Of a stretch of DNA of 64,000 bases, positions 1 to 64,000 are shown in pieces. The translations under genes and the position numbers were made by a program. Within the stretch, counting starts at the first letter, position 1. Each line of letters begins with the position of its first letter. The notes beneath the pieces are model-generated. The model saw only the letters and a list, made by a program, of their open reading frames with translations, did no database searches and had not been told where the DNA came from. Origin of the DNA: Weeksella massiliensis (GTDB taxonomy: Bacteria > Bacteroidota > Bacteroidia > Flavobacteriales > Weeksellaceae). The stretch is taken from NCBI GenBank assembly GCA_000751595.1, contig CCMH01000009.1, forward strand, positions 124,001 through 188,000, in the 5' to 3' direction.

Positions 1-1425
1 TGAACTTAAGTTTTTCGAAATATATTGGTAGAATGAATTATTGAACAGAATAATATTTTCGTAGCTACGCCAATTCGTATCAAGATTTTCTATTTGTATC
101 GACGGAATTTGTTGCTCGATATTGATCATTAGATTCGGATTTCCTCCTCGCCAACGATATATCGACTGTTTTACGTCGCCAACCAACATAATGGTATCGT
201 TTTGGGAATAAGCATTTTCGATCAGCGGAAACAAATTTTTCCATTGCAAAGTCGAGGTATCCTGAAACTCATCAATAAAATAATGTTTGAATTTACTCCC
301 TATTTTTTCATAAATAAAAGGACTTGGCTGATTTTGAATATGTTTACTGATCAGCGTGTTAAATTCATTGATTAATAGAAGATTATTTTCTTTTTTGATT
401 TCTTCTAAGGCTTTTGTAATCTCGTTATTGAGACTCAATCCCTGAATGTTTTTTTGCAATGCATTGTAGAATATATTTTTCTGATTGAGCTGCGTCACAG
501 CTTGATACAAAAGATTGAGTTCTCCGATCACTGGAACAATGTGCGGATTTTTTTCGTTATATTCACCGTCGAGGGTTTTCTGAGAATAAGAATTTAGATT
601 AACAATTTCTTTGCTTTTGTAATTGTTGTATTTACTGAAAAAACTTCCGATTCCTTTTGATTTTTGAGGAAAATCATTCACGGATAAATTATGTGATTTC
701 AGTAGTTCGTCAAATGCAATATAAATAGTATGATAATCGTCGTAAAGCTCTTTACGTTTTTCGATCAGTGTTTGTCGGAACTTCGTAAAATCGTGTAAAC
801 TCAACGAATTCATTTTGTTCAATTCTTCTAAATGCACATCGTTGGCTAAGTCTTTGGCTAGATTTTTTAGCGCATACCGAATATCCCAAGAAGTATCTTC
901 TTCCATATTGCTCAACGACATCTCGAGAATAGTTTGAGTGAGTTCTTTGTCTTTTCCGATTTTAGAATACACAAAATTTACTGCTTCTTCAATCAAAACT
1001 TTGATGTCCATTTCTACATCAAAACTCATTGATAATCCCAAATCTTGCGCAAAAGCTTTGATCAGTCGAAGGTTGAATTTATCTATTGTACTGATTGAAA
1101 ACTTAGAATATTTATGCAAAATAGAAGTCAGAATTCGATCCGATTTTTGTTGAATTTCATCAACAGAAAGACCAGTGTCTTTTGCAATTCCCTGTATATA
1201 ATCGCTTTGTTTATTGGTAGGATCTGCCAGCTCTTTTAGGTTGAGAAGAATTCTTTCTTTCATCTCAGTTGCTGCCTTGTTGGTAAAAGTAATTGCCAAA
1301 ATATATTCGAACCAATTATCGCGCGAATTTTGCAATAAAATAATCAGTAAATTTCTTACTAACGTATAGGTTTTTCCTGCGCCCGCAGAGGCGTTGTAAA
1401 GTTTAAAATCTCCCGCTTGTATCAT
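1..1425 (-). CDS. UvrD/AddA-like ATP-dependent helicase, N-terminal part (gene runs off the left edge)
   Basis: The minus strand is open for 475 codons from an ATG at 1425 to the window edge, so the C-terminal part is missing. The N-terminus carries a Walker A loop (ASAGAGKTYTLV, about residues 14-25), motif Ia (ITFTNKAATEMKERI) and the FSISTIDKF segment typical of the superfamily 1 UvrD/RecB/AddA group. Near the left edge come VGDVKQSIYRWRGG (motif III region) and the LDTNWRS motif IV. The size and the long, divergent middle fit the exonuclease/helicase subunit of a RecBCD/AddAB-like recombination complex better than UvrD itself. A nuclease domain would lie off-window and cannot be seen. A bidirectional terminator at 1503-1526 separates it from the upstream gene. 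Confidence 0.85.
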   Translation of the reverse strand, partial: MIQAGDFKLYNASAGAGKTYTLVRNLLIILLQNSRDNWFEYILAITFTNKAATEMKERILLNLKELADPTNKQSDYIQGIAKDTGLSVDEIQQKSDRILTSILHKYSKFSISTIDKFNLRLIKAFAQDLGLSMSFDVEMDIKVLIEEAVNFVYSKIGKDKELTQTILEMSLSNMEEDTSWDIRYALKNLAKDLANDVHLEELNKMNSLSLHDFTKFRQTLIEKRKELYDDYHTIYIAFDELLKSHNLSVNDFPQKSKGIGSFFSKYNNYKSKEIVNLNSYSQKTLDGEYNEKNPHIVPVIGELNLLYQAVTQLNQKNIFYNALQKNIQGLSLNNEITKALEEIKKENNLLLINEFNTLISKHIQNQPSPFIYEKIGSKFKHYFIDEFQDTSTLQWKNLFPLIENAYSQNDTIMLVGDVKQSIYRWRGGNPNLMINIEQQIPSIQIENLDTNWRSYENIILFNNSFYQYISKNLSS

Positions 1426-1502
1426 AGCTGAAAAGTAAGCTTTTTTCAGAGAAATAAAAAACCAATTTCGGGTAGGAGAGAAGAAGAAAATAGGCAATAA
1501 AA

Positions 1503-1526
1503 AAACCGCTAATGAATTAGCGGTTT
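1503..1526. terminator. Intrinsic terminator, 11-bp perfect stem
   Basis: AAACCGCTAAT and ATTAGCGGTTT pair perfectly around a 2-nt loop and are flanked by A and T runs on both sides. It ends transcription of the minus-strand barrel gene at 1552-2166. Confidence 0.85.
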
Positions 1527-1551
1527 CAAAAAAAACTAAATTATGTGTGTT

Positions 1552-2166
1552 TTAGAATTTGTATGTAAGACCAAATTTAGCTGTGTCGAAGAAGTTATCG
1601 AACGCGTTGATGTTACCGTTGAAGTTAGAAACTGATTTTCCACCGTCAACTTTAACTGAGTTGTAAGAAATAACATCTCCTAAAACAAAGTTGATTGCCA
1701 TTTTGTTGGTCAAGAAATAGTTCATCCCTAAAGAGAATCCTGAACTAAATCCGTCAGCTTTGATTTCTTCTGTTGCTAAATCTTCGTATTTTACGTTGGT
1801 ATAACCAAAGTTGATTTCAGCAAAAGTTTTGAAACGTTGTCCTAAATCTAAGAAATAGTAACGTCCGAAAACTCCTAAATCATACGTGTTGATTTTTTCT
1901 GTTTGTACTCCGTCAACTTTTGTTTTGTCTGTTCCAAAACCAGCTGCGATACCTACTGCAAATTTGTCTGTTGCAAAGTATCCTACTTTCGGAGTGAAAG
2001 TAAATTTATTGATTTTTTCGTCTGTGTTTTTGTCGTTAGAAGAGTTGAATCCTAAGTTTCCTTCTACAATTACATTCCCTTTTTCAAATCCAAAAGAATC
2101 TACTTCTTGTGCTTGTACATTAGCTCCTAAAGCTAAAACTGAAGCTGCTAAGATTAATTTTTTCAT
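1552..2166 (-). CDS. Exported outer-membrane beta-barrel protein (porin-like, OMP_b-brl family)
   Basis: 204 aa with a clean signal peptide (MKKLILAASVLALGANVQAQ). The mature part is built of alternating amphipathic strands rich in Tyr/Phe/Gly (KVGYFATDKFAVGIAAGFG, GRYYFLDLG, FAEINFGYTNV, SLGMNYFLTNKMAINFVLG) and ends in the aromatic residue F (TYKF), which is typical of a small 8-stranded outer-membrane barrel assembled by BAM. No ligand can be inferred. It is a single-gene unit: it has its own -7 box at 2190-2197 and a strong terminator downstream. Confidence 0.85.
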   Translation of the reverse strand: MKKLILAASVLALGANVQAQEVDSFGFEKGNVIVEGNLGFNSSNDKNTDEKINKFTFTPKVGYFATDKFAVGIAAGFGTDKTKVDGVQTEKINTYDLGVFGRYYFLDLGQRFKTFAEINFGYTNVKYEDLATEEIKADGFSSGFSLGMNYFLTNKMAINFVLGDVISYNSVKVDGGKSVSNFNGNINAFDNFFDTAKFGLTYKF

Positions 2167-2189
2167 AATTTTATATCTAAATCTTGCAG

Positions 2190-2197
2190 CAAAATTA
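2190..2197 (-). promoter_or_regulatory. -7 promoter box TAATTTTG for the barrel gene
   Basis: It matches the Bacteroidota -7 consensus TAnnTTTG, 23 nt before the ATG at 2166. No clear -33 TTG is seen at the expected distance. Confidence 0.55.
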
Positions 2198-2292
2198 CAG
2201 CCTTCCTCAGATGTGAAAAATGATAAAAATTAGGATAAATTATTTGATTATCCTATTAAATTTTTATTAAGAAATTGTAAAGTTTATTGCAT

Positions 2293-3522
2293 TTATCGTA
2301 ATTTTTGTAGGATGATTTTTGTGGCAATTGGTTGATTGTTAATGTATTTACGAGAGTTATTGCCCATCTTGTTTCTCAGTGCCGAATCGCTCATTAATTT
2401 TGTCAAAACTTCATCAAATTCTTCTTGATTACTGATAGAAATCACGTTTTTATTTTCGATTTGATCCACCGCTTCCTGAAATTTTTGATATTTCGGACCA
2501 ATTATAATCGGTTTTCCATACGTTGCGGCCTCCAAAGTGTTATGAATTCCCGATCCGAAACCTCCTCCGATATAAACAATGTCGGCCAAGGCATAAATTT
2601 TACTCAATAAACCTATCGTATCCACAATTAGAATAGACGAGGATTTGTCTTCTTTTCGGTAGGATGAATAACGTGCGGCTTCCGGAAACTTTTGTTGCAA
2701 CTTTTCGATTGCTTTTTCATCTACTTCGTGCGGAGCAAATAAAATACGCCAATCGCTAGGAAGTGGATTTTGAGAAAAATAGGAAACAAACAATTCTTCA
2801 TCCTTTGGCCAAGAACTGCCTACAACTATTAAATGGTGTTGATTTTTGAACCGTAGGATTTTTTCATCTTCTAATTTTTCTTCCAATAATTTTTTCACTC
2901 GATCGAAGCGCGTATCTCCAGAAATCGTTACTTGATCGATTTGGATGTGATGCAATAATTGTTTCGACTCTTCATTTTGCACAAAGAAATGAGTCATTTT
3001 TCTGAGTTGTTTCGCAAACCAATTCTTTCCATCGAACCAAAAAAAGTTTTGTTGTTTTCTGAAAATTGCAGAAATCACATACATCGGTATTTTTTTCTTG
3101 TCCAATGCTTGTAGCATATTATACCAATATTCATACTTCACCAAAATAAGCATTTCGGGATGTAGAAGTTCTACCAAACGCTGCATGTTTTTGGGTGTGT
3201 CAAGCGGAAGATAAAAGATATAATCGGCACCTGGGTAGTTTTTTCTAACTTCGAAACCCGAAGGAGAAAAAAAAGATAAAGCCAAAGTATGGTTTGGGTA
3301 TTCTTCTCGTAAAGCTTCTAAAACAGGACGACCTTGCTCGAATTCGCCAAGTGAAGAACAATGCATCCACACTACTCGATCACTGCTCGAAATGGCTTGG
3401 GTTAATTTTGCTTCCCAATTCTTTCTGCCATTGACCCAAAGTTTCGCTTTCGGATGAAATAAAGAAGCTACTTTTAGCATCCAACCATAGAGTTGAATGA
3501 ATATGTTATAAAATAGTTGCAT
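2293..3522 (-). CDS. waaA: 3-deoxy-D-manno-octulosonic acid (Kdo) transferase
   Basis: 409 aa, the usual length for KdtA/WaaA, the inner-membrane GT30 enzyme that adds Kdo to lipid IVA from CMP-Kdo. It starts with the short membrane-associated segment MQLFYNIFIQLYGWML and has the family landmarks VWMHCSSLGEFEQGRPV, SFFSPSGFEVRKNYPGADYIFYLPLDTP and the C-terminal donor-binding GGGFGSGIHNTLEAATYGKPIIIGP. I chose the ATG at 3522 over a TTG three codons upstream because the latter lies in the promoter. A -7 box ends 6 nt before this ATG, so the mRNA is probably leaderless. The gene is divergent from the aminotransferase gene. Confidence 0.95.
   Translation of the reverse strand: MQLFYNIFIQLYGWMLKVASLFHPKAKLWVNGRKNWEAKLTQAISSSDRVVWMHCSSLGEFEQGRPVLEALREEYPNHTLALSFFSPSGFEVRKNYPGADYIFYLPLDTPKNMQRLVELLHPEMLILVKYEYWYNMLQALDKKKIPMYVISAIFRKQQNFFWFDGKNWFAKQLRKMTHFFVQNEESKQLLHHIQIDQVTISGDTRFDRVKKLLEEKLEDEKILRFKNQHHLIVVGSSWPKDEELFVSYFSQNPLPSDWRILFAPHEVDEKAIEKLQQKFPEAARYSSYRKEDKSSSILIVDTIGLLSKIYALADIVYIGGGFGSGIHNTLEAATYGKPIIIGPKYQKFQEAVDQIENKNVISISNQEEFDEVLTKLMSDSALRNKMGNNSRKYINNQPIATKIILQKLR
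2656..2670. repeat. Copy of the recurrent word TTTCGGTAGGATGAA, inside waaA
   Basis: Exact 15-bp match to the intergenic word. On the coding strand it encodes Ser-Ser-Tyr-Arg-Lys. Confidence 0.7.
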
Positions 3523-3528
3523 TGTGCA

Positions 3529-3536
3529 CAAAGTTA
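3529..3536 (-). promoter_or_regulatory. -7 box TAACTTTG of waaA, implying a leaderless mRNA
   Basis: TAnnTTTG match with exactly 6 nt between its G and the waaA ATG. Since the start of transcription normally lies a few bases past this box, it should fall on or next to the ATG. Confidence 0.6.
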
Positions 3537-3558
3537 CAGATAAATGTAGATGTTTTTG

Positions 3559-3566
3559 TACATTTG
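3559..3566 (+). promoter_or_regulatory. -7 box TACATTTG for the aminotransferase-galE unit
   Basis: TAnnTTTG match 26 nt before the ATG at 3593. It lies back to back with the waaA promoter within about 40 bp. Confidence 0.55.
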
Positions 3567-3592
3567 TTTCGTTTAAAGAAGAACAGATTCTT

Positions 3593-4708
3593 ATGAAAAA
3601 AATTCAGATGGTTGACTTACAAAGTCAATATCAAAATATCAAAACGGCTGTAGATTCATCAATTCAGAATGTTATAGAATCAGCTGCTTTTATCAACGGT
3701 CCGACTGTAAAAGAATTCCAAACAAAACTTGAAGAATATTTAGATGTTAAGCACGTAATTCCTTGCGGAAACGGTACAGATGCTTTGCAAATCGCTTTGA
3801 TGTCGTTGGATTTAGAACACGGAGACGAAGTTATTACTGCAGATTTCACTTTCGCTGCGACCGTAGAAGTTATTAATTTATTAGGATTAAACTCGAAATT
3901 GGTCGATGTAGATTACGAAACGTTTACCATTGATATTGATCGATTGAAAGCAGCAATTACTCCAAAAACTAAAGCCATTATTCCTGTTCATCTTTTCGGG
4001 CAATGTGCCAATATGGACGCAATCTTAGAAGTTGCGAAAGAACATAATTTGTATGTAATCGAAGATACTGCACAAGCAATCGGAGCAAAATACAAAGGAA
4101 AAGCAGCCGGAACGATCGGGGATATAGGTTGTACTTCTTTTTTCCCATCAAAAAACTTAGGATGTTATGGAGATGGTGGAGCAATTTTTACCAACAATGA
4201 CGAGTTAGCCCACAAATTGCGCGGAATCGTGAATCATGGAATGTACAAACGTTATTACCATGACGAAATCGGAGTTAATTCTCGTTTGGATAGTATTCAG
4301 GCAGCAGTTTTGGGAGTGAAATTACCTTATTTGGATTCATATAATGAAGCAAGACAAAAAGCTGCAAATTTTTACAACACAGCTTTCGAAGAAATAGACG
4401 AATTGTTGACGCCTGTTACAGCAGACGATTCTACCCATGTTTTTCATCAATATACGTTGCGTGTGATGAACGGAAAACGAAATGACTTACAAGCTTTTTT
4501 AACCGAAAAAGAAATTCCGGCCATGATCTATTATCCTGTTCCGTTGCGTAAACAAAAAGCGTATGACAATGGACATTATGCAGATGAAGATTTCCCGAAT
4601 ACAAATCGATTAATCGAAGAGGTTATTTCTTTGCCAATGCATACAGAATTAACGGACGAGCAATTGACTTATATTACAGAGAGTGTAAAACAATTTTTCG
4701 CACAATAA
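3593..4708 (+). CDS. DegT/DnrJ/EryC1/StrS-family sugar aminotransferase
   Basis: 371 aa PLP-dependent enzyme that transfers an amino group to a nucleotide-linked keto sugar during surface-polysaccharide synthesis. Family motifs: PCGNGTDALQIAL (cofactor phosphate site), VIPVHLFGQCANMD, VIEDTAQAIGAKYKG with the PLP-binding Asp, and TSFFPSKNLGCYGDGGA with the Schiff-base Lys. The N-terminus (MVDLQSQYQNIK) and the overall sequence resemble the WbpE/WlbC type (UDP-3-keto-GlcNAcA aminotransferase), but the substrate is an inference. I used the ATG at 3593, not the longer reading frame, because upstream codons overlap the promoter. galE follows after 36 nt. Confidence 0.9.
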   Translation: MKKIQMVDLQSQYQNIKTAVDSSIQNVIESAAFINGPTVKEFQTKLEEYLDVKHVIPCGNGTDALQIALMSLDLEHGDEVITADFTFAATVEVINLLGLNSKLVDVDYETFTIDIDRLKAAITPKTKAIIPVHLFGQCANMDAILEVAKEHNLYVIEDTAQAIGAKYKGKAAGTIGDIGCTSFFPSKNLGCYGDGGAIFTNNDELAHKLRGIVNHGMYKRYYHDEIGVNSRLDSIQAAVLGVKLPYLDSYNEARQKAANFYNTAFEEIDELLTPVTADDSTHVFHQYTLRVMNGKRNDLQAFLTEKEIPAMIYYPVPLRKQKAYDNGHYADEDFPNTNRLIEEVISLPMHTELTDEQLTYITESVKQFFAQ

Positions 4709-4744
4709 TTTATTTTTCAATTATTAATCGCCTAATAAATCGAT

Positions 4745-5761
4745 ATGAATAAAATTTTAGTAACCGGTGGACTCGGCTACATAGGTTCGCATACTGTGGT
4801 GCAGCTTTTAGAGGCAGGTTATGAAGTTGTCGTTATTGATGACTTGTCGAATGCACAAGAAACAATGAAGCAACGCATAGAAAGTATTACCCATAAATCT
4901 TTCGATTTTTATAATTTTGATTTGAAAGATCAAGAGCAAGTAAACTTTTTTTTCAAAAACAATAAAATTGATGGAATCATTCATTTCGCTGCGCACAAAG
5001 CAGTGGGTGAATCGGTAGAATTTCCACTAAAATATTACCGAAACAATTTGGTAGGATTGCTGAATATTCTAGAGGCGATGGAAACTTTTCAGGTCGATTC
5101 TTTTATTTTTAGCTCGTCGTGTACCGTTTACGGACAAGCAGAAAAAATGCCGATTGACGAAAATACACCTACTCAACGTGCCGAATCTCCTTACGGAAAT
5201 ACCAAAAAAATAGGAGAAGAAATCTTAGAAGATTTTGTGGCCGTAAGTGGGAAATCGGTTATTGCGCTACGATATTTCAATCCGGTTGGAGCTCATCCTA
5301 CCGCTAAAATTGGCGAATTGCCACAAGGTGTACCCAATAATTTAGTGCCTTATGTAACGCAAACTGCAGCCGGAATTCGTCCGTTTTTATCGGTTTGGGG
5401 AAATGATTATCCTACCCGAGATGGAACGCCAATCCGAGATTATATTGATGTGAATGATTTGGCTGATGCTCATGTTAAAGCAATTCGTCGATTAGTAGAA
5501 AAGAAAAATAAAAAGAATTACGAAATCTTCAATCTTGGTACAGGACGTGGTTCTACGGTTTTAGAAGTTATTTTAGCTTTCGAAGAAGCCACCGGAATCA
5601 CCATTCCATATCAAATAAAAGAGCGTCGAGCGGGAGATATTATCGAGGCGTTTGCTGATAATCGTTTGGCAAAAAAGGAGCTCGATTGGGAACCTACAAT
5701 CTCTCTGGAAACTTCTTTGCGCAATGCTTGGAAGTGGGAAGAAAATCTAAAGAAAAATTAA
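4745..5761 (+). CDS. galE: UDP-glucose 4-epimerase
   Basis: 338 aa, standard length for GalE, the NAD-dependent SDR enzyme that interconverts UDP-glucose/UDP-galactose (or the N-acetyl forms). The Rossmann motif GGLGYIGSHTVVQLLEAGY is at the N-terminus, and the catalytic Tyr150-x3-Lys154 (SPYGNTKK) follows FSSSCTVYG. RYFNPVGAHPTAKIGE and the GDIIEAFADNRLAKKELDW C-terminal motif are also present. It is downstream of the sugar aminotransferase, suggesting nucleotide-sugar supply for surface glycans, and ends at a terminator shared with the convergent NlpE gene. Confidence 0.95.
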   Translation: MNKILVTGGLGYIGSHTVVQLLEAGYEVVVIDDLSNAQETMKQRIESITHKSFDFYNFDLKDQEQVNFFFKNNKIDGIIHFAAHKAVGESVEFPLKYYRNNLVGLLNILEAMETFQVDSFIFSSSCTVYGQAEKMPIDENTPTQRAESPYGNTKKIGEEILEDFVAVSGKSVIALRYFNPVGAHPTAKIGELPQGVPNNLVPYVTQTAAGIRPFLSVWGNDYPTRDGTPIRDYIDVNDLADAHVKAIRRLVEKKNKKNYEIFNLGTGRGSTVLEVILAFEEATGITIPYQIKERRAGDIIEAFADNRLAKKELDWEPTISLETSLRNAWKWEENLKKN

Positions 5762-5790
5762 AATTCAATGATTGTTCAATAAAAGAAAAA

Positions 5791-5809
5791 AACCTCCTAA
5801 ATGGAGGTT
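5791..5809. terminator. Bidirectional intrinsic terminator
   Basis: AACCTCC-TAAAT-GGAGGTT stem-loop with A run before and T run after. It lies between convergent galE and the NlpE-like gene. Confidence 0.85.
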
Positions 5810-5819
5810 TTTTTTATGT

Positions 5820-6278
5820 TTATTTTTTATCCAAAATATAATGTTCAGCCAATTCGCCGGTAATTTCATTGCCTTCTTGGTCGAGCATAAAAAGTTTATT
5901 TTCTCCAACTATAAAATTATAGACTTCATTATCTTTTAATTTTAGTTGGATTTTTCCACCATCTTCAGACCAAATAAAATTTCCTTTTTCTTCGAAAATA
6001 GATTCACGTTCCAAATATTCTTGTTTCATCGTAAAAGAACCATCTTGGTTTAGAACAATTGTCGTTTTGATGCCTGGGCAATCTGCACAAGGTAAAGTCC
6101 CTTCATAAGTTCCTTGCCAATCAACCGAATTACGAGAATTATGACCGTCAGAAACGGCAAGACTATCGGTTGTGTTTTCTGTTGGAGTTGTGTTTTCTTG
6201 GGTTTCTGATTGATTTTTGGGCTGACAACTCATCAGACCAACCGCTAAAAAGGCAACTGCGTAAAAAGTGTTTTTCAT
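5820..6278 (-). CDS. NlpE-like copper/envelope-stress lipoprotein
   Basis: 152 aa lipoprotein: the signal sequence ends in a lipobox (VGLMSC) and is followed by a low-complexity Thr/Glu/Asn linker. The folded part begins with WQGTYEGTLPCADCPGIKTTIVLNQDGSF, the hallmark of the NlpE N-terminal domain including the CxxC pair. It is a small beta-barrel, lipid-anchored to a membrane. In Enterobacteria NlpE signals surface and redox stress through Cpx. No Cpx genes are nearby, so only the domain assignment is firm. Single-gene unit. Confidence 0.85.
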   Translation of the reverse strand: MKNTFYAVAFLAVGLMSCQPKNQSETQENTTPTENTTDSLAVSDGHNSRNSVDWQGTYEGTLPCADCPGIKTTIVLNQDGSFTMKQEYLERESIFEEKGNFIWSEDGGKIQLKLKDNEVYNFIVGENKLFMLDQEGNEITGELAEHYILDKK

Positions 6279-6367
6279 TTTATTAGATTATTCTATCGAT
6301 TATTAAATTTAGTTACTATCAATTTCAAAACCTGTTCCAAAAAAGAATACCATCCTAAAAATTTTTG

Positions 6368-6382
6368 TTTCGGTAGGAGGAA
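6368..6382. repeat. Recurrent word, one mismatch (TTTCGGTAGGAGGAA)
   Basis: It lies in the 209-bp gap before lipA. The same gap holds partial inverted copies CATCCTA (6351-6357) and TTTCATCCTATC (6408-6419), so three word-like elements sit within 70 bp. Confidence 0.6.
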
Positions 6383-6487
6383 TCTCAAGAAAAGAAATCG
6401 ACATGAATTTCATCCTATCAAAATCCACCAAGTCGGAAGAAAGTTTTTTGAAAAAATAGTCGTAAATTAGCCAATCAATTGTAACGT

Positions 6488-7357
6488 ATGAATGTAGAAG
6501 TACAAGCCGATGGCCGTGTGAAAAAACCCGAGTGGTTGCGCGTAAAGTTACCAACGGGGCAGAAACATCGTGAGCTAAGAGGATTAGTGGATAAATATAA
6601 ACTCAACACCATTTGTCAGAGTGGAAGTTGCCCGAATATGGGCGAATGTTGGGGCGAAGGGACAGCTACGTTTATGATTTTAGGAAATGTATGTACCCGT
6701 TCATGTGGATTTTGTGGAGTGAAAACTGGTCGTCCCGAGCAAGTTGATTGGGCAGAACCCGAAAAAGTAGCTCGCTCGATAAAGTTGATGCAAATAAAGC
6801 ATGCGGTACTAACTTCTGTAGATCGTGACGATTTGAAGGATATGGGTTCGATTATTTGGGCAGAAACAATCCATGCTGTGAGAAGAATCAGTCCAGGAAC
6901 AACGATGGAAACTCTAATACCAGATTTTCAAGGTATAGAAAAACATATAGATCGAATTATAGAAGCCGCTCCAGAAGTTTTGTCGCATAATATGGAAACC
7001 GTTCGTCGTCTGACACGAGAAGTGAGAATCCAAGCGAAATACGACCGCTCGTTAGAAGTTCTTCGTTATGCCAAAGAAGCTGGCCAAAGAAGAACCAAAA
7101 CTGGAATTATGTTAGGGCTTGGTGAATTGGAAGAGGAAGTGTACGAAACCATACAAGAAGTTGCAGAAGCAAAAGTAGATGTAATTACGATCGGGCAATA
7201 TTTGCAACCGACTAAAAAGCATTTGCCATTGAAAGAATTCATTACTCCAGAGCAGTTCAAAAAATACGAAGATTTCGCAAGAGGTTTAGGTTTCCGACAT
7301 GTAGAATCTGGGCCGTTGGTTCGTTCGTCGTATCATGCAGAAAAACATATTTTATAA
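6488..7357 (+). CDS. lipA: Lipoyl synthase
   Basis: 289 aa radical-SAM enzyme that inserts two sulfurs into protein-bound octanoyl groups to make lipoate. It has both cluster motifs: the auxiliary-cluster cysteines Cys43, Cys48 and Cys54 (CQSGSCPNMGEC) and the SAM-cluster Cys69-x3-Cys73-x2-Cys76 (CTRSCGFC). The C-terminal VESGPLVRSSYHAEKH is also typical. Lipoate made here would serve the 2-oxoglutarate dehydrogenase E2 encoded at 38340-39572. lipB is not adjacent. A hairpin terminator follows at 7402-7428. Confidence 0.97.
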   Translation: MNVEVQADGRVKKPEWLRVKLPTGQKHRELRGLVDKYKLNTICQSGSCPNMGECWGEGTATFMILGNVCTRSCGFCGVKTGRPEQVDWAEPEKVARSIKLMQIKHAVLTSVDRDDLKDMGSIIWAETIHAVRRISPGTTMETLIPDFQGIEKHIDRIIEAAPEVLSHNMETVRRLTREVRIQAKYDRSLEVLRYAKEAGQRRTKTGIMLGLGELEEEVYETIQEVAEAKVDVITIGQYLQPTKKHLPLKEFITPEQFKKYEDFARGLGFRHVESGPLVRSSYHAEKHIL

Positions 7358-7401
7358 GATATTATTCATTTTTTTTGGATAGAATATAATAAGAAGCGAA
7401 G

Positions 7402-7428
7402 AAAGGGGAAAAGGATATTTTCCTCTTT
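7402..7428 (+). terminator. Intrinsic terminator of lipA
   Basis: AAAGGGGAAAA pairs with TTTTCCTCTTT (one G-T pair) around a GGATA loop, then a T run. Confidence 0.7.
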
Positions 7429-7483
7429 TTTTTGTATCTTGAAAAAGTGTTAGATAGGATAAAAACTAATTTATAGAAAAAAA

Positions 7484-7494
7484 CATCCTACCAA
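7484..7494. repeat. Partial recurrent word, complement orientation (CATCCTACCAA)
   Basis: 11-bp core in the lipA-cinA gap, 15 nt before the cinA ATG. An inverted partial copy (TAGGAT) lies about 25 bp upstream. Confidence 0.5.
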
Positions 7495-7508
7495 TAAAGA
7501 AAAAAATA

Positions 7509-8840
7509 ATGAATATAAAAGCCAGTATATTAACGATAGGAGATGAATTATTAATTGGTCAAGTGGTTGATACAAATTCGGCTTTCATCGCTCAATCGTT
7601 GACAAAAATTGGATTCGATATACAAGAAATAATTTCGGTAAAAGATGAAACAGTTCGCATAATCGAAGCGTTTACTCGAGCATTGACGCAGTCAGACGTC
7701 GTTTTGGTTAGCGGAGGTTTAGGGCCAACCCGCGACGACAAAACCAAACAAGCGCTATGTTTGTTGCTGGATTGTGAATTGAAATCGGACCCGAAAGTAC
7801 TGAAAAACATAACTCGATTATTCAAAAAAAGAGGCTACAAAACCGAACTCAATAAACTAAATAAAGAACAAGGGTTGGTGCCCGAAAAATCAATAGTCAT
7901 TGAAAATAGCGAAGGAACTGCACCTTGTTTATGGACCGAAATAGATGATAAAGTTTTGATAAACTTGCCGGGAGTTCCGTTTGAGATGAAGGCATTGATG
8001 CGAAAAAAAATCATACCAAAACTTCAGAAAAAATATACGTCCGATTCTATTTTTCATCATGACGTAATGATCCAAAAAATTACCGAAAGCGATTTGGCAA
8101 TTCTACTCGAAACATGGGAGAATAATTTACCCGAAACCATACAAATAGCTTATTTACCAAGCCGAGCAGCAATAGATTTACGCTTGACATCGATCGGAAA
8201 AACGAAACAAGATGCAAAAAGTCAGCTACAACCTTATCTGCAATCTTTGAAAAAAATTGTCAAACCTTATCTTTTGACAGCCTATTCTGGTAGGATAGAA
8301 GAGCGTATTGGAGCAATTTTGAAACAACAAAAAAGAACCATTTCTACTGCAGAAAGTTGTACCGGAGGATCTATTGCTCAATTATTAACATCGGTCAGTG
8401 GAAGTTCAGCGTATTTTGTAGGAAGTGTCGTAGCATATGCAACGGAAGTAAAAACCAATGTTTTACAAGTAAATAAAGCATTGATTGAAGACAAAACAGT
8501 GGTCTCTGAAGAAGTTGCTGTTGCGATGGCGAAAGGCGCAATAAAGAAATTGAAATCGAGTTTAGCAATCGCCACAACCGGAGTAGCTGGCCCCAACAAA
8601 GGGGAAGATGGAAAAGCCGTTGGCACTGCTTGGATAGCCGTTACCGATGGTAAAAAAACGCTTACCCAAGCTTGTTTTTATCCGTATATGGATAGAGAAG
8701 ATTTCACAAAAACCATTACAACAAATGCCTTGTTGCTCAGCATTCGATTTTTATTAGACAACAATAATCAAACAGCTAAACCAAAGCGAATTCAGAAAAA
8801 AAAGGTACAAAAGAATAAACAAGAGAAACAGAAAACTTAA
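7509..8840 (+). CDS. cinA: CinA: NMN deamidase / competence-damage-inducible family protein
   Basis: 443 aa two-domain protein. The N-terminal MoaB/MogA-like domain (COG1058, residues 1-170) contains ILTIGDELLIGQVVDTNSAFIA and VSGGLGPTRDDKT. The C-terminal PncC-type amidohydrolase domain (about 265-420) contains the STAESCTGGSIAQLLTSVSG active-site segment and TTGVAGPNKGEDGKAVGTAWIA. It recycles nicotinamide mononucleotide to nicotinic acid mononucleotide and in some bacteria is linked to competence and DNA repair. A Lys-rich tail (about 20 residues) extends beyond the usual end. It converges with rluD, with a 4-nt overlap of stop codons. Confidence 0.93.
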   Translation: MNIKASILTIGDELLIGQVVDTNSAFIAQSLTKIGFDIQEIISVKDETVRIIEAFTRALTQSDVVLVSGGLGPTRDDKTKQALCLLLDCELKSDPKVLKNITRLFKKRGYKTELNKLNKEQGLVPEKSIVIENSEGTAPCLWTEIDDKVLINLPGVPFEMKALMRKKIIPKLQKKYTSDSIFHHDVMIQKITESDLAILLETWENNLPETIQIAYLPSRAAIDLRLTSIGKTKQDAKSQLQPYLQSLKKIVKPYLLTAYSGRIEERIGAILKQQKRTISTAESCTGGSIAQLLTSVSGSSAYFVGSVVAYATEVKTNVLQVNKALIEDKTVVSEEVAVAMAKGAIKKLKSSLAIATTGVAGPNKGEDGKAVGTAWIAVTDGKKTLTQACFYPYMDREDFTKTITTNALLLSIRFLLDNNNQTAKPKRIQKKKVQKNKQEKQKT

Positions 8841-9925
8841 TCCATTTCTTTTGCATTTCGATCGATGGGTGTTTCGGGTTCAGCGGTATGCGAAGAATGA
8901 ATCGCATAATTGCGCCATTTCTCAATTAAGCTTTGCATATCGTTTGGTAAGGCAGCTTCGAACTCCATAAATTCACCCGTCGTAGGATGTTCAAATCCCA
9001 AAGTTCTTGCATGCAGTGCTTGTCTTGGACAAAGTGCAAAGCAGTTCTCTACAAATTGTTTGTACTTGGTAAAAGTTGTTCCCTTTAGGATTTTATTTCC
9101 GCCATAGCGTTCATCATTAAAAAGAGGATGACCAATATGTTTAAAGTGTGCTCGAATCTGATGAGTTCGGCCTGTTTCTAATTGGCATTCGACCAAAGTA
9201 ACATAAGAGAAACGCTCTAAAACTCTATAATGTGTAACGGCATGTTTACCTTGAGATCCATCTTCGAAAACCGCCATTTGCATACGATCTTTGAGATGTC
9301 GCCCGATGTGTCCCGTGATAGTACCTTCATCTTCGGTTACATTTCCCCAAACCAACGCATTGTATTTTCGGGTAGTGGTATGATTTGCAAACTGCAAAGC
9401 CAAATGATTCATGGCTTGCTCGGTTTTGGCAATAACTAATAAACCACTTGTGTCTTTATCGATTCGATGGACTAAACCTGGACGCTCCATGTTTTCTGAC
9501 ATCGAAGGAAGATTATCGAAATGGAATTTCAGACCATTAACCAAGGTGTGTGTGTAATTTCCGTGACCAGGATGCACAACCATACCAGCAGGTTTATTAA
9601 TCACCACTACTTGATCATCTTCAAAAACTATGTTCAACGGAATATCCTCTGCTAAAATTTCATTTTCTCGCGGAGGGTTTTTCAACATGATTTGGATAAA
9701 ATCATCCGGTTTTACTTTATAATTTGATTTTACCGGCACACTGTTTACTAAAATATGACCATTCTCTGCGGCTTGTTGAATTTTACTACGCGTTGCGTTT
9801 TCTATCCGAACCATGAGAAATTTATCAATCCGTAAGAGTGATTGTCCTTTGTCTACTTTAATCGAAAAATGTTCGAATAATTCTTGTTCGTTGTCTTCGA
9901 GGAAATCCTCCTTTTCTTGCTGCAT
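8837..9925 (-). CDS. rluD: RluD-family 23S rRNA pseudouridine synthase
   Basis: 362 aa. An acidic N-terminal extension is followed by an S4 RNA-binding domain (LLRIDKFLMVRIENATRSKIQQAAENG) and the RsuA/RluA catalytic domain with the motif GLVHRIDKDTSGLLVIAKT, whose Asp is the catalytic nucleophile. VVINKPAGMVVHPG and LETGRTHQIRAHF are also standard. The ATG at 9925 is one nucleotide past the stop of the PASTA gene, so the two genes are probably translated together. The target (U1911/1915/1917 of 23S rRNA) is assumed from the RluD subgroup. Confidence 0.92.
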   Translation of the reverse strand: MQQEKEDFLEDNEQELFEHFSIKVDKGQSLLRIDKFLMVRIENATRSKIQQAAENGHILVNSVPVKSNYKVKPDDFIQIMLKNPPRENEILAEDIPLNIVFEDDQVVVINKPAGMVVHPGHGNYTHTLVNGLKFHFDNLPSMSENMERPGLVHRIDKDTSGLLVIAKTEQAMNHLALQFANHTTTRKYNALVWGNVTEDEGTITGHIGRHLKDRMQMAVFEDGSQGKHAVTHYRVLERFSYVTLVECQLETGRTHQIRAHFKHIGHPLFNDERYGGNKILKGTTFTKYKQFVENCFALCPRQALHARTLGFEHPTTGEFMEFEAALPNDMQSLIEKWRNYAIHSSHTAEPETPIDRNAKEMD

Positions 9926-9926
9926 T

Positions 9927-10883
9927 TTATTCAATTTCTATTCCTTCTGGTTTTTTAGGAGGTAAATGTTCTTGTGGTTTTGGTTGCGGAGCAGGCGTCG
10001 GTTCTACGGATGTTGTTCCTTGGCTTTGCTCAATATACTCGTTGATTTTGCTACCCGTAATTGTGTCTTCTTGAAAGTTTTTGAACTGTCGATCGAGCAT
10101 TTTAATTTCTGCCGAAATCTCTGCGCTTGTTTTGTTCGATAGCCAAATATCTACTGGCAAACCTTGGTCATAACGGTCACGCGAAAGGGGGAACTGATAA
10201 ACTACACGTGCGGCAATTGTATCATTTCCGCCACCTAGAAATCGAACTTGTCCCAACTCGAAAAAGTTTTCCTTGAGGATAGAACGCACCGATGTCAAAT
10301 CCAAACCAATCAAGTTTGGCATCATAACATTATGAACTAAACCACGACCAAGCACCAAGTCTATCTTTGCATAACGCGGTAAAATAGTACCAGGTTTTAT
10401 TTCTTTTCCTTTGTACAAAATACGTAAAACGGCATTTTTTGCCAAATCGGGCTCGTAGATAATATTTTCGATGATGATGTCTGATAAGTTAAGTTGCGTG
10501 AAGGCTAATCGTTTCGATTTTCCAATTAAATCGGGTAATTCTACCGGAGCATACGTTCTTGGATTTGATTTGATAAAAATTCTTCGTCCTTCTTTAACTT
10601 TAAAACCCTTGGCAGGATAATAATCTATCACCGCATACGGTTTCACTTTCGGATCGTATTTTATCGAATCTATTTCATAAGTCAAACCCAAATCTTCTAA
10701 AGCAGCCGTAGCTTGGTTAATATTCATTTTAGAGAGATCGGGAACTTCTATGGCTTCGCCGTGATTGGTATAGGAGGCCAACCAAATATTGAAAACAGTA
10801 TGGTATAATCCATATCCTAAACCAAAAATAATAATCAGGTTTAGCCAAAACTTCCAACTCAGGATAACGTTTAATAATTTCAT
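9927..10883 (-). CDS. Membrane-anchored protein with three PASTA domains
   Basis: 318 aa. A short cytoplasmic start (MKLLNVILSWKF) and one transmembrane helix (about 13-35) put the rest outside the inner membrane. Three PASTA repeats follow at about 44-108 (VPDLSKMNINQATAALEDLGL), 115-182 (LPDLIGKSKRLAFTQLNL) and 188-258 (MPNLIGLDLTSVRSILKENFF), then a Pro/Gln-rich tail. PASTA repeats bind peptidoglycan or its precursors, but here there is no kinase or transpeptidase domain. It is divergent from ddl and directly followed by rluD, a gene order commonly seen in Flavobacteriia. A role in cell-wall sensing is inference. Confidence 0.88.
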   Translation of the reverse strand: MKLLNVILSWKFWLNLIIIFGLGYGLYHTVFNIWLASYTNHGEAIEVPDLSKMNINQATAALEDLGLTYEIDSIKYDPKVKPYAVIDYYPAKGFKVKEGRRIFIKSNPRTYAPVELPDLIGKSKRLAFTQLNLSDIIIENIIYEPDLAKNAVLRILYKGKEIKPGTILPRYAKIDLVLGRGLVHNVMMPNLIGLDLTSVRSILKENFFELGQVRFLGGGNDTIAARVVYQFPLSRDRYDQGLPVDIWLSNKTSAEISAEIKMLDRQFKNFQEDTITGSKINEYIEQSQGTTSVEPTPAPQPKPQEHLPPKKPEGIEIE

Positions 10884-10951
10884 TTAAAAACTATAAATCA
10901 ATTTACAAATATAAAATAAAAATTAGGTCATCGTATATTAGACCAAAGTTT

Positions 10952-10959
10952 TATATTTG
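10952..10959 (+). promoter_or_regulatory. -7 box TATATTTG for ddl-coaD
   Basis: TAnnTTTG match 17 nt before the ddl ATG. Confidence 0.55.
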
Positions 10960-10976
10960 ATAAAATTTATTTTATC

Positions 10977-11966
10977 ATGTTGAAAGTTGCTGTTGTGGCA
11001 GGTGGATATTCTGATGAATCGGTGATTTCGCTGAAAAGTTGTGAGTTGATTTATCAAAATATCAATACCGAAAAATATGAACCAATCCGCGTAAGAGTCT
11101 TAACAGATGCGTGGTACGCAGAAATAGATGGAGAGAAATTTCCGATAAACAAAGCCGATTTTTCTTTCGAGAGAAATGGTACAAAAGAAAAATTCGATCT
11201 TGTATTTAATATCATCCACGGAACGCCCGGCGAAGATGGTTTTTTGCAAGCGTATTTTGATTTGATCGGTTTACCGTATAACGGTTGCGATTCTTATCAA
11301 TCTGCTCTTACGTTTAATAAAAAAGATTGCATTGCCGTTTTAAGTAAATATGGTATACCACACGCAAAATCGGTTTATTTGCATCAAGGTGAAAAAGTTG
11401 AGCCCAAAAAAATAGTAGAACAGGTTGGATTGCCATGTTTTGTGAAACCGAATAAATCGGGTTCGAGTTTAGGAATCTCGAAAGTTCATCGTGAAGAGGA
11501 TATTCCAAAAGCACTAGAATTGGCCTTTGCAGAAGATAAAGAAGTTTTGATAGAAGCATTTTTAGATGGAACAGAAGTTTCTGTCGGAGTGTTGAAATAC
11601 AAAGGAAAAACTACCGTTTTAGGAATTACAGAAATTGTTTCTGATAATGAGTTTTTCGATTATGAAGCCAAATACGAAGGGAAATCACAAGAAATTACTC
11701 CAGCAAGAATTTCTCCAGAAATTGAAGAAAATGTAAAGGCAATTGCCTCCAAAGTTTACGATTCTCTCAATATGAATGGTTTTTCTCGTGCAGAATATAT
11801 TATTGTCGATAATCAGCCTTACTTGTTGGAAATCAACACTTTGCCAGGAATGTCGCCTGCGAGTATCTTTCCGCAACAAGCCGCCTATGCCGGAATTTCA
11901 TTACAAGAACTGGTGCAAAACGAATTAGATTTTGCCCTAAATAGACCCAAGCCATGGAACGTATAG
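10977..11966 (+). CDS. ddl: D-alanine--D-alanine ligase
   Basis: 329 aa ATP-grasp enzyme that makes the D-Ala-D-Ala dipeptide for peptidoglycan. Landmarks: VAGGYSDESVISLKSCE at the N-terminus, FNIIHGTPGEDGFLQAYFDLIGLPYNG, LPCFVKPNKSGSSLGISKV (ATP site) and YLLEINTLPGMSPASIFPQQAA (metal ligands and C-terminal signature). Its last 13 nt overlap coaD. The PASTA protein on the other side of the promoter makes this a cell-wall neighbourhood. Confidence 0.96.
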   Translation: MLKVAVVAGGYSDESVISLKSCELIYQNINTEKYEPIRVRVLTDAWYAEIDGEKFPINKADFSFERNGTKEKFDLVFNIIHGTPGEDGFLQAYFDLIGLPYNGCDSYQSALTFNKKDCIAVLSKYGIPHAKSVYLHQGEKVEPKKIVEQVGLPCFVKPNKSGSSLGISKVHREEDIPKALELAFAEDKEVLIEAFLDGTEVSVGVLKYKGKTTVLGITEIVSDNEFFDYEAKYEGKSQEITPARISPEIEENVKAIASKVYDSLNMNGFSRAEYIIVDNQPYLLEINTLPGMSPASIFPQQAAYAGISLQELVQNELDFALNRPKPWNV

Positions 11967-12430
11967 CAGTTTTCCCAGGATCGTTTGATCCAATCACGAT
12001 TGGCCACATGGATATCATTCAGCGTGCAGTGCCACTTTTCGATAAAATTATTGTCGCAATCGGAACCAATTCAGCCAAAAAATATATGTTTTCGTTAGAG
12101 CAACGTCAAAAATTTATAGAAAAAGCTGTCGAACGTTTCGAGAATGTTACAGTGGAAACCTACGATGGATTGACCATAGATTTTTGTCTGAAAAATGATG
12201 CGCGGTATATTTTACGCGGTTTGAGAAATCCCGCTGATTTCGAGTTTGAGAAAGCTATTGCACACACCAATCGTGCAATTTCAAATTACGATGTCGAAAC
12301 AGTTTTCTTGCTCACTAGTTCGGGTAAAGCCTACATCAGTTCGAGTATCGTGAGAGATGTAATGGTGAATGGAGGCGAATACGAAAAATTAGTTCCGCCT
12401 TCGGTGAAGTATAAATTTCATGCTAAATAA
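11954..12430 (+). CDS. coaD: Pantetheine-phosphate adenylyltransferase
   Basis: 158 aa, the usual length. It catalyses the fourth step of coenzyme A synthesis. It has the nucleotidyltransferase motifs FPGSFDPITIGHMDI (T/HxGH) and ISSSIVRDVMVNGG, and DARYILRGLRNPADFEFE for substrate binding. It overlaps the end of ddl by 13 nt and so is translationally coupled to it. A strong terminator follows. Confidence 0.96.
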   Translation: MERIAVFPGSFDPITIGHMDIIQRAVPLFDKIIVAIGTNSAKKYMFSLEQRQKFIEKAVERFENVTVETYDGLTIDFCLKNDARYILRGLRNPADFEFEKAIAHTNRAISNYDVETVFLLTSSGKAYISSSIVRDVMVNGGEYEKLVPPSVKYKFHAK

Positions 12431-12455
12431 TCTTAGTAAAATAACCTCAAAAAAA

Positions 12456-12483
12456 AATAACCTTAGTTTTGGCTAAGGTTATT
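12456..12483. terminator. Bidirectional intrinsic terminator
   Basis: AATAACCTTAG pairs perfectly with CTAAGGTTATT around TTTTGG, with A/T runs on both sides. It lies between convergent coaD and the lipocalin gene. Confidence 0.88.
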
Positions 12484-12497
12484 TTTTTGTTGAATGA

Positions 12498-13049
12498 TTA
12501 ATTTTCAATCGGCACTTGAGAAGTCCATGTCAATTTAGAAATATCATATCCTAAATCGATTGCTTTGGCTAAGAATCTAGATTTTGTTTTATCCGATATT
12601 TCTTTTTCTCGAGAAATCAACCAAAGAAAATCATGGTTTTTCCCAGCAATCAAAGCGTTTTCGTATTTCTCATCGATATCAACAATATTATAAGGCGAAT
12701 AGAGAAAAGTATGGAAAGATACTTTTAGTTTCCCAGTTTGTTCGTCTTCGATTTTTAGTTTTCCTTCGATTTTTTTCCAGCGTTTTTTCTTTTTATCAAA
12801 ACCGCTATAAATCATTTTCAGGCTTCCGTCGTCTTCTTGGATATATTTTGCCAAACAATTCGTCATCAATGAGTTGTTTTCTATTCGAGCAATTTCATAC
12901 CAACGTCCCAAAAATTTGTTCATCTGAAAACGAGGAACCGTTCTGAAATTAATTTTTTTATTCTTATTTCTATTGTTCAATAAATAAACTCCTGTCCCTA
13001 CAGCTCCTAAAAGCAAAGTGCCAAAAGCAATTTTTTTATTTTTTTCCAT
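12498..13049 (-). CDS. Lipocalin (Blc/bacterial apolipoprotein D-like), membrane-anchored
   Basis: 183 aa. The lipocalin signature FLGRWYEIARIENNSLMTNCLAKY opens the barrel (about residue 46). YILxxxDYxYxxI-type strands (PYNIVDIDEKYENALIAGKNHDFLWLISREKEI) and a C-terminal helix follow, as in Blc. Unlike E. coli Blc there is no lipobox cysteine: the N-terminus is a single hydrophobic helix (IAFGTLLLGAVGTGVYLL), so anchoring is probably by an uncleaved helix. Binding of lysophospholipid or fatty acid is known for the family, not shown here. Confidence 0.88.
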   Translation of the reverse strand: MEKNKKIAFGTLLLGAVGTGVYLLNNRNKNKKINFRTVPRFQMNKFLGRWYEIARIENNSLMTNCLAKYIQEDDGSLKMIYSGFDKKKKRWKKIEGKLKIEDEQTGKLKVSFHTFLYSPYNIVDIDEKYENALIAGKNHDFLWLISREKEISDKTKSRFLAKAIDLGYDISKLTWTSQVPIEN

Positions 13050-13165
13050 GGTAATAATTCAATCTTTTTGTGTCGTAATTAATCAGAAAAAAATGTACCA
13101 TTTAGCGAAGAAATTTGCTAATGTTTTCTTAATCTTTTTCTGTTGCCTGTTTTCTTTCCTCAATC

Positions 13166-13182
13166 TTTTTGGTAGGATGAAA
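13166..13182. repeat. Recurrent word TTTGGTAGGATGAA with flanks
   Basis: It lies about 25 bp past the stop of the minus-strand gene at 13204-13590, in the orientation ATCCTACC relative to that transcript. Confidence 0.6.
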
Positions 13183-13203
13183 TACAGAACTATAAACGAG
13201 TTT

Positions 13204-13590
13204 TTAGTTTACTTCTTTGATGGATTCGATGTACGTGAAATCTTTGCAAATCTGATAAACAAATTCGTATTTACGCTGTAAGTCTGCATTTTCGTAATTT
13301 GCACGATAGATTCTGCACGGTTTTGCTTTTACTTCTTCGGTTCCGAAATTGGTGATTGTACTTCGATTGAAAAGTTGCTCTTTCACAAATGTTGTATCGA
13401 TTTTGTGCGTGGTGAAAAAACTTTTCACCTCAGGAGAATAATTAATCGGATAGAATTTTGCCTCATCCAGTGCGCGGGCATTCGGAAAATAAGAACATTG
13501 AAAAGTTCTTTTCCCAAAGAAAATAAAAACTACAATTATACCAAGACCTATTCCTATTAAATAATATTTTAGTCGTTGTGCAAAATTCAT
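13204..13590 (-). CDS. Small membrane-anchored protein, probably DUF4258 family
   Basis: 128 aa with one N-terminal transmembrane helix (YYLIGIGLGIIVVFIFF) followed by FGKRTFQCSYFPNARAL and a soluble, probably periplasmic domain with three cysteines. The CSYxPNxR motif and the position right after ald are what I recall for the DUF4258 proteins of Flavobacteriia. No function is known. The ATG overlaps the ald stop codon (ATGA), so it is translationally coupled. Confidence 0.65.
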   Translation of the reverse strand: MNFAQRLKYYLIGIGLGIIVVFIFFGKRTFQCSYFPNARALDEAKFYPINYSPEVKSFFTTHKIDTTFVKEQLFNRSTITNFGTEEVKAKPCRIYRANYENADLQRKYEFVYQICKDFTYIESIKEVN

Positions 13591-14786
13591 ATAATCAATA
13601 AATTAATGTCGTGAAAAGGAAGGTCGAAGCGTTCGCTTAAACTTTTTTTAACCAATCTTCCTTTGTAAATATATATTCCGTTTCGGATAGTTTTGTTGCG
13701 ATGAAGAAGTGTTTCTAATCCACCTTCGTTCGAAATCATCAAAATGTAAGGCAAGAAAAAATTACTCAATGCTTTGGTCGACGTGCGGGCAACACGCGAA
13801 GTAATATTGGATACACAATAATGAATGACATCGTGTTTGGTGAAAGTCGGACGGTCGTGAGTAGTAACTTCTGACGTTTCGAAACAACCGCCGTTATCGA
13901 TAGAAACATCGATAATTACAGCGCCCGATTTCATGCGTTCGACCATCAATTCACTGACAACGCAAGGCGTGCGAGTTTCACCATGCAAAGCACCGATGGC
14001 TAAATCGCAGCGCATGAGGGCCTTTCCTAATTCTTTTGGGTCGATAGTCGAAGTTGGCAACATTTGGCCAATATTTTTTTGTAATCGACGAAGGCGAGTG
14101 AGCGAATTGTCGAAAACTTTTACCGAAGCTCCAAGACCTAAAGCAGTTCGTGCTGCATTTTCTGCGACCGTTCCTGCACCTAAAATCACAACTTCGGTTG
14201 GTCGAACTCCTGTAATTCCACCCATAAGAATTCCGTTCCCGCCATGGGCAGACGACATCAATTCACTTCCTACCAAAATAGAAGTCGTCCCTGCAATTTC
14301 GCTCAGTAAGCGCATCACCGGAAGTTCGTCTTGCTCGTCTCGGATATATTCGAAACCAACTGCCGTTACTTTTTTCTTGGCTAAATTCTGAAAATAAGTT
14401 TGGTTGAGAAGGTTAGGTAAAACACTCGAAACTAAAAATGTATTGGGTTTTATCCAGCCTTGTTCTTCTTCGGTTAATGGACCAACTTTTAGGATGATTG
14501 GTTTCTCGAAAATCGCTTGCGTATCGTAGCAAATTTCTGCGCCAGCATCCGAATATTCTTGGTCCGTGAAATGTGCGCCTTCACCTGCTCCTGTTTCTAT
14601 GGTTACTTGATGTCCATTATTAACCAATACTTCTACCGCATCTGGCGTGAGGATGATTCGTTTTTCTTGGTTATTGTCTTCGCACGGAATGCCAATACTA
14701 AAGCGTTCTCTTTTGTTCGGAACTTCGAGTAACTCGGGTTGAGGAATTAATTCCTCTTTCGAAAAAGGGGTGAAAATCTCGTCCAT
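13587..14786 (-). CDS. ald: Alanine dehydrogenase
   Basis: 399 aa NAD-dependent enzyme for the reversible deamination of alanine to pyruvate, AlaDH/PNT family. The N-terminal catalytic domain includes RIILTPDAVEVLVNNGHQVTIETGAG and VSSVLPNLL; the NAD-binding fold begins at VVILGAGTVAENAARTALGLGASV, and VIIDVSIDNGGCFETS is also present. It is somewhat longer at the N-terminus than classical Ald, as in other Flavobacteriia. It overlaps tsaE by 1 nt and DUF4258 by 4 nt, so porX-tsaE-ald-DUF4258 reads as one transcript. Confidence 0.9.
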   Translation of the reverse strand: MDEIFTPFSKEELIPQPELLEVPNKRERFSIGIPCEDNNQEKRIILTPDAVEVLVNNGHQVTIETGAGEGAHFTDQEYSDAGAEICYDTQAIFEKPIILKVGPLTEEEQGWIKPNTFLVSSVLPNLLNQTYFQNLAKKKVTAVGFEYIRDEQDELPVMRLLSEIAGTTSILVGSELMSSAHGGNGILMGGITGVRPTEVVILGAGTVAENAARTALGLGASVKVFDNSLTRLRRLQKNIGQMLPTSTIDPKELGKALMRCDLAIGALHGETRTPCVVSELMVERMKSGAVIIDVSIDNGGCFETSEVTTHDRPTFTKHDVIHYCVSNITSRVARTSTKALSNFFLPYILMISNEGGLETLLHRNKTIRNGIYIYKGRLVKKSLSERFDLPFHDINLLII

Positions 14787-15199
14787 TATTTATCCACGGT
14801 TATTTGGCGACTTCCATCTTCTAAAACTTTTATGGTAATTGTCTGATGGTTGTCTGGTACAAAATTAGTGATTTTATTTGGCCATTCAATCAAACAAATG
14901 TCACCGCTCTCTAAATAATCTTCTAACCCAATATCCAAAGCTTCTTCTTCGTCCTCAATTCTATAGAAATCGAAATGAAAAATTTTCTTGTCATCTTGGG
15001 TTTGATATTCATTGACCAATGCAAAAGTCGGACTTGTTACATCATCATTACTGCCTAATTCTTTGACCAAAGTTTTGATGAAAGTTGTTTTTCCCGCGCC
15101 CATATCACCCTGAAAACAGATGATTTTTTGGTTCAATTCTTCGGCAATTAATTGGGCTACTTGTGGTAAATCTTTTAGGGTAGGTACGTGGTATGTCAT
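14786..15199 (-). CDS. tsaE: tRNA threonylcarbamoyladenosine biosynthesis ATPase TsaE
   Basis: 137 aa. Walker A GDMGAGKTTF (residues 31-40) and the family motifs SPTFALVNEY and FHFDFYRIEDEEEALDIGLEDYL place it as TsaE, which with TsaB and TsaD makes the t6A base at position 37 of ANN-decoding tRNAs. Overlaps: its stop shares one base with the start of ald, and its start shares one base with the end of porX. Confidence 0.96.
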   Translation of the reverse strand: MTYHVPTLKDLPQVAQLIAEELNQKIICFQGDMGAGKTTFIKTLVKELGSNDDVTSPTFALVNEYQTQDDKKIFHFDFYRIEDEEEALDIGLEDYLESGDICLIEWPNKITNFVPDNHQTITIKVLEDGSRQITVDK

Positions 15200-16752
15200 T
15201 ATTTTTTTGGCGTTAGAACAGCAATCGGGATAATCATTTCTTCTAGTGAAATTCCACCATGCTGATAGGTGTCTTTGTAATAATTTACAAAATGGTTATA
15301 ATTTTTCGGAAAGGTCAAAAATAAATTTTCCTTTGCAAAGATATACTTCGAACTTATATTTACCTTAGGTAAAAAGAATTTTTCGGGCTGATCGATCGCG
15401 AAAACATCTTTTGGGTCGTACTGTAATTGTCGGCCAAGTTTGTAGCGCAAATTCGTGCTCGATTCTTTGTCGCCAACCACTTTGGTCGGTTCTTTTACGT
15501 AAATCGTACCATGGTCGGTGGTTACAATAATTTTGATTCCTTCTGCGGCTGCTTTTTTTACGATTTCTAAAAGGTAAGAATTCTCGAACCAATGTTTGGT
15601 GATCGAACGATAAGTTTTGTCGTTTCTAATCATTTCGCTGACAATTTTATTGTCGGTTTTGGCGTGCGAAAGAATATCGATAAAATTATATACAATTACA
15701 TTGAGGTTGTTTTTTTTGTAATTATTAAAATCATCAGAAATTTTTCGTTCGAAATCCGAATTCAAAATCTTAAAATAATTCATACTCAAATCGCCTTTGC
15801 CCAAACGTTTGAGTTGATCGGCCAAAAATTCTTTTTCGTAACTATTTTTATTGCCTTCTTCATTGTCATTCAACCAATATTCTGGATATTTTTTTTGGAT
15901 ATCCAAAGGAGTTAAACCGGCAAAAAACGCATTTCTTGCATATTGCGTTGCAGACGGCAAAATAGACGAATACAAATCTTCTTGGGTAGAATTGTAGTAT
16001 CGATTGAATAGTGGTTCGATTACTTTCCACTGATCATATCGTAGATTATCGACCATAATAAGAAGCACTCTTTCTTTCGGGTCGAGGTGAGGTAGAACGA
16101 TTTCCTTGAAAACCTGATGCGATAAAATCGGTGCGTCGTCTGCATTGTGCAGCCAATCTTCGTAATTGCGTTCGATGAATTTAAAGAAAGTAGCATTGGC
16201 TTCTTCTTTCTGATTTTCGATGATTTGTATCAACGCTTGATCGCTAATATTTTCGAGTTCGAGCTCCCAATACACGATTTTTTTATAAATATCTTCCCAA
16301 TCCTCAAAACTTCTGGCATTCATGATGCTCATCGAAATATCTCGAAATTCTTGTTGATAATTGACGATGGTTTTTTCTGAGATGATTTTGTTGCTGTCTA
16401 AGATTTTCTTCAGACTCAATAATATTTGATTAGGATTTACTGGTTTGATGAGGTAATCGGCAATGTGCGAGCCAATTGCATCTTCCATAATATGTTCCTC
16501 TTCACTCTTTGTTACCATGATGACAGGCAATTGAGGGCGAATTTCTTTTATTTTTGGTAAAGCCTCTAAACCACTCAAACCCGGCATGTTTTCGTCAATA
16601 AGCACGGCATCGAAGTTTTCTTTTTCGATGACTTCCAAAGCATCAGTTGCATTATTGATCATGGTAGGTTCGTATCCTTTTTTTTCTAAAAAAAGTGCAT
16701 GAGGTTTTAATAAATCAATTTCATCATCAATCCATAATATTTTTATCGCCAT
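15199..16752 (-). CDS. porX: PorX: receiver-PglZ response regulator of type IX secretion
   Basis: 517 aa. N-terminal CheY-like receiver domain with the acidic pair Asp9-Asp10, phospho-acceptor Asp53 (LIDENMPG) and Lys in LIKPV. The C-terminal PglZ/alkaline-phosphatase-superfamily domain has metal-binding motifs (MVDNLRYDQW, TTDHGT, and a late His in QHGGISLEEMIIP). This fusion is PorX, which in Porphyromonas and Flavobacterium works with the kinase PorY and sigma factor SigP to control type IX secretion genes and has a zinc-dependent oligonucleotide phosphodiesterase activity. porY is not in the window. It is first in the porX-tsaE-ald-DUF4258 operon. Confidence 0.93.
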   Translation of the reverse strand: MAIKILWIDDEIDLLKPHALFLEKKGYEPTMINNATDALEVIEKENFDAVLIDENMPGLSGLEALPKIKEIRPQLPVIMVTKSEEEHIMEDAIGSHIADYLIKPVNPNQILLSLKKILDSNKIISEKTIVNYQQEFRDISMSIMNARSFEDWEDIYKKIVYWELELENISDQALIQIIENQKEEANATFFKFIERNYEDWLHNADDAPILSHQVFKEIVLPHLDPKERVLLIMVDNLRYDQWKVIEPLFNRYYNSTQEDLYSSILPSATQYARNAFFAGLTPLDIQKKYPEYWLNDNEEGNKNSYEKEFLADQLKRLGKGDLSMNYFKILNSDFERKISDDFNNYKKNNLNVIVYNFIDILSHAKTDNKIVSEMIRNDKTYRSITKHWFENSYLLEIVKKAAAEGIKIIVTTDHGTIYVKEPTKVVGDKESSTNLRYKLGRQLQYDPKDVFAIDQPEKFFLPKVNISSKYIFAKENLFLTFPKNYNHFVNYYKDTYQHGGISLEEMIIPIAVLTPKK

Positions 16753-16769
16753 AATTGTCTGTTTTTGTG

Positions 16770-16777
16770 TATTTTTG
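16770..16777 (+). promoter_or_regulatory. -7 box TATTTTTG for the HD-domain gene
   Basis: TAnnTTTG match 26 nt before the TTG start at 16804, in the narrow gap divergent from porX. Its presence argues against the longer reading frame that begins upstream of it. Confidence 0.5.
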
Positions 16778-16803
16778 TGTTTAAATTATTAAAATATATC
16801 CAT

Positions 16804-18024
16804 TTGGATTCTTCAAAAACGAATAAATTCAAAATAGTTAACGATCCGGTACACGGTTTTATTCGTCTACCGAACGATCTTATTTTTGATGTTATTCAAC
16901 ATCCTTATTTTCAAAGATTAAGACGAATTTCGCAAACCGGACTTACAGAAATGGTTTATCCCGGGGCGCGACATTCTCGCTTGCATCATGCATTAGGATG
17001 TCTATATCTGATGCAAAATGCGGTGGCAACCTTACGAGCAAAAAACGTTCCGATTTCTGCCGATGAAGAGACCGGCGTTTATCTTGCAATTCTGTTGCAC
17101 GATTTGGGGCACGGACCTTTTTCTCATTCGCTCGAGCATTCGATTATCGAAGATACACAACATGAAGAAATTTCTTTGGTCTTGATGCAGGAATTGAACC
17201 GTTTTTTTAACGGAAGTTTAACGACTGCAATCCAAATCTTCAAAGGGGAGTATCCTAAAAAATTCCTCAAACAATTGGTATCGAGTCAGCTCGATATTGA
17301 TCGTTTAGATTATCTCAAGCGCGATAGTTTCTATACAGGCGTGGTCGAAGGGAATATAAATCCGGATCGAATTATCTCGATGATGGCAGTGCAAGATAAC
17401 GAATTGGTGTACGAAGCGAAAGGGTTGTACAGTATCGAGAAATTTCTGATGGCTAGAATGTTTATGTATTGGCAAGTTTATATGCACAAAACTTCCTTCA
17501 CGGCCGAACAAGTTTTGATACAAACCCTACGAAGAGCCAAAGAATTGGTGAAGCGAGGCGAAAAACTTTTTGCTACTACTGCTTTGACTTATTTTTTGGA
17601 ACATCACGAAACTAATTTTGCTCAAAATCCTCAAGCGATAGCAATGTTTACGCAATTAGATGATAACGATGTGATGAGTTCTATAAAAGAATGGGTAAAT
17701 CATCCCGATGAAATATTACGCAGATTATGCGTTATGTTAGTAGATAGGAAGTTGCCCAAAGCGATGGTGATGAATCAACCGATGCAAAGTGCCTACCTAG
17801 AACGAGAGAAAAAAAGGATAGAAGAAAAGTTTGGTATAGAAGATGCGAGTTATCTGATGGGCTATAACACCTTAGAAGTGTTGCCGTATGATCCGTATAT
17901 CTCGCCAATAAAAATAATCGATAAAAACGGATCGATAAAAGAAATCACCCAAGTTGATCATCAATTGGTGAGTTTATATTTAAGTAGAGAAAGTAAAAGA
18001 TATCATTTCTATTCAGTAAGTTAA
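16804..18024 (+). CDS. HD-domain phosphohydrolase (dGTPase/SAMHD1-like)
   Basis: 406 aa. FKIVNDPVHGFIRLP, FQRLRRISQTGLTEMVYPGARHSRLHHALG and LLHDLGHGPFSHSLEH contain the His and Asp metal ligands of HD hydrolases. QLDIDRLDYLKRDSFYTGV supplies the last Asp. These are the marks of the SAMHD1/dGTPase-like branch, which removes triphosphate from dNTPs or hydrolyses related nucleotides; the actual substrate is not known. No ATG lies near the conserved start, and I chose a TTG at 16804 just past the promoter. lpxD follows after 74 nt with its own promoter. Confidence 0.88.
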   Translation: MDSSKTNKFKIVNDPVHGFIRLPNDLIFDVIQHPYFQRLRRISQTGLTEMVYPGARHSRLHHALGCLYLMQNAVATLRAKNVPISADEETGVYLAILLHDLGHGPFSHSLEHSIIEDTQHEEISLVLMQELNRFFNGSLTTAIQIFKGEYPKKFLKQLVSSQLDIDRLDYLKRDSFYTGVVEGNINPDRIISMMAVQDNELVYEAKGLYSIEKFLMARMFMYWQVYMHKTSFTAEQVLIQTLRRAKELVKRGEKLFATTALTYFLEHHETNFAQNPQAIAMFTQLDDNDVMSSIKEWVNHPDEILRRLCVMLVDRKLPKAMVMNQPMQSAYLEREKKRIEEKFGIEDASYLMGYNTLEVLPYDPYISPIKIIDKNGSIKEITQVDHQLVSLYLSRESKRYHFYSVS

Positions 18025-18084
18025 CAGATGAACAGGGAAATCTTATTTTGTCTAAAATCTTTTTTAGAATCTGAAATAAATTAA

Positions 18085-18092
18085 TATTTTTG
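18085..18092 (+). promoter_or_regulatory. -7 box TATTTTTG of lpxD, implying a leaderless mRNA
   Basis: TAnnTTTG with exactly 6 nt between its G and the lpxD ATG at 18099, the same spacing as at waaA. Confidence 0.6.
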
Positions 18093-18098
18093 CAGACT

Positions 18099-19124
18099 AT
18101 GAAATTCACAGCAACTCAGATTGCAAATGTATTAGACGGAACAGTTGAAGGAGACCAAAATACAGCTGTTTCTAACCTTGCTAAAATAGAAGAAGGTAAG
18201 GAAGGCGATATTACGTTTTTGGGAAATCCGAAATACGAAGAATTTGTCTATTCTACCCATGCGAGTATCGTTATTATCGGGAAAGACTTTCAGTTAGAAA
18301 AACCGATCGAAGCTACGATTATTCGGGTGGATGATGCGTATGAAGCATTTACAAAACTTCTCAATTTTTATTACGAAACCATCAAAAATAGTAAAGTTGG
18401 AATCGAAGACTTTGTCAATATTCCAGAAAACACTCAAGTAGGTGAACAAGTTTATATTGGGAGTTTTACTTCGATTGGCCAAAATGTGAAGATTGGTAAC
18501 AATGTAAAAATATATCCTAACTGTACAATCGGAGATCAAGTAACAATTGGTGACGATACCGTAATCCACAGTGGTGCACAAATCTATAACGATTGCATTG
18601 TCGGGAAAAAATGTACCCTGCACAGTAATGTTGTAATCGGTGCCGATGGATTTGGATTTGCCCCTAAGGCCGACGGAACTTATAGAAAAGTACCTCAGAT
18701 AGGGAATGTAATTATCCAAGATTATGTAGAAATTGGTGCCAACACAACAATCGATCGAGCAACAATGGGATCTACGATCATCGAACGTGGTGTGAAATTA
18801 GATAACCTCATCCAAATTGCACACAACGTACAAATCGGTGAAAATACTGTGATTGCCTCACAAACCGGAGTGGCAGGTTCTACCAAAATCGGAAAAAATT
18901 GTATTATAGGAGGACAAGTCGGGATTGCAGGGCATTTGCATTTAGGCGATAATTTACAGATTCAGGCACAGGCAGGAATTAATGATAACATAGCCGATGG
19001 AGAAATATTATACGGTTCTCCGGCTATGAAAGCAAGTGATTTTAGACGTTCATACGTATATTTCAGAAAATTTCCTGAAATTGTAAAGAGATTAGAAGAA
19101 ATAGAAAAACAAAAAAATAAATAA
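18099..19124 (+). CDS. lpxD: UDP-3-O-(3-hydroxyacyl)glucosamine N-acyltransferase
   Basis: 341 aa. The N-terminal uridine-binding domain ([32 protein letters not shown]) is followed by a left-handed beta helix of hexapeptide repeats and the catalytic region [24 protein letters not shown] with downstream His ([10 protein letters not shown]). It adds the third acyl chain to the lipid A precursor. The start at 18099 matches the family N-terminus. It leads the run lpxD-lpxC/fabZ-lpxA, with 4 nt to lpxC. A second, diverged LpxD-like gene lies at 22001-22936. Confidence 0.95.
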
Positions 19125-19128
19125 TTAA

Positions 19129-20517
19129 ATGGCTGATTATCAAAAAACCTTAGCTAAAGAAGCGGTTTTAGAAGGCGTAGGATTACACACTGGGAAACAA
19201 GTGAAATTGACCTTTAAGCCAGCAGACGTAGATACAGGTTTTGTTTTTGTACGCACAGATTTAGAAGGTAATCCGCAAGTCGAGGCAGATGCACAATATG
19301 TGGTAAGCACGGATCGTGGAACAACCTTAGAAAAGAAAGGCGTAAAAGTACATACTACCGAACACGTTTTAGCTGCTTTGGTAGGAATGGATATCGATAA
19401 CTGTTATATTGAAATAGACAATGCAGAACCTCCGATCATGGACGGTTCTTCTATCTTTTTTGTAGAAGCGATAGAAAATGCCGGAATCGTAGAACAAGAG
19501 AAAGAAAGAGAATATTTCAAAATTAAAGAAATTGTAACGTTCACCGATCCAGAAACAGGTTCGGAAATCACGGCAATCCCAGCCGATGAATATCAAATCA
19601 CGACAATGGTAGATTTTGGTACAAAGGTTTTAGGAACGCAAAATGCCACCTTAAGCAGTATCAAAAACTTTAAAGAAGAAATTGCTAATTCTAGAACATT
19701 TTGTTTTTTACACGAATTAGAGCAGTTGCTCGAAGCAGGTTTGGTTAAAGGAGGTGATCTAGACAATGCCATCGTGTATGTCGATAAAGAAATCACGCCA
19801 CAAACCAAAGAACGACTATGTCAAGCCTTTAACAGAGAAGACGTATCGATCAAGCCAAACGGAATTTTAGACCATCTATCTTTGCATTATCCCAATGAAG
19901 CAGCAAGACACAAATTGCTTGATGTAATGGGCGATTTAGCTTTAATTGGTACAAAATTAAAAGCAAAAATCATCGCATCGAAACCTGGTCACAAAATAAA
20001 CACTAATTTTGCAAAGAAATTAAATAAACAAATCAAGCTGGCACAACGTAATAAAATACCAGAATTCGATCTAACAAAAGAACCGGTGTATACCATCAAC
20101 GATATTATTCGTTTGTTGCCGCATAGACCACCATTCTTATTGATTGATAAGGTGATAGAGAAAACTCCGACCAGTTTAGTTGGGGTGAAAAACGTCACAA
20201 TGAATGAGCCTTTTTTCGTAGGACATTTCCCGAAAGAACCTGTAATGCCAGGCGTTCTACAAATAGAAGCAATGGCACAATTAGGTGGATTATTAATTTT
20301 GGGTGATTTAGAAAATTCGCAAGAATATTCGACGTATTTTATGAAAATTGAAAATGCAAAATTCAAACAAAAAATCGTGCCGGGTGACACCTTGGTTTTG
20401 AAAATGGATTTACTAGCGCCTATTCGTAGAGGAATTGTACATATGCGTGGACAAGGATATGTAAACAATACTCTTGCTGTGGAAGCAGAAATGATGGCCG
20501 TTATAACAAAAGAATAA
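19129..20517 (+). CDS. lpxC/fabZ: Bifunctional LpxC deacetylase / FabZ dehydratase fusion
   Basis: 462 aa fusion. The N-terminal ~305 residues are UDP-3-O-acyl-GlcNAc deacetylase, the committed step of lipid A synthesis, with the zinc-site motif HTTEHVLAAL and the HYPNEAARHKLLDVMGDLALIG segment. The C-terminal ~145 residues are the hot-dog 3-hydroxyacyl-ACP dehydratase FabZ (LLPHRPPFLLIDKVIE, GHFPKEPVMPGVLQIEAMAQ). The fusion is normal for Bacteroidota; it joins the enzymes that compete for 3-hydroxyacyl-ACP between lipid A and fatty acids. It lies between lpxD and lpxA. Confidence 0.96.
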   Translation: MADYQKTLAKEAVLEGVGLHTGKQVKLTFKPADVDTGFVFVRTDLEGNPQVEADAQYVVSTDRGTTLEKKGVKVHTTEHVLAALVGMDIDNCYIEIDNAEPPIMDGSSIFFVEAIENAGIVEQEKEREYFKIKEIVTFTDPETGSEITAIPADEYQITTMVDFGTKVLGTQNATLSSIKNFKEEIANSRTFCFLHELEQLLEAGLVKGGDLDNAIVYVDKEITPQTKERLCQAFNREDVSIKPNGILDHLSLHYPNEAARHKLLDVMGDLALIGTKLKAKIIASKPGHKINTNFAKKLNKQIKLAQRNKIPEFDLTKEPVYTINDIIRLLPHRPPFLLIDKVIEKTPTSLVGVKNVTMNEPFFVGHFPKEPVMPGVLQIEAMAQLGGLLILGDLENSQEYSTYFMKIENAKFKQKIVPGDTLVLKMDLLAPIRRGIVHMRGQGYVNNTLAVEAEMMAVITKE

Positions 20518-20533
20518 TATTTGAATGGAAGTA

Positions 20534-21322
20534 ATGAATCAACAAATGGCATACATTCATCCCACAGCGGTAATTGGCGAAAATGTTACAATTAGTCCTT
20601 TTTCTTACATTGCCAATGATGTAGAAATAGGTGAAGGAACATGGATCGCTCCTAATGTTACCATTATGGAGGGATCGAGAATCGGAAAAAATTGTAAAAT
20701 TTATCCAGGTGCAGTTATTTCAGCCGAACCGCAAGACCTTAAATACCAAGGCGAAAAAACACTAACCATTATTGGAGATAATACCACAATTCGCGAAAGT
20801 GTTACCGTAAACAAAGGAACGGTTGCGCTAGGATATACCAAAATTGGCGACAACTGCCTCATCATGGCAGGTGCCCATATTGCGCACGATTGCATTTTGG
20901 GCAATCATGTCATTATCGTGAATGCCGTCGGTTTAGCAGGACATATCGAAGTGGGCGATTATGCATTTGTTGGTGGTTTAAGTGGCGTGCATCAATTTAC
21001 CAAAATTGGCGCCCACGCATTTATTGCAGGAGCATCGCAAATTCGTAAAGATGTTCCTCCGTATGTTAAAGGTGCCAATACTCCTTTAACCTATGCCGGA
21101 ATCAATTCAGTAGGATTACGTAGAAGAGGTTTTACATCAGAAAAAATTTACGAAATCCAAAGTATTTATCGAATTCTCTTTCAGATGAATTACAACGTTT
21201 CTCAAGCATTAGAAATAATCAAAACAGAATTTCCTGCTTCAGAAGAACGTGACTTAATTATTAATTTTATAGAATCAAGCGAACGTGGAATCATGAAAGG
21301 CTACGTTGGTTTAGGACAATAA
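20534..21322 (+). CDS. lpxA: Acyl-ACP--UDP-N-acetylglucosamine O-acyltransferase
   Basis: 262 aa left-handed beta-helix acyltransferase for the first step of lipid A synthesis. It has AYIHPTAVIGENV at the start, the hexapeptide core (IGENVTISPFSYIANDVEIG), the catalytic His region MAGAHIAHDCILGNHVI and the helical C-terminus GLRRRGFTSEKIYEIQSIYRIL. Three in-frame ATGs (20525, 20534, 20546) are possible; I chose 20534 because MNQ-x-x-AYIHP matches the usual flavobacterial start. It follows lpxC/fabZ closely. Confidence 0.95.
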   Translation: MNQQMAYIHPTAVIGENVTISPFSYIANDVEIGEGTWIAPNVTIMEGSRIGKNCKIYPGAVISAEPQDLKYQGEKTLTIIGDNTTIRESVTVNKGTVALGYTKIGDNCLIMAGAHIAHDCILGNHVIIVNAVGLAGHIEVGDYAFVGGLSGVHQFTKIGAHAFIAGASQIRKDVPPYVKGANTPLTYAGINSVGLRRRGFTSEKIYEIQSIYRILFQMNYNVSQALEIIKTEFPASEERDLIINFIESSERGIMKGYVGLGQ

Positions 21323-21348
21323 CACTCTAATTTTTATACCAAAAAAAG

Positions 21349-21915
21349 ATGGCAACAACTTCAGATATCAGAAAAGGATTATGTATCAATTGGAACAATG
21401 ATACATGGAAAATTGTAGATTTCTTACACGTAAAACCAGGAAAAGGTCCTGCATTCGTTCGTACAAAACTAAAATCTGTTACCAACGGAAAAGTACTAGA
21501 AAATACTTTCTCTGCGGGGCACAAAATCGATGAGGTTCGCGTAGAAACACGTAACTACCAATATTTGTATGATGATGAGAACGGTTTTCATTTTATGAAT
21601 AATGATGATTTTTCACAAGTCTATATCGACAAAGGATTGATCGATAATTACGAGTTTATGAAAGCTGGAGACGAAGTGAAAATTCTTTTCCGTGCAGAAG
21701 ACGAAGTGCCATTGTCTGCCGAATTACCCAACACAGTAATTCTAGAAGTTACGTACACCGAACCAGGTCTGAAAGGCGACACAGCAACCAATGCAATGAA
21801 ACCTGCAACCGTTGAAACCGGAGCAGAAATTCGCGTACCACTTTTTATCAACGAAGGAGATAAAGTGAAAATCAATACCGAAGATGGTTCGTATGTAGAA
21901 CGCGTAAAAGAATAA
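21349..21915 (+). CDS. efp: Translation elongation factor P
   Basis: 188 aa, standard three-domain EF-P, which relieves ribosome stalling at polyproline. Lys32 in the loop HVKPGKGPAFVR is the position that is modified in many bacteria. The C-terminal GLKGDTATNAMKPATVETGAEIRVPLFINEGD is the family signature. It lies 26 nt after lpxA in the same transcript; a terminator follows. Confidence 0.97.
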   Translation: MATTSDIRKGLCINWNNDTWKIVDFLHVKPGKGPAFVRTKLKSVTNGKVLENTFSAGHKIDEVRVETRNYQYLYDDENGFHFMNNDDFSQVYIDKGLIDNYEFMKAGDEVKILFRAEDEVPLSAELPNTVILEVTYTEPGLKGDTATNAMKPATVETGAEIRVPLFINEGDKVKINTEDGSYVERVKE

Positions 21916-21937
21916 GTTTAGAAAATTTATAACAAAG

Positions 21938-21959
21938 AAAGAGCGCTTAGGTGCTCTTT
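21938..21959 (+). terminator. Intrinsic terminator of the lpx-efp run
   Basis: AAAGAGC / GCTCTTT stem with an 8-nt loop and T run. Confidence 0.75.
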
Positions 21960-22000
21960 TTTTATCGATATTTGTCAGAAAATTTTGATTCAATAACAAA

Positions 22001-22936
22001 ATGAAATTTCCGAGAAAATATACCTTAAAAGAAATTGCAGAAATTAGCGGAACAACTCCCGTCGGAGCCGATGACTTTCCGGTTTATGGTTTGAATGAAA
22101 TTCACCGCGTAGAAGCTGGTGATATCGTCTTTGTCGATCATCCAAAATATTACGATAAAGCCCTGAATTCAGCTGCTACCATTGTGTTGATAAACAAAGA
22201 AGTAGAGTGCCCAGAAGGTAAAGCTTTATTATTGTCGGATGATCCATTTCGAGATTTCGTGAAAATCGGTCAATATTTTAATCCCTTTCAACCCGCAACA
22301 AACGCCATTGCGTCTGATGCAGAAATCGGTGAAGGAACGATTATTCAGCCCAATGTTTTTATTGGGAATAATGTGAAAATCGGGAAGAATTGTGTTATTC
22401 ATGCCAACGTGAGCATTAATGATGATGCAATTATTGGCGATGACGTAATTATCCGTAGTGGAACCGTTTTGGGTGCAGATGCTTTTTATTATAAGAAAAG
22501 AGAAAATGGCTATGATCGATTGAAATCTGTGGGCAATGTCATCATAGAAGATCGCGTAGAAATTGGTGCAAATTGTACTATCGATCGAGGTGTAACAGCT
22601 TCTACCATCATTAAAAAAGGTTCTGTTTTGGATAATCAAATCCAAATAGGTCATGATACCATCATCGGTGAACGTTGTCTAATTGCTTCTCAGGTCGGAA
22701 TCGCCGGTTGTGTAACCGTAGAAAATGATGTAAGTATTTGGGGACAAGTCGGGATCACAAGTGGGGTAACAATAGGTGAGAAAACCGTCTTGTATGCACA
22801 GTCGGGCGTATCGAAATCTTTAGAAGGGCATAAAGCTTATTTTGGTTCGCCGGCAGAAGAAGCCAAAAAAATGTATAAAAAAATGGCGCTCAACCAAATC
22901 ATGTTAAAAGAATATCGAAACAAAACAAACGATTAA
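22001..22936 (+). CDS. LpxD-like N-acyltransferase paralogue
   Basis: 311 aa. It has the same architecture as LpxD: uridine-binding-type N-domain (RKYTLKEIAEISGTTPVG, GDIVFVDHPKYYDKALNSAATIV) and a hexapeptide beta helix with GADAFYYKKRENGYDRLKSVGNV in place of the GADGFGF catalytic stretch and IQIGHDTIIG in place of IQIAHN. The two genes are clearly diverged, so a substrate different from LpxD (another UDP-amino sugar) is possible. Position between efp and sucD recurs in Bacteroidota. Confidence 0.85.
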   Translation: MKFPRKYTLKEIAEISGTTPVGADDFPVYGLNEIHRVEAGDIVFVDHPKYYDKALNSAATIVLINKEVECPEGKALLLSDDPFRDFVKIGQYFNPFQPATNAIASDAEIGEGTIIQPNVFIGNNVKIGKNCVIHANVSINDDAIIGDDVIIRSGTVLGADAFYYKKRENGYDRLKSVGNVIIEDRVEIGANCTIDRGVTASTIIKKGSVLDNQIQIGHDTIIGERCLIASQVGIAGCVTVENDVSIWGQVGITSGVTIGEKTVLYAQSGVSKSLEGHKAYFGSPAEEAKKMYKKMALNQIMLKEYRNKTND

Positions 22937-23002
22937 ACTTTAAATTTAGGTAATAAATGTCCTAAATCATTCGAATAATTTTTATAAATGTAGCGAAGAC
23001 GT

Positions 23003-23010
23003 TATATTTG
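23003..23010 (+). promoter_or_regulatory. -7 box TATATTTG for sucD
   Basis: TAnnTTTG match 20 nt before the sucD ATG. Confidence 0.55.
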
Positions 23011-23030
23011 CTCAACAAAAAATAAACATA

Positions 23031-23900
23031 ATGGCAGTATTAGTAAATAAAGACTCTAAAATAATTGTACAAGGGTTCACAGGAAAAGAAGGAACCTTCC
23101 ACGCAGAACAAATGATCGAATACGGAACTCAAGTAGTTGGAGGAACAACTCCAGGAAAAGGAGGAACCGAACATTTGGGACGTCCAGTTTTCAATACAGT
23201 GCGCGATGCTGTAAAAGAAACAGGAGCAGACGTGAGTATCATTTTCGTACCACCAGCTTTCGCTGCGGATGCTGTGATGGAAGCTGCTGATGCTGGAATC
23301 CAAGTTATTATCTGTATCACAGAAGGTATTCCGGTAGAAGATATGGTAAAAGTACAAGCCTATGTTGACCAACGCGATGTTACTTTAATCGGACCAAACT
23401 GTCCAGGAGTTATCACTTCAGGTGAAGCTAAAGTAGGGATTATGCCAGGTTTCATTTTCAAACCAGGTAAAGTTGGGATTGTATCAAAATCAGGAACTTT
23501 AACATACGAAGCTGCTGACCAAGTAGTAAAAGCAGGTTACGGAATTTCTACAGCAATCGGTATCGGTGGTGACCCAATCATCGGAACGACAACAAAAGAA
23601 GCAGTAGAATTGTTTATGAATGATCCAGAAACCGAATGTATCGTAATGATCGGTGAAATCGGTGGACAATTAGAAGCCGAAGCTGCTCGTTGGATCAAAG
23701 AAAACGGAACAAAACCAGTGGTAGGATTTATCGCAGGTCAAACTGCTCCGAAAGGACGTACAATGGGACACGCAGGTGCAATTGTTGGTGGAGCAGAAGA
23801 TACAGCACAAGCTAAAATGAAAATTATGGCAGAGTGCGGAATCCACGTGGTAGAATCACCAGCACATATCGGTGAAACTGTTGCGAAAGTTTTAGGATAA
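23031..23900 (+). CDS. sucD: Succinate--CoA ligase alpha subunit
   Basis: 289 aa, standard length. CoA-binding Rossmann segment ([23 protein letters not shown]), [12 protein letters not shown], and the phospho-histidine His247 in [13 protein letters not shown]. It makes ATP/GTP from succinyl-CoA in the TCA cycle together with SucC. sucC is not in the window; unlinked sucC and sucD are usual in this group. It has its own promoter and terminator. Confidence 0.97.
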
Positions 23901-23924
23901 GAAAAACGCAAGTTAGATAAATAG

Positions 23925-23952
23925 AAAAAGGAACTCCATGGAGTTCCTTTTT
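23925..23952. terminator. Intrinsic terminator, long perfect palindrome
   Basis: AAAAAGGAACTCC pairs with GGAGTTCCTTTTT with almost no loop. It serves sucD and probably the convergent gene at 24009. Confidence 0.88.
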
Positions 23953-23971
23953 TTTATGTTGATTTTTTATA

Positions 23972-23986
23972 TTTCGGTAGGATGAA
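23972..23986. repeat. Exact copy of the recurrent word TTTCGGTAGGATGAA
   Basis: It lies 22 bp past the stop of the minus-strand gene at 24009, between that stop and the shared terminator. Confidence 0.75.
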
Positions 23987-24008
23987 AAGCAGAACGATGA
24001 ATGAGTTT

Positions 24009-25145
24009 TTATTCGATAATATGCGGCACAAAACGACTTTTGTCCGTAGTGATAAACTGATCGCTTTCGCGGAAAGTAATTCCGCAAGCTTCTTGCCCGA
24101 TCACCCAACTTCCGATAATCGAATAACCTGTTTCTTCGTGGTGCAAATCGGACAAAGCCTGATAAATAAAACCTTCTTCACCATATTCACCCAAAGTTTG
24201 CTCAGACAACTTACCGCCTTTTATGACTTCGATATTGGCTCCTTCGCGCGATAACAAAGGTTTCTTTACATAATTTTGCATTCCGTTTGCCGAATCGAAA
24301 TACGCTTCTAACAACAAAGGATGATTCGGATATAATTCCCACAAAACTGGTAAAATCGCTTTATTCGACAAAATCATTTTCCAGGCAGGTTCGATCCAAT
24401 TTGCGTTATATTCATCATTTTTTATGTTGTAGGCAAACAGTTCATTCACCATCCATTCCCAAGGATAAAGCTTGAAAATATCCGTAATCGGATCTTCTTC
24501 CAAATCGACAAAGTGAACATTGTTCCAACCAATTTCATCTATAAAAATAAGTTTCGTTCGGATGCCTGCTTGTATCGCACAATCTCTGATATATTCTAGA
24601 TTGGTAAGATCTTCTAAGGATTCTCGAACGCAAGAAAAATGCACAACATCTCCTTTGAGATACGGTTTTAGTGTTTTCCAAGTTTCGATTAATTTATCAT
24701 GAACCGAATTGAATTGATCTTTCCGAGATCCAAAATAATTCTCCATCCAAAGCCATTGTACCACACCGCACTCGAACAATGAAGTTGGCGTATCGGCATT
24801 GAATTCTAGTAATTTTAATTGCCCGTTGTTGTAAGCAAAATCAAAACGACCATAAATACTTGGTGCATCATTTTCCCAAGTATTGATCAAATATGGTTGA
24901 ATAAATTTCGGAATTTTGAACTCATCCAACCGATTATTTTCTATCACATGTTCCACCGCATTCAGACACATTTCCCATAATTCATTCGTCGCATCAAAAA
25001 TCTGATCGGCTTCTTTTTCGCTAATCGAATAGTAATAATTTTCTATCCAATACGGAATATTGTTTTCATCGGTATGATATCCGAAACCAATTTTTTCTAC
25101 TCGTTCTTGCCAATATCTATCGGCTGTAATTTTCTTTCTTTGCAT
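24009..25145 (-). CDS. Glutathionylspermidine synthase-like ATP-grasp protein (YgiC/YjfC type)
   Basis: 378 aa, full length for the GSP_synth family. It begins RKKITADRYWQERVEKIGFGYHT, has IYGRFDFAYNNGQLKLLEFNADTPTSLFECGVVQW and the C-terminal ATP-grasp segment KPLLSREGANIEVIKGG and GYSIIGSWVIGQEACGITFRESD. These correspond to YgiC/YjfC of E. coli, peptide-spermidine ligase homologues that lack the amidase half of Gsp. The product made is not known. It is preceded by a YgiB-like gene and a lipoprotein on the same strand, a conserved pairing. Confidence 0.88.
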   Translation of the reverse strand: MQRKKITADRYWQERVEKIGFGYHTDENNIPYWIENYYYSISEKEADQIFDATNELWEMCLNAVEHVIENNRLDEFKIPKFIQPYLINTWENDAPSIYGRFDFAYNNGQLKLLEFNADTPTSLFECGVVQWLWMENYFGSRKDQFNSVHDKLIETWKTLKPYLKGDVVHFSCVRESLEDLTNLEYIRDCAIQAGIRTKLIFIDEIGWNNVHFVDLEEDPITDIFKLYPWEWMVNELFAYNIKNDEYNANWIEPAWKMILSNKAILPVLWELYPNHPLLLEAYFDSANGMQNYVKKPLLSREGANIEVIKGGKLSEQTLGEYGEEGFIYQALSDLHHEETGYSIIGSWVIGQEACGITFRESDQFITTDKSRFVPHIIE

Positions 25146-25154
25146 AAGATTTTG

Positions 25155-25538
25155 TTAGGATGAAACGGAACGGGATGACGAAGATTTTCCAAATCCGCCA
25201 CGAATAGTTTGTCCTTTGTAAGCTTTTGCTTTCGCAGCATTTGTCCCTACATTCGATTGTTGATGCAGTCCAGGACTCGCATAACCCATTCCGCCCGTTA
25301 GGCTACGAAACGCCATAAACCAAAGCAACGAACTTCCCATCCCACCAAAATGAGAATTGTTTTGAGCAGCATAATTTTCGGTAACATCGGTATAAGGCGC
25401 AGTAGAATCTGCACGCATAAAAACTTTTTGTGGATGAGTATCAATCGGGGCTTCTTCGCGATTCATGCACGAACTGAGCACCGAAGAAATCAATACCAAA
25501 GTAACAACTTTACTGGCTCTTTTTTCTTTCTTTTTCAT
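25155..25538 (-). CDS. YgiB/UPF0441-like lipoprotein
   Basis: 127 aa. The signal sequence ends with a lipobox-like VLSSC. The mature part is Gly/Ser-rich, with FGGMGSSLLWFMAFRSLTGGMG and a tail TIRGGFGKSSSSRSVSS. The Gly-rich middle and GGFG tail resemble E. coli YgiB, and the next gene is a YgiC homologue, so I assign it by both features. The tail may be the acceptor of the neighbouring ATP-grasp ligase; that is inference. 9 nt separate it from the ligase gene. Confidence 0.7.
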   Translation of the reverse strand: MKKKEKRASKVVTLVLISSVLSSCMNREEAPIDTHPQKVFMRADSTAPYTDVTENYAAQNNSHFGGMGSSLLWFMAFRSLTGGMGYASPGLHQQSNVGTNAAKAKAYKGQTIRGGFGKSSSSRSVSS

Positions 25539-25544
25539 GGCTAA

Positions 25545-25823
25545 TTATTGAATGGTTACGTAAATCGGGATTTTGGTAGAATCTGCCGGCGTGTATTGTT
25601 TATGCGTAATCAAGGTGTCTACCTTTTCGGCAATCATCAAATCGTTCGACCAAATTTTTTGTTGAGTAATATGCAAAACCGAATCGCCTTTGATTTGGGT
25701 AGATAAGACAACTTCTCTTGCCGATTTTTTATCGATTTGTTCTAAGTTTTGATTGGTGTTTTGTGGAGATTGACAAGCAAAAATTGCGGTCAATGGTAGT
25801 AGAAAAAGGAGTATTTTTTTCAT
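25545..25823 (-). CDS. Small lipoprotein of unknown function
   Basis: 92 aa. The lipobox is AIFACQ, followed by Asn/Gln-rich linker and a short domain (REVVLSTQIKGDSVLHITQQKIWSNDLMIAEKVDTLITH). I do not recognise the family. It is first of three minus-strand genes with gaps of 6 and 9 nt (lipoprotein, YgiB-like, YgiC-like), so it probably belongs to the same envelope function. Confidence 0.75.
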   Translation of the reverse strand: MKKILLFLLPLTAIFACQSPQNTNQNLEQIDKKSAREVVLSTQIKGDSVLHITQQKIWSNDLMIAEKVDTLITHKQYTPADSTKIPIYVTIQ

Positions 25824-25861
25824 GATTTTTTTTGTCTTCTAGCAAAGTTACATCATTTCAT

Positions 25862-25901
25862 AAAAAAAGCACAATCCGAAATTTTTTCGAATCATGCTTT
25901 T
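25862..25901 (-). terminator. Probable terminator of the CoA-transferase gene
   Basis: Outer pairs AAAGCA/TGCTTT and inner CGAA/TTCG form an imperfect hairpin with flanking A/T runs, in the gap after the CoA-transferase stop. Confidence 0.45.
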
Positions 25902-25929
25902 CAGTATTTTTTATTGGTTTTCGAATGAA

Positions 25930-27435
25930 TTAATCATTGAGAACTAACATTTTTTTTTTCATCGTACCCGTTTCTCTCAAACGAGTGTGCCAAGAGAAGG
26001 CTTCTTCTAAAATATGAGGAGTTTGTCCACCTCTTTCTTCACAAGCTCTTTCGTAGTACGACAATAATTCTTCTTTATACTCCGGATGCGCACAATTCTC
26101 GATAATTACTTTTGCTCTTTCTCGAGGAGCTAAACCACGTAAATCGGCCAAACCTTGTTCGGTTACAATAATATCTACATCGTGCTCACTATGGTCTACA
26201 TGCGTTACCATTGGGACAATGCTACTGATTTTTCCGTCTTTAGCGGTCGAAGAAGTAACGAAAATAGAAAGGTAAGTATTGCGAGCAAAATCACCCGAAC
26301 CGCCAATTCCGTTCATCATATTGGTACCGTTGACATGAGTAGAATTCACGTTTCCGTATATATCACATTCTAATGATGTATTGATTGCAATAACACCTAA
26401 ACGTCCGATAACTTCAGGCGAATTACTAATATTTTGCGGACGAAGAACAATTTTGTCTTTATAGTTATCGATATGATGAATCACACGATCGTAGCATTCT
26501 GGCGAAACCGTCATAGAAGAGGCTGAGGCAAAAACTAATTTCCCAGAATCGATTAAATCAAAAGTAGAATCTTGGAAAACTTCTGAGTACATCGTAAGAT
26601 TCTCAAAATCAGAATCGATCATCCCACCTAAAACTGCATTCGCAACTTTCCCGATTCCGCATTGCAATGGGCGAAGCGAATTATCTAATCGACCTTCTTT
26701 TACTTCATTTTCGAAAAAGCGAACAATGTTTTTTGCAATTGCTTCTGTTTGTTCGTCTGGTGGAGTTATATCGCCTGGCGCATCTTGAATATCTTGAAAA
26801 ACAATTGCTACAATTTTTTCAGGATCAACCTTTATTGTATCTGTCCCAATACGATCGCTTGCGTGACAAATATTGATGGGTTGTTTCTGATGATTATTTA
26901 CCGAATAAATATCATGAATGCCACGAATATTTTTTGGGATAGAGGTATTGATTTCTATTATCAACTGTTTGGCACTTTCTGCAATGGCTACATTATTCCC
27001 GATAGAAGTTGTTGGGACAAGGTGTCCATCTTCTAGAATTTCAGTAACCTCAAGAACTCCCACATCAATAGAGAAAGTTCCGCTCGATATCAATTCGGCA
27101 GTTTTGCTCAAATGTTGATCGATAAACAATACATTTCCGTTGTTTATTTCTTTGCGTAAATTTCTATCCACCTGAAAAGGTAATCGTTTGTGAAGCGCAT
27201 GATTGCGTGCAAGGGATCCGTCTGTATCGTGTCCTAAAGACGCTCCGGTTATCAGGGTGATTTTTATATCTTCTGTTTGGTTTCTATCAGCAAGCGCTTT
27301 CAAGACCACCTTCGAGTCGCCTCCGCGGGTAAAGCCACTGGAACCGACGATCATCTGGTCCGTAAAGATTTGGGCAGCTTCTTGGGCTGTCATCACCTTA
27401 GAACGCAGTTCGTTGTTGGGTATTCTCTCTATCAT
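25930..27435 (-). CDS. Acetyl-CoA hydrolase / succinate:acetate CoA-transferase family enzyme
   Basis: 501 aa, two-domain class I CoA-transferase. MIVGSSGFTRGGDSKVVLKALADR at the N-terminus, ECDIYGNVNSTHVNGTNMMNGIGGSGDFARN with the family glycine-rich loop, and VTEQGLADLRGLAPRERAKVIIENCAHP near the end. These match the AarC/ScpC/Ach1 group, which moves CoA between succinate, acetate and propionate; the exact pair is not decidable here. I chose the ATG at 27435, not a GTG six codons upstream. It is divergent from the AraC gene. Confidence 0.9.
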   Translation of the reverse strand: MIERIPNNELRSKVMTAQEAAQIFTDQMIVGSSGFTRGGDSKVVLKALADRNQTEDIKITLITGASLGHDTDGSLARNHALHKRLPFQVDRNLRKEINNGNVLFIDQHLSKTAELISSGTFSIDVGVLEVTEILEDGHLVPTTSIGNNVAIAESAKQLIIEINTSIPKNIRGIHDIYSVNNHQKQPINICHASDRIGTDTIKVDPEKIVAIVFQDIQDAPGDITPPDEQTEAIAKNIVRFFENEVKEGRLDNSLRPLQCGIGKVANAVLGGMIDSDFENLTMYSEVFQDSTFDLIDSGKLVFASASSMTVSPECYDRVIHHIDNYKDKIVLRPQNISNSPEVIGRLGVIAINTSLECDIYGNVNSTHVNGTNMMNGIGGSGDFARNTYLSIFVTSSTAKDGKISSIVPMVTHVDHSEHDVDIIVTEQGLADLRGLAPRERAKVIIENCAHPEYKEELLSYYERACEERGGQTPHILEEAFSWHTRLRETGTMKKKMLVLND

Positions 27436-27622
27436 ATTTGCGAATTTTTTCACCGTGTATTTCTGCTAAATACAAAAGTGATTACAAATTTCGTACAAAA
27501 ATATTCTAACATAAAATCATAAAATGCCATATATTTATCTTTTCAGGACATTTCTCTTGTGTATTTTGTACAATAAACTCAAATATATTCTTATCTTAGG
27601 CATCTCAAAAAAACGCAAAAGT

Positions 27623-28447
27623 ATGCTTAGCGAACAAAAACAATTTTTTACAACCCGTTACTATCTTACCGAAATCGACAAAGACCCAAGCTCGATTTTT
27701 TGTTATCATAACGAAATCAATGAGCCAGAAGTTGTCGAACATCAGCACGATAAAGGACAGTTTTTGTATTGCGAAGGTGGTATTGTCTATGTGACAATAG
27801 GAAAGGAGACGTATTATTTGCCGGCGCGTCATTTTATTTGGATTCCGCCCAATTTTGTACACAGTATTCATCCGAGTTCTCCACAAATCTTTATGCGTAA
27901 CTTGTATTTTCCGGTCAAAGAATCTGATCCAAGAGCGTTTTTTCATGAAGTGGGTATTTATCCGGCTTGTAATTTTCTGATGGAATTTATTCTTTTTTCG
28001 AAACAGTGGAGAGGCGATATTACCACAGAAGATCCTTCTTCGTTTACGATTGCTAATGCTTTCAAAGAGTTATTGCCCAAACTCAATAAAAATAGTCTGA
28101 AGTTATCGTTGCCTTATCCGACAGACGAACGTTTGCAAAAAGTAATTACGTATTTGAAGGATAAAATGGATAGTTCGATTACGATGAAAAAAATTTCGGA
28201 TGAATTTGGATTTAGTGAACGCTCGTTGTCACGACTTTTTCAGAAAGATGTAAAACTTACTTTTGTACAATACTTTACCATTTTACGGATGTTGAGAGCA
28301 CTAGAATTATTGATCGAAGATAAAAACTCGATCAGTGAAGTGGCCAATATGGTAGGATACAATAGTTTGCCAACGTTTAGTAATACTTTTCAGAAAGTTA
28401 TTGGCGTTAGACCCACCGATTATTCCAAGAAAAAGGATATCTTGTAA
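27623..28447 (+). CDS. AraC-family transcriptional regulator with cupin sensor domain
   Basis: 274 aa. N-terminal cupin (VVEHQHDKGQFLYCEGGIVYVTIGKETYYLPARHFIWIPPNFVHSIHP, His ligands visible) and C-terminal double helix-turn-helix (ITMKKISDEFGFSERSLSRLFQKD and ISEVANMVGYNSLPTFSNTFQKVIGVRPTDY). The longer reading frame upstream is unlikely; ATG 27623 begins the conserved part. It is divergent from the CoA-transferase gene and 2 nt ahead of an alpha/beta hydrolase gene, so either could be its target. Confidence 0.9.
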   Translation: MLSEQKQFFTTRYYLTEIDKDPSSIFCYHNEINEPEVVEHQHDKGQFLYCEGGIVYVTIGKETYYLPARHFIWIPPNFVHSIHPSSPQIFMRNLYFPVKESDPRAFFHEVGIYPACNFLMEFILFSKQWRGDITTEDPSSFTIANAFKELLPKLNKNSLKLSLPYPTDERLQKVITYLKDKMDSSITMKKISDEFGFSERSLSRLFQKDVKLTFVQYFTILRMLRALELLIEDKNSISEVANMVGYNSLPTFSNTFQKVIGVRPTDYSKKKDIL

Positions 28448-28449
28448 AC

Positions 28450-29118
28450 ATGAAAATTTATCATGTTAGTGGATTAGGTGCAAACGGAAAAGCTTTTTCG
28501 AGTTTGCAACTTCGTCCTGATTTCGAGTTGGTAGATTTACCTTGGTTATTGCCCGAATCGGATGACGAATCTTTGGCGCATTATGCAGAACGAATGTTAT
28601 CTCCTATCAATCAGAACGAGAAATTTATGTTGATGGGATTATCTTTTGGTGGGATCATTGTGCAAGAAATGAATCGTTTTATAGATCCAGAGCACAACTT
28701 TCTTATTTCGACCGTGAAAAATAGAGAAGAATTACCTCCATATATGCGTTGGTCTTCTCATCTAAACGCGCATCGGTTGATGCCTTTAGGCTTCATCAGT
28801 TCGAGTTCTTTTTTCTCGTACACAGTGATGCGAAAATTATATTATACCAAAAAAAGAGATTCTATAGACGATATTTTTCAGTACCGAAACAAAGCATATT
28901 TACGTTGGTCGATTCATAAAATTGTCCATTGGCAACATTCGCAGCAATACCGAGAAAACAATGTGACGCATATTCACGGCAATAGCGATATTGTTTTTCC
29001 TATTCAATATATCAAAAATCCGATTGTGATCGAAGGTGGAACGCACATTATGGTTCGACAAAAACCTAAAAAAGTAAGTGCCGTAATCAATGGAGTTTTA
29101 GATGATTATTTGGATTAA
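28450..29118 (+). CDS. Small alpha/beta hydrolase
   Basis: 222 aa. It starts MKIYHVSGLGANGKAFSSL (oxyanion region), has the nucleophile elbow GLSFGG (Ser) and a late His in EGGTHIMV. There is no lid domain. The substrate is unknown. It is cotranscribed with the AraC regulator (2-nt gap), and its end overlaps the convergent truB stop by 4 nt, so no terminator fits between them. Confidence 0.8.
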   Translation: MKIYHVSGLGANGKAFSSLQLRPDFELVDLPWLLPESDDESLAHYAERMLSPINQNEKFMLMGLSFGGIIVQEMNRFIDPEHNFLISTVKNREELPPYMRWSSHLNAHRLMPLGFISSSSFFSYTVMRKLYYTKKRDSIDDIFQYRNKAYLRWSIHKIVHWQHSQQYRENNVTHIHGNSDIVFPIQYIKNPIVIEGGTHIMVRQKPKKVSAVINGVLDDYLD

Positions 29119-29807
29119 TTTTCGGTATTTGGGATGAGATTCAGCACCGAGTTGTCGGCATCTTTCAACGCATAATCGCCTATTTTTGTTCGGCAAAGCG
29201 CAGTTAAATATCCTCCTACCTGAAGACTTTTACCAAAATCAAAAGCCAAAGATCGTATGTAGGTTCCTTTGCTACAAGCAACCTCGAAATCGACAAAGGG
29301 CAACTCGATTCGAGTAATTTTGAAAGATGAAATTTCTATTTTTCTCGGCTCGATTTCGATTGTTTCTCCAGCTCGAGCGATTTCATACAAACGTTTTCCA
29401 TCTTTTTTTATCGCCGAATGCATAGGCGGAATCTGATCTATTTTCCCAACAAATTGTTTCGTTGCTTTATGGATTTTTTCTTCGGTAAGATGTTCAATCG
29501 AAAAATGATGATCTTCTTCCGATTCTAAATCATAAGTCGGCGTAGTTGCATCGAGTTTTATTGTGCCGGTGTACGTTTTATGTTGTGCCTGAATTTGATC
29601 GATTTGTTTGGTCATTTTTCCGCAACAAACAATCAATAATCCCGTAGCTTTCGGATCTAAAGTTCCGGCATGTCCTACCTTAATTTTTTTCAATTGATAG
29701 GTTTTTCTAAGATTCCAGCGAATTTTATTCACCACATCAAAGGAAGTCCAATCCAATGGTTTATCGATCAAGAAAACTTGTCCGTTTTGTATCTCTTCAA
29801 CGGTCAT
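29115..29807 (-). CDS. truB: tRNA pseudouridine-55 synthase
   Basis: 230 aa. DKPLDWTSFDVVNKIRW and the catalytic motif VGHAGTLDPKATGLLIVCCGKMTK (Asp nucleophile), then GTYIRSLAFDFGK. It makes the universal pseudouridine in the T-loop of tRNA. It is shorter than E. coli TruB, lacking the C-terminal PUA domain, as usual for this group. Last gene of ftsX-DUF3098-uppP-truB; overlaps uppP by 4 nt. Confidence 0.95.
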   Translation of the reverse strand: MTVEEIQNGQVFLIDKPLDWTSFDVVNKIRWNLRKTYQLKKIKVGHAGTLDPKATGLLIVCCGKMTKQIDQIQAQHKTYTGTIKLDATTPTYDLESEEDHHFSIEHLTEEKIHKATKQFVGKIDQIPPMHSAIKKDGKRLYEIARAGETIEIEPRKIEISSFKITRIELPFVDFEVACSKGTYIRSLAFDFGKSLQVGGYLTALCRTKIGDYALKDADNSVLNLIPNTEN

Positions 29808-30682
29808 TTTTGGGTAGGATTATGAGTGTAATCAGTTTGAGGTACTTCGGGCGTGTTCTCTTTTTTAGGTTGATTCCAGAAGTAAATCAACAACACAACT
29901 CCGATAATGATACGATACCACCCCCATACTTTGAAACCATATTTGGTAAGGAAAGCGATGAATGTTTTTACGGCGATTAGAGCAACAACAAACGCGATAA
30001 TATTTCCTAACGCAAAAAGCATGATATGATGATTGTCTTGTAGAATCATTTCGTAGCCCTTCATTTCGTTGGCAGTTCCTTTTCCCCAAGTTTTTACGAA
30101 GATTGAATAAACGGTAACGGCTAACATGGTTGGGACGGCTAAGAAGAATGAAAATTCTGCGGCTGCTTTTCTACTCAACCCTTGGGTCATTCCACCGATG
30201 ATAGAGGCGGCAGAACGGCTGGTGCCTGGCATCATGGCGAGGCATTGCCAAAAACCAATGATGAAGGCTTTTTTGAAAGAGATTTCTTTTTCGTCGAGTA
30301 CTTTTGGGTTTTTAAACCATTTGTCGCAAAAAATAAGCACTACACCTCCGATAACTAAAACAGTCGAAATGGCAATTTGGTTACCGAGAACAGCTTCTAT
30401 TTTATCATCAAAAAGATACCCCAAAATAAGTGCAGGGATAACAGCGATGATTAATTTTAGGTAGAAATTGAAGTTTGAGAAATCGAAAAACTTTTTCCAA
30501 TACAAAACAACAATTGAAAGGATGGCTCCAAATTGTATCGAAACCTGAAACATTTTCAGGAATTCACTTTCTTCTAAGCCTAATAAAGCGGCGGTGAAGC
30601 CCATGTGGGCGGTAGAAGAAATAGGTAAATATTCGGTAAGGCCTTCTATTATTGCAATAATGATGGCTTCTAAAGTATTCAT
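29804..30682 (-). CDS. uppP: Undecaprenyl-diphosphate phosphatase
   Basis: 292 aa polytopic membrane protein (BacA/UppP) that recycles the lipid carrier for peptidoglycan and O-antigen. Motifs: AIIEGLTEYLPISSTAHM (Glu-rich active site) and MPGTSRSAASIIGGMTQGLSR. Note PISSTAHM where most family members have PISSTGHL. Overlaps truB by 4 nt and follows DUF3098 by 10 nt. Confidence 0.95.
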   Translation of the reverse strand: MNTLEAIIIAIIEGLTEYLPISSTAHMGFTAALLGLEESEFLKMFQVSIQFGAILSIVVLYWKKFFDFSNFNFYLKLIIAVIPALILGYLFDDKIEAVLGNQIAISTVLVIGGVVLIFCDKWFKNPKVLDEKEISFKKAFIIGFWQCLAMMPGTSRSAASIIGGMTQGLSRKAAAEFSFFLAVPTMLAVTVYSIFVKTWGKGTANEMKGYEMILQDNHHIMLFALGNIIAFVVALIAVKTFIAFLTKYGFKVWGWYRIIIGVVLLIYFWNQPKKENTPEVPQTDYTHNPTQK

Positions 30683-30692
30683 AGAATGGTAA

Positions 30693-30995
30693 TTATTCGT
30701 TGTCTTTTGATGGGGTTAAAATGGCGTAGGCTTCGAGTACAAAACCAAAAATGATGAGAATAGGAGCTAATCTTATTCGGGTAAATGAATAGATATCTTC
30801 GTTCCAATACGTTGGGTCGTAGGTTCCATCTGGTCTTGTATTGGCATCGTGTCCGGTCATTAGAAAAAAACCGAGAATGATGCATGCCATACCGATTCCC
30901 ATGAAAAGGTAATTTCTTTTACCGAATAAAAAGGGTGTGTTTTGCTTTTTGTCCGGTTGATAAATTTTTGTGTCTTTATAGGTTTTAAAGGCCAT
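30693..30995 (-). CDS. DUF3098 membrane protein
   Basis: 100 aa from the ATG at 30995 (a longer frame upstream overlaps ftsX and is unlikely). Two transmembrane helices (NYLFMGIGMACIILGFFLMTG and RIRLAPILIIFGFVLEAYAIL) are separated by a loop with GTYDPTYWNEDIYSFTR. It always sits between ftsX and uppP in Flavobacteriia; function unknown. Confidence 0.85.
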   Translation of the reverse strand: MAFKTYKDTKIYQPDKKQNTPFLFGKRNYLFMGIGMACIILGFFLMTGHDANTRPDGTYDPTYWNEDIYSFTRIRLAPILIIFGFVLEAYAILTPSKDNE

Positions 30996-31012
30996 AAGTC
31001 CTGTATAATGTC

Positions 31013-31903
31013 TTAATATAATTGATCTGTTTTTAGACGTAAATATCTCCAAGAAGCGAAAAGCGTACTCAAGACAGCGATGATCATACCAAGGCCGATC
31101 AAGAGAATAATCAAGAAGGTGTATTTATCGTTCCATAAGGCATAGTTCACGGTGTTGGCGAAATAATACCACAATCCACCCAAAATAAGAATTGCGATCG
31201 TTGCACCGATTAGACCCAAAACAGCACTTTCTAATAAAAAAGGTGCGATAATGAAACGTCTACGTGCTCCTACCAATTGCATGGTTTTGATACTGAAGCG
31301 TTTGGCGTAAATTTTCAGTCGTAACGAGTTGTTGATGAGAATAATAACGATGAGCAAGAAAACGCCTGCAAAGGCCATCAACCAAAAGGTTATTTTATCG
31401 ATACTATTGTACACCTGCACCATGAGTTGATCGTCGTTCACGACTTCGTCTATGATAGGATTGTTTTGGATTATGGATTTGATGCTATCGATTTTCGATG
31501 GATCGACATAATCGGGTTTGAGGGTGATTTGGACCGAAGCCGGATAGATATTTTCTTCGAACAAAGAAGTATCGTCGATGCCTAATTCTTGTTTGGCAAT
31601 TTTTGATGCATCTTCTTTACTGATGTACTTGGTAGATTCTACAAAAACATGCTGTGTTTTTAGCGAATCGATGTAGTTGGCTTGGTTTTCTAATTCTTTA
31701 TCTTGTTGCTTGGCGTCGTACTCATTCTTAAAAAAGGCTTCTAATTTTAGCTCTCTTTTAATATATTCAGCATAACTTTGAGCATTGATAATAATCAGAC
31801 CAAAAATTCCTAAAAGAAATAAGACCAAAGAGATACTAATTACTACAGTAAAGTTGGAAGATCGAAGTCTTCTCTTTTCGAATTTCTCGTTCGTTTTTGA
31901 CAT
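31013..31903 (-). CDS. ftsX: Cell-division ABC-transporter permease FtsX
   Basis: 296 aa from ATG 31903 (MSKTNEKFEKRRLRSSNF), the normal family start; the longer open frame is spurious. One N-terminal helix, a large periplasmic domain (about 55-165), then three helices with KTMQLVGARRRFIIAPFLLESAVLGLIGA, the FtsX/MacB-type coupling region. With FtsE it activates cell-wall hydrolases at division. ftsE is not in the window. It is divergent from ksgA. Confidence 0.93.
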   Translation of the reverse strand: MSKTNEKFEKRRLRSSNFTVVISISLVLFLLGIFGLIIINAQSYAEYIKRELKLEAFFKNEYDAKQQDKELENQANYIDSLKTQHVFVESTKYISKEDASKIAKQELGIDDTSLFEENIYPASVQITLKPDYVDPSKIDSIKSIIQNNPIIDEVVNDDQLMVQVYNSIDKITFWLMAFAGVFLLIVIILINNSLRLKIYAKRFSIKTMQLVGARRRFIIAPFLLESAVLGLIGATIAILILGGLWYYFANTVNYALWNDKYTFLIILLIGLGMIIAVLSTLFASWRYLRLKTDQLY

Positions 31904-31999
31904 TTGGGTTATTTTTGGGGCTAAGATAAAAAAAACTTGATTGCAAAGAAAAGATACAACCAAGAAGTTGGTTAAACATATCATAAAATTATAGAAAAT

Positions 32000-32764
32000 T
32001 TGAAAGTAAGAGCAAAAAAACATTTAGGTCAACATTTTCTTAACGATGAGCAAGTGGCACAAAAAATTGCCGAAGGGCTTACGTGGGACAATTATCAACA
32101 AGTGTTAGAGATTGGTCCTGGTATGGGTGTGTTAACCAAATATATATTACAAGCAAAGAAAAAAATATCAGTTGTAGAAATCGATACCGAATCGGTTGCG
32201 TATCTCGAAGAGAACTATGTGCCCTTTTATCCAGATTTGGGTATTTATGAAGAAGATTTCTTGAAGATGGATTTTAGTCGTTTCACAGACGATTTGGCTA
32301 TTTTAGGGAACTTTCCGTACAATATTTCTTCGCAGATTATTTTCAAGGTATTAGAAGAAAAAAATAAAGTACCCGAAGTGGTAGGTATGTTTCAGAAAGA
32401 AGTTGCAGAGCGTATTGCTGCACCAAAAGGCAGTAAAGTTTATGGCATACTTTCTGTGTTAGCACAAGCTTTCTATCAAGTAGATTATCTATTTACGGTG
32501 AGCGAAAACGTGTTTACCCCTCCACCAAAAGTAAAATCTGGCGTCATTCGGATGAAGCGTTACCGAACAACTTTACCCGAAGTGGATGAGAAACTTTTCT
32601 TTACTGTGGTGAAAACCGCTTTCAATCAACGGCGAAAAACTTTGCGCAATGCACTAAAATCTTTAGGCATTCCAGATTCGATGAAAGAAGAGGAGTTGCT
32701 TAATTTACGAGCCGAACAACTAAGTGTAGATGATTTTCTTGAACTAACTAAAAGAATGATGTAA
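32000..32764 (+). CDS. ksgA: 16S rRNA (adenine1518/1519-N6)-dimethyltransferase
   Basis: 254 aa. [23 protein letters not shown] at the very N-terminus, SAM site [15 protein letters not shown], and the catalytic [11 protein letters not shown] (NxxY). [15 protein letters not shown] at the C-terminus is the family mark. The conserved start has no ATG; the frame opens with TTG at 32000 at exactly the expected residue, so I read a TTG initiation codon. mgtE follows 4 nt later. Confidence 0.95.
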
Positions 32765-32768
32765 ACCT

Positions 32769-34127
32769 ATGAACGAAGAAATTACAAAAGAACATATCAC
32801 TGATCTTATAGCCGATATAAAAGACCGCAACGGACGAGCGGTGAAATCGCTAATTGGCGATTTGCACCCGGCAGATATTGCCGAAGTCATGAGCGAATTA
32901 TCTGTTGAGGAACAATCTTTTGTTATTGATTTGTTGGATAATGAAATCTCGGCAGATGTCCTCTTGGAACTCGAAGAAGAGGATCGGAAAAAAATCCTGA
33001 AAACTTTCTCAGCAAAAGAAATTGCAGAAGAAGTGATCAACGAAATGGATACCGATGACGCGGCCGACGTTATTAGCGAATTATCCGACCGTAAGAAAGT
33101 AGAAGTTATTTCGCAGATTGAAGACCCCGAACACGCCAAAGAAATTGTCGAACTCCTCAAGTACGACGAAGATACGGCGGGGGGTCTGATGGGAAAAGAA
33201 TACATCAAAGTCTACAAAGATTGGTCGATCATTACTGCGGTGAAACAAATGCGTCGGCAAGCAGAAGAAATGGAAGAGGTTTTTTCTATTTATGTTGTTG
33301 ATGAAGATGAACGTTTGTTAGGAATTTTGAGTTTGAAGAAACTCTTAACAACCTCGGCAAATACCAAGATAGAAGATGTTTTCAACGATAAGATTCAATA
33401 CGTAAATACTTTTACAACTGATGTGGAGGTGGCAAATGTCATTACCAAATACGACTTGTACGAGGTGCCTGTTGTCGATGAGTTGATGCGACTTGTTGGG
33501 GTAATTACGGTCGATGATGTGATTGATGTTATCCGCGAAGAAGCCGAAGAAAACTACCAATTAGCAGCAGGGATTACCCAAAACGTAGATACCGATGACT
33601 CGATTTGGCGTTTGACACGTGCACGTATTCCGTGGTTGTTGATCGGGATGTTTGGGGGGATAGGAGCTGCAGGAATCATGAATGGTTTAAGTGACGAATT
33701 GGCTCAATACACTATTCTCCTAACCTTTGTGCCTTTGATACAATCTACTGCCGGAAATGTTGGTATACAATCTTCTGCGATTGTCGTACAGAGTTTGGCT
33801 AACGGATCACTAAAAAATAGCAATGTTCTTAAGTTGTTAGGAAAAGAATTTTTACTCGGGTTACTCAACGGACTCATCATTGCGATGGTGGTACTATCGA
33901 TCAGTCATTTTGTTTTTGGGACGAGTTATAAAATCTCCCTAACCATTTGCTTGGCGCTGATAACCGTAATTATTAATGCTGCAATTATTGGGACATTTAT
34001 CCCGACTTTATTGCATAAACGCGGAATGGATCCTGCTGTTTCTACCGGACCTTTCATCACGACAAGTAACGATATTTTAGGTGTTTTTATCTATTTTATG
34101 ATTGCAAAAATGATTTTAGGTTTTTAA
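32769..34127 (+). CDS. mgtE: Magnesium transporter MgtE
   Basis: 452 aa. N-terminal alpha-superhelical domain (DLHPADIAEVMSELSVEEQ, acidic), two CBS domains (about 135-255; VTVDDVIDVIREEAEENYQ), then five transmembrane helices with ARIPWLLIGMFGGIGAAGIM, VPLIQSTAGNVGIQSSAIVVQSLANG (pore and Mg site) and DPAVSTGPFITTSNDILGVFIYF. It is a Mg2+-gated channel of the inner membrane. Cotranscribed with ksgA. Confidence 0.96.
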   Translation: MNEEITKEHITDLIADIKDRNGRAVKSLIGDLHPADIAEVMSELSVEEQSFVIDLLDNEISADVLLELEEEDRKKILKTFSAKEIAEEVINEMDTDDAADVISELSDRKKVEVISQIEDPEHAKEIVELLKYDEDTAGGLMGKEYIKVYKDWSIITAVKQMRRQAEEMEEVFSIYVVDEDERLLGILSLKKLLTTSANTKIEDVFNDKIQYVNTFTTDVEVANVITKYDLYEVPVVDELMRLVGVITVDDVIDVIREEAEENYQLAAGITQNVDTDDSIWRLTRARIPWLLIGMFGGIGAAGIMNGLSDELAQYTILLTFVPLIQSTAGNVGIQSSAIVVQSLANGSLKNSNVLKLLGKEFLLGLLNGLIIAMVVLSISHFVFGTSYKISLTICLALITVIINAAIIGTFIPTLLHKRGMDPAVSTGPFITTSNDILGVFIYFMIAKMILGF

Positions 34128-34170
34128 GAATTTTTCGCTAAGAAAATATTAAATAATAAGATATAGGAAG

Positions 34171-34192
34171 AAGTCTACAGAAATGTAGACTT
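34171..34192 (+). terminator. Intrinsic terminator of ksgA-mgtE
   Basis: AAGTCTACA-GAAA-TGTAGACTT with a run of seven T. Confidence 0.85.
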
Positions 34193-34269
34193 TTTTTGGA
34201 TAGTTAGCAAGTGTGTTTTTTCAATAATATATCCCTTTAGATTTATTTGTTTGCTAATTAATTAGAATA

Positions 34270-35421
34270 TTACTTTTTTAGGATAATGGTAAATTCCGTT
34301 CCTTTTTCTTTAGACGAATGTTCGATATAGATTTTGCCTTTGTGGTAATCTTCTATAATTCGTTTGGCAAGCGATAAACCAAGTCCCCAACCTCTTTTTT
34401 TGGTGGTGAAACCAGGCTCGAAAATTTTCTTTTGTAATTTTTTTGGGATGCCAGGTCCGGTATCTTGCAAACTAATCACTACCGCATCTTCGCGATCAGT
34501 AAGATACAAGCCAATCAGGCCTTTGTTTTCCATAGCGTCGGCAGCATTTTTCATAAGGTTCTCAAGCACCCAACTGAAAAGTGGTTCGCTGAGGTTGAGG
34601 AGAATTTCGTCATCGGTCGTATGAAATTTAAACTCGATATTGCGGGATAGTCGGTTGCGTAAATAGTCCATTGTTTTTCTAGAAACATCAACAACGTTGC
34701 TTGTTTTTAGTTCGGTAGAAGAGCCGATTTTCGAGAAACGTTCGGCGATCTGATTCAGTCGGTAGACATCTTTTTCTATTTCGATTACCGAGGTTTGGTT
34801 GATAGCTTCGAGTTTCAATAATTCTATCCAACCCATCAAAGAAGAAAGAGGCGTCCCAATCTGATGCGCAGTTTCCTTTGCCATTCCTGCCCATAAAAAA
34901 CTTTTTTCGGTTTCTCTCAACGTCTTGAAATACCAATAACTGAAGAAAATAAATAAGCTAATCAAGCAAATAAGGATTAGTGGATAATATTGTAATTGAT
35001 TAAGCAAGGCCGAGTTTTCGTAATAAATATAATTTTTTCCGGTTGGTAAAATAATTTCAATTGCTTCATGCGATTTGCGTAAGTTCTTGAGGTATTTGGC
35101 AAGTTTTTTATCGTTCTCGTTGATTTTGGTAGGAACATTTTTGGTTTCGAGAATTTCATAATCCTGATCGACCAAAATAACCGGAATCGAAGTGTTGTTT
35201 TCGACAATCTTGAAAAGAAACTCTTGCACATTAGAATCAATAAAATCTGTGCCGCCGAGGATTTCGAGCGCTTTGGCATAGGATTCTACCTTTTGCTTTT
35301 CTTCCAACTTCAGTTTGTTCACAAATCGTGTACTCATGTAGAGCGTCCCACCAAAGAGAAGGCAGATAAAAAGAAAAAACAACCAACGGTTAAAAGGAGT
35401 GTTTTGAAAGAAATTCTTCAT
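34270..35421 (-). CDS. Sensor histidine kinase
   Basis: 383 aa. Two transmembrane helices (about 12-30 and 146-166) bracket a periplasmic sensor domain of about 115 residues. The H-box is MAKETAHQIGTPLSSLMGW (His186), N-box VLENLMKNAADAM, G-boxes DTGPGIPKKLQKKIFEPGFTTKKRGWGLGLSLAKRI. No response regulator gene is adjacent, so it is an orphan here; pairing with PorX cannot be claimed from sequence. It is a single-gene unit divergent from sucA. Confidence 0.9.
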   Translation of the reverse strand: MKNFFQNTPFNRWLFFLFICLLFGGTLYMSTRFVNKLKLEEKQKVESYAKALEILGGTDFIDSNVQEFLFKIVENNTSIPVILVDQDYEILETKNVPTKINENDKKLAKYLKNLRKSHEAIEIILPTGKNYIYYENSALLNQLQYYPLILICLISLFIFFSYWYFKTLRETEKSFLWAGMAKETAHQIGTPLSSLMGWIELLKLEAINQTSVIEIEKDVYRLNQIAERFSKIGSSTELKTSNVVDVSRKTMDYLRNRLSRNIEFKFHTTDDEILLNLSEPLFSWVLENLMKNAADAMENKGLIGLYLTDREDAVVISLQDTGPGIPKKLQKKIFEPGFTTKKRGWGLGLSLAKRIIEDYHKGKIYIEHSSKEKGTEFTIILKK

Positions 35422-35538
35422 TAAAAGTTGAAAATAGCTAAATTATTTCTTCAAAAATAAAGGTTTTATTTGAATGTTTGTTTTCATAACAAACGTTAAA
35501 AATGATAAATGTAATTTTTTTAAATGTTGAATAAACCC

Positions 35539-35546
35539 TATTTTTG
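35539..35546 (+). promoter_or_regulatory. -7 box TATTTTTG for sucA-sucB
   Basis: TAnnTTTG match 28 nt before the chosen sucA ATG at 35575; it lies inside the longer open frame, which is therefore not used. Confidence 0.55.
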
Positions 35547-35574
35547 TAACTCAATCTCACAGAGAGTAGTTTTT

Positions 35575-38319
35575 ATGGATCGTTTTTCATTTTTAAACGC
35601 CGCTCATATTAATTATATTAGCGACTTATATGACCAATATCTCCAGTATCCCGATAGTGTGGATGCCGGTTGGAGAGTATTTTTTCAGGGGTATGATTTT
35701 GCCAATCAGACCTATAATGGTGAACCCTTATCAAGTGAAACCTCAAGCAACAGCGACCTTGTACCAGAAAAAGTTCAGAAAGAATTTGATATTCTTAATC
35801 TGATCGATGCGTACCGCACTCGAGGACACCTTTTTACCAAAACCAATCCGGTTAGGGAGCGCAGAAAATGGGCACCTGACCTTAATATAGCTCACTTTGG
35901 GCTTACTGATGCCGATTTGGACGAAACCTTCAATGCAGGGAGCGTTATGGGAATTGGTGGACCGCGTACGTTGCGCGAGATTATTCAGCACTTAGAAGGC
36001 TTGTATTGCGACTCTATCGGGGTAGAGTATATGTATATTCGCGACCCAGAAAAAGTACGTTGGATACAAGAATGGTTGAACAATAACCTCAATCATGTTC
36101 AGTTTACCAAAGAAGAAAAAGAACGTATTTTATCGAAACTAAACGAAGCAACCGTTTTCGAAAATTTCTTGAATACTAAATTCGTTGGACAAAAACGTTT
36201 TTCGGTAGAAGGAAACGAATCGTTGATTCCTGGTTTAGATGAATTAATCAATACTTCTGCAGATAAACACGGAGTAGAAGAAGTCGTAATTGGGATGGCA
36301 CACCGTGGGCGTCTTAATACCTTAGCTAACGTATTTAGAAAACCTTATTCGCACATTTTTAGTGAGTTCGAAGGGAAACCTTTTGACGATGATTTGGTTG
36401 CCGGTGATGTAAAATACCACATGGGATCTTCTACAAGAGTAGATACGGTGGGTGGAAAAAACATCAAGATAAATTTAGCGCCGAATCCTTCTCACTTAGA
36501 AACTGTTGATGCAATTGTATTAGGAATCGCACGTGCGAAAATCGAACAAGATTATCAAGATGATTATTCGAAAGTTTTACCAATCAATATTCATGGTGAT
36601 GCGGCAGTTGCTGCTCAAGGAATTGTGTACGAAGTAGTACAAATGATGGATTTGGATGGATATAAAACTGGAGGAACCGTTCATATCGTGGTGAATAACC
36701 AAATTGGTTTTACAACGAATTATTTAGACGGACGTTCATCAACATACTGTACCGATATTGCAAAAGTTACCCTTTCTCCTGTAATGCATGTGAATGCTGA
36801 CGATGCAGAGGCAGTGGTACGCGCAATGCGTTTTGCAGCTGATTTCCGTGCCCGTTTCCAACAAGATGTTTTCATTGATTTGTTAGGATATAGAAAATAC
36901 GGACATAACGAAGGAGATGAGCCTAAATTTACACAGCCAAAATTATATTCTATCATATCTAAACATCCGAATGTTCGCGAAATCTACAAAGACAAATTGT
37001 TGAAAGAAGGAGCAATTGGAGAAAATATTGTTATAGAGAAAGAAAAGGAATACAAAGATTTGTTGGAAGAAAAATTCAACGAATCGAAAACAATCGAGAA
37101 AAATACCTTAGATGCATTTATGCCAGAGGTATGGGAAGATTACCGTATTGCAACAGAAAAAGAAGTATTTGCGAAAGTAGATACGACTTTCCCGAAAGAG
37201 AAATTGAAAGAAATTGCCGATACAATTACCGTTGTACCAGAAGGTAAAAAACTTATTCGCAAAGTTTCTCGTTTGATAGAGGCACGTGCCAAAGGAGTAG
37301 CTGACGATAAAATCGATTGGGGTACTGCTGAATTGATGGCCTACGGAAGTGTGTTGCTCGATGGAAACGATGTTCGTTTATCGGGTGAAGACGTAGAGCG
37401 TGGAACTTTCTCTCACCGTCATGCGGTTATCAAAACAGAAGATACAGAAGAAGAAATTATACTTCTTAATGAAATAAGCAAAGAACAAGGAACCTTCCGC
37501 GTTTATAACTCGTTGTTGTCGGAGTATGGAGTTCTTGGTTTTGATTATGGATATGCAATGGCTTATCCTGAAGGATTAACTCTTTGGGAAGCACAATTTG
37601 GTGACTTTGCCAATGGGGCTCAAATTATTATCGACCAATACATTTCTGCTGCAGAAGACAAGTGGAAAATGCAAAATGGTTTGGTAATGCTTTTACCTCA
37701 TGGGTACGAAGGGCAAGGAGCAGAACACTCATCGGCTCGTATGGAGCGTTTCTTACAGTTGGCTGCAGAAAACAATATGTTTATTGTCGATATCACGACA
37801 CCTGCAAACTTCTTCCATGCGTTGCGTAGACAAGTGGTAACCAATTACCGTAAACCGTTGGTAGTTTTCTCACCAAAATCATTGCTTCGTCATCCAGAAG
37901 TTGTTTCGACAATGGATGAAATCGCGAATGGTGAGTTCCAAGAAATTATTGATGATGCAACAGCAGATCCGAAAAAAGTAACTAAATTAGTTTTCTGTAC
38001 AGGTAAGATTTATTACGAATTGAAAAAGCACAGAGAAGAGTTAGGAGATGATAAAACAGCTCTTGTCCGCATCGAGCAATTGTATCCAATCAATGAAGAA
38101 AAACTGGAAGCTATCATCAAAAAATACAAAAATCAAAAACAATTAATCTGGGCACAAGAAGAACCAGAAAATATGGGAGCATGGGGGTATATCTTACGCA
38201 AGTTTAGAAAATTACCTTTCGATGTAGTTTGTCCGGCAGAGAGTGGATCACCAGCGCCAGGATCGAGCAAAACATCAGCTATCATCCAACAAGATACAAT
38301 AGAACGAGTTTTTAAATAA
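35575..38319 (+). CDS. sucA: 2-oxoglutarate dehydrogenase E1 component
   Basis: 914 aa thiamine-diphosphate enzyme of the TCA cycle. MDRFSFLNAAHINYISDLYDQYLQYPDSVDAGW is the E1 N-terminal motif that binds E2. GMAHRGRLNTLANVFRKP, HGDAAVAAQGIVYEVVQM and the ThDP fold VVNNQIGFTTN follow, then the transketolase-like part YDYGYAM-type (FDYGYAMAYPEGLTLWEAQFGDFANGAQ) and LLPHGYEGQGAEHSSARMERFLQL. E2 (sucB) follows by 20 nt; E3 is not in the window. Confidence 0.97.
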   Translation: MDRFSFLNAAHINYISDLYDQYLQYPDSVDAGWRVFFQGYDFANQTYNGEPLSSETSSNSDLVPEKVQKEFDILNLIDAYRTRGHLFTKTNPVRERRKWAPDLNIAHFGLTDADLDETFNAGSVMGIGGPRTLREIIQHLEGLYCDSIGVEYMYIRDPEKVRWIQEWLNNNLNHVQFTKEEKERILSKLNEATVFENFLNTKFVGQKRFSVEGNESLIPGLDELINTSADKHGVEEVVIGMAHRGRLNTLANVFRKPYSHIFSEFEGKPFDDDLVAGDVKYHMGSSTRVDTVGGKNIKINLAPNPSHLETVDAIVLGIARAKIEQDYQDDYSKVLPINIHGDAAVAAQGIVYEVVQMMDLDGYKTGGTVHIVVNNQIGFTTNYLDGRSSTYCTDIAKVTLSPVMHVNADDAEAVVRAMRFAADFRARFQQDVFIDLLGYRKYGHNEGDEPKFTQPKLYSIISKHPNVREIYKDKLLKEGAIGENIVIEKEKEYKDLLEEKFNESKTIEKNTLDAFMPEVWEDYRIATEKEVFAKVDTTFPKEKLKEIADTITVVPEGKKLIRKVSRLIEARAKGVADDKIDWGTAELMAYGSVLLDGNDVRLSGEDVERGTFSHRHAVIKTEDTEEEIILLNEISKEQGTFRVYNSLLSEYGVLGFDYGYAMAYPEGLTLWEAQFGDFANGAQIIIDQYISAAEDKWKMQNGLVMLLPHGYEGQGAEHSSARMERFLQLAAENNMFIVDITTPANFFHALRRQVVTNYRKPLVVFSPKSLLRHPEVVSTMDEIANGEFQEIIDDATADPKKVTKLVFCTGKIYYELKKHREELGDDKTALVRIEQLYPINEEKLEAIIKKYKNQKQLIWAQEEPENMGAWGYILRKFRKLPFDVVCPAESGSPAPGSSKTSAIIQQDTIERVFK

Positions 38320-38339
38320 AGATAATAAAGCTAATAGAT

Positions 38340-39572
38340 ATGTTAGAAATGAAAGTCCCATCACCGGGAGAATCCATCACCGAAGTAGAAATTGCTACTT
38401 GGTTAGTACAGGACGGTGATTACGTAGAAAAAGATCAACCGATTGCAGAAGTTGATTCAGATAAAGCAACCTTAGAATTACCAGCAGAAGAAAGTGGTAT
38501 CATCTATTTGAAAGCAGAAGAAGGAGATGTTGTAGAAGTTGGGCAAGTTGTGGCTCATATCGATACAGCGGCTGCTAAACCTGCAGGTGGGGCAGAAGCA
38601 ACAAAAGCAGACGCACCGAAAGCAGAAGAAAAACCAGCTGAAGCACCAAAAGCAGAAGCTCCGAAAGCTGCACCACAAGCTGCAGCAACCTACGCTACAG
38701 GGACACCTTCGCCAGCAGCTAAGAAAATATTAGACGAAAAAGGAATCGATGCAGCTCAAGTTGCAGGTTCTGGACGCGACGGACGCATCACAAAAGAAGA
38801 TGCCGTAGAAGCTAAACCAGCTATGGGAACAAGCAACGGATACGGTTCTAGAGCTTCTTCTACTAAACGTATGTCTTCTCTACGTAGAAGAATTTCTCAA
38901 CGCTTAGTTGCGGTGAAAAATGAAACTGCAATGTTGACTACTTTCAACGAAGTAGATATGACCGAAATTTTCCGTTTACGCGAAGATTATAAAGAAGCTT
39001 TCAAAGCAAAACATGGTGTAAGTTTAGGATTCATGTCATTCTTTACCAAAGCTGTAACTCGTGCTTTAGAATTATACCCAGAAGTAAACTCAATGATCGA
39101 CGGAGACAATATCGTATCATACGATTTCTGTGACGTATCTATTGCAGTTTCTGGACCAAAAGGATTAATGGTTCCGGTATTACGCAACGCAGAACTATTA
39201 AGTTTCCGTGGAGTAGAACAAGGAATCAAAGAATTGGCTATCAAAGTTCGCGATAACAAAATCATGCCAGACGAAATGACTGGTGGTACATTTACCATTA
39301 CCAACGGAGGTGTTTTTGGTTCGATGATGTCGACACCAATCATCAATCCACCGCAATCAGCGATTTTGGGAATGCACAATATTGTCGAACGTCCAATCGT
39401 GAAAAACGGAGGAATCGTTATCGCACCGATGATGTATATCGCAATGTCATATGACCACAGAATCATTGATGGACGCGAATCGGTAGGATTTGTTGTAGCC
39501 GTAAAAGAAGCGATCGAAGACCCAATTAACGTGTTAATGGGCGGAGATCCAAAACGTGCTTTAGAACTTTAA
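38340..39572 (+). CDS. sucB: Dihydrolipoyllysine-residue succinyltransferase (E2 of 2-oxoglutarate dehydrogenase)
   Basis: 410 aa. One lipoyl domain with the lipoylated Lys in EVDSDKATLELPA, an Ala/Pro/Glu/Lys-rich linker, the E3-binding domain (PSPAAKKILDEKGIDAAQVAGSGRDGRITKEDA), then the catalytic core with YIAMSYDHRIIDGRESVGF. It transfers succinyl groups to CoA. Its lipoate depends on LipA (6488-7357). Operon with sucA. Confidence 0.96.
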   Translation: MLEMKVPSPGESITEVEIATWLVQDGDYVEKDQPIAEVDSDKATLELPAEESGIIYLKAEEGDVVEVGQVVAHIDTAAAKPAGGAEATKADAPKAEEKPAEAPKAEAPKAAPQAAATYATGTPSPAAKKILDEKGIDAAQVAGSGRDGRITKEDAVEAKPAMGTSNGYGSRASSTKRMSSLRRRISQRLVAVKNETAMLTTFNEVDMTEIFRLREDYKEAFKAKHGVSLGFMSFFTKAVTRALELYPEVNSMIDGDNIVSYDFCDVSIAVSGPKGLMVPVLRNAELLSFRGVEQGIKELAIKVRDNKIMPDEMTGGTFTITNGGVFGSMMSTPIINPPQSAILGMHNIVERPIVKNGGIVIAPMMYIAMSYDHRIIDGRESVGFVVAVKEAIEDPINVLMGGDPKRALEL

Positions 39573-39600
39573 GCTTAGAAAAACATAAGCTCGTTATATA

Positions 39601-39632
39601 AAAAAACGTCTCAATTTATTGAGACGTTTTTT
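39601..39632. terminator. Strong intrinsic terminator
   Basis: AAAAAACGTCTCAA pairs perfectly with TTGAGACGTTTTTT around a 4-nt loop; serves sucAB and the convergent formyltransferase-like gene. Confidence 0.9.
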
Positions 39633-39682
39633 TGTTGACTATTTTTTTAAAAAGTGAATCGAAAATGCTTCCTATTCTTTCT

Positions 39683-39696
39683 ATCGGTAGGATGAA
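39683..39696. repeat. Recurrent word ATCGGTAGGATGAA
   Basis: It abuts the stop codon of the minus-strand gene at 39697, oriented as TTCATCCTACCGAT downstream of that gene. Confidence 0.7.
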
Positions 39697-40398
39697 TTAC
39701 TCCCCTAAAAACTTTGCTTTATACATTTCGAATCCTTTGATCAAATTCTCTTCAATCGCTTTCGGCATACGACGCGTTGCCTCGTATCGAGAGGTTGATA
39801 AAGAAGGGAAATCTGTTTTGTTCGGAATCAGTTCGATGGCATCCACCAACATTTCAATTTCCATTTCATATTGTCTGTACGCCACCGCATGAAAAGTATC
39901 GTTCGGATACACCGGCACATATTTCTGATCTATCAAAAATCCAGCATCGGCTTCAGTATCGACGAAATGGGTGGTAACGCCAATTTTTTCATTCTTCATG
40001 ATTGCCCATTTTAGGGAATCTAAACCTCTTGTAAAAGGTAAATAACCCGGATGTGCATTGATGATTTTATGATCTTCTACCAATTGATCGGGTAAAAGGC
40101 CTGCACCTGCAATCAGCACAAAATCAGCTTTCAGTTCGTGTAACTGATCGTTCAACGTATCGGCAGTTGTGGTCGAGAATTGATAACCTAAATTAGCACA
40201 AAACTCTTCTGGTGAAAGCTCAATCGCTCTGCTTGGTCGATGTTGATAAATCGGTTGAAAAGGATTTTCTCTAATCACAAATGGTAAAGCCAAAACATGC
40301 ACATTGTTGTAGTTTTTAGCTTTTAGGTGGAACAAAACATCTTGTGTTTTGCGGTGCGGTGTGTTATATGAAATTACCGCGATGGATGAATTAGGCAT
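39697..40398 (-). CDS. Formyltransferase-family protein
   Basis: 233 aa. DFVLIAGAGLLPDQLVEDHKIINAHPGYLPFTRGLDSLKWAI holds the Asn-x-His and downstream Asp of the formyl transferase fold (GART, Fmt and sugar N-formyltransferases), and GVTTHFVDTEADAGFLIDQKYVPV follows as in those families. It is shorter than Fmt and lacks its C-terminal tRNA-binding domain, so a small-molecule or sugar substrate is more likely. It overlaps the end of the BadF-type kinase gene by 8 nt. Confidence 0.82.
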   Translation of the reverse strand: MPNSSIAVISYNTPHRKTQDVLFHLKAKNYNNVHVLALPFVIRENPFQPIYQHRPSRAIELSPEEFCANLGYQFSTTTADTLNDQLHELKADFVLIAGAGLLPDQLVEDHKIINAHPGYLPFTRGLDSLKWAIMKNEKIGVTTHFVDTEADAGFLIDQKYVPVYPNDTFHAVAYRQYEMEIEMLVDAIELIPNKTDFPSLSTSRYEATRRMPKAIEENLIKGFEMYKAKFLGE

Positions 40399-41260
40399 TG
40401 TCTGATAATAAATATTGGATATGATATTCGACCAAATCGTCGATCGGTTTTCGGATAATATGCCCTACCGAGAAATGCATTTCCGCAGCTGCCGCTCGGA
40501 TAATGTCTTCGTAATAATGGGCGATAGAACCAATGAAGTTCATGTCGCATTCTCGAGCTTCTTTGTAGGGAGAAACCTGAATTTCCATGAAGGCTTTCAT
40601 CGAATCATAAATTAAGCGTTGCACATACGGATCTTGTTTGTGCTCGTAAGCAAACTCACTAAAAGAAGCTAAATAGGCATTGGCAAAATGATTTCTATAA
40701 ACATTTTCATTTAATATTTCAACAGTCAAGTTGTTATATTTTTTTTCAAAAGCTTTGGATAAATGTTCTGGCATTTTTTTATTAAAATAAGCCCGAACTA
40801 TTTTTTTCCCCAAATGATTTCCACTTCCTTCATCACCTAAAATAAAAGCCAAGGATTTTGTTTCTTCTCGTAGGTTTTTTCCATCAAAATAACAAGAATT
40901 AGAACCGGTTCCTAGAATACACACCATTACAGGTTTTCCTTTGTAGGCAGCATAACAAGCACCTAATAAATCATGTTGTACTGTTAGTGTTGTGTTTTCT
41001 GGGAAAAACTGAGATAGTCCATTGTAGACAATTTGTATATTCCTTTTACTAGATATTCCTGTACCGTAAAAATAAACAGCTTCTACTTGATCTTTAATGT
41101 TAACTAAATCTTCGTTGCTAACTAAAACACTTGTAATAAAAGCAGAATCTACATAATAAGGATTAAAGCCAATTGTTGTAGTTCTAAATAATTCTTTTTT
41201 GTTATTATTTAATACTACCCAATCAGTCTTTGTTGACCCACAATCAGCTATAATAATCAT
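40391..41260 (-). CDS. BadF/BadG-type ATPase, N-acetylglucosamine-kinase-like
   Basis: 289 aa. IIIADCGSTKTDWVVLN is the phosphate-1 loop of the actin/hexokinase fold; CILGTGSNSCYFDGK and FILGDEGSGNHLGKKIVRAYF are the phosphate-2/adenosine motifs seen in eukaryotic-type N-acetylglucosamine kinases. It probably phosphorylates an amino sugar from cell-wall recycling. The following formyltransferase-like gene overlaps it by 8 nt, hinting at a shared amino-sugar pathway; that is inference. Confidence 0.87.
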   Translation of the reverse strand: MIIIADCGSTKTDWVVLNNNKKELFRTTTIGFNPYYVDSAFITSVLVSNEDLVNIKDQVEAVYFYGTGISSKRNIQIVYNGLSQFFPENTTLTVQHDLLGACYAAYKGKPVMVCILGTGSNSCYFDGKNLREETKSLAFILGDEGSGNHLGKKIVRAYFNKKMPEHLSKAFEKKYNNLTVEILNENVYRNHFANAYLASFSEFAYEHKQDPYVQRLIYDSMKAFMEIQVSPYKEARECDMNFIGSIAHYYEDIIRAAAAEMHFSVGHIIRKPIDDLVEYHIQYLLSDNA

Positions 41261-41331
41261 GATTAATTAATAAAAAATTTGTGCTAATTTAATGATTACG
41301 TAACAGTATTAAAAATTTATTATTGTTCTTG

Positions 41332-41346
41332 TTTCGGTAGGATGTA
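41332..41346. repeat. Recurrent word TTTCGGTAGGATGTA
   Basis: One or two mismatches to the consensus; it lies next to the terminator at 41353-41379. Confidence 0.65.
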
Positions 41347-41352
41347 TTATTA

Positions 41353-41379
41353 AAAAAGCCGGTAATAAACCGGCTTTTT
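41353..41379 (-). terminator. Intrinsic terminator of the metal-uptake locus
   Basis: AAAAAGCCGGT-AATAA-ACCGGCTTTTT, perfect 11-bp stem, 19 nt past the DUF4625 stop. Confidence 0.88.
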
Positions 41380-41397
41380 CTTTAGGGATGTTGTTAT

Positions 41398-41859
41398 TTA
41401 TTCGTGATCGTGATCATGTCCGTGATCGGCAATTTCTATTTCGATATACGATTGTCGTTCATTTCCTGATTTATCAATAGCAATGATTCCGAAATGATAA
41501 TGACCATCTTGTATATTATGAGGAATACTGATCGATCGTTTTATAGCAAATTGAGAAACATTACCGTTAATCTCTTCATCAAATTTATAACTCCAAGGTT
41601 CTGCTGCTGCACGATGTTCATGTGTATGTCCGTCTCCAGCATAATGGATGTCTATTTTATACGATGATACTGCTCTGTCGTCACTAATTAATGCATCAAC
41701 TTCTATCGTTTCACCAACATGTAAATGCTCTTCATTTTTGGGTGAATTGATGGTGATTGTCGGTTTTGTTTGATCGATTTCATCATCATTATTCGAGCAA
41801 GAAAATGCACTAATTGCGAATAAACTAACTAAGCTGTATTTTAAGATATTGATTGTCAT
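41398..41859 (-). CDS. DUF4625 lipoprotein, histidine-rich
   Basis: 153 aa lipoprotein (lipobox ISAFSCS). The body is an Ig-like DUF4625 domain (KPTITINSPKNEEHLHVGETIEVDALISDD). Histidines are clustered (YAGDGHTHEHR and the tail DHGHDHDHE), suggesting binding of zinc or copper at the outer membrane. It is last in the sigma-TonB receptor locus, 29 nt after the small exported protein. The metal is an inference from composition and context. Confidence 0.82.
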   Translation of the reverse strand: MTINILKYSLVSLFAISAFSCSNNDDEIDQTKPTITINSPKNEEHLHVGETIEVDALISDDRAVSSYKIDIHYAGDGHTHEHRAAAEPWSYKFDEEINGNVSQFAIKRSISIPHNIQDGHYHFGIIAIDKSGNERQSYIEIEIADHGHDHDHE

Positions 41860-41888
41860 TGTTGTATGTTTTTATTGAATTGTAATGA

Positions 41889-42218
41889 TTAAATTAGGTA
41901 AGGTTGGTGGTTATCGGTAGGATGATTTGGCGGACCACGAACATAACTTTTGTGCATTACATTGCGCAATATTATCCCGAATGAGTACAAAGGCTCATAC
42001 GGACTCTCAGCAAAAATAATCCATGAAGAAGGTTGTGTTTCGATATTGTCGGGTTCAACATAAACTCCGAAATGGATATAATCTGAACACTGATGAGCTG
42101 GAAAGTTCTTATGAAGATCTTGCTGATGCTGAAGAACATGCAAATAGTTGTACATCGGGACCGAAAGGAGAAGTCCGATGAAAACCAATAAACTATAAGT
42201 TTTATTTTTTAGTTGCAT
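41889..42218 (-). CDS. Small exported/anchored protein with C-terminal RGPP motif
   Basis: 109 aa. An N-terminal hydrophobic helix (SLLVFIGLLLSVPMYNYL) is followed by a His-rich stretch (HVLQHQQDLHKNFPAHQCSDYIHF) and the tail YVRGPPNHPTDNHQPYL. I recognise no named family. The His/Cys content and the R-x-PP tail resemble small periplasmic proteins that accompany metal-related TonB receptors (compare 44666-44986). It lies 14 nt after the receptor gene. The recurrent word overlaps its 3' end (41913-41927). Confidence 0.7.
   Translation of the reverse strand: MQLKNKTYSLLVFIGLLLSVPMYNYLHVLQHQQDLHKNFPAHQCSDYIHFGVYVEPDNIETQPSSWIIFAESPYEPLYSFGIILRNVMHKSYVRGPPNHPTDNHQPYLI
41913..41927. repeat. Recurrent word ATCGGTAGGATGATT inside the 3' end of a gene
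   Basis: In the reading frame of the minus-strand gene it encodes Asn-His-Pro-Thr-Asp, a frame different from the copy in waaA. Confidence 0.65.
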
Positions 42219-42232
42219 GGGTAAATCAAAAT

Positions 42233-44611
42233 TTAGAACGGTATACTAACCGATACTTGTATATTTCTTCCTTGTTCTGGTAACTCTAAAGTTCGATAGA
42301 AACTGGTATGGTTAAAATATTTTTTATTGAGGATGTTATTCGCTTGAATCCCAATAGTTGCTTCGAAATTATTAAGATGAATATTGGTTTTGGTTCCCGC
42401 TCCTAATAAGAAATAGGCTCCAGTTTTTTCTTCGTTTTGTGCAATTCTATCTTGTTCGAAAGCATATTTACCATTGACGAAAACATGCCAGTTTTCTATT
42501 TTATTTTCTTCGTTGGTCAATTGGTAATTAATTTCTCCAAACACATTATTGGCCGGTGTAAAAGGTAGCGGATAGCGTTTGCTTTTGTCGATACCCAATT
42601 GTTTGTTGAAAATATATTCGTACACCGCCGAAAGTTTCAATCGTTCGACAATTGTTTTTTCTGCGGCAATCTCAAAACCAGTAATCAAAGCTTCCGATTG
42701 TGTGTATTTGTAGATTTGTCCAGCATGGGGTAGAATAGAAAAACTACCAGAAGGTTGCAAGAAAATATAATTAGAGAAATAATAGACGTACGGACTTACG
42801 CTGATATCCCATGTTTTCTGATGGAAATTGATTTTCAAATCAGCTGAAAATCCACGTTCGGCGTCTAAATTGGCATTTCCTTGTTCGTGACGAAAAGAAC
42901 CGTGATGTATTCCGTTTGCTCCCAATTCTATTGCGGTTGGCAAGCGGTAATTGGTCCCTACATTTAGGTTGAAATCCCAAAATTTTCCTGCCTGATAACT
43001 CGCGCCTATTACACCATTTATGGTTTGGAAATCTCGGTTGATTTTTCTTCCACGCATAGCATATTTGTCTGCAGTTTCGGGATCATATCCATCTTTTATC
43101 AGGTATTGATATAGGTAAGGATCGTAGAAACTTTCGGTTTTTATCCTACCGAAATCATACCGAATTCCTGCCGAGAATTTTAGGTTTTGTTGGGCTTTTA
43201 TTTCTTCTATCAAATATGCACTATAAATATTGCGTTGATATTTTGGTAATAAATAATTGTATCCGTCTATGGTATTGTTTTGATATTGAGATTGTAAGCC
43301 GATAATGGTTTTGAATTTCGGACTGTGTTTCCAATCGAAACTAACTTGTGCATCGTAGGTCGATAAATCGAATTCGAGTTCGAGATTTGGATTCACTTCT
43401 GGCATCGGCTGATCGGGATAATGCGTATGGAAAACACTCCATTCTTGCCGTACATTATTTTGGTAGGATGTTTTGAGTTTTAGGATTTGATCTGCATTAA
43501 ACTTGTATTCATTTTCTGAAATAACCTTGAAGTGATTCACTTTTTGATACGGAAAATCTATGTTTCGATCATCGCCATCGCTCAACAAATTAGACGCCAA
43601 AGGAATCCCATGAGCACCAGCAAAAAAACCAGCTTTTTGATGATAATTACTAATGTTGAGAATCGACGTGAAACGATTGTCAGTATAACCCACCTGTACA
43701 GCTGCATTGAGGTCTTGCCCCGCAGTGTTTTTCATGCGTTTGTTTTCTATTTTAAATATCCTATCCAAATATTTAAAATGATCGGTTGTCGTTCTATAAT
43801 CCGCATAATCGCTATAAGAAGCTTTCACTTTGTAGAAAAAATGATCCCAACGTTTGAAGTGCGAAACGCCTCCCAAATAATTATCATTAACACTTTGATA
43901 CAAAGTATTGATCTGAGTATGAGTTGTATTTTTGGTAGGGATTTGGTTGTTTTTCAGGACAATAACTCCGGCAATTGCTTCGTTACCATATTGCAATGCG
44001 CCAGCACCTTTGATGACTTCTACTTGTTCAACATTGAGCGGATCGATCTCTAAACCGTGATCGGCACCCCATTGTTGTCCTTCTTGTTTTACGCCATTTT
44101 CTGCTACAACCAATCGGTTGAAACCTAATCCACGGATGATTGGTTTCGAACTACCAGAGCCGATTCCCATTGCCGAAACTCCTGGTAGATTCTCGAGCGA
44201 TTTTGCCAAAGAACCTGCATAGTTTTCGGTGATATAATCTTGGTTGACGCGGGTAATATTGGCAGTCGTAAAATCGTGCAAATGGGCGTTGATTTCTACT
44301 GCGTCTAATTCGTATAATTGGTTTTTCAGTACGATTTTGAAATTCGATTCATGCGAACTATCTACTCGTTTGGTAAACAATTCATAACCATATTCATCGA
44401 TAATAATCTCGTATTGATGATTCGTGCTGTGTGGTGCTGTAAAATAACCGTTTTCGTCGGTTGTTAGGTTTTGTTGGTTGATGATGATGGAGATGTTTTT
44501 CACCGGATTGTTGTGTTCATCGACAACTTGTCCACCAAACTCTGATTGTGCATTAACTATTTGTCCAATTGCAAGGCCAGCAATAGTTAAAGCAATTCTT
44601 TTCAGTTTCAT
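42233..44611 (-). CDS. TonB-dependent outer-membrane receptor, probably for a metal
   Basis: 792 aa. Signal peptide ending VNAQ, a carboxypeptidase-like regulatory Ig domain (GGQVVDEHNNPVKNISIIINQQ), the plug (about 105-220; NITRVNQDYITENYAGSLAKSLENLPGVSAMGIGSG, IIRGLGFNRLVVAENGVKQEGQQWG) and a 22-strand-type barrel ending in F (NIQVSVSIPF). The linked His-rich proteins and the plug type resemble ZnuD/copper-type receptors more than siderophore receptors. A shadow frame of 173 codons on the other strand is not a gene. Confidence 0.9.
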   Translation of the reverse strand: MKLKRIALTIAGLAIGQIVNAQSEFGGQVVDEHNNPVKNISIIINQQNLTTDENGYFTAPHSTNHQYEIIIDEYGYELFTKRVDSSHESNFKIVLKNQLYELDAVEINAHLHDFTTANITRVNQDYITENYAGSLAKSLENLPGVSAMGIGSGSSKPIIRGLGFNRLVVAENGVKQEGQQWGADHGLEIDPLNVEQVEVIKGAGALQYGNEAIAGVIVLKNNQIPTKNTTHTQINTLYQSVNDNYLGGVSHFKRWDHFFYKVKASYSDYADYRTTTDHFKYLDRIFKIENKRMKNTAGQDLNAAVQVGYTDNRFTSILNISNYHQKAGFFAGAHGIPLASNLLSDGDDRNIDFPYQKVNHFKVISENEYKFNADQILKLKTSYQNNVRQEWSVFHTHYPDQPMPEVNPNLELEFDLSTYDAQVSFDWKHSPKFKTIIGLQSQYQNNTIDGYNYLLPKYQRNIYSAYLIEEIKAQQNLKFSAGIRYDFGRIKTESFYDPYLYQYLIKDGYDPETADKYAMRGRKINRDFQTINGVIGASYQAGKFWDFNLNVGTNYRLPTAIELGANGIHHGSFRHEQGNANLDAERGFSADLKINFHQKTWDISVSPYVYYFSNYIFLQPSGSFSILPHAGQIYKYTQSEALITGFEIAAEKTIVERLKLSAVYEYIFNKQLGIDKSKRYPLPFTPANNVFGEINYQLTNEENKIENWHVFVNGKYAFEQDRIAQNEEKTGAYFLLGAGTKTNIHLNNFEATIGIQANNILNKKYFNHTSFYRTLELPEQGRNIQVSVSIPF
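43143..43155. repeat. Recurrent word, complement orientation, inside the TonB receptor
   Basis: ATCCTACCGAAAT; in the receptor frame it reads Asp-Phe-Gly-Arg-Ile. A second core copy (TTGGTAGGATG) lies at 43460-43470. Confidence 0.6.
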
Positions 44612-44665
44612 GAAAAAAGGCTTTAATTAAGGTAATAATAAAAGAAAAAAACGAGGAAATAAGGT

Positions 44666-44986
44666 CTATGCACAGAAAGGAGGCGCGCGTAGATTCTTGT
44701 AGGTTTCTGTATTTGCAGAAGTTAGTGCAGAATACGGAACGATGTTTTGATAAACAGCAAGCGAATTTTCGGGTGCTTCTGGTACAGTGAGAGGTTCGTC
44801 TGCAATAACTTGATTGAAGTGAACTACACACAAATCACAGTTAGGTATATGTTTTGCATTGCTGTGATTGTCGGTTGTAGGCTCTGAAAAAATATGCTCA
44901 ACGATATGCACAGATTGTCCTAATGCAACCATAATCGATAGCTGCACGAAGAAAATACTGATCGCTGTTTTTACATATTGTTTCAC
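44666..44986 (-). CDS. Small exported Cys/His protein with C-terminal RAPP motif
   Basis: 106 aa. Signal peptide (AISIFFVQLSIMVALGQS), then VHIVEHIF, a His/Cys segment HIPNCDLCVVHFNQV (CxxC plus His) and the end NLRAPPFCA. This pattern resembles the small HYC_CC_PP/DUF2946-like proteins found beside metal TonB receptors; the assignment is by pattern only. It lies 54 nt upstream of the receptor gene, in the same direction, and 9 nt after the four-helix membrane protein. Confidence 0.75.
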   Translation of the reverse strand: MKQYVKTAISIFFVQLSIMVALGQSVHIVEHIFSEPTTDNHSNAKHIPNCDLCVVHFNQVIADEPLTVPEAPENSLAVYQNIVPYSALTSANTETYKNLRAPPFCA

Positions 44987-44995
44987 AATACAAAG

Positions 44996-45634
44996 TTAAT
45001 CAACGGTTTTCAATTCGTTGAGGTTTTTCTTTAATTTTTTTAGAAATACAATATAAAGAAAAAGATAATAGATCGAAGCAAATAAAAGGATAAAGAAAAT
45101 CGCAATCCCAACCGCTAATATCCCGTATTGTTTTGCATTGTTCTCGAGAAGAATATCGTTGAGATGTTTTGCGTTATAAATTCCTTTTCCGATTTCGTAA
45201 TACATCGGTGAACTTGCGATAATCGTAATCAGAACCGAAAATAAAACGAAATAGTTAATCACTTTTCTAAAACTTATAATACTCGAAATTAGCGAAGTTG
45301 TGGTTTGGTTGAAGTGGATTCTTCGGTAATAGCGATACGTAAAAAGCATGAAAAATAAGGTGACAAAAATACCAATTGTCGTGATGATATTGAAAAACTT
45401 AAAAGTTTCTTTGCTGATGTATTGCAAAGTTTCTGCATCGAAAAGTTGTTTGCCCAACAAGGTCGAATAAATAAAAAAACAAAGAATCAAAAGAAACTCG
45501 AAAACTGTATAAAAAAACAAGAGTCGAGCAACCGAAGTCGATTTCTTTTTCAGGATAGAAAAAATTCGATCAGTAGAGTGAGTATCTTTTATTTCGGTCT
45601 GTTGCCAACTTTTTTTTAGGTCGTCTAAATCCAT
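44996..45634 (-). CDS. Four-helix membrane protein, putative anti-sigma factor
   Basis: 212 aa. A soluble start MDLDDLKKSWQQTEIKD is followed by four transmembrane helices (about 37-60, 75-105, 123-147, 165-195). This form, with the DLDDLKxxW opening, regularly follows ECF sigma genes in Flavobacteriia and is a candidate anti-sigma factor although it has no zinc-finger ZAS motif. It is 4 nt after the sigma gene. Confidence 0.75.
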   Translation of the reverse strand: MDLDDLKKSWQQTEIKDTHSTDRIFSILKKKSTSVARLLFFYTVFEFLLILCFFIYSTLLGKQLFDAETLQYISKETFKFFNIITTIGIFVTLFFMLFTYRYYRRIHFNQTTTSLISSIISFRKVINYFVLFSVLITIIASSPMYYEIGKGIYNAKHLNDILLENNAKQYGILAVGIAIFFILLFASIYYLFLYIVFLKKLKKNLNELKTVD

Positions 45635-45638
45635 ACGC

Positions 45639-46139
45639 TTAATTTGATAAATTAGCCATAATTTCTTTTAGTTTGTTTTTCACTCGATTCATTTTCACAC
45701 GAGCGTTCCCTTCGGTAATACCAAGGGTTTCAGAAATTTCTTTATAATTCATATCCTCCAAATAGAGAAGCACCAATGCGCGTTCTACATCGTTCAAAAA
45801 CTTGAGACTGCTATACAAAAGATCCAACTTTTCTTGTCGATCTTCATCGTAATCATTGCTCAGATGTTGATAATGATGCTCTTCTAAAGAGAGCGTAATA
45901 GCTGATTTATTTTTTTTTCTGATGTAGGTGATCGCTGTGTTTAGCCCAACGCGGTACATCCAAGTAGAGAATTTCGAATCGCCTTTGAACGAATCAAAAG
46001 AACGCCAAAGCTGCAACACAATCTCCTGAAACAGATCATTATGCGCCTCCTGATCATCGGTATATATTCTACACACTTTGTGGATAATCCGTTGATTTTT
46101 AGTGATTAGTTCGGAAAATGTTTTCTCTTTGTTCTCCAA
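45639..46139 (-). CDS. ECF RNA polymerase sigma factor
   Basis: 166 aa sigma-70 family group IV protein: region 2 (DLFQEIVLQLWRSFDSFKGDSKFSTWMYRVGLNTAITYIRK) and region 4 (LNDVERALVLLYLEDMNYKEISETLGITEGNARVKMNRVKNKLKEIM). It heads a minus-strand run of six genes with gaps of 4-54 nt ending at the terminator 41353-41379, so it may control the metal-uptake genes behind it. A 130-nt leader with a hairpin precedes it. Confidence 0.93.
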   Translation of the reverse strand: MENKEKTFSELITKNQRIIHKVCRIYTDDQEAHNDLFQEIVLQLWRSFDSFKGDSKFSTWMYRVGLNTAITYIRKKNKSAITLSLEEHHYQHLSNDYDEDRQEKLDLLYSSLKFLNDVERALVLLYLEDMNYKEISETLGITEGNARVKMNRVKNKLKEIMANLSN

Positions 46140-46200
46140 ATTCGTTTTGGCTTTTGGTTAATGTGTCGTATGACGAGAAGAAATGTTACAAAAAAATGAA

Positions 46201-46224
46201 TCCCTTTGCTTTTACACAAAGGGA
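46201..46224 (-). promoter_or_regulatory. Leader hairpin with T-run upstream of the ECF sigma gene (possible attenuator or small RNA)
   Basis: On the minus strand TCCCTTTG pairs with CAAAGGGA around an 8-nt loop; then TTCA and seven T. It lies between the putative sigma promoter (46273-46280) and the ATG (46139), about 60 nt before the start. It looks like an intrinsic terminator inside the leader. The remaining 46140-46566 gap holds the two opposing promoters and no other gene. Confidence 0.55.
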
Positions 46225-46272
46225 CTCCCTAACCAACTTAAACCTATGAAAAAGCTATTGCTTAATCCGTTG

Positions 46273-46280
46273 CAAATATA
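46273..46280 (-). promoter_or_regulatory. -7 box TATATTTG for the ECF sigma gene
   Basis: TAnnTTTG match on the minus strand, giving a leader of about 130 nt. Confidence 0.5.
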
Positions 46281-46501
46281 GAGTAAGATTTTAAATTACA
46301 AAATATAATCAAAAGAAAATTGTCATTTTTCATTTCGAAAAAAATACAGTTTATCGTAACTTGTATAGAATGAGTAAGATAAGAAAGTCCTGAAAACAAA
46401 GAATTTAATGGTTTTTGGTAGGGTTTTGAAAAATATTTGCAGGGAATTAATAAAGAATCGTTCTAAACTGTAGTTAAATGTTAATGAAATGACAAAATTC
46501 A

Positions 46502-46533
46502 TTGTGATTAGCAATAACACTTTATTAAATTTG
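46502..46533 (+). promoter_or_regulatory. sdhCAB promoter: TTG-N21-TAAATTTG
   Basis: It has both -33 TTG (46502-46504) and -7 TAnnTTTG (46526-46533), the best full match to the Bacteroidota promoter in the window; 33 nt before the sdhC ATG. Confidence 0.7.
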
Positions 46534-46566
46534 TAGGTAAAATCTAAAAAATTAAACGTTTGCTTT

Positions 46567-47235
46567 ATGGCATCAGAAACTTTATTCAAATCTTCGATAG
46601 GAAAGAAGTTTGCAATGGCATTATCAGCACTTTTCTTGCTGATTTTCCTGCTTCAACACTTCACGATTAATCTCTTATCCGTAATTAGTCCAGAATTGTT
46701 CAATGAGGCATCTCACTTTATGGGCTACAATCCAATCATTCAATTTGTCATGCAGCCTGTTTTGGGATTTGCTGTGATTTTTCACTTTGTCATGGGATTC
46801 GTTCTCGAACTTCAAAACAAAAGTGCACGTCCGGTTAAGTATGCGTACACACAAGGGAGTGCAAACTCATCTTGGGCATCGCGCAACATGATTGTAAGTG
46901 GGTTGGTTATTTTAGCTTTCTTAGGCTTACACATGTATGACTTTTGGGTTCATGAAATCAATGTGAAGTACATCAATGTTATTCCAGATGATCCCCACAG
47001 ATATTGGGATGATTTGCATTCTAAATTTGGTGATATTTGGCGTGTTATTGTTTATTGTGTTGCTTTTATATTGTTAGGTATGCACTTGTCGCATGGTTTT
47101 CAGTCGGCCTTCCAATCAATCGGAGCACGTCATAAACGCTATACTCCATTTATTTTTGCATTTGGAAAAGTTTATTCAATTGCCATTCCGGCAGGGTTTG
47201 TTCTTATAGCCCTTTACCATTTTATTACACAATAA
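46567..47235 (+). CDS. sdhC: Succinate dehydrogenase / fumarate reductase cytochrome b subunit
   Basis: 222 aa with five hydrophobic helices (e.g. [68 protein letters not shown]), and conserved histidines for two b haems ([23 protein letters not shown]). It is the fused single-subunit anchor of the Bacteroidota/epsilon type. It leads sdhCAB, 13 nt before sdhA. Confidence 0.95.
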
Positions 47236-47248
47236 TCTTTACAGAGAA

Positions 47249-49264
47249 ATGAGTACATTATTAAATTCAAAAACCCCAACTGGCGATATCGCAACACAGT
47301 GGGAAAGACATAAAGCCAATCTAAGACTAGTAGCACCTAATAACCGTGACCGATTAGAAATTATCGTTGTAGGAACAGGATTAGCAGGAGGTTCTGCTGC
47401 TGCTACTTTTGCAGAATTAGGCTACAAAGTTAAAGCATTTTGTTATCAAGATTCTCCTCGTCGTGCGCATTCTATTGCGGCACAAGGAGGTGTGAATGCT
47501 GCGAAAAATTATAAAGGAGATAACGATTCTATCTTCCGTTTGTTCTATGACACCATCAAAGGAGGTGACTACCGTGCTCGTGAATCGAACGTTCACCGTT
47601 TGGCAGAAGTTTCAGGAAATATTATCGACCAATGTGTGGCACAAGGTGTTCCTTTTGCTCGTGATTATGGTGGATATTTAGATAACCGTTCTTTTGGAGG
47701 GGTGCAGGTTTCTCGTACTTTCTACGCAAAAGGACAAACCGGACAACAATTGTTATTAGGAGCTTATTCGGCAATGAATCACCAAATACATTTAGGGCAT
47801 ATCGATATGTATAACCGACATGAAATGCTAGATATTGTTTTGGTAGATGGAAAGGCTCGCGGTATTATTGCAAGAAATATGATTACGGGTGAGATTGAAA
47901 GACATTCTGCTCATGCTGTTATTATTGCTACTGGAGGATACGGTAACGTATATTTCTTATCGTCAAATGCTATGGGGTCTAACGTAACTGCAGCATGGAA
48001 AGTTCATAAAAAAGGGGCATATTTTGCAAACCCATGTTATGTACAGATTCACCCAACGTGTATCCCAATTCATGGAACTAACCAATCGAAGTTAACCTTG
48101 ATGTCAGAATCATTGCGTAACTCTGGTCGTATTTGGGTTCCTAAGAAGAAGGAAGATTCCGAAGCTATTCGTGCAGGTAAGAAAAAAGCGGTTGATATAA
48201 AAGAAGAAGATCGTGATTATTATTTAGAAAGACGTTATCCTGCTTTTGGTAACTTAGTTCCCCGTGATGTTGCTTCTCGTGCAGCAAAAGAAAGATGTGA
48301 TGCAGGTTACGGAATCGAAGCGAATGAAACAGGAGAAGGAGTTTTCTTAGACTTCTCAACTGAAATTGTGAAACGTGGTCGAGAGGTGGCTTTTGCAAAT
48401 GGAAATCCAAATCCTTCTGAAGCAGAAATTGACCGTTTAGGAAAAAAATGGTTAGAGGAGAAGTATGGAAACTTATTCCAGATGTATCAGAAAATTACTG
48501 ATGAAAATCCATACGAAAACCCAATGCACATATATCCAGCGATTCACTATACTATGGGGGGAATCTGGGTAGATTATAATTTGATGTCTACAATACCAGG
48601 ATGTTATGTTGCAGGAGAAGCTAATTTCTCTGACCACGGTGCAAACCGTTTAGGAGCTTCTGCTTTGATGCAAGGTTTAGCTGATGGTTATTTTGTACTA
48701 CCTTATACAGTGGCTGACTATTTAGCTGATGATATCCGTACAGGAAAAATACCTACTAATACTCCAGAATTTGAGGAGGCTGAAAACGCTGTAAAAGAGC
48801 GTTTGAATTTCTTTGTTAACAATAAAGGAACAAAATCAGTTGACCATTTCCATAAACGTCTTGGTTTAATTATGTGGAATAAAGTCGGAATGGCAAGAAA
48901 TGCACAAGGATTACAAGAAGCAATTGTAGAAATTGAAGCATTACGAAAAGAATTTTGGAAAGAAGTTCGAGTACCAGGAGGTGTAGACGAATTGAATCCT
49001 GAGTTAGAAAAAGCTTGTCGAGTTGCAGACTTTTTAGAGTTAGGACAGTTAATGGCAATAGATGCTTTACATCGTAACGAGTCTTGTGGTGGGCATTTCC
49101 GTGAAGAATATCAGACAGAGGAAGGTGAAGCATTGAGAGATGATGAAAACTTTGCTTATGTTGCTGCATGGGAATACAAAGGGGATGACATTAATCAAGA
49201 AGTATTGCATAAAGAAGATTTACGTTTCGAATTTATCGAACTTAAAACACGTAGTTATAAATAA
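47249..49264 (+). CDS. sdhA: Succinate dehydrogenase / fumarate reductase flavoprotein
   Basis: 671 aa. FAD site [20 protein letters not shown], covalent-FAD His in [21 protein letters not shown], substrate motif [44 protein letters not shown], and C-terminal [13 protein letters not shown]. It oxidises succinate to fumarate (or the reverse) on the membrane complex with SdhB and SdhC. Confidence 0.97.
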
Positions 49265-49317
49265 AACCTTTTGACAGGATACGTTTTATCCTTTTAAAAG
49301 TCAAAATAATTAAGAAA

Positions 49318-50094
49318 ATGGCAACATCAAAAAATATTAATATCACCCTTAAAATTTGGCGACAACAAAATGCTAAAGCCAAAGGGAAATTAGAAACTTA
49401 TAGTTTAAATGACGTTTCTACAGATAGTTCATTCTTAGAAATGCTCGATTTGTTAAACGAGAATTTAATTGAAGAAGGGAAAGAGCCTATCGCATTTGAT
49501 CACGATTGTCGTGAAGGAATCTGTGGTATGTGTTCATTGTATATCAATGGTCGTCCGCACGGACCAGATTATGGAACTACAACTTGTCAGTTGCATATGC
49601 GTTCTTTCAAAGATGGCGACACAATCTATATAGAGCCTTGGCGCTCGAAAGCGTTCCCGGTAATTAAAGATTTAATTGTCGATCGTTCTTCTTTTGATAG
49701 AATTCAACAAGCAGGTGGTTACGTGTCTATCAATACGTCAGGGAGAACTGTTGATGCGAATACAATACCAGTACCAAAACAAGATGCAGATGATGCGTTC
49801 GACGCAGCGACTTGTATCGGTTGTGGGGCATGTGTAGCCGCTTGTAAAAATGGTTCTGCAATGTTATTTGTAGGTGCAAAAGTATCTCAGTTTGCTTTGT
49901 TACCGCAAGGTAGAGTAGAAGCTTCTAAGCGTGCTCAAAAAATGGTGGCACAAATGGATGCTGAAGGTTTTGGAAACTGTTCGAATACCGGAGCTTGTGA
50001 AGTGGAATGTCCGAAAGGAATTTCATTGTACAATATTGCACGTATGAACCGTGAGTTCTTGAGTGCAAAAATTGTATCTGAAGAAAAATTCTAA
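49318..50094 (+). CDS. sdhB: Succinate dehydrogenase / fumarate reductase iron-sulfur subunit
   Basis: 258 aa. 2Fe-2S domain [24 protein letters not shown] with a further Cys in TTTCQLHM; then [14 protein letters not shown] and [16 protein letters not shown] for the 4Fe-4S and 3Fe-4S clusters. Last gene of sdhCAB, followed by a terminator. Confidence 0.97.
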
Positions 50095-50112
50095 GTAGAA
50101 TTTCATCATATC

Positions 50113-50148
50113 AAAAAAGCGTTATAGATTTCACTGTAACGCTTTTTT
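50113..50148. terminator. Intrinsic terminator between sdhB and the carbonic anhydrase gene
   Basis: AAAAAAGCGTTATAG pairs with CTGTAACGCTTTTTT (one wobble) around ATTTCA. Serves both convergent genes. Confidence 0.88.
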
Positions 50149-50180
50149 ATTTTTTGTAGGATGGATGATGTTTCTATTTT

Positions 50181-50822
50181 TTATCCCAAAATGTATTGAT
50201 ACACCGAAAATAAATCTTGATTGTTTTGCATGTTTACCTCCAAATCTTTTACGATTCCATTGCTCACACCATAGACCCAACCATGGATGCTGAGTGCTTG
50301 TTCGTTTTTCCAGGCATTTTGCACAATCGACGTTTTGGCTAAATTATACACTTGTTCTTCTACATTGATTTCGATAAAACGATCGAAACGTTTGCACTCA
50401 TCTTCGATGGCATTTAATTCTCGTTTGTTCAGTCGATACACATCTTTTATATGGCGAATCCAATTATCAATCAAACCAACAGAAGTATTTTCCATTGCGG
50501 CCTTAACGCCTCCACAACCATAATGTCCGCACACAATGATATGACGAACTTTTAGGATATTCACTGCATAATCCAAAACAGAAAGCATATTCATGTCCGA
50601 ATGTACCACCATATTGGCAATATTTCTATGCACAAAAACTTCTCCCGGTTGTGCACCAATAATTTCATTTGCAGGAACGCGACTATCAGCACAGCCAATC
50701 CATAAAACGGGCGGTTCTTGCCCATTGGCTAAGCGGTTGAAAAAATCTTGGTCTTGAGATAGTTTTTCCTCTACCCATTTCTTGTTATTATCTAATAGCT
50801 TTTTATAAAATTCGGTGTACAT
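50181..50822 (-). CDS. can: Beta-class carbonic anhydrase
   Basis: 213 aa. Zinc ligands and active site: WIGCADSRVPANEIIGAQPGEVFVHRNIANMV (Cys, Asp-Arg dyad) and VCGHYGCGGVKAAM (His, Cys). It converts CO2 to bicarbonate in the cytoplasm. Single-gene unit; 308 bp separate its start from the porin gene upstream. Confidence 0.96.
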   Translation of the reverse strand: MYTEFYKKLLDNNKKWVEEKLSQDQDFFNRLANGQEPPVLWIGCADSRVPANEIIGAQPGEVFVHRNIANMVVHSDMNMLSVLDYAVNILKVRHIIVCGHYGCGGVKAAMENTSVGLIDNWIRHIKDVYRLNKRELNAIEDECKRFDRFIEINVEEQVYNLAKTSIVQNAWKNEQALSIHGWVYGVSNGIVKDLEVNMQNNQDLFSVYQYILG

Positions 50823-50941
50823 ATAGGTGTGCGATTTATCGATTTGTTAATTTTGGTTCTAAAAGTAGCAATATGTTCATTAAAACTGCAAAATATCTTC
50901 AAAATTTTATCAATACAGAAATTCTTCTTATGGTGTTTTTT

Positions 50942-50954
50942 ATAGGTAGGATGA
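50942..50954. repeat. Recurrent word core ATAGGTAGGATGA
   Basis: It lies in the 308-bp gap between the carbonic anhydrase and porin genes. The only other signals I see there are the palindrome and -7 box at 51051-51094. Confidence 0.5.
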
Positions 50955-51050
50955 GCTTCAGGTTCTGTAATTTGAATAAAGTTTGATTGATATATGATTT
51001 TTACACGGAGATTTTGTTTGCTTGATTTTGAGAGCTTTATGCGTAATGTT

Positions 51051-51094
51051 GTAACATTTGTTACGAAGATTTATTAGATGAATCAATATTTTTG
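51051..51094 (+). promoter_or_regulatory. Palindromic operator GTAAC-ATTT-GTTAC with -7 box TATTTTTG 36 nt on (site A)
   Basis: The palindrome (51051-51064) starts exactly 36 nt before the TAnnTTTG box (51087-51094). Its centre is about 42 nt before the expected transcription start, the class II activator position of Crp/Fnr proteins. Same arrangement at 52530, 54257 and 56826. Confidence 0.75.
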
Positions 51095-51130
51095 CAGGAT
51101 TCTTTTTTGATTAATTTTTTATCGAATGGT

Positions 51131-52498
51131 ATGTTGAAAACTTTTCAACTTTTATGCAAATTCCTTTTTTTTAGTTTGTCAATTTTTTCTCAACTCAATG
51201 CGAAAAGTTTAGATTCTATAAGTGTATATTCAACTTTAGAAAATGATTCTATTTCGAAAAATTGGGTAAAAGGACAAGCAAGAAATTATTTTTTAGCGAC
51301 AAATCACCAATACGGAAATGATTATTATACTGATGCTTTAGGTTTACATCTAAACTACGAAACAGAAATTATCCCGAATATTCGAGTAGGAGTTGCTGCA
51401 AACTTTGTTCAACATATTTTTAGTTCTGATTTAGATAAACCTTTTGCTGAAACGACCAACTCGTCAAGATGGGAAAAAGAATTGTACGATGTTCGCCAAC
51501 CTACTAAAAAAAATGCCCTCACACGATTGGATCAGTTTTATATACGTTATCAGACTGAAAATTCTCTTTTACAATATGGCAAAGCTACATTTCCGCACAC
51601 AGTTTTGCTCAACAAAAGCGATGGTAGAATGATGACTTTTAGTTTTCAAGGTGCTTGGTTACAACATCGAAAAGATAATATTTCGATTGATTTTGGTTGG
51701 ATTCATCGTTTTTCTCCACGTTCTATGACCAATTGGTATTCGACTCAAAACACGATAGGTTTGTCGGATAATGGTTATCAGCCAAATGGAAAGCCAGCTA
51801 TTTATAAAGAAAAAATTCCGAGCAAAGGATTGGGTATTGCGCATATTCAAAATAAAACAAAGAATTTTACCTTTGATTATTGGCAATTTCATCTTGATAA
51901 AGTAATGAGTACTTCTTGGCTTCAGGCTGAGTTTTCAAAGGAAAATTGGCTGGTTGGTGGTATATTTTCATATCAAATACCTTTTTCTTATCAAAATAAA
52001 TTAGCTTATAATGAGCGGTATATCCAGTCGAATGAGAAAAGCAAAGTAGCGAGTTTTACATTGGCATATTCAAAAATAAAGTATGGATTTCAGTTTGCAT
52101 ATTCTAAGGCTTTTTCTGGTGGTAGATTTTTGTTTCCGAAAGAGATGGGACGTGACCAGTTTTATACTTCTATGCCGAGAAGTAGGATGGATGGTATGAG
52201 TAATATTGATGTTTTGTCGATGGAGTTTTTTTATAGGATACCAACACTTCATTTTTCTTTGAAAGGCGTATCTACTAAAGGAATATCACCTGAAATTTAT
52301 ACGAACAATAAATATGGTTTAGATGATTATTGGCAATTAAACACAAAAATGGTTTGGGATATTTCACGATCTATTAAAGGATTTCAGCTCGAGTTTTTAC
52401 ATGTATGGAAAATTAATAAAAACGAAAATGATAATATGATTGTCCAACAACGCAGTAATTTTCAGCAATTCAATCTGATTGCTAATTGGTCTTTTTGA
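51131..52498 (+). CDS. Outer-membrane porin, OprD-like
   Basis: 455 aa from ATG 51131, which starts a signal peptide (LLCKFLFFSLSIFSQLNA); the longer frame overlaps the promoter. The mature protein consists of amphipathic strands and long Ser/Asn/Tyr-rich loops and ends in F (LIANWSF). GQARNYFLATNHQYGNDYYTDALGLHLNYE and the FHLDKVMSTSWLQAEFSK-type strands suggest the OprD family of substrate-selective porins; this is a structural impression. The shared operator suggests that it admits a sulfur compound used by the genes downstream. Confidence 0.75.
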   Translation: MLKTFQLLCKFLFFSLSIFSQLNAKSLDSISVYSTLENDSISKNWVKGQARNYFLATNHQYGNDYYTDALGLHLNYETEIIPNIRVGVAANFVQHIFSSDLDKPFAETTNSSRWEKELYDVRQPTKKNALTRLDQFYIRYQTENSLLQYGKATFPHTVLLNKSDGRMMTFSFQGAWLQHRKDNISIDFGWIHRFSPRSMTNWYSTQNTIGLSDNGYQPNGKPAIYKEKIPSKGLGIAHIQNKTKNFTFDYWQFHLDKVMSTSWLQAEFSKENWLVGGIFSYQIPFSYQNKLAYNERYIQSNEKSKVASFTLAYSKIKYGFQFAYSKAFSGGRFLFPKEMGRDQFYTSMPRSRMDGMSNIDVLSMEFFYRIPTLHFSLKGVSTKGISPEIYTNNKYGLDDYWQLNTKMVWDISRSIKGFQLEFLHVWKINKNENDNMIVQQRSNFQQFNLIANWSF

Positions 52499-52529
52499 TT
52501 TATTTCTTTATGTCCGAAAAATCGATTAT

Positions 52530-52573
52530 GTAACCTTTGATACTGTATATGAAAAATGCTTGAGGTATTTTTG
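52530..52573 (+). promoter_or_regulatory. Operator GTAAC-CTTT-GATAC with -7 box TATTTTTG 36 nt on (site D)
   Basis: One mismatch in the right half-site; the -7 box at 52566-52573 is a perfect TAnnTTTG at the same 36-nt offset as site A. About 57 nt of leader follow before the ATG at 52635; the leader also contains the recurrent word core ATCCTACC (52603-52610). Confidence 0.65.
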
Positions 52574-52634
52574 TGAACATGATAGAGGATAAGCAAAGTT
52601 TTATCCTACCTAAAAAAAGAAAAAACAAGTAAAC

Positions 52635-54110
52635 ATGAATAGTAAAATAAATGTACTGAAGAATAAATTTCTTTGGTTTTTGATGGTGGTTTTTCAAACA
52701 CATTGGTTGTTTGCTCAAGCTCCTTTTTTCGAGCGAGTGTACGATGAAACGCTTGCACAAGCGAGTTATGTGATTGCCGATCCCGAAACAAAAGAAGCAA
52801 TTGTCATCGACCCCAAGAGAGATATTGATACTTATTTAACGATTGCAAAAGAAAATAATCTGAAAATTACCCAGATTACCGAAACCCATATTCATGCCGA
52901 TTTTCTCAGCGGATCGCGAGAGTTGCAAGCAGCTACCAAGGCAAAATTATTGCTCTCGAACGAAGGTGGAAAAGATTGGCAATACGAATTTGCTCATGAA
53001 CCTCTGAAAGATGGCGATGTGATAAAAGTAGGGCGTTACACTTTAGAAGTGATGCATACGCCAGGGCACACACCCGAAAGTTTAACTTTTCTTTTGAAAG
53101 GAGGAAAGTTGCAGCCAATTCGCGCGATTACAGGAGATTTTATTTTTGTAGGAGATGTTGGGCGACCAGATTTGTTAGAGAAAGCAGCCGGACAACAAGG
53201 TACGCAAGAAGAAGGGGCCAAACAATTGTTTGCGTCTATTAAGCGTTTTTCTCAATTGCCCAATAATACAGAAATTTGGCCAGGACATGGTGCAGGCTCT
53301 TTTTGTGGAAAAAGTTTGAGTAACATTCCGCAATCGACTTTGGCCGAAGAAAAACAAACAAATGAAGCCTTGAAGATAAAAGAAGAAGCATCTTTTGTTC
53401 GGTATATTTTAGAAGGTCAACCAGAACCTCCAGCGTATTTTGCAGTGATGAAACAACTGAATAAAATTCAACGTCCATTGCTGATCCAAGTGCCAAAACA
53501 TCCTTTCCTTACCAAAGAAGAAGTTGATCGTGCTCGACAAAATAACGTGTTGATTGTAGATACTCGTAAAAAAGAAAACGTACAAAAAGGATTTATTCCA
53601 GGAAGTGTGCATTTCGAAAACGGAAAAATGTTATCGACTTTCATGGGATCGTTGATCAATTATCAACAGCAGTTGTTGATTGTGGCGAAGGAAGAAGAAC
53701 GCGACGATATTACGAGAAAATTGATGCGTATCGGGATGGATAATATTTATGGTTTTGTGTCGGATGTGCATCAACAAAGCTTACCATTGTTGAGCTCGAA
53801 AATTGTCGATATTGATGGATTTAAAAAATACTTGAATCGCTCAGATGTTCAGTTGATAGACGTGCGAACAGAAGGTGAATACAAAGCTGGACATATCAAA
53901 GGATTACAAAATATTCCGTTGAATACAATCGAGCAGAATTTATCCAAAATAGATAAAAAGAAACCCGTAGTTCTTCATTGTCAGAGCGGTGTTCGTGCAG
54001 CAATGGCGTATTCTATCCTTCGAAAAAATGGTTTCGAGAATATTATTAAATATTCGGGCGGGATCAACGATTGGGTAGAAAAAAAGAACGAATTGGTACA
54101 AGAAAAATAA
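52635..54110 (+). CDS. Metallo-beta-lactamase-rhodanese fusion, probable persulfide dioxygenase with signal peptide
   Basis: 491 aa. An N-terminal segment FLWFLMVVFQTHWLFAQ looks like a cleavable signal peptide, unusual for this family. The MBL domain (31-270) has ETHIHADFLSG (His85, His87), HTPGH (His141), GDVGRPD (Asp174) and WPGHG (His218), as in ETHE1-type non-haem iron dioxygenases that oxidise persulfide to sulfite. Two rhodanese domains follow: the first (about 292-380) lacks the catalytic Cys, the second (about 390-485) has Cys449 in HCQSGVRA. Sulfite made here could be removed by the TauE/SafE exporter encoded next. Confidence 0.88.
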   Translation: MNSKINVLKNKFLWFLMVVFQTHWLFAQAPFFERVYDETLAQASYVIADPETKEAIVIDPKRDIDTYLTIAKENNLKITQITETHIHADFLSGSRELQAATKAKLLLSNEGGKDWQYEFAHEPLKDGDVIKVGRYTLEVMHTPGHTPESLTFLLKGGKLQPIRAITGDFIFVGDVGRPDLLEKAAGQQGTQEEGAKQLFASIKRFSQLPNNTEIWPGHGAGSFCGKSLSNIPQSTLAEEKQTNEALKIKEEASFVRYILEGQPEPPAYFAVMKQLNKIQRPLLIQVPKHPFLTKEEVDRARQNNVLIVDTRKKENVQKGFIPGSVHFENGKMLSTFMGSLINYQQQLLIVAKEEERDDITRKLMRIGMDNIYGFVSDVHQQSLPLLSSKIVDIDGFKKYLNRSDVQLIDVRTEGEYKAGHIKGLQNIPLNTIEQNLSKIDKKKPVVLHCQSGVRAAMAYSILRKNGFENIIKYSGGINDWVEKKNELVQEK

Positions 54111-54173
54111 TTTTTCATCAAGCGTTTTGATTGATTATTCAAACGCTAAATTGATTCAATTTATACTTTACAA

Positions 54174-54214
54174 AAAAGGATTTTCGGGTTGAATAGTAAC
54201 CTGAAAATCCTTTT
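54174..54214 (+). terminator. Strong intrinsic terminator of the MBL-rhodanese gene
   Basis: AAAAGGATTTTCGGGTT pairs with AACCTGAAAATCCTTTT (17 bp, one wobble), loop GAATAGT, then T run. Confidence 0.9.
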
Positions 54215-54256
54215 GTTTTTTTAGCGAGATTTCTGCTTTCTCATACCTTTTGTTCT

Positions 54257-54300
54257 GTAACAATTGTTACTGCCTAAAATGACGTTTAGGGCTAATTTTG
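54257..54300 (+). promoter_or_regulatory. Operator GTAAC-AATT-GTTAC with -7 box TAATTTTG 36 nt on (site B)
   Basis: Perfect palindrome (54257-54270), -7 box at 54293-54300. Same offset as sites A and D. Leader to the ATG at 54324 is about 18 nt. Confidence 0.78.
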
Positions 54301-54323
54301 TAGTAATAAAAAAAGCATACAAG

Positions 54324-55130
54324 ATGATAGGAGTAGAAATAATAGGATATATATTAGCTGTTTTAGTAGGAATTTCTCTGGGCCTAATCGGGAGTGGAGG
54401 TTCAATTTTAACGGTACCTATTTTGGTCTACGTTATGGGAGTAAATCCAGTTTTGGCAACAGCCTATTCACTTTTTGTAGTCGGGACAACCTCTTTGGTG
54501 GGGGGAGTGCAAAATGCAATGCAAAAGAAAGTGGATTTCAAAACGGTTTTTATTTTCGGGATTCCTTCCATTGCTGCTGTTTATCTCACCCGCGCTTATC
54601 TTATTCCATACTTGCCCGATGTTCTTTTTCGGATAGGCGATTTTGAGTTTACCAAGTCGATTGGTTTAATGGTTTTGTTTGCTGTTGTGATGATTTTGGC
54701 GTCTATTTCGATGATTCGTCCTTGTCCGCATTGTCAGGATACAAGCGATGGCGAAATAAAATACAATTATCCGATGATTTTGTTAGAAGGTGCCTTGGTC
54801 GGAACCTTAACCGGTTTGGTCGGTGCAGGTGGTGGCTTTTTAATTATTCCGGCTTTGGTTTTGTTGGCGAGAATGCCAATGAAATTAGCTGTCGGTACCT
54901 CGTTATTCATCATCGCAATCAAATCTTTGTTAGGATTTTTAGGAGATATGAACAACGGCGAAGTAATCGATTGGCAACTCCTATCCATCTTTACAGCCTT
55001 ATCGGTTGTAGGAATTTTTATTGGAATTTTCTTATCGAAAAAAATTGCTGGAGATAAACTAAAAACGGCCTTTGGATGGTTCGTTCTCGTGATGGGAGTT
55101 TACATTTTAGTTAAAGAGTTATTTTTATAA
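54324..55130 (+). CDS. TauE/SafE-family sulfite/sulfur exporter
   Basis: 268 aa from ATG 54324 (MIGVEIIGYILAVLVGISLGLIGSGGSILTVPILVY); an upstream TTG frame overlaps operator B and is rejected. Eight or so transmembrane helices in two repeats, each with the GLIGSGGSxL / GLVGAGGGFLIIPALV signature. A cytoplasmic or periplasmic loop carries a Cys pair (RPCPHCQD). The family exports sulfite, sulfoacetate or thiosulfate; the neighbours favour sulfite/thiosulfate. Followed in order by rhodanese, two small membrane proteins and thioredoxin. Confidence 0.9.
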   Translation: MIGVEIIGYILAVLVGISLGLIGSGGSILTVPILVYVMGVNPVLATAYSLFVVGTTSLVGGVQNAMQKKVDFKTVFIFGIPSIAAVYLTRAYLIPYLPDVLFRIGDFEFTKSIGLMVLFAVVMILASISMIRPCPHCQDTSDGEIKYNYPMILLEGALVGTLTGLVGAGGGFLIIPALVLLARMPMKLAVGTSLFIIAIKSLLGFLGDMNNGEVIDWQLLSIFTALSVVGIFIGIFLSKKIAGDKLKTAFGWFVLVMGVYILVKELFL

Positions 55131-55150
55131 TCATACCAAAAAAAGAAAAT

Positions 55151-55480
55151 ATGTTTGGTTGGATGAACCGCTTATTGGGTAAAAAAAATAGAGAATTAGA
55201 AAACGCTTTGATGGCAAATCCGTATTTGGTCGATGTACGATCGGAAGCTGAGTTTGCCAACGGAAGTGTAGAAGGTGCCGTGAATATTTCGCTCGATAAA
55301 TTAACGACACAACTCAAAACCTTGCGTCAGCATTCGTGTATTGTTGTGTTTTGTAGAAGTGGTTTCCGAAGTGGAATGGCCAAAAAAGTTCTTCAACAAA
55401 AAGGGATTTCGGCTGTTATCAACGGAGGAAGATGGGAAAACGTTCAGCGCACAAAGCAATCCTTAAACCTAAAATCATAA
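55151..55480 (+). CDS. Single-domain rhodanese
   Basis: 109 aa. LVDVRSEAEFANGSVEGAVNISLDKL and the active-site loop VVFCRSGFRSGMA (Cys68) followed by NGGRWENV. It carries sulfane sulfur as a Cys-persulfide. There is no signal peptide, so it is cytoplasmic. 20 nt after the exporter gene, 3 nt before the next gene. Confidence 0.92.
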   Translation: MFGWMNRLLGKKNRELENALMANPYLVDVRSEAEFANGSVEGAVNISLDKLTTQLKTLRQHSCIVVFCRSGFRSGMAKKVLQQKGISAVINGGRWENVQRTKQSLNLKS

Positions 55481-55483
55481 ACC

Positions 55484-55738
55484 ATGAGAACACAAATTTT
55501 CGGTTGGAATTTTATGAGAATCCTACGCTTAGTATTAGGAATGCTCATCATTCTACAAGCCATTTTTGCACAAACGTGGATTTTTATCTTTTTCGGATTG
55601 TTTCTCGTTTATACGGCTGTGAAAAACATTGGATGTTGCGGAATGAATGCGTGTGGTTTACCCGAAACCAAAAATAAAACCAATCTAGAAAAGGTGGTTT
55701 TTGAAGAAATAAAACTAAAAAATCATGATGAAAAATAA
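55484..55738 (+). CDS. YgaP/DUF2892-like small membrane protein with Cys cluster
   Basis: 84 aa. Two hydrophobic helices (MRILRLVLGMLIILQAIF and WIFIFFGLFLVYTAVKNI) followed by GCCGMNACG, a compact Cys motif, and a charged tail. The two-helix part resembles the YgaP-type transmembrane domain often fused to rhodanese; here it is a separate gene right after one. Its end overlaps the next gene by 14 nt. Confidence 0.78.
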   Translation: MRTQIFGWNFMRILRLVLGMLIILQAIFAQTWIFIFFGLFLVYTAVKNIGCCGMNACGLPETKNKTNLEKVVFEEIKLKNHDEK

Positions 55739-55931
55739 AAAAATGCTCCTTTTCGGAGTTGCTTTCGGAGCGTTGGTAGGATTTCTTTATTGGAATTTTA
55801 TTGGCTGTACAACCGGAACTTGCGCAATCACTTCCAGTCCGATTAATAGTACAATTTACGGATCGTTGATGGGCGGATTATTATTTTCATCGTGGAAGAA
55901 AAATAACAACAATAAAAAAGAAGAATTATGA
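55725..55931 (+). CDS. DUF6132-type small membrane protein
   Basis: 68 aa. Two helices around [32 protein letters not shown]; the GCxxGTCxITSxP motif is the mark of DUF6132. It recurs in Bacteroidota sulfur and thioredoxin clusters; function unknown. A Lys/Asn tail ends it. Overlaps the thioredoxin gene by 4 nt. A start one codon later (55728) is equally possible. Confidence 0.82.
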
Positions 55932-56221
55932 CATTTCAAGAAATTATCAATCAAGACAAGCCGGTCCTTGTCGATTTTTTTGCCGAGTGGTGTGGTCCTT
56001 GTAAAATGCAAGCGCCAATTTTAGATGAGCTGAAAGAACGCGTTGGTGATGCCGCGAGTATCGTGAAAATCGACGTAGATCAGAATCGTCCTTTGGCAAC
56101 AGAATATCAGATTCGCAGTGTGCCGACCTTGGCAATTTTCAAACAAGGAAAAGTTATGTGGCGACAATCAGGCGTTTTTCCGGCTGATGATTTAGAACGA
56201 TTAATCAACGAAAATCTATAA
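55928..56221 (+). CDS. trxA: Thioredoxin
   Basis: 97 aa. [20 protein letters not shown] (Cys22, Cys25) and the cis-Pro loop SVPTLAIFK. No signal peptide, so a cytoplasmic reductant, here probably for the persulfide on the neighbouring rhodanese. Last gene of the tauE operon. Confidence 0.92.
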
Positions 56222-56227
56222 ACCCCA

Positions 56228-56261
56228 AAAAGCTCGAATCGTATTTTTGATTCGAGCTTTT
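56228..56261. terminator. Intrinsic terminator between trxA and doxX
   Basis: AAAAGCTCGAATC and GATTCGAGCTTTT, 13-bp perfect stem, 8-nt loop, T run; bidirectional. Confidence 0.9.
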
Positions 56262-56288
56262 ATTTTTTAATCTTTATTTATTGGTTGG

Positions 56289-56314
56289 ATAGGATGAATT
56301 TTATCCTACCGAAA
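56289..56314. repeat. Inverted pair of the recurrent word
   Basis: TAGGATGAATTTTATCCTACCGAAAT-type arrangement: the word and its inverted core form a 6-bp stem. It lies just past the doxX stop. Confidence 0.65.
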
Positions 56315-56316
56315 TA

Positions 56317-56724
56317 TTATCGATGATAGAGATTGTACGCTTTTGGATTGTTGAGAATAAAAAATAATAATCCTCCGAAAATTGCAATATTTTTCCATAA
56401 CGGACCATGAAGAAATCCGTTTCCGAATTGGATGGTAATCGTGATCGGAATAAGCAACACAAAAAGTGCAGTTGCCGAAAAACGAGTGAAAACACCCAAC
56501 AGAAAAGTTACGCCAAAAAGAATAAGAGCATAACCCGAAAGAATACCTAATAAATGTGGATCGCCAAAAAACTCAGCAAAACCACTGTTGCTTGCGTTAT
56601 TTATACGTTTGGTTACACCGTCGGGATTCACGAGGTGAGAAATGCCGGCGACAATAAAAATGCCGCTGACTGCTGCGCGCAAAAGAAAGATTGACAAGTC
56701 TGAGATTTGATTCTGTTTTTCCAT
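56317..56724 (-). CDS. DoxX-family membrane protein
   Basis: 135 aa, four helices, with LLRAAVSGIFIVAGISHLVNPDGVTKRI at the start and PLWKNIAIFGGLLFFIL at the end. DoxX proteins take part in thiosulfate:quinone oxidation in Acidianus and in thiol/oxidative stress complexes elsewhere. Here the promoter carries the same GTAAC-N4-GTTAC site as the sulfur genes, which ties it to them despite being on the other strand. Confidence 0.88.
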   Translation of the reverse strand: MEKQNQISDLSIFLLRAAVSGIFIVAGISHLVNPDGVTKRINNASNSGFAEFFGDPHLLGILSGYALILFGVTFLLGVFTRFSATALFVLLIPITITIQFGNGFLHGPLWKNIAIFGGLLFFILNNPKAYNLYHR

Positions 56725-56782
56725 TTATGTATTAATTATTAATATTTTTTACGTGTGTTTCAATATGAAAAGTAATAATAAA

Positions 56783-56826
56783 TAAAAATATAGGAATGTT
56801 TTTGAGCTTATTGTAACTATTGTTAC
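56783..56826 (-). promoter_or_regulatory. Operator GTAAC-AATA-GTTAC with -7-like box TATTTTTA 36 nt on (site C)
   Basis: Perfect palindrome at 56813-56826 with extra TT/AA flank pairs. Read on the minus strand, the box at 56783-56790 is one base off TAnnTTTG and lies at the same 36-nt offset as the three plus-strand sites. It points to doxX. Confidence 0.7.
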
Positions 56827-56890
56827 AATTATTTTATTTAATTAAAAGATAAGTAGGATAATATTATTTTTATTATTAAATAATAAATTA

Positions 56891-56898
56891 TACATTTG
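56891..56898 (+). promoter_or_regulatory. -7 box TACATTTG for the accessory island
   Basis: TAnnTTTG match with a leader of about 50 nt before the ATG at 56955. Confidence 0.5.
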
Positions 56899-56954
56899 TA
56901 AATGAATGATTTTCAGTTAATAATTGGAAGTCATTTAACCAACCAACAACCTAA

Positions 56955-57581
56955 ATGAAAAAGTTAACATCTACACAATCTAGTATTGTGCCTGGTATAT
57001 CTTATATACTGGGCTTGTTACTTTTCTTATTATTTTCTACAGATTTACGCGCTCAGATTTATATTAATGATCAATCATCCCTGTATATTGGAGAAAATAC
57101 TCTTTTTTCTGCTGATGGGGAAGAAATAAATTCAAAAGATGTTGTTGTAGTTCAGGAAAAAAGACCAAAGCTCTATATCGTAGATGGGACAAAAGTTTCT
57201 GGTTTAGAAGTTCTTGATGATGTTGAGATTGTTGTTGTGGCTAAAAAGGATGTAGATTTGCCACATGTAGAAACTACCGGTATAAACATTTCTCAAGAGA
57301 GCGAACAGGAGAAAGTAGACACAATTAATGAGAGATACGAAACTAATTTAAGCTCTGATTATTTTAAAACTCTTCCTAATAAAAGAAGTATTTCTCAATC
57401 ATTTACATTAAAATATATTGTAAATGAAACACATAGTTTTTTCGATGCTCTTATATTTTCAAATAATGAGGATCGTTTTTTATTATTATGTTTCGTTCTT
57501 GTTTGTTTTTCTTTTTTAGGAATATTTTATAAATATTTTTTATTACTCTTCTTTTTTGCTAGACCACCCCCGTTGTATTAA
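56955..57581 (+). CDS. Exported protein with C-terminal membrane helix and RPPP tail, unknown function
   Basis: 208 aa, no family recognised with confidence. Signal peptide ending LRAQ; then a short beta-type domain (IYINDQSSLYIGENTLFSADGEEI) that resembles a one-turn repeat, a variable Glu/Asp-rich middle (about 75-150), and a strongly hydrophobic C-terminal segment (FLLLCFVLVCFSFLGIFYKYFLLLFFFA) ending RPPPLY. The long hydrophobic end could be one helix followed by a hairpin into the membrane. It leads an AT-rich group of four exported proteins. Confidence 0.75.
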   Translation: MKKLTSTQSSIVPGISYILGLLLFLLFSTDLRAQIYINDQSSLYIGENTLFSADGEEINSKDVVVVQEKRPKLYIVDGTKVSGLEVLDDVEIVVVAKKDVDLPHVETTGINISQESEQEKVDTINERYETNLSSDYFKTLPNKRSISQSFTLKYIVNETHSFFDALIFSNNEDRFLLLCFVLVCFSFLGIFYKYFLLLFFFARPPPLY

Positions 57582-57601
57582 TATTATTTCTATAAAAAGT
57601 T

Positions 57602-57627
57602 TTTTAGACAAGTAATTTCGTCTAAAA
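57602..57627 (+). promoter_or_regulatory. Hairpin between the lead gene and the first jelly-roll gene
   Basis: TTTTAGAC pairs with GTCTAAAA around a 10-nt loop. No clear T-run follows, so an RNA-processing or partial-termination element is more likely than a full terminator. Confidence 0.4.
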
Positions 57628-57657
57628 GCATATTTATTATTTTAAATTATTTATACA

Positions 57658-58440
57658 ATGAAACAACTTATATCTATATTATTAATAACTTTTACAAATT
57701 GCGTATTTGCGCAGGTTGGTATTAATACTGATCATCCACATGAGAATTCATCTTTACATGTGGTAACTCCAACAAATAAATCTATACTCTTGCCTTCAGT
57801 AGATGGTATACAGAATGCCGTAAATCCAGTAAATGATTTGGATTTCCAGGGGGCAATTATTTATGATAAAAAGACCAATACAATTTATGAGCATGATGGT
57901 CAAAGGTGGAATAGTGTATACAATTTCGAGGTTGATCTTAAAAAAGAATACTTAGCTCATTTTACTCGTAAATATAAAGATGTAAACTGTACTGGATCAA
58001 ATTGTGTTGGAGAAGCATTACTACCCTGGACTAACAATGGAACATTTGATTTTATTGGTGATAATATTAATGTATCGCTGAAGGATGAGAACACTATCAA
58101 AATACATGAAAAAGGTTTATATCGAATTTCTTATCGAACATATGCAAGAAGATCAGGTAAAAATACTACTGACATATTCACTTTTTTAGAAAGATCAACT
58201 GAAGGAACAGAGTGGTATATAATTCAGGAGTCCTCTTATGGGAAGAATGAAGATAATGATGGATTCAAGCCTGTTTTACAAGGAGTAATTGTTATGCAAT
58301 TAGGGGCAAATGACTTATTGAGAGTTCGTGCAACAATGAAGGCAGGAATTACAGGGTTATGGCAAACTTCGAATGCACTATTTGAAGATAGACAAACCTA
58401 TGGTATAGGCGAGTTTATGATAGAAAAAATCAACCTTTAA
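57658..58440 (+). CDS. Secreted jelly-roll (C1q/TNF-like) protein, paralogue 1
   Basis: 260 aa. Signal peptide (LLITFTNCVFAQ) followed by VGINTDHPHENSSLHV, a flavobacterial opening seen before C1q-like domains. A conserved linker (SILLPSV... GAIIYDKKTNTIYEHDGQRWNSV) and a C-terminal domain of about 150 residues starting at a Cys pair (CTGSNC), with strand pattern NTIKIHEKGLYRISYRTYARRSG and DLLRVRATM. Best read as a TNF/C1q-like jelly roll; assignment by pattern. No T9SS C-terminal signal is evident. Confidence 0.65.
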   Translation: MKQLISILLITFTNCVFAQVGINTDHPHENSSLHVVTPTNKSILLPSVDGIQNAVNPVNDLDFQGAIIYDKKTNTIYEHDGQRWNSVYNFEVDLKKEYLAHFTRKYKDVNCTGSNCVGEALLPWTNNGTFDFIGDNINVSLKDENTIKIHEKGLYRISYRTYARRSGKNTTDIFTFLERSTEGTEWYIIQESSYGKNEDNDGFKPVLQGVIVMQLGANDLLRVRATMKAGITGLWQTSNALFEDRQTYGIGEFMIEKINL

Positions 58441-58449
58441 ATTTAAATT

Positions 58450-59286
58450 ATGAAAAATATTTTAATAGTTATTTTAATACATATAAATGGCTTAATTGTT
58501 TTTGGACAAGGAACAATTAATTTAGATAACACAACGGCAAATCCACATAAAAATGCTATTTTAGATATTAAAGCTGACTCAAAAGGAGTTATATTCCCAA
58601 AAGTTGCAGATATTACTAAATTCCCTTTTTATAATAAGAATGCAGAAGACTTATTTGATGATAAAGCAGAAGCTTCTGGGTCTATAATATTTAACCAAGA
58701 GGATAAACAGTATTATAAATACAATGGAAAAACATGGGTTACTGCAAAACAATTAGCGGGCTTTGATAATCCTCATTTATCAAGAATAAAAAATAATGGT
58801 ACAGTAAGTTTTAGATGTGTTTTGGGTATAGGAAGTTGTGCTCCACAATTAATTCCCTTAACAAATACTGTTAATATATCTCAGTTATTGGTTAATAATC
58901 TTGCTGTACCGACAGTAAATAATATTATAACTATAAAAGAAGACGGAATATATAATGTAGCAGGAGTAATTGGTTTCGAGGGGACTAGTGTTTTATCGCT
59001 TGGTCAAGATATTATTTATAGGGCTTATATAGAGGTTCAGTACCCAGGTTCTGATGAATGGATGACATTGGCTTTTAAGGAAACTGCACAGTTCGGTGGA
59101 TTGTTTGTTGATTTTGGTCAATCTGGAAATAAAAGCGCAAGTGTAACTACAACAGCAAATCTTGTTGCAAATACTAAAATTAGAATGGGAACCCTAGCTA
59201 AAGTTAAAGGTGTTAGCTTTGTAAGTACTTATACAACTGTTGGTTCTCATACAGAAACATTTATAAATATTACTAAAATTAAATAA
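58450..59286 (+). CDS. Secreted jelly-roll (C1q/TNF-like) protein, paralogue 2
   Basis: 278 aa. Same layout as its neighbours: signal peptide (GLIVFGQ), GTINLDNTTANPHKNAILDIKADSKGVIFPKV, the linker GSIIFNQEDKQYYKYNGKTWVTA, then the Cys pair (CVLGIGSC) and the jelly-roll-like segment TVNNIITIKEDGIYNVAGVIGFEGTSVLSLG with NLVANTKIRMGTLAKVKG. 9 nt after paralogue 1 and 7 nt before paralogue 3. Confidence 0.65.
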   Translation: MKNILIVILIHINGLIVFGQGTINLDNTTANPHKNAILDIKADSKGVIFPKVADITKFPFYNKNAEDLFDDKAEASGSIIFNQEDKQYYKYNGKTWVTAKQLAGFDNPHLSRIKNNGTVSFRCVLGIGSCAPQLIPLTNTVNISQLLVNNLAVPTVNNIITIKEDGIYNVAGVIGFEGTSVLSLGQDIIYRAYIEVQYPGSDEWMTLAFKETAQFGGLFVDFGQSGNKSASVTTTANLVANTKIRMGTLAKVKGVSFVSTYTTVGSHTETFINITKIK

Positions 59287-59293
59287 TTGCGAA

Positions 59294-60043
59294 ATGAAAA
59301 ATATTTTATTAATGATATTGTTATTTTGCACAAATAACATATTTGCTCAAGTTGTAATCGGAAAAGACACTCCAAAAACTAATAATTCTGAATTAGAGTT
59401 AATCAGTACTGATGGTCAAAAGGCATTAATCTTACCAAAAACTAATGACCGTACTACTTTACCTAAATATAAAGTAACAGAGGTGGATTCTTATACAGAT
59501 GATCCTTCAATGGAAGGAATGTTATTATATAACAAAGCAGAGAAAAAGGTAAAAGTTTATGATGGTAAAAAATGGGAAAATGCTTTTGATGATAGTCCTA
59601 AAGTACACACTATTACAAGGATGAAAATGGTACCTGAGACTATAGTTTGCGCTTTGGGAATTTGTGGTTCAAATGAAATAAAATTTTCATCAGGCGGAGA
59701 AAATTTCTCTGATCATTTAAATATCCAAACAGCTAGTGATACATTTACTATTAAGCAAAAAGGAGTTTATCGTATAAATGTAAATATAGGATTTTCAGGT
59801 TTTTCACTTTTAGGACAAAATATAAAAATAGCTATAAGTGTTAATGGAAATGCAAGGACATACATGTCAAAAAGTCCAAAACTTTTTAGTAGCGATACAT
59901 ATGTTGCAGGAGACGAGGTTGTACTCTACCTAAATACAGGAGATCAAGTGAAGATAAAAATGACTTTAGGTACCTCTATAGCGGCAGGCTTTAAATATGG
60001 AGAAAACGATTATAGTAATATTACATTCGAAAGATTATTATAA
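59294..60043 (+). CDS. Secreted jelly-roll (C1q/TNF-like) protein, paralogue 3
   Basis: 249 aa. Signal peptide (LLFCTNNIFAQ), NSELELISTDGQKALILPKTNDRTTLP, linker GMLLYNKAEKKVKVYDGKKWENA, Cys pair (CALGIC) and the domain ASDTFTIKQKGVYRINVNIGFSGFSLLGQNIKIAISVNG ... LNTGDQVKIKMTLGTS. The G-V-Y-R-I-N and N-T-G-D-Q-V-K-I strands fit the C1q family best of the three. A strong terminator follows. Confidence 0.68.
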   Translation: MKNILLMILLFCTNNIFAQVVIGKDTPKTNNSELELISTDGQKALILPKTNDRTTLPKYKVTEVDSYTDDPSMEGMLLYNKAEKKVKVYDGKKWENAFDDSPKVHTITRMKMVPETIVCALGICGSNEIKFSSGGENFSDHLNIQTASDTFTIKQKGVYRINVNIGFSGFSLLGQNIKIAISVNGNARTYMSKSPKLFSSDTYVAGDEVVLYLNTGDQVKIKMTLGTSIAAGFKYGENDYSNITFERLL

Positions 60044-60056
60044 TTCACTTTAGTAT

Positions 60057-60098
60057 AAAAATAGAATAACCTTTCGATACGAAAGGTTATTCTATTTT
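60057..60098 (+). terminator. Strong terminator of the accessory island
   Basis: AAAATAGAATAACCTTTC pairs with GAAAGGTTATTCTATTTT (18 bp perfect), loop GATAC. Confidence 0.92.
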
Positions 60099-60167
60099 AC
60101 CAAACTATAATTTGTTATTTTCATTTAAAAAGGCTATCATTAATATTAAAATATAAATAAACAGAGA

Positions 60168-60748
60168 ATGATAAGATATTTTACCTTTTTATTAATGATG
60201 AGTTGTATTCTTTCTTCATGTTTAACAGAGAAAAAAAATCATCCATCAGAAGAACAAGAGTTAGAAGACATTCGTATAACAGCAGATTCAATTGCTAGCT
60301 TAGCGCAATTTACTTTATTTAAAAGCGTTAGTAATGCTATGGAAAAGGAGGTATAGAATATGCCGTTGACTATTGTTTTATAAATGCAATTCCTATTAGT
60401 GATTCATTATCCAAGTTATATAAAGTAGAAATTAGTAGAATCACCGATAAGCCAAGAAATTATAATAATTTAATCCACACACCCTTAGATAAGCAAATTT
60501 ATGAAACTTTTCGGGAAGATGAAAATTTAATTGATACTTTAGCTCGAAATAACCATGGTTATGTGTATTATAAACGTATCAATATGGCGATGCCCACTTG
60601 CATCAAATGTCACGGAACAGTTGGAGAAGAGGTGGATAATAAGACCTATCAGAAAATAAAAACTCATTATCCGAATGATCAAGCTGTTGGGTATCGGTTG
60701 AATGATTATCGCGCTTTGTGGAAGATTGAGTTTGATAAGAAACTTTAA
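60168..60748 (+). pseudogene. Haem-binding Tll0287-like (DUF3365) lipoprotein, frameshifted
   Basis: The first frame (60168-60356) gives a lipoprotein start (lipobox ILSSCL) and runs to a stop just after SNAMEKE. The +1 frame from 60347 then continues without a stop, as GGIEYAVDYCFINAIPISD ... MPTCIKCHG ... ALWKIEFDKKL, ending at 60748. Joined, they make a normal DUF3365 c-type haem protein (CxxCH) of about 195 aa. The break is one missing base in the GGAAAAGG stretch at 60341-60348. It may be a real mutation or a sequencing indel in a short homopolymer. Confidence 0.85.
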
Positions 60749-60804
60749 TTATCAATCATTAAAACTTAACCAATTGCTTATTCAAATTTAAAATAAGATA
60801 GATG

Positions 60805-60831
60805 AAAAGTCGGAGCGAAACTTCGACTTTT
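60805..60831. terminator. Intrinsic terminator
   Basis: AAAAGTCGGAG pairs with CTTCGACTTTT (one wobble) around CGAAA, then a T run. Confidence 0.8.
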
Positions 60832-60852
60832 TTTGTGATTGAATTTTTAGAA

Positions 60853-60866
60853 TATCCTACCGAAAA
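60853..60866. repeat. Recurrent word, complement orientation (ATCCTACCGAAAAC)
   Basis: It follows directly on the terminator at 60805-60831, downstream of the haem-protein gene. Confidence 0.65.
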
Positions 60867-60913
60867 CGATAAACTTCATGTATTAAAACCAAATCATTAC
60901 GCATTAAAATTCG

Positions 60914-60921
60914 TAAATTTG
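60914..60921 (+). promoter_or_regulatory. -7 box TAAATTTG for the outer-membrane protein gene
   Basis: TAnnTTTG match 21 nt before the TTG start at 60943; it lies inside the longer open frame, which is therefore not used. Confidence 0.5.
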
Positions 60922-60942
60922 CAGCTTAAAAAATTAATCAAT

Positions 60943-61779
60943 TTGAAAACATTCTATATCAGTTTTCTTGCTTTTCTAATGGGAGCAGGAATGGCGTTTG
61001 GACAAGGAAAAGAGAACAAAGGAAAATTTTTTGTGTATTGGGGTTGGAATCATGCACAATTTGGTAAATCGGACATTCGTTTTGTAGGCGAGGATTATGA
61101 TTTTACGTTGGATCGCGTGGCAGCACACGACCGACAGACGTCTTTTGGTCTGAAATATTTCAATCCAGGGAAAATGACAATTCCGCAATATAACTTCCGA
61201 TTAGGATATTTTTTTCATGACAATTGGAATGTTTCTTTTGGGATCGATCATATGAAATATGTGATGGATCAAGATCAAATCGTGAACATGAATGGGAATA
61301 TCCATAACGGATCTGCTTTTGATGGCGATTATCACAATGTCAGTAAAAAATTAACCGAAGATTTTCTGACTTTCGAACATACCGATGGGTTGAATTACGC
61401 GAATATCGAACTTAGACGTTTCGATAATCTATTGCATTTCCCAATCTCGAAAAACAAAAAAGGAATCGATGTTAATCTTACCGAAGGGTTTGGTGCAGGT
61501 GTTTTATACCCAAAAACCAATACCCAATTGATGGGACAAGAACGGTATGATGAATTTCATTTGGCTGGTTTTGGAACAGGTTTGATGATTGGGATCAACT
61601 TTACTTTTTGGGGTTACTTCTTCATTCAGACCGAAATGAAAGGAGGCTATATTCGCATGAATGATATTCGTACCACAGCTGATAAAAATGACAAAGCGAA
61701 ACAATCGATTTGGTATTCTCAACAAAACCTTGTGTTTGGTGCAATAATTCCGGTTTTCCGCCCGAAACATCAAGAATAA
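60943..61779 (+). CDS. Exported outer-membrane protein (putative barrel), unknown function
   Basis: 278 aa from a TTG at 60943, which gives the signal peptide KTFYISFLAFLMGAGMAFGQ; no ATG lies near. The mature part alternates aromatic/charged strands (FFVYWGWNHAQF, TSFGLKYFNPGK, YNFRLGYFFHDNWNVSFGIDHMKYVMD, INFTFWGYFFIQTEMKGGYIRM) as in 8-12-stranded barrels. No named family recognised. The peptidase gene follows after 29 nt. Confidence 0.75.
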   Translation: MKTFYISFLAFLMGAGMAFGQGKENKGKFFVYWGWNHAQFGKSDIRFVGEDYDFTLDRVAAHDRQTSFGLKYFNPGKMTIPQYNFRLGYFFHDNWNVSFGIDHMKYVMDQDQIVNMNGNIHNGSAFDGDYHNVSKKLTEDFLTFEHTDGLNYANIELRRFDNLLHFPISKNKKGIDVNLTEGFGAGVLYPKTNTQLMGQERYDEFHLAGFGTGLMIGINFTFWGYFFIQTEMKGGYIRMNDIRTTADKNDKAKQSIWYSQQNLVFGAIIPVFRPKHQE

Positions 61780-61808
61780 ATCCTATTTTAGCTCATAAAA
61801 AAAACTTT

Positions 61809-63689
61809 ATGTTGAAGCAGACACTTCTCGTATGCAGTTTTTGCATAACTACTTTTGCTATGGCTCAGAATTATATGACGCCCGAAAAATTGTGGCAAGT
61901 GAAAAAGGTAAGTCCGGTAGGATTAACACACGATCAGAAAAATTTGGTGTACAAAGTTGCAACGCCTAATGTCGAGACACAAGAAGATAAGGTTGCTTAT
62001 TTTCAGGTTCCTTTGAATGGAGGTAAAGCGGTTGAGGTACAAGATTACGCTTCTTTGGTAATCGATAAAAACAAATCCAAAGACGGGTCTAAAACGCTCA
62101 GTACCGAAGAGGTGAAACTGCAACGTGTGTACGGAAAAGATTATTATCCGCAATATCCAGAATCGAATTTACAAATCTATAACGAGCTCAATTATCGTCA
62201 TTGGGATACTTGGAACAATGGAGAATTTACGCACGTTTTTGTTCAAAATAAAGACATCAAAAAAGATATTTTGGCCGATGAACCTTTCTCTGCTACCGAA
62301 TATATTTGGTCGCCAAATGCCGATAAGGTTTTGTATGTATCGAAAAAGAAATTCGGAACCGATTATGCGTTGAGTACCAATACTGATATTTATGCGTATG
62401 ACTTGGCTACAGGAAAAACCGAAAATCTTACCGAAGGAAAGATGGGGTATGATACGGCGCCAAGTTTTTCATCACAAAATGACTTTGCTTTTTTATCTAT
62501 GGAACATGATGGATATGAAGCAGATAAAAATGATTTGATTGTTCGTCGGGGAGATATAGAACTCAATTTAACCAAACATTGGGACGGAACAGTTTTCGGA
62601 TATCAATGGAGTACAGACGGAAAGAAAATATATTTCAATGCGCCGGTAGGAGGAACGGTACAATTGTTTTCGGTTGACGTTAATTTCAAAACCAAAAACT
62701 TACCAAAAATTACGCAAATTACCGATGGGCAATTTGATATTGCAGCGTTGCACGAAGTAGTTGGGGACAAGGCAATTGTGAGCAAAACCGATTTCAATCA
62801 TGCGGCAGAATTGTACACAGTTGATTTAAAAACAGGAAAACTTTCTGTTTTAACTCGTGAAAATGAAGCTTTATTTAATTCTATTGAAAAAAGTGAAGTT
62901 AAGAAAAGAATCGTAAAAACAACTGACGGAAAAGACATGGTTGTTTGGGTGGTATATCCGCCAAACTTCGATCCTACCAAAAAATATCCTACCTTATTAT
63001 ATTGTCAGGGAGGGCCACAATCGGCGCTTTCTCAGTTTTATTCTACCCGTTGGAATTTCCAATTGATGGCGGCGAATGGTTATATCGTGGTGGCACCAAA
63101 CCGAAGAGGAATGCCGGGGCATGGAGTAGAGTGGAATGAGCAAATCTCGAAAGATTGGGGTGGACAAGTGATGGATGATTATCTTTCTGCAATCGACGAT
63201 GTAGCCAAAGAAAGCTATGTGGACAATAAAAAATTAGGAGCCGTTGGAGCATCGTACGGTGGATATTCGGTATTTTATTTGGCTGGAATCCATAATGGAC
63301 GATTCAAAACTTTCATTTCGCACAATGGGGTTTTCAATCTGAAATCGATGTACGGAACAACCGAAGAATTGTTCTTTACCAATTGGGATGCTGGTGGTGC
63401 TTGGTGGGATACAAATAATGCTGCCGCACAGAAAACCTACAACCAATTCGATCCTAGTGCAACAGAAATGGTCAATAAATGGAATACGCCCATGTTGATT
63501 TATGTTGGTGGAAAAGATTACCGCGTACCGATGGGGCAAGGACAAGAAGCTTTTCAGGTGTTGCAACTAAAAGGGATAAAAAGTCGTTTGATCTATTTAC
63601 CCGAAGAAAATCACTGGGTGCTGAAACCTCAAAACTCATTGATTTGGCACAAAGAATTTTTCAAATGGTTGAAAGAAACCATGAACTAA
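61809..63689 (+). CDS. S9-family serine peptidase (prolyl oligopeptidase/DPP-like), exported
   Basis: 626 aa from ATG 61809, which opens a signal peptide (LLVCSFCITTFAMAQ). The N-terminal half is a beta-propeller with repeated blades (EYIWSPNADKVLYV, FGYQWSTDGKKIYFNAP). The C-terminal hydrolase domain has YCQGGPQSALSQF, the nucleophile GASYGGY (Ser), GGKDYRVP (Asp) and ENHWV (His). It should cut peptides behind Pro or similar residues in the periplasm. The longer frame starting 33 codons upstream lies inside the preceding gene and is rejected. Confidence 0.92.
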   Translation: MLKQTLLVCSFCITTFAMAQNYMTPEKLWQVKKVSPVGLTHDQKNLVYKVATPNVETQEDKVAYFQVPLNGGKAVEVQDYASLVIDKNKSKDGSKTLSTEEVKLQRVYGKDYYPQYPESNLQIYNELNYRHWDTWNNGEFTHVFVQNKDIKKDILADEPFSATEYIWSPNADKVLYVSKKKFGTDYALSTNTDIYAYDLATGKTENLTEGKMGYDTAPSFSSQNDFAFLSMEHDGYEADKNDLIVRRGDIELNLTKHWDGTVFGYQWSTDGKKIYFNAPVGGTVQLFSVDVNFKTKNLPKITQITDGQFDIAALHEVVGDKAIVSKTDFNHAAELYTVDLKTGKLSVLTRENEALFNSIEKSEVKKRIVKTTDGKDMVVWVVYPPNFDPTKKYPTLLYCQGGPQSALSQFYSTRWNFQLMAANGYIVVAPNRRGMPGHGVEWNEQISKDWGGQVMDDYLSAIDDVAKESYVDNKKLGAVGASYGGYSVFYLAGIHNGRFKTFISHNGVFNLKSMYGTTEELFFTNWDAGGAWWDTNNAAAQKTYNQFDPSATEMVNKWNTPMLIYVGGKDYRVPMGQGQEAFQVLQLKGIKSRLIYLPEENHWVLKPQNSLIWHKEFFKWLKETMN

Positions 63690-63705
63690 AGAATATTTGA
63701 GAAAG

Positions 63706-63722
63706 GCTTACCATTGGTAAGC
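63706..63722 (+). terminator. Intrinsic terminator of the S9 peptidase gene
   Basis: GCTTACC-ATT-GGTAAGC followed by a T run. Confidence 0.8.
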
Positions 63723-63794
63723 TTTTTTCTTTTAAATTTGAGAGATATTGATTTTAGAAAGTTTTACCCTTTCCGAAATCATTAAAACTGCACT

Positions 63795-64000
63795 ATGAGT
63801 AGAGAAAATAACCGAATTTATTTTACCAACAGCCCTTTTAAGAATGGGCACAAAATCGTGGAATTTACCTGGAGAATGCATCTCGATGAGCATCTGAAAT
63901 TGTGGATGGATTTGCATTTAGAATCCGATAATTACGACGAAGAAGAAGAATACCAAGACGATGCCGATCTGATCGAAGATACCTCAGAAGAATACAGCGA
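63795..64000 (+). CDS. Small acidic cytoplasmic protein, N-terminal part (cut by the right edge)
   Basis: At least 68 residues from the ATG at 63795, open to the window end. It begins MSRENNRIYFTNSPFKNGHKIVEFTWRMHLDEHLKLWMDLHLE and becomes strongly acidic (DNYDEEEEYQDDADLIED). The first part resembles uncharacterised proteins of Flavobacteriia; I give no function. No signal peptide. The promoter is not clear. Confidence 0.6.
   Translation, partial: MSRENNRIYFTNSPFKNGHKIVEFTWRMHLDEHLKLWMDLHLESDNYDEEEEYQDDADLIEDTSEEYS

Follow-up and report, generated by a model that had tools for sequence, protein, structure and literature searches.

Palindromes and genes in the window

The window, a 64-kb stretch of DNA, contains four GTAAC palindromes upstream of a porin-like gene, a series of sulfur genes and doxX. 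Site 1 (GTAACATTTGTTAC, 51051–51064, plus strand) lies upstream of the gene for a porin-like outer-membrane protein (51131–52498, plus strand), whose likely start is the ATG at 51131 within an ORF of 51092–52498. Site 2 (GTAACCTTTGATAC, one mismatch, 52530–52543, plus strand) precedes a gene for an MBL-fold/rhodanese fusion with a leader-like N-terminus, of the persulfide dioxygenase-sulfurtransferase type (52635–54110, plus strand). Site 3 (GTAACAATTGTTAC, 54257–54270, plus strand) is followed on the same strand by genes for a TauE/SafE family membrane protein (PF01925; 54324–55130), a single-domain rhodanese (55151–55480), a small membrane protein with a weak likeness, under the Pfam cut-off, to the YgaP transmembrane domain (55484–55738), a DUF6132 small membrane protein (55725–55931) and a thioredoxin (55928–56221). 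Site 4 (GTAACAATAGTTAC, 56813–56826, minus strand) lies upstream of doxX, which encodes a DoxX family protein (56317–56724, minus strand).

Both direct reading and a pattern scan located all four palindromes where a previous sequence-only reading had placed them. That reading had also claimed a fixed offset, and at all four sites the first base of the palindrome is exactly 36 nt from a TANNTTTG-type -7 box. The boxes are TATTTTTG at 51087–51094 and again at 52566–52573 for sites 1 and 2, TAATTTTG at 54293–54300 for site 3, all on the plus strand, and TATTTTTA, with one mismatch, at 56783–56790 for site 4, where it reads on the minus strand from 56790 downwards. The composite pattern with the offset of 36 alone also recovers all four window sites. 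As claimed, the 64-kb window has no further copy at 0 or 1 mismatch, and 0.07 exact palindromes would be expected in 64 kb from base composition. These results confirm that the palindromes are real and stand at one fixed distance from promoters. The -7 box of F. psychrophilum spans -12 to -5. The fixed offset fits the proposed palindrome centre at about -41.5 from a predicted transcription start, and the sequence thus gives good support to a class II position.

The target list given previously held for the sulfur genes, which have domain matches, whereas the term porin was weakly founded, with no match of this protein to any family in Pfam, NCBIfam or PDB searches. A relative of the porin-like gene in genome G236 likewise carries a site.

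Composite sites in the genome and comparison with two congeners

The motif with its box at 36 nt recurs at further sulfur-gene promoters of the same genome. The genome scan added three sites, upstream of a DsrE-like gene, a second MBL-rhodanese gene, and an operon of two YeeE/YedE-type genes and the Crp/Fnr gene P0001, and at least seven promoters of the genome carry a site. The composite pattern at 0–1 mismatch occurred six times, against none in the backward control, and three exact palindrome-plus-box pairs were found where 0.003 are expected from the base composition of the 2.56-Mb genome. Neither the palindrome alone with at most one mismatch (85 per strand vs 142 in the backward control) nor the composite pattern with at most three mismatches (41 vs 76) was enriched genome-wide, and the places found in these two ways were not counted as sites for this reason. 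The signal is the composite pattern at 0–1 mismatch. A two-mismatch match at C54:8223 was set aside since it sits within an ORF. Another, at C16:59548, was set aside, though not disproved; the genes around it are tightly packed.

The expectation that the palindromes are conserved in related species was borne out in one of two relatives. In the sister species G424, the sites are retained before five shared operons, including those behind sites 2 and 3 and the operon of P0001. Across these five G424 promoters, 80 of 80 motif positions are kept and 75 of 110 spacer positions, a footprint subject to some bias, because the pattern itself had served to find four of the five sister sites. In contrast, the congener G423 has no composite match at 0–1 mismatch despite a regulator that is 70% identical; a perfect palindrome without a box lies upstream of its yeeE genes. 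The missing composite sites in G423 count against the regulon reading.

P0001 as the candidate regulator

The regulator had been expected to act from outside the window, and P0001 was found on contig C14 as the third gene of its operon, after the two YeeE/YedE-type genes. The sequence-only reading had suggested looking for a Crp/Fnr gene with its own site, and the P0001 operon carries one, although it is weaker, with two mismatches; P0001 therefore counts as having no site in the tally near regulators. P0001 is likely to be the regulator of the sites, and it may also regulate itself.

P0001 belongs to the Crp/Fnr superfamily, with scores above the curated cut-offs for PF00027 (40.6, cut-off 27.5), PF13545 (42.4, cut-off 27) and PF00325 (23, cut-off 21). 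The predicted model of an ortholog has the superfamily fold with its helix-turn-helix, and a fold search with it matched several superfamily members, among them FNR, CRP and Vfr, without singling out any one. FNR, which carries a 4Fe-4S cluster, is marked by an N-terminal cysteine cluster; this was not found in P0001, whose only cysteines are C78 and C84. Against the NCBIfam CRP equivalog P0001 scored 56.5 bits, below the cut-off of 266.

P0001 has the fold, the helix-turn-helix and the apparent site centre at about -41.5 in common with class II Crp activators such as CRP and Vfr. In a profile alignment, R183, V184 and R188 of P0001 correspond to R180, E181 and R185 of CRP. P0001 differs from CRP in having V181 in place of E181 and an A:T in place of a G:C in the half-site. 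A published rule ties residues 180 and 181 of Crp/Fnr proteins to half-site letters, and the R180/V181-equivalent residues of P0001 fit the GTAA half-site.

The likeness to HcpR sites pointed out in the sequence-only reading stood for the DNA motif and not for residue 181 or the targets. HcpR2 (PMC1274295) and P0001 have in common the superfamily, R180 and an identical consensus, GTAACnnnnGTTAC, whereas residue 181 is Pro in HcpR2 and Val (V184) in P0001, and the targets are hcp in the one case and sulfur genes in the other. An HcpR-type nitrosative stress regulon, for which the shared consensus speaks, is highly unlikely with this residue and with no hcp gene (PF03063) in the genome; HcpR2 membership of P0001 was rejected on these two grounds. 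PF03063 matched 47 of 198 genomes of the phylum, all outside the order and class of this genome, and none within them. Among five Crp/Fnr proteins examined from 12 hcp-bearing genomes, no P181-type protein was found. The tree of Crp/Fnr loci was built without true HcpR2 proteins and without L053, a copy of P0001, and loci longer than 12 kb were trimmed to their middle part for the tree and for the half-site scans below.

The motif across the order and phylum

In the order, 31 of 246 genomes carried the exact composite pattern, with 61 occurrences against one in the backward control; in the phylum, 17 of 198 genomes carried it, with 31 occurrences against none in the control. Identical 44-mers were counted once in site and target tallies. 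All 31 site-bearing genomes of the order have a P0001-like protein (E ≤ 2.4e-44), as do all 17 in the phylum (E ≤ 4.7e-41). In the order, the pattern was found in 30 of 69 genomes with a P0001-like match of E ≤ 1e-44, compared with one of the 177 others. This tracking of P0001-like proteins also bears on a second Crp/Fnr protein, P0002, encoded on contig C16. The end of its gene is about 0.9 kb away from an exact site; however, its helix, TATESAIR, is without the R180 and V181 pattern and no composite site was among the scan matches before its own gene, and it is very improbable that P0002 is the regulator.

Around relatives of P0001, in 80 listed named loci out of at least 585 related stretches, GTAAC palindromes numbered 121, compared with at most nine for each of 59 anagrams. 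Of 242 readings in these loci, 50 had the -7 box at offset 36, and each other offset between 16 and 69 had it at most once. Fifty of the 51 boxes close to the expected position were at offset 36, and the neighbouring offsets 35 and 39 had one each. The spacing of motif and promoter is not random around the regulator relatives, and the offset, anagram and backward controls rule out a chance origin.

The single invariant spacing also argues against the idea that the regulator is a repressor, blocking RNA polymerase at -41.5 until an effector releases it, because contact with the polymerase needs a fixed spacing. Among known persulfide regulators, CstR and SqrR repress in this way until effector release, and the site overlaps the -33 region. 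However, NtcA, which belongs to the superfamily of P0001, is an activator that acts from about -41.5, and repression is improbable here. Binding by P0001, and activation rather than repression, are what we infer from these patterns.

Targets, signal and proposed mechanism

The sulfur theme of the regulon was upheld, since the recurrent targets in relatives are mostly sulfur genes (MBL-rhodanese, TauE, SQR, YeeE, SulP and rhodanese). Up to three or four downstream ORFs were considered per site and the first to give a BLAST match supplied the target label, so that a few labels may name the second gene. An outer-membrane efflux protein without an evident link to sulfur is frequent (13 of the 61 order-wide sites), and six of the 61 have no assigned target; a seventh left without a label is the tauE site of the window, which was missed through the choice of start codon in the automatic labelling. 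Near the regulator, 12 of the 80 listed loci are without a sulfur gene. Further genes behind sites in relatives encode a molybdenum sulfite-oxidase-like enzyme, cytochrome bd subunit I, a peroxiredoxin and a haem-domain protein. A search of the genome studied with one SQR type as query matched only weakly (29% identity, E 4.7e-6).

We propose, at a probability of about 0.8, that the palindromes are operators of P0001, which would be a class II activator of a sulfur gene set. A P0001 dimer would bind GTAACNNNNGTTAC-like DNA at the position of the -33 region, with the centre at about -41.5, and would aid RNA polymerase from there. The controlled set would cover import, oxidation, hand-on and export of sulfur: YeeE-type proteins may transport sulfur, the MBL-rhodanese would oxidize persulfide, TauE would serve export, and the rhodanese, the DsrE-like protein and thioredoxin would transfer sulfur. 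Relatives would add sulfide:quinone oxidoreductase, SulP, the molybdenum enzyme and cytochrome bd. Many Bacteroidota have such a gene set for handling sulfide, persulfide and thiosulfate, most likely under one Crp/Fnr switch.

Such target functions are also known from other families. CstR of the Staphylococcus cst operon, SqrR/BigR and FisR regulate sulfide and persulfide genes, and the MBL-rhodanese, TauE, rhodanese and SQR functions are common to their targets and those of P0001. In contrast to P0001, a Crp/Fnr protein with a putative class II site, CstR is a CsoR-family protein, SqrR/BigR are of the ArsR family and FisR is of the sigma-54 activator family.

The signal is more speculative. 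C78 and C84 are part of the stretch matched in the alignment to the phosphate-binding segment in the cAMP pocket of CRP. Opposite GDFIGELGLFEEGQERSA of CRP the profile alignment has a GDTCAMTMACSLGERQSK-like sequence, and the known cAMP contacts of CRP are therefore not kept. Equivalents of both cysteines are kept in all 30 named orthologs, C84 is absent from some orthologs, and the cysteine segment, residues 81–90, is modelled with low confidence. Two cysteines at this place suggest thiol or persulfide sensing. We tentatively consider, at somewhat less than even odds, a cyclic-nucleotide pocket turned thiol sensor, in which C78 and C84 would take up sulfane sulfur from persulfide or polysulfide and switch on class II activation at GTAACN4GTTAC. 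It is also possible, if less likely than not, that the same regulator and sites answer to oxygen, NO, peroxide or a small ligand, in which case the sulfur genes would belong to a redox or respiratory response. Cues of this kind are sensed by well-known Crp/Fnr proteins, and the cytochrome bd, peroxiredoxin and haem-domain genes would suit them, whereas the recurrence of sulfur targets and the conserved cysteines speak for sulfur, yet the latter also fit thiol sensing of oxidants.

A search of the open-access literature found no described regulator of sulfide, persulfide or thiosulfate metabolism in Bacteroidota. The activator role proposed for P0001 names a candidate regulator, operator and promoter position for this metabolism; the genes concerned are open to testing in any cultured relative, and C78 and C84, placed where CRP has its cAMP pocket, offer a possible sulfur sensor. 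If the thiol-sensor reading is true, P0001 would be a Crp/Fnr-type persulfide sensor and a main sulfide regulator of the class, and the response would be widespread in Bacteroidota.

P0001 would also add a Val case to the 180/181 half-site rule. When all 1024 half-sites were scanned near V181-type regulators, only GTAAC stood out at +36, with 15 sites in 13 of 56 loci, the next having one. One E181-type protein, L063, adjoins two perfect sites, a point against the proposal. Near E181 paralogs, two perfect +36 GTGAC sites were found in two of 29 loci, which is no more than suggestive of GTGAC as the site of these paralogs.

Sites in the window and in the genome

The sequence-only reading described four GTAACN4GTTAC palindromes, each followed by a -7 box, before a porin-like gene (51051-51064), an MBL-rhodanese fusion (52530-52543), the tauE operon (54257-54270) and doxX (56813-56826, minus strand). 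These positions were confirmed, and the distance from the first palindrome base to the first box base is 36 nt in each case. It had seen no other copy in the window, and indeed nothing else in the 64 kb matches the palindrome at ≤1 mismatch. The genome scan that it proposed was run on the 2.56 Mb of the genome (54 contigs; the window is G000:C9:124001-188000) with a composite pattern (the palindrome, then TANNTTTG after a gap of 22 bases) and gave nine matches, three each with zero, one and two mismatches. The six matches at ≤1 mismatch (0 in the backward control) were the four window sites, C16:66178, upstream of a 146-residue DsrE-like protein with Pfam scores slightly under the cut-offs, and C5:27387, upstream of a second MBL-rhodanese fusion. 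No excess was observed in this genome at looser settings (41 vs 76 in the backward control) or for the palindrome alone at ≤1 mismatch (85 vs 142 in the control per strand). Since looser settings drown in chance matches, the regulon claim is limited to the strict class.

A two-mismatch site (C14:168109) precedes two YeeE/YedE-type genes and then the gene of P0001, one of two Crp/Fnr proteins found by a PF13545 search of the genome. A candidate regulator outside the window, as had been expected, is encoded on contig C14, and it is predicted to loop back on its own operon.

The two MBL-rhodanese fusions behind the motif lie at window 52635-54110 and L050:3460-4854. One has a leader-like N-terminus and is probably exported, and the other has no leader, which suggests that the pair oxidises persulfides on either side of the inner membrane. 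Three proteins of 249-278 residues that look secreted are encoded one after another at window 57658-60043; their beginnings are similar, and they may be paralogs.

Motif and offset in related loci

We compared 80 named loci around P0001 relatives (1.38 Mb), drawn from at least 585 related stretches. GTAACN4GTTAC occurred 121 times in 60 of these listed loci, whereas each of 59 other anagram half-sites occurred at most nine times. The fixed offset held there: TANNTTTG was found at offset 36 in 50 of 242 palindrome readings, both orientations counted, and no other offset between 16 and 69 had it more than once (expected, 0.19). In Flavobacterium psychrophilum, the -7 box spans -12 to -5 (PMC9723704), which would place the palindrome at -48 to -35. 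The predicted centre, -41.5, agrees with that proposed from the window.

Distribution among genomes

Across the order (246 genomes), 61 exact composite matches were found in 31 genomes (backward control, 1), and all 31 genomes encode a P0001-like protein (E ≤ 2.4e-44). At a cut of 1e-44, 69 genomes have such a protein and 30 of them have sites, vs 1 of the 177 without, and the match in that single genome is at 2.4e-44. Six genomes with a match at E ≤ 1e-55 had no exact site; each has a near-regulator site with at most one palindrome and one box mismatch. Among the remaining genomes without sites that were examined, many contain paralogs with Glu at the position of CRP residue 181 (E181 type). 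In 198 genomes of the phylum, 31 occurrences were found in 17 genomes (control, 0), all with a P0001-like match (E ≤ 4.7e-41).

Three genomes of the genus were compared. G424, whose regulator is 98% identical to P0001, keeps five of the sites, those of the two MBL-rhodanese genes, tauE, dsrE and the yeeE operon, and these are identical at 80 of 80 motif positions vs 75 of 110 spacer positions. In G423, whose regulator is 70% identical, no composite match at 0-1 mismatch was found; one perfect palindrome lies upstream of the yeeE genes, without a box at offset 36. The missing composite sites in G423 are the result most clearly against the regulon reading. A close P0001 relative of Porphyromonas loveana (L159:10001-10627; about 59% identical) has no composite site and no sulfur gene of the reference set within 10 kb.

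The candidate regulator

P0001 has a cNMP-binding domain and a Crp-type HTH. In a 22-row alignment, R183, S187, R188, and C78 do not vary and V184 hardly does, and a profile alignment places R183, V184, and R188 opposite R, E, and R of E. coli CRP. CRP with Val at 181, the equivalent of V184, reportedly prefers A:T at the matching half-site place (work of the 1980s). In Rodionov et al. (PMC1274295), the three CRP residues are numbered 180, 181, and 185, the specificity positions are 180 and 181, and HcpR2 has the consensus GTAACnnnnGTTAC and Pro at 181. The likeness to HcpR/Fnr-type sites raised in the sequence-only reading stands for the GTAAC/GTTAC motif, but HcpR identity was rejected because the genome has no hcp and residue 181 differs (Val in P0001; Pro in HcpR2).

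On an 89-row tree, three changes were needed to explain the V181 label vs a shuffled mean of 24.4, and P0001 grouped with Sphingobacterium and Paenimyroides proteins. Among all perfect 5-4-5 palindromes near 56 R180-V181 regulators, GTAAC had the box at +36 at 15 sites in 13 loci (next best, 1). An exception is an E181 protein (L063) that adjoins two perfect sites. Perfect GTGACN4GTCAC sites followed by the box at +36 lie beside E181-type paralogs at L247 and L248, a hint of sister regulons that co-evolved.

C78 and C84 are the only cysteines of P0001. All 30 named orthologs keep both; in another set, C78 is invariant (22 of 22) and C84 is absent in a few. They lie in a segment aligned with the phosphate-binding segment of CRP. 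The predicted model of the Sphingobacterium nematocida ortholog has a Crp fold, with low confidence in the cysteine segment itself. P0001 is therefore read only tentatively, at somewhat less than even odds, as a sensor of thiols or persulfides.

Predicted targets

By scripted assignment, the 61 exact sites of the order precede genes for MBL-rhodanese (18), outer-membrane efflux protein (13), TauE (4), SulP (3), rhodanese (3), and porin-like protein (2), and one each for DsrE, YeeE, SQR, thioredoxin, DUF983, DUF6132, a YgaP-like protein, a small protein upstream of DoxX, CydA, fatty-acid hydroxylase, and a haem-domain protein; seven, including the window's own tauE, received no assignment. A second set of 133 sites in 66 of the 80 listed loci, biased because the sites were chosen for nearness to the regulator, gave MBL-rhodanese (36), TauE (26), SQR (11), efflux protein (8), the regulator gene (7), haem-domain protein (7), and YeeE (6), with 15 unassigned and each remaining type at most three. 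Matches in the PDB to human mitochondrial SQOR support the SQR-type targets, and Pfam supports SulP, efflux protein, Mo-oxidase, CydA, and peroxiredoxin. Beyond the order, the phylum scan gave nine sites, and the genes downstream of eight (six genomes) were MBL-rhodanese (3), TauE, efflux protein, and YeeE (1 each), a DUF983 gene followed by the regulator gene, and a membrane protein, unmatched by BLAST, that is TauE-like by eye. A sulfur gene lies near the regulator in 68 of the 80 listed loci and not in the other 12; some of the contigs are short.

On the best reading, P0001 would be a class II Crp/Fnr activator of sulfide, persulfide, and thiosulfate metabolism that also acts on its own operon. 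The CstR, SqrR, and FisR systems have similar targets, but their regulator family and promoter logic differ from those of P0001. A search of open-access literature found no description of such a regulator.

In many relatives, an outer-membrane efflux protein is encoded behind the motif (L069, L086, L090, L093, L095, L096, L100, L102, L109); PF02321 was found in the three tested, and the rest are alike by sequence. Its cargo is perhaps a sulfur compound. In several genomes (L066:1097-1486, L325), the gene immediately ahead of the regulator gene encodes a DUF983 protein with a CPxC motif, and the two genes have one site in common.

Follow-up and report, generated by a model that had tools for sequence, protein, structure and literature searches.

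A predicted exported arrest-peptide leader with a C-terminal R-x-P-P motif upstream of a jelly-roll protein triplet in Weeksella massiliensis

Leaders ending in R-x-P-P that have been described so far mostly serve the protein-export machinery or metal-related genes, and some of them are located before sec/yidC genes (PMC10987492). In RAPP arrest, RAP in the P site together with proline in the A site blocks peptide-bond formation, and the block acts through the arginine, the proline at the third position and, in the second residue, the backbone (PMC10951233). In the NlpD context no XPPP sequence stalled ribosomes more strongly than RPPP; in CadC this tetrapeptide was again among the strong ones, and EF-P rescued these stalls (PMC4176338). 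The exported leaders CruR and CutF carry such tails and control downstream envelope genes, either by Rho-dependent termination or by a stem–loop over the start (PMC9426467, PMC9973294). In addition, RAPP and RGPP uORFs have been reported before TonB-receptor, copper and other genes in a survey which took RGPP and RAPP but not RPPP (PMC12992588). Here we describe a locus whose first gene appears to encode a leader of this kind.

The locus and its jelly-roll triplet

The window, that is the whole stretch of 64,000 nucleotides that was analysed, contains four exported-protein genes in a row on the same strand, as the first-pass annotation had stated. It belongs to a genome of 2.56 Mb, and the proteins point to Weeksellaceae, the relatives of Chryseobacterium and Elizabethkingia. 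We call the first one the lead gene and the products of the others P2, P3 and P4.

55739–60165 (approximate extent): stretch of ∼4.4 kb missing from the matching locus of genome G049, in which the flank order is kept
56891–56898, + strand: candidate −7 box of the Bacteroidetes type, TACATTTG, 5′ of the lead gene, a consensus match only
56955–57581, + strand: lead gene, predicted exported arrest-peptide leader of 208 aa
56955–57053, + strand: predicted signal peptide of the lead (residues 1–33, before Q34) with a hydrophobic core and the conserved Q34
57168–57239, + strand: segment conserved in the mature part of the lead, KLYIVDGTKVSGLEVLDDVEIVVV (residues 72–95), family consensus KIYIxxGTxVSxL, two short strands predicted
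57561–57572, + strand: R203-P-P-P206 (AGA CCA CCC CCG), predicted arrest motif, from its conservation in the family
57658–58440, + strand: P2, exported, 260 aa, C1q/TNF-like C-terminal domain
58450–59286, + strand: P3, exported jelly-roll protein, 278 aa
59294–60043, + strand: P4, exported, 249 aa, Pfam C1q domain
60058–60098, + strand: hairpin terminator, perfect 19-bp inverted-repeat stem

The perfect inverted repeat bears out the strong terminator that had been proposed. As for the promoter placed at 56891, a TAnnTTTG box is present there, but such boxes are frequent throughout the window, with 49 matches versus 38 expected, and not above chance. The four-gene stretch has a GC content of 0.302 versus 0.365 for the whole window and a GC3 of 0.15–0.23 versus 0.34–0.37 in the four neighbouring genes that were checked, and it is the sole region of the window in which 3.1-kb segments fall below 0.32 GC; both measures confirm that the stretch is more AT-rich than its flanks.

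G049, a genome of the same genus, has kept the order MBL-rhodanese, TauE, rhodanese, 55484 ORF, 60168 ORF, outer-membrane protein and DPP-type peptidase. Its 55484 and 60168 ORFs are ∼70 nt apart, and the 55725 ORF, thioredoxin, DoxX, the lead gene and P2–P4 are missing. Thus the description of a compositionally distinct island with exported jelly-roll paralogues holds, and the island is also absent from the matching locus. This absence alone fits gain as well as loss. In a tree, the triplet of the window clusters with that of G178 and G195, which belong to another genus, rather than with those of the genus mates G049 and G028; this favours acquisition of the island over its loss elsewhere. 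Neither the region nor P4 matched anything in a plasmid comparison.

P2–P4 share the common layout that had been ascribed to them, and their jelly-roll fold, rather than some other fold, is supported by three lines of evidence. P4 scores above the Pfam C1q cut-off (24.3 vs 23.7 bits); P2 and P3 had no match to Pfam C1q. P2 is linked to the P4 group by profile comparison (99.8%). A model of P3 built from 12 sequences (mean pLDDT 68, reaching about 90 in places within the C-terminal domain) matches the TNF-family structures RANKL, FasL, TNF and relatives in Foldseek, with a probability of 1.00, E values down to 6.6e-8 and TM scores, normalised by target length, of about 0.6–0.76.

The same three genes are found in the same order in at least seven other genomes. 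On the tree, a single branch (95/98) sets the P4 group apart, and two changes, the minimum possible, suffice for all three labels together. Therefore, P2, P3 and P4 are ancient orthologous groups and not recent local copies. The earlier assumption of repeated duplication is right insofar as the proteins are duplicates, but the duplication was not local, the groups travelling as a triplet. The four-gene arrangement recurs only in part: the triplet is found in these other genomes, but an RPPP leader was met in one of them, and it is unrelated in sequence. At this locus (L186) a leader of 133 aa ending RPPPGI is located 91 nt 5′ of the orthologous triplet. As two leaders of unrelated sequence share this tail and both stand before orthologous genes, this single case suggests that it is the tail rather than the leader body that the position before the triplet needs. 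At five of the seven other listed loci (L187, L188, L189, L191 and L193) no leader lies directly 5′ of the triplet, and at L185 an HTH-like gene is found there. The triplet thus occurs with or without a leader, often without, which we count against regulation by arrest.

TNF/C1q domains usually form trimers. Since three different chains are kept together, a heterotrimer of P2–P4 is an idea worth testing, and a putative role of the three proteins in adhesion or contact is plausible. The literature on bacterial C1q-like proteins in the group of the host yielded nothing useful.

The lead family and its C-terminal motif

The lead protein has no match of note in Pfam and NCBIfam, and its structure prediction is of low confidence (pTM 0.29), with little of the chain predicted to fold. 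A protein search with the lead across 197 genomes of the bacterial family gave matches in 16. The matched loci share a tail, R-(P/A/G)-P-P, which lies a few residues ahead of the stop codon, and in an alignment of 15 divergent homologues R203, P205 and P206 are the sole invariant columns.

The idea of arrest was set down before the motif-blind search and the background count of open reading frames which tested it. In order to avoid circularity, the motif-blind profile was built from the first ∼102 residues only. At E ≤ 0.01, and with weaker candidates included, it found matches in 226 of the 320 genomes of the bacterial family, at most eight per genome. Sixty new members were taken from the strong end of this list, and 59 have [RK]xP[PT] near the stop: R[PAG]PP within 30 residues of the stop in 51, RPPT in six, RSPP in one and KPPP in one. 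In the sixtieth the reading frame ends early, and RPPP follows in frame beyond this premature stop. By comparison, R[PAG]PP is absent from all 417 other ORFs of these loci. An order-wide search of a 396-genome sample with a full-length profile (A1, E ≤ 0.001) gave matches almost confined to the same bacterial family. In the genome of the host itself no other convincing RPPP leader was found.

Over 74 members the tail reads RPPP in 55, RAPP in eight, RPPT in six, RGPP in three, and RSPP and KPPP in one each. The four motif columns carry 4.2, 3.5, 4.3 and 3.9 bits, and the tabulated flanking columns (−20 to +5) at most 1.8 bits, with a weak context of [FY]-S-[VI] before the motif and F after it. 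The second position is free (P, A, G or S) while R, P and P are fixed. The codons of the motif vary among the homologues, and the constraint therefore acts on the peptide; a motif at the level of DNA or RNA is rejected for R-x-P-P on the same ground. The distance from the motif to the stop ranges from 2 to 24 residues, which are conserved neither in number nor in kind. All 74 members have a hydrophobic N-terminus, and a simple rule finds an AQ-type cleavage site in 54.

The lead had at first been described as a C-terminally anchored protein. Indeed a strongly hydrophobic stretch precedes RPPP in the lead of the window and the neighbouring genes encode exported proteins, as would be expected of a structural protein of the surface or envelope in which the hydrophobic segment and RPPP serve as an anchor or sorting signal. 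However, the segment is present in only 6 of the 74 homologues and lacking in 68, the residues following the motif vary, and a free second position fits arrest better than a sorting signal. An anchor as the role of the lead is thus rejected, R-x-P-P being conserved instead, and we regard a structural protein of this kind as very unlikely.

A further explanation would be that R-x-P-P serves for binding in a stable exported partner of the cassette products, for instance a chaperone or assembly factor, and that no stalling takes place. The conserved mature segment and the co-location of the leads with exported genes could be understood in this way. Against it, the conserved pattern of the family (R, free, P, P) is the very requirement of RAPP arrest (PMC10951233), the downstream products are of several unrelated types and the chain shows the little predicted folding mentioned above; it seems improbable to us that binding is what the motif is for.

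The downstream genes and the proposed arrest

Within 420 nt, 61 of 75 leads are followed by an ORF that passes a rough export test, with a median gap of 97 nt; the pairing rule was lenient (at least 140 aa, a hydrophobic stretch near the start, at most 420 nt). Two types are typical, namely VGINT-type exported proteins and a pair made up of a long protein ending in a WxCxxxxxC-type motif and, behind it, a protein of ∼180 aa with AIGK...FNGxxWxYWK. By this rough pattern, 22 of the 61 paired leads belong to the VGINT type, 27 to the WxCxxxxxC/AIGK type and 12 to others. The leads form a large family without a name, and its members stand at the head of dozens of surface-protein gene groups of different kinds throughout the bacterial family. 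Leads L112, L114, L115, L123, L124 and L149 have no evident exported gene behind them, which we count against arrest: L114 is paired by the rule yet its downstream product looks cytoplasmic, the neighbours of L115 and L124 are non-exported, and for L112, L123 and L149 no downstream ORF was obtained.

We consider it probable that the product of the lead gene is a regulatory arrest peptide which is exported and controls the downstream surface-protein genes. What we observe is the conservation of the motif, its independence of codon choice and its position, the hydrophobic N-terminus of export type and the location before exported genes; that the ribosome stalls, what signal it answers to, how the stall is coupled to these genes and in which direction it acts are what we infer. 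The signal peptide would bring the nascent chain to the Sec translocon. At R-P-P, with the last proline in the A site, the peptide bond would fail to form and the ribosome would halt a few codons before the stop, at which time the N-terminal part with KIYIxxGTxVSxL would already be exported. Whatever pulls on or binds this exported part would make the stall shorter or longer, and its duration would set the expression of P2–P4. The downstream genes encode exported surface-type proteins and not protein-localisation machinery as in the case of the Sec/YidC monitors SecM, MifM, VemP, ApdA and ApdP. As they are cargo and not machinery, a sensor of the export or envelope state, like CruR and CutF, seems likelier than a pure Sec monitor.

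Three RNA elements are predicted within the window, two of them being the arms of a helix that may provide a coupling.

57571–57578, + strand: 5′ arm of a predicted helix, in the codons just past the stall site, pairing with the start region of P2; not general in the family
57600–57629, + strand: intergenic hairpin, TTTTTTAGAC...GTCTAAAAGC
57653–57660, + strand: 3′ arm of the predicted helix, covering the AUG of P2 (57658–57660)

The stalled ribosome would melt the helix that hides the start codon of P2. When the presumed stall footprint was masked, the computed accessibility of this start rose from 0.29 to 0.60. A shift of more than 0.2 was found in only 2 of 56 loci, and apart from the window only L096 has a clear start-occluding helix, which also counts against arrest. 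The tests at the RNA level were exploratory and went from an initial positive control to stricter ones. The first control for a family-wide start-occluding structure gave p 0.005; dinucleotide shuffles of the segment after the motif did not support such a structure (p 0.06), and the gaps between lead and first gene fold no better than those between first and second gene. A family-wide start-occluding structure was therefore dropped and a general RNA coupling is weakened, since the stricter controls were negative. As the helix is an exception across the 56 loci and the folding of the gaps is ordinary, the link from stall to P2 expression is tentative within the window as well. Elsewhere in the family the coupling would probably be different, for example, by Rho access as in CruR. 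An excess of C over G, a sign of Rho sites, is seen in 54 of 61 lead 3′ ends; it is absent at synonymous positions and may thus reflect only the amino-acid content. The genes of EF-P and Rho are present in the host genome.

The negative family-wide coupling tests, as well as the leads without a cassette, would agree with a motif that stalls weakly and times the export or folding of the leader itself, with no regulation downstream. On the contrary, in most loci the lead is the first gene before an exported cassette at a gap typical of regulatory leaders, and the motif is found at the very end, too late for a pause to help most of the chain. We give such a timing function little credence. Several further points have to be counted against regulatory arrest. 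EF-P relieves RPPP stalls in Escherichia coli (PMC4176338) and its gene is present here; most RAPP-like sequences from proteins of E. coli and Bacillus subtilis did not stall in vitro (PMC10987492); the CutF tail alone gave no stall in the assay used; and six members of the family end in RPPT.

In a wider form of the regulatory-arrest proposal, several parallel arrest-peptide switches per genome would each head a different surface cassette, in the present case an ancient jelly-roll triplet that possibly forms a C1q-like heterotrimer. This is conceivable, and we hold it to be somewhat less probable than its opposite. If the leaders do stall, programmed arrest would be a routine form of surface-protein control throughout a bacterial family, each genome having several paralogous switches. 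Many "hypothetical" surface loci would become testable regulons, and RPPP, RAPP, RGPP and RPPT would be natural variants for studying the tuning of arrest and the action of EF-P.

Comparison with described systems

R-x-P-P arrest leaders as such are already known. In the mostly open-access literature covered, we found no RPPP-dominated leader family before surface proteins of Bacteroidota; provided that the leaders stall, the dominance of RPPP and the surface-protein partners would be what is new.

The closest counterparts are ApdA, ApdP and their relatives before sec/yidC (PMC10987492, PMC10951233). They too are short exported or membrane-targeted proteins encoded by the first gene of an operon, with R-x-P-P close to the stop and the constraint concentrated in this motif. 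In contrast, the leads described here precede exported surface-type genes, RPPP is more frequent than RAPP, and arrest is predicted only. CruR from Bordetella pertussis and CutF from Rhodobacter capsulatus, which are of the DUF2946 type (PMC9426467, PMC9973294), resemble the leads as exported leaders with a C-terminal proline motif. What their nascent chain senses determines how the downstream envelope genes are controlled, and we propose the same for the present family. Their partner genes are different; the DUF2946 profile matched none of the 74 members at E ≤ 0.01, and the A1 and A4 alignment consensus contains no conserved CxxC or His metal-binding motif.

The C-terminal domains of P2–P4 are jelly rolls like those of the C1q/TNF superfamily (Pfam C1q, BclA_C). 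They differ from this superfamily in that a collagen-like stalk is replaced by a short N-terminal module, ILP...YDGxxW, and in that three different paralogues stay together.

The RAPP/RGPP uORFs (PMC12992588) are likewise short, with the motif near the C-terminus, export signals and non-sec genes downstream. That survey grouped them by annotated downstream function, whereas the present family mostly has RPPP and precedes largely unannotated surface proteins. Finally, the polyproline studies (PMC4176338) concern the same tetrapeptide and report very strong stalling. There, RPPP was engineered and had no regulatory role, whereas in the present family it forms the conserved tail of exported leaders.

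Genes adjoining the island and the cassettes

Upstream of the AT-rich island, which holds the lead gene (a predicted exported arrest-peptide leader) and the genes of the three exported jelly-roll proteins P2–P4, the window carries consecutive genes that perhaps form a sulfur-handling cluster:

52635-56221, metallo-beta-lactamase/rhodanese fusion, TauE-type permease, rhodanese and thioredoxin

The last two genes of this cluster are absent from the corresponding locus of the same-genus genome G049, where DoxX and the island are likewise lacking.

After or adjoining many cassettes, the groups of exported-protein genes downstream of leads, a gene for an HTH-like protein of ~145 aa (MNFKDIHIG...LYKWISKYK) is found (loci L020, L022, L024, L034, L095-L097, L099, L105, L111, L130, L140, L152 and L185), often accompanied by a ~105-aa partner. 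The ~145-aa protein has weak similarity to the HTH domains of resolvase or transposase, and its gene may mark mobility or switching of the cassette loci.

Variant, broken and apparently shortened copies

Six leads end in RPPT in place of RPPP (L127, L128, L134, L135, L141 and L151). Further deviating copies and a similar stretch are:

L187:4850-5610 (G049), frame-disrupted lead remnant ending RPSP, upstream of genes for VGINT-type proteins, a kind of cassette product
L131 (G266), broken lead copy with a single premature stop
L188:7738-9220 (G028, same genus), P3 and P4 orthologues, seemingly shortened (200 and 213 aa)
L200:1740-1760 (own genome, G000:C11), open stretch without ATG ending ...FVRPPPFLKH..., directly upstream of a gene resembling a conjugation (TraE-like) protein

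The shortened P3 and P4 orthologues are possibly decaying. Around its RPPP the L200 stretch is similar to the leader tail, and no gene is evident for it.

A conserved protein pair

A long protein ending WxC(F/I)xxxxxC(P/N) is regularly followed by an exported protein of ~180 aa ending FNGxxWxYWK(P), and the two are a conserved pair (L021:4476-5045, L029:10696-11232 and many other loci). The ~180-aa protein is like the N-terminal module of P2–P4 but is devoid of the jelly roll.
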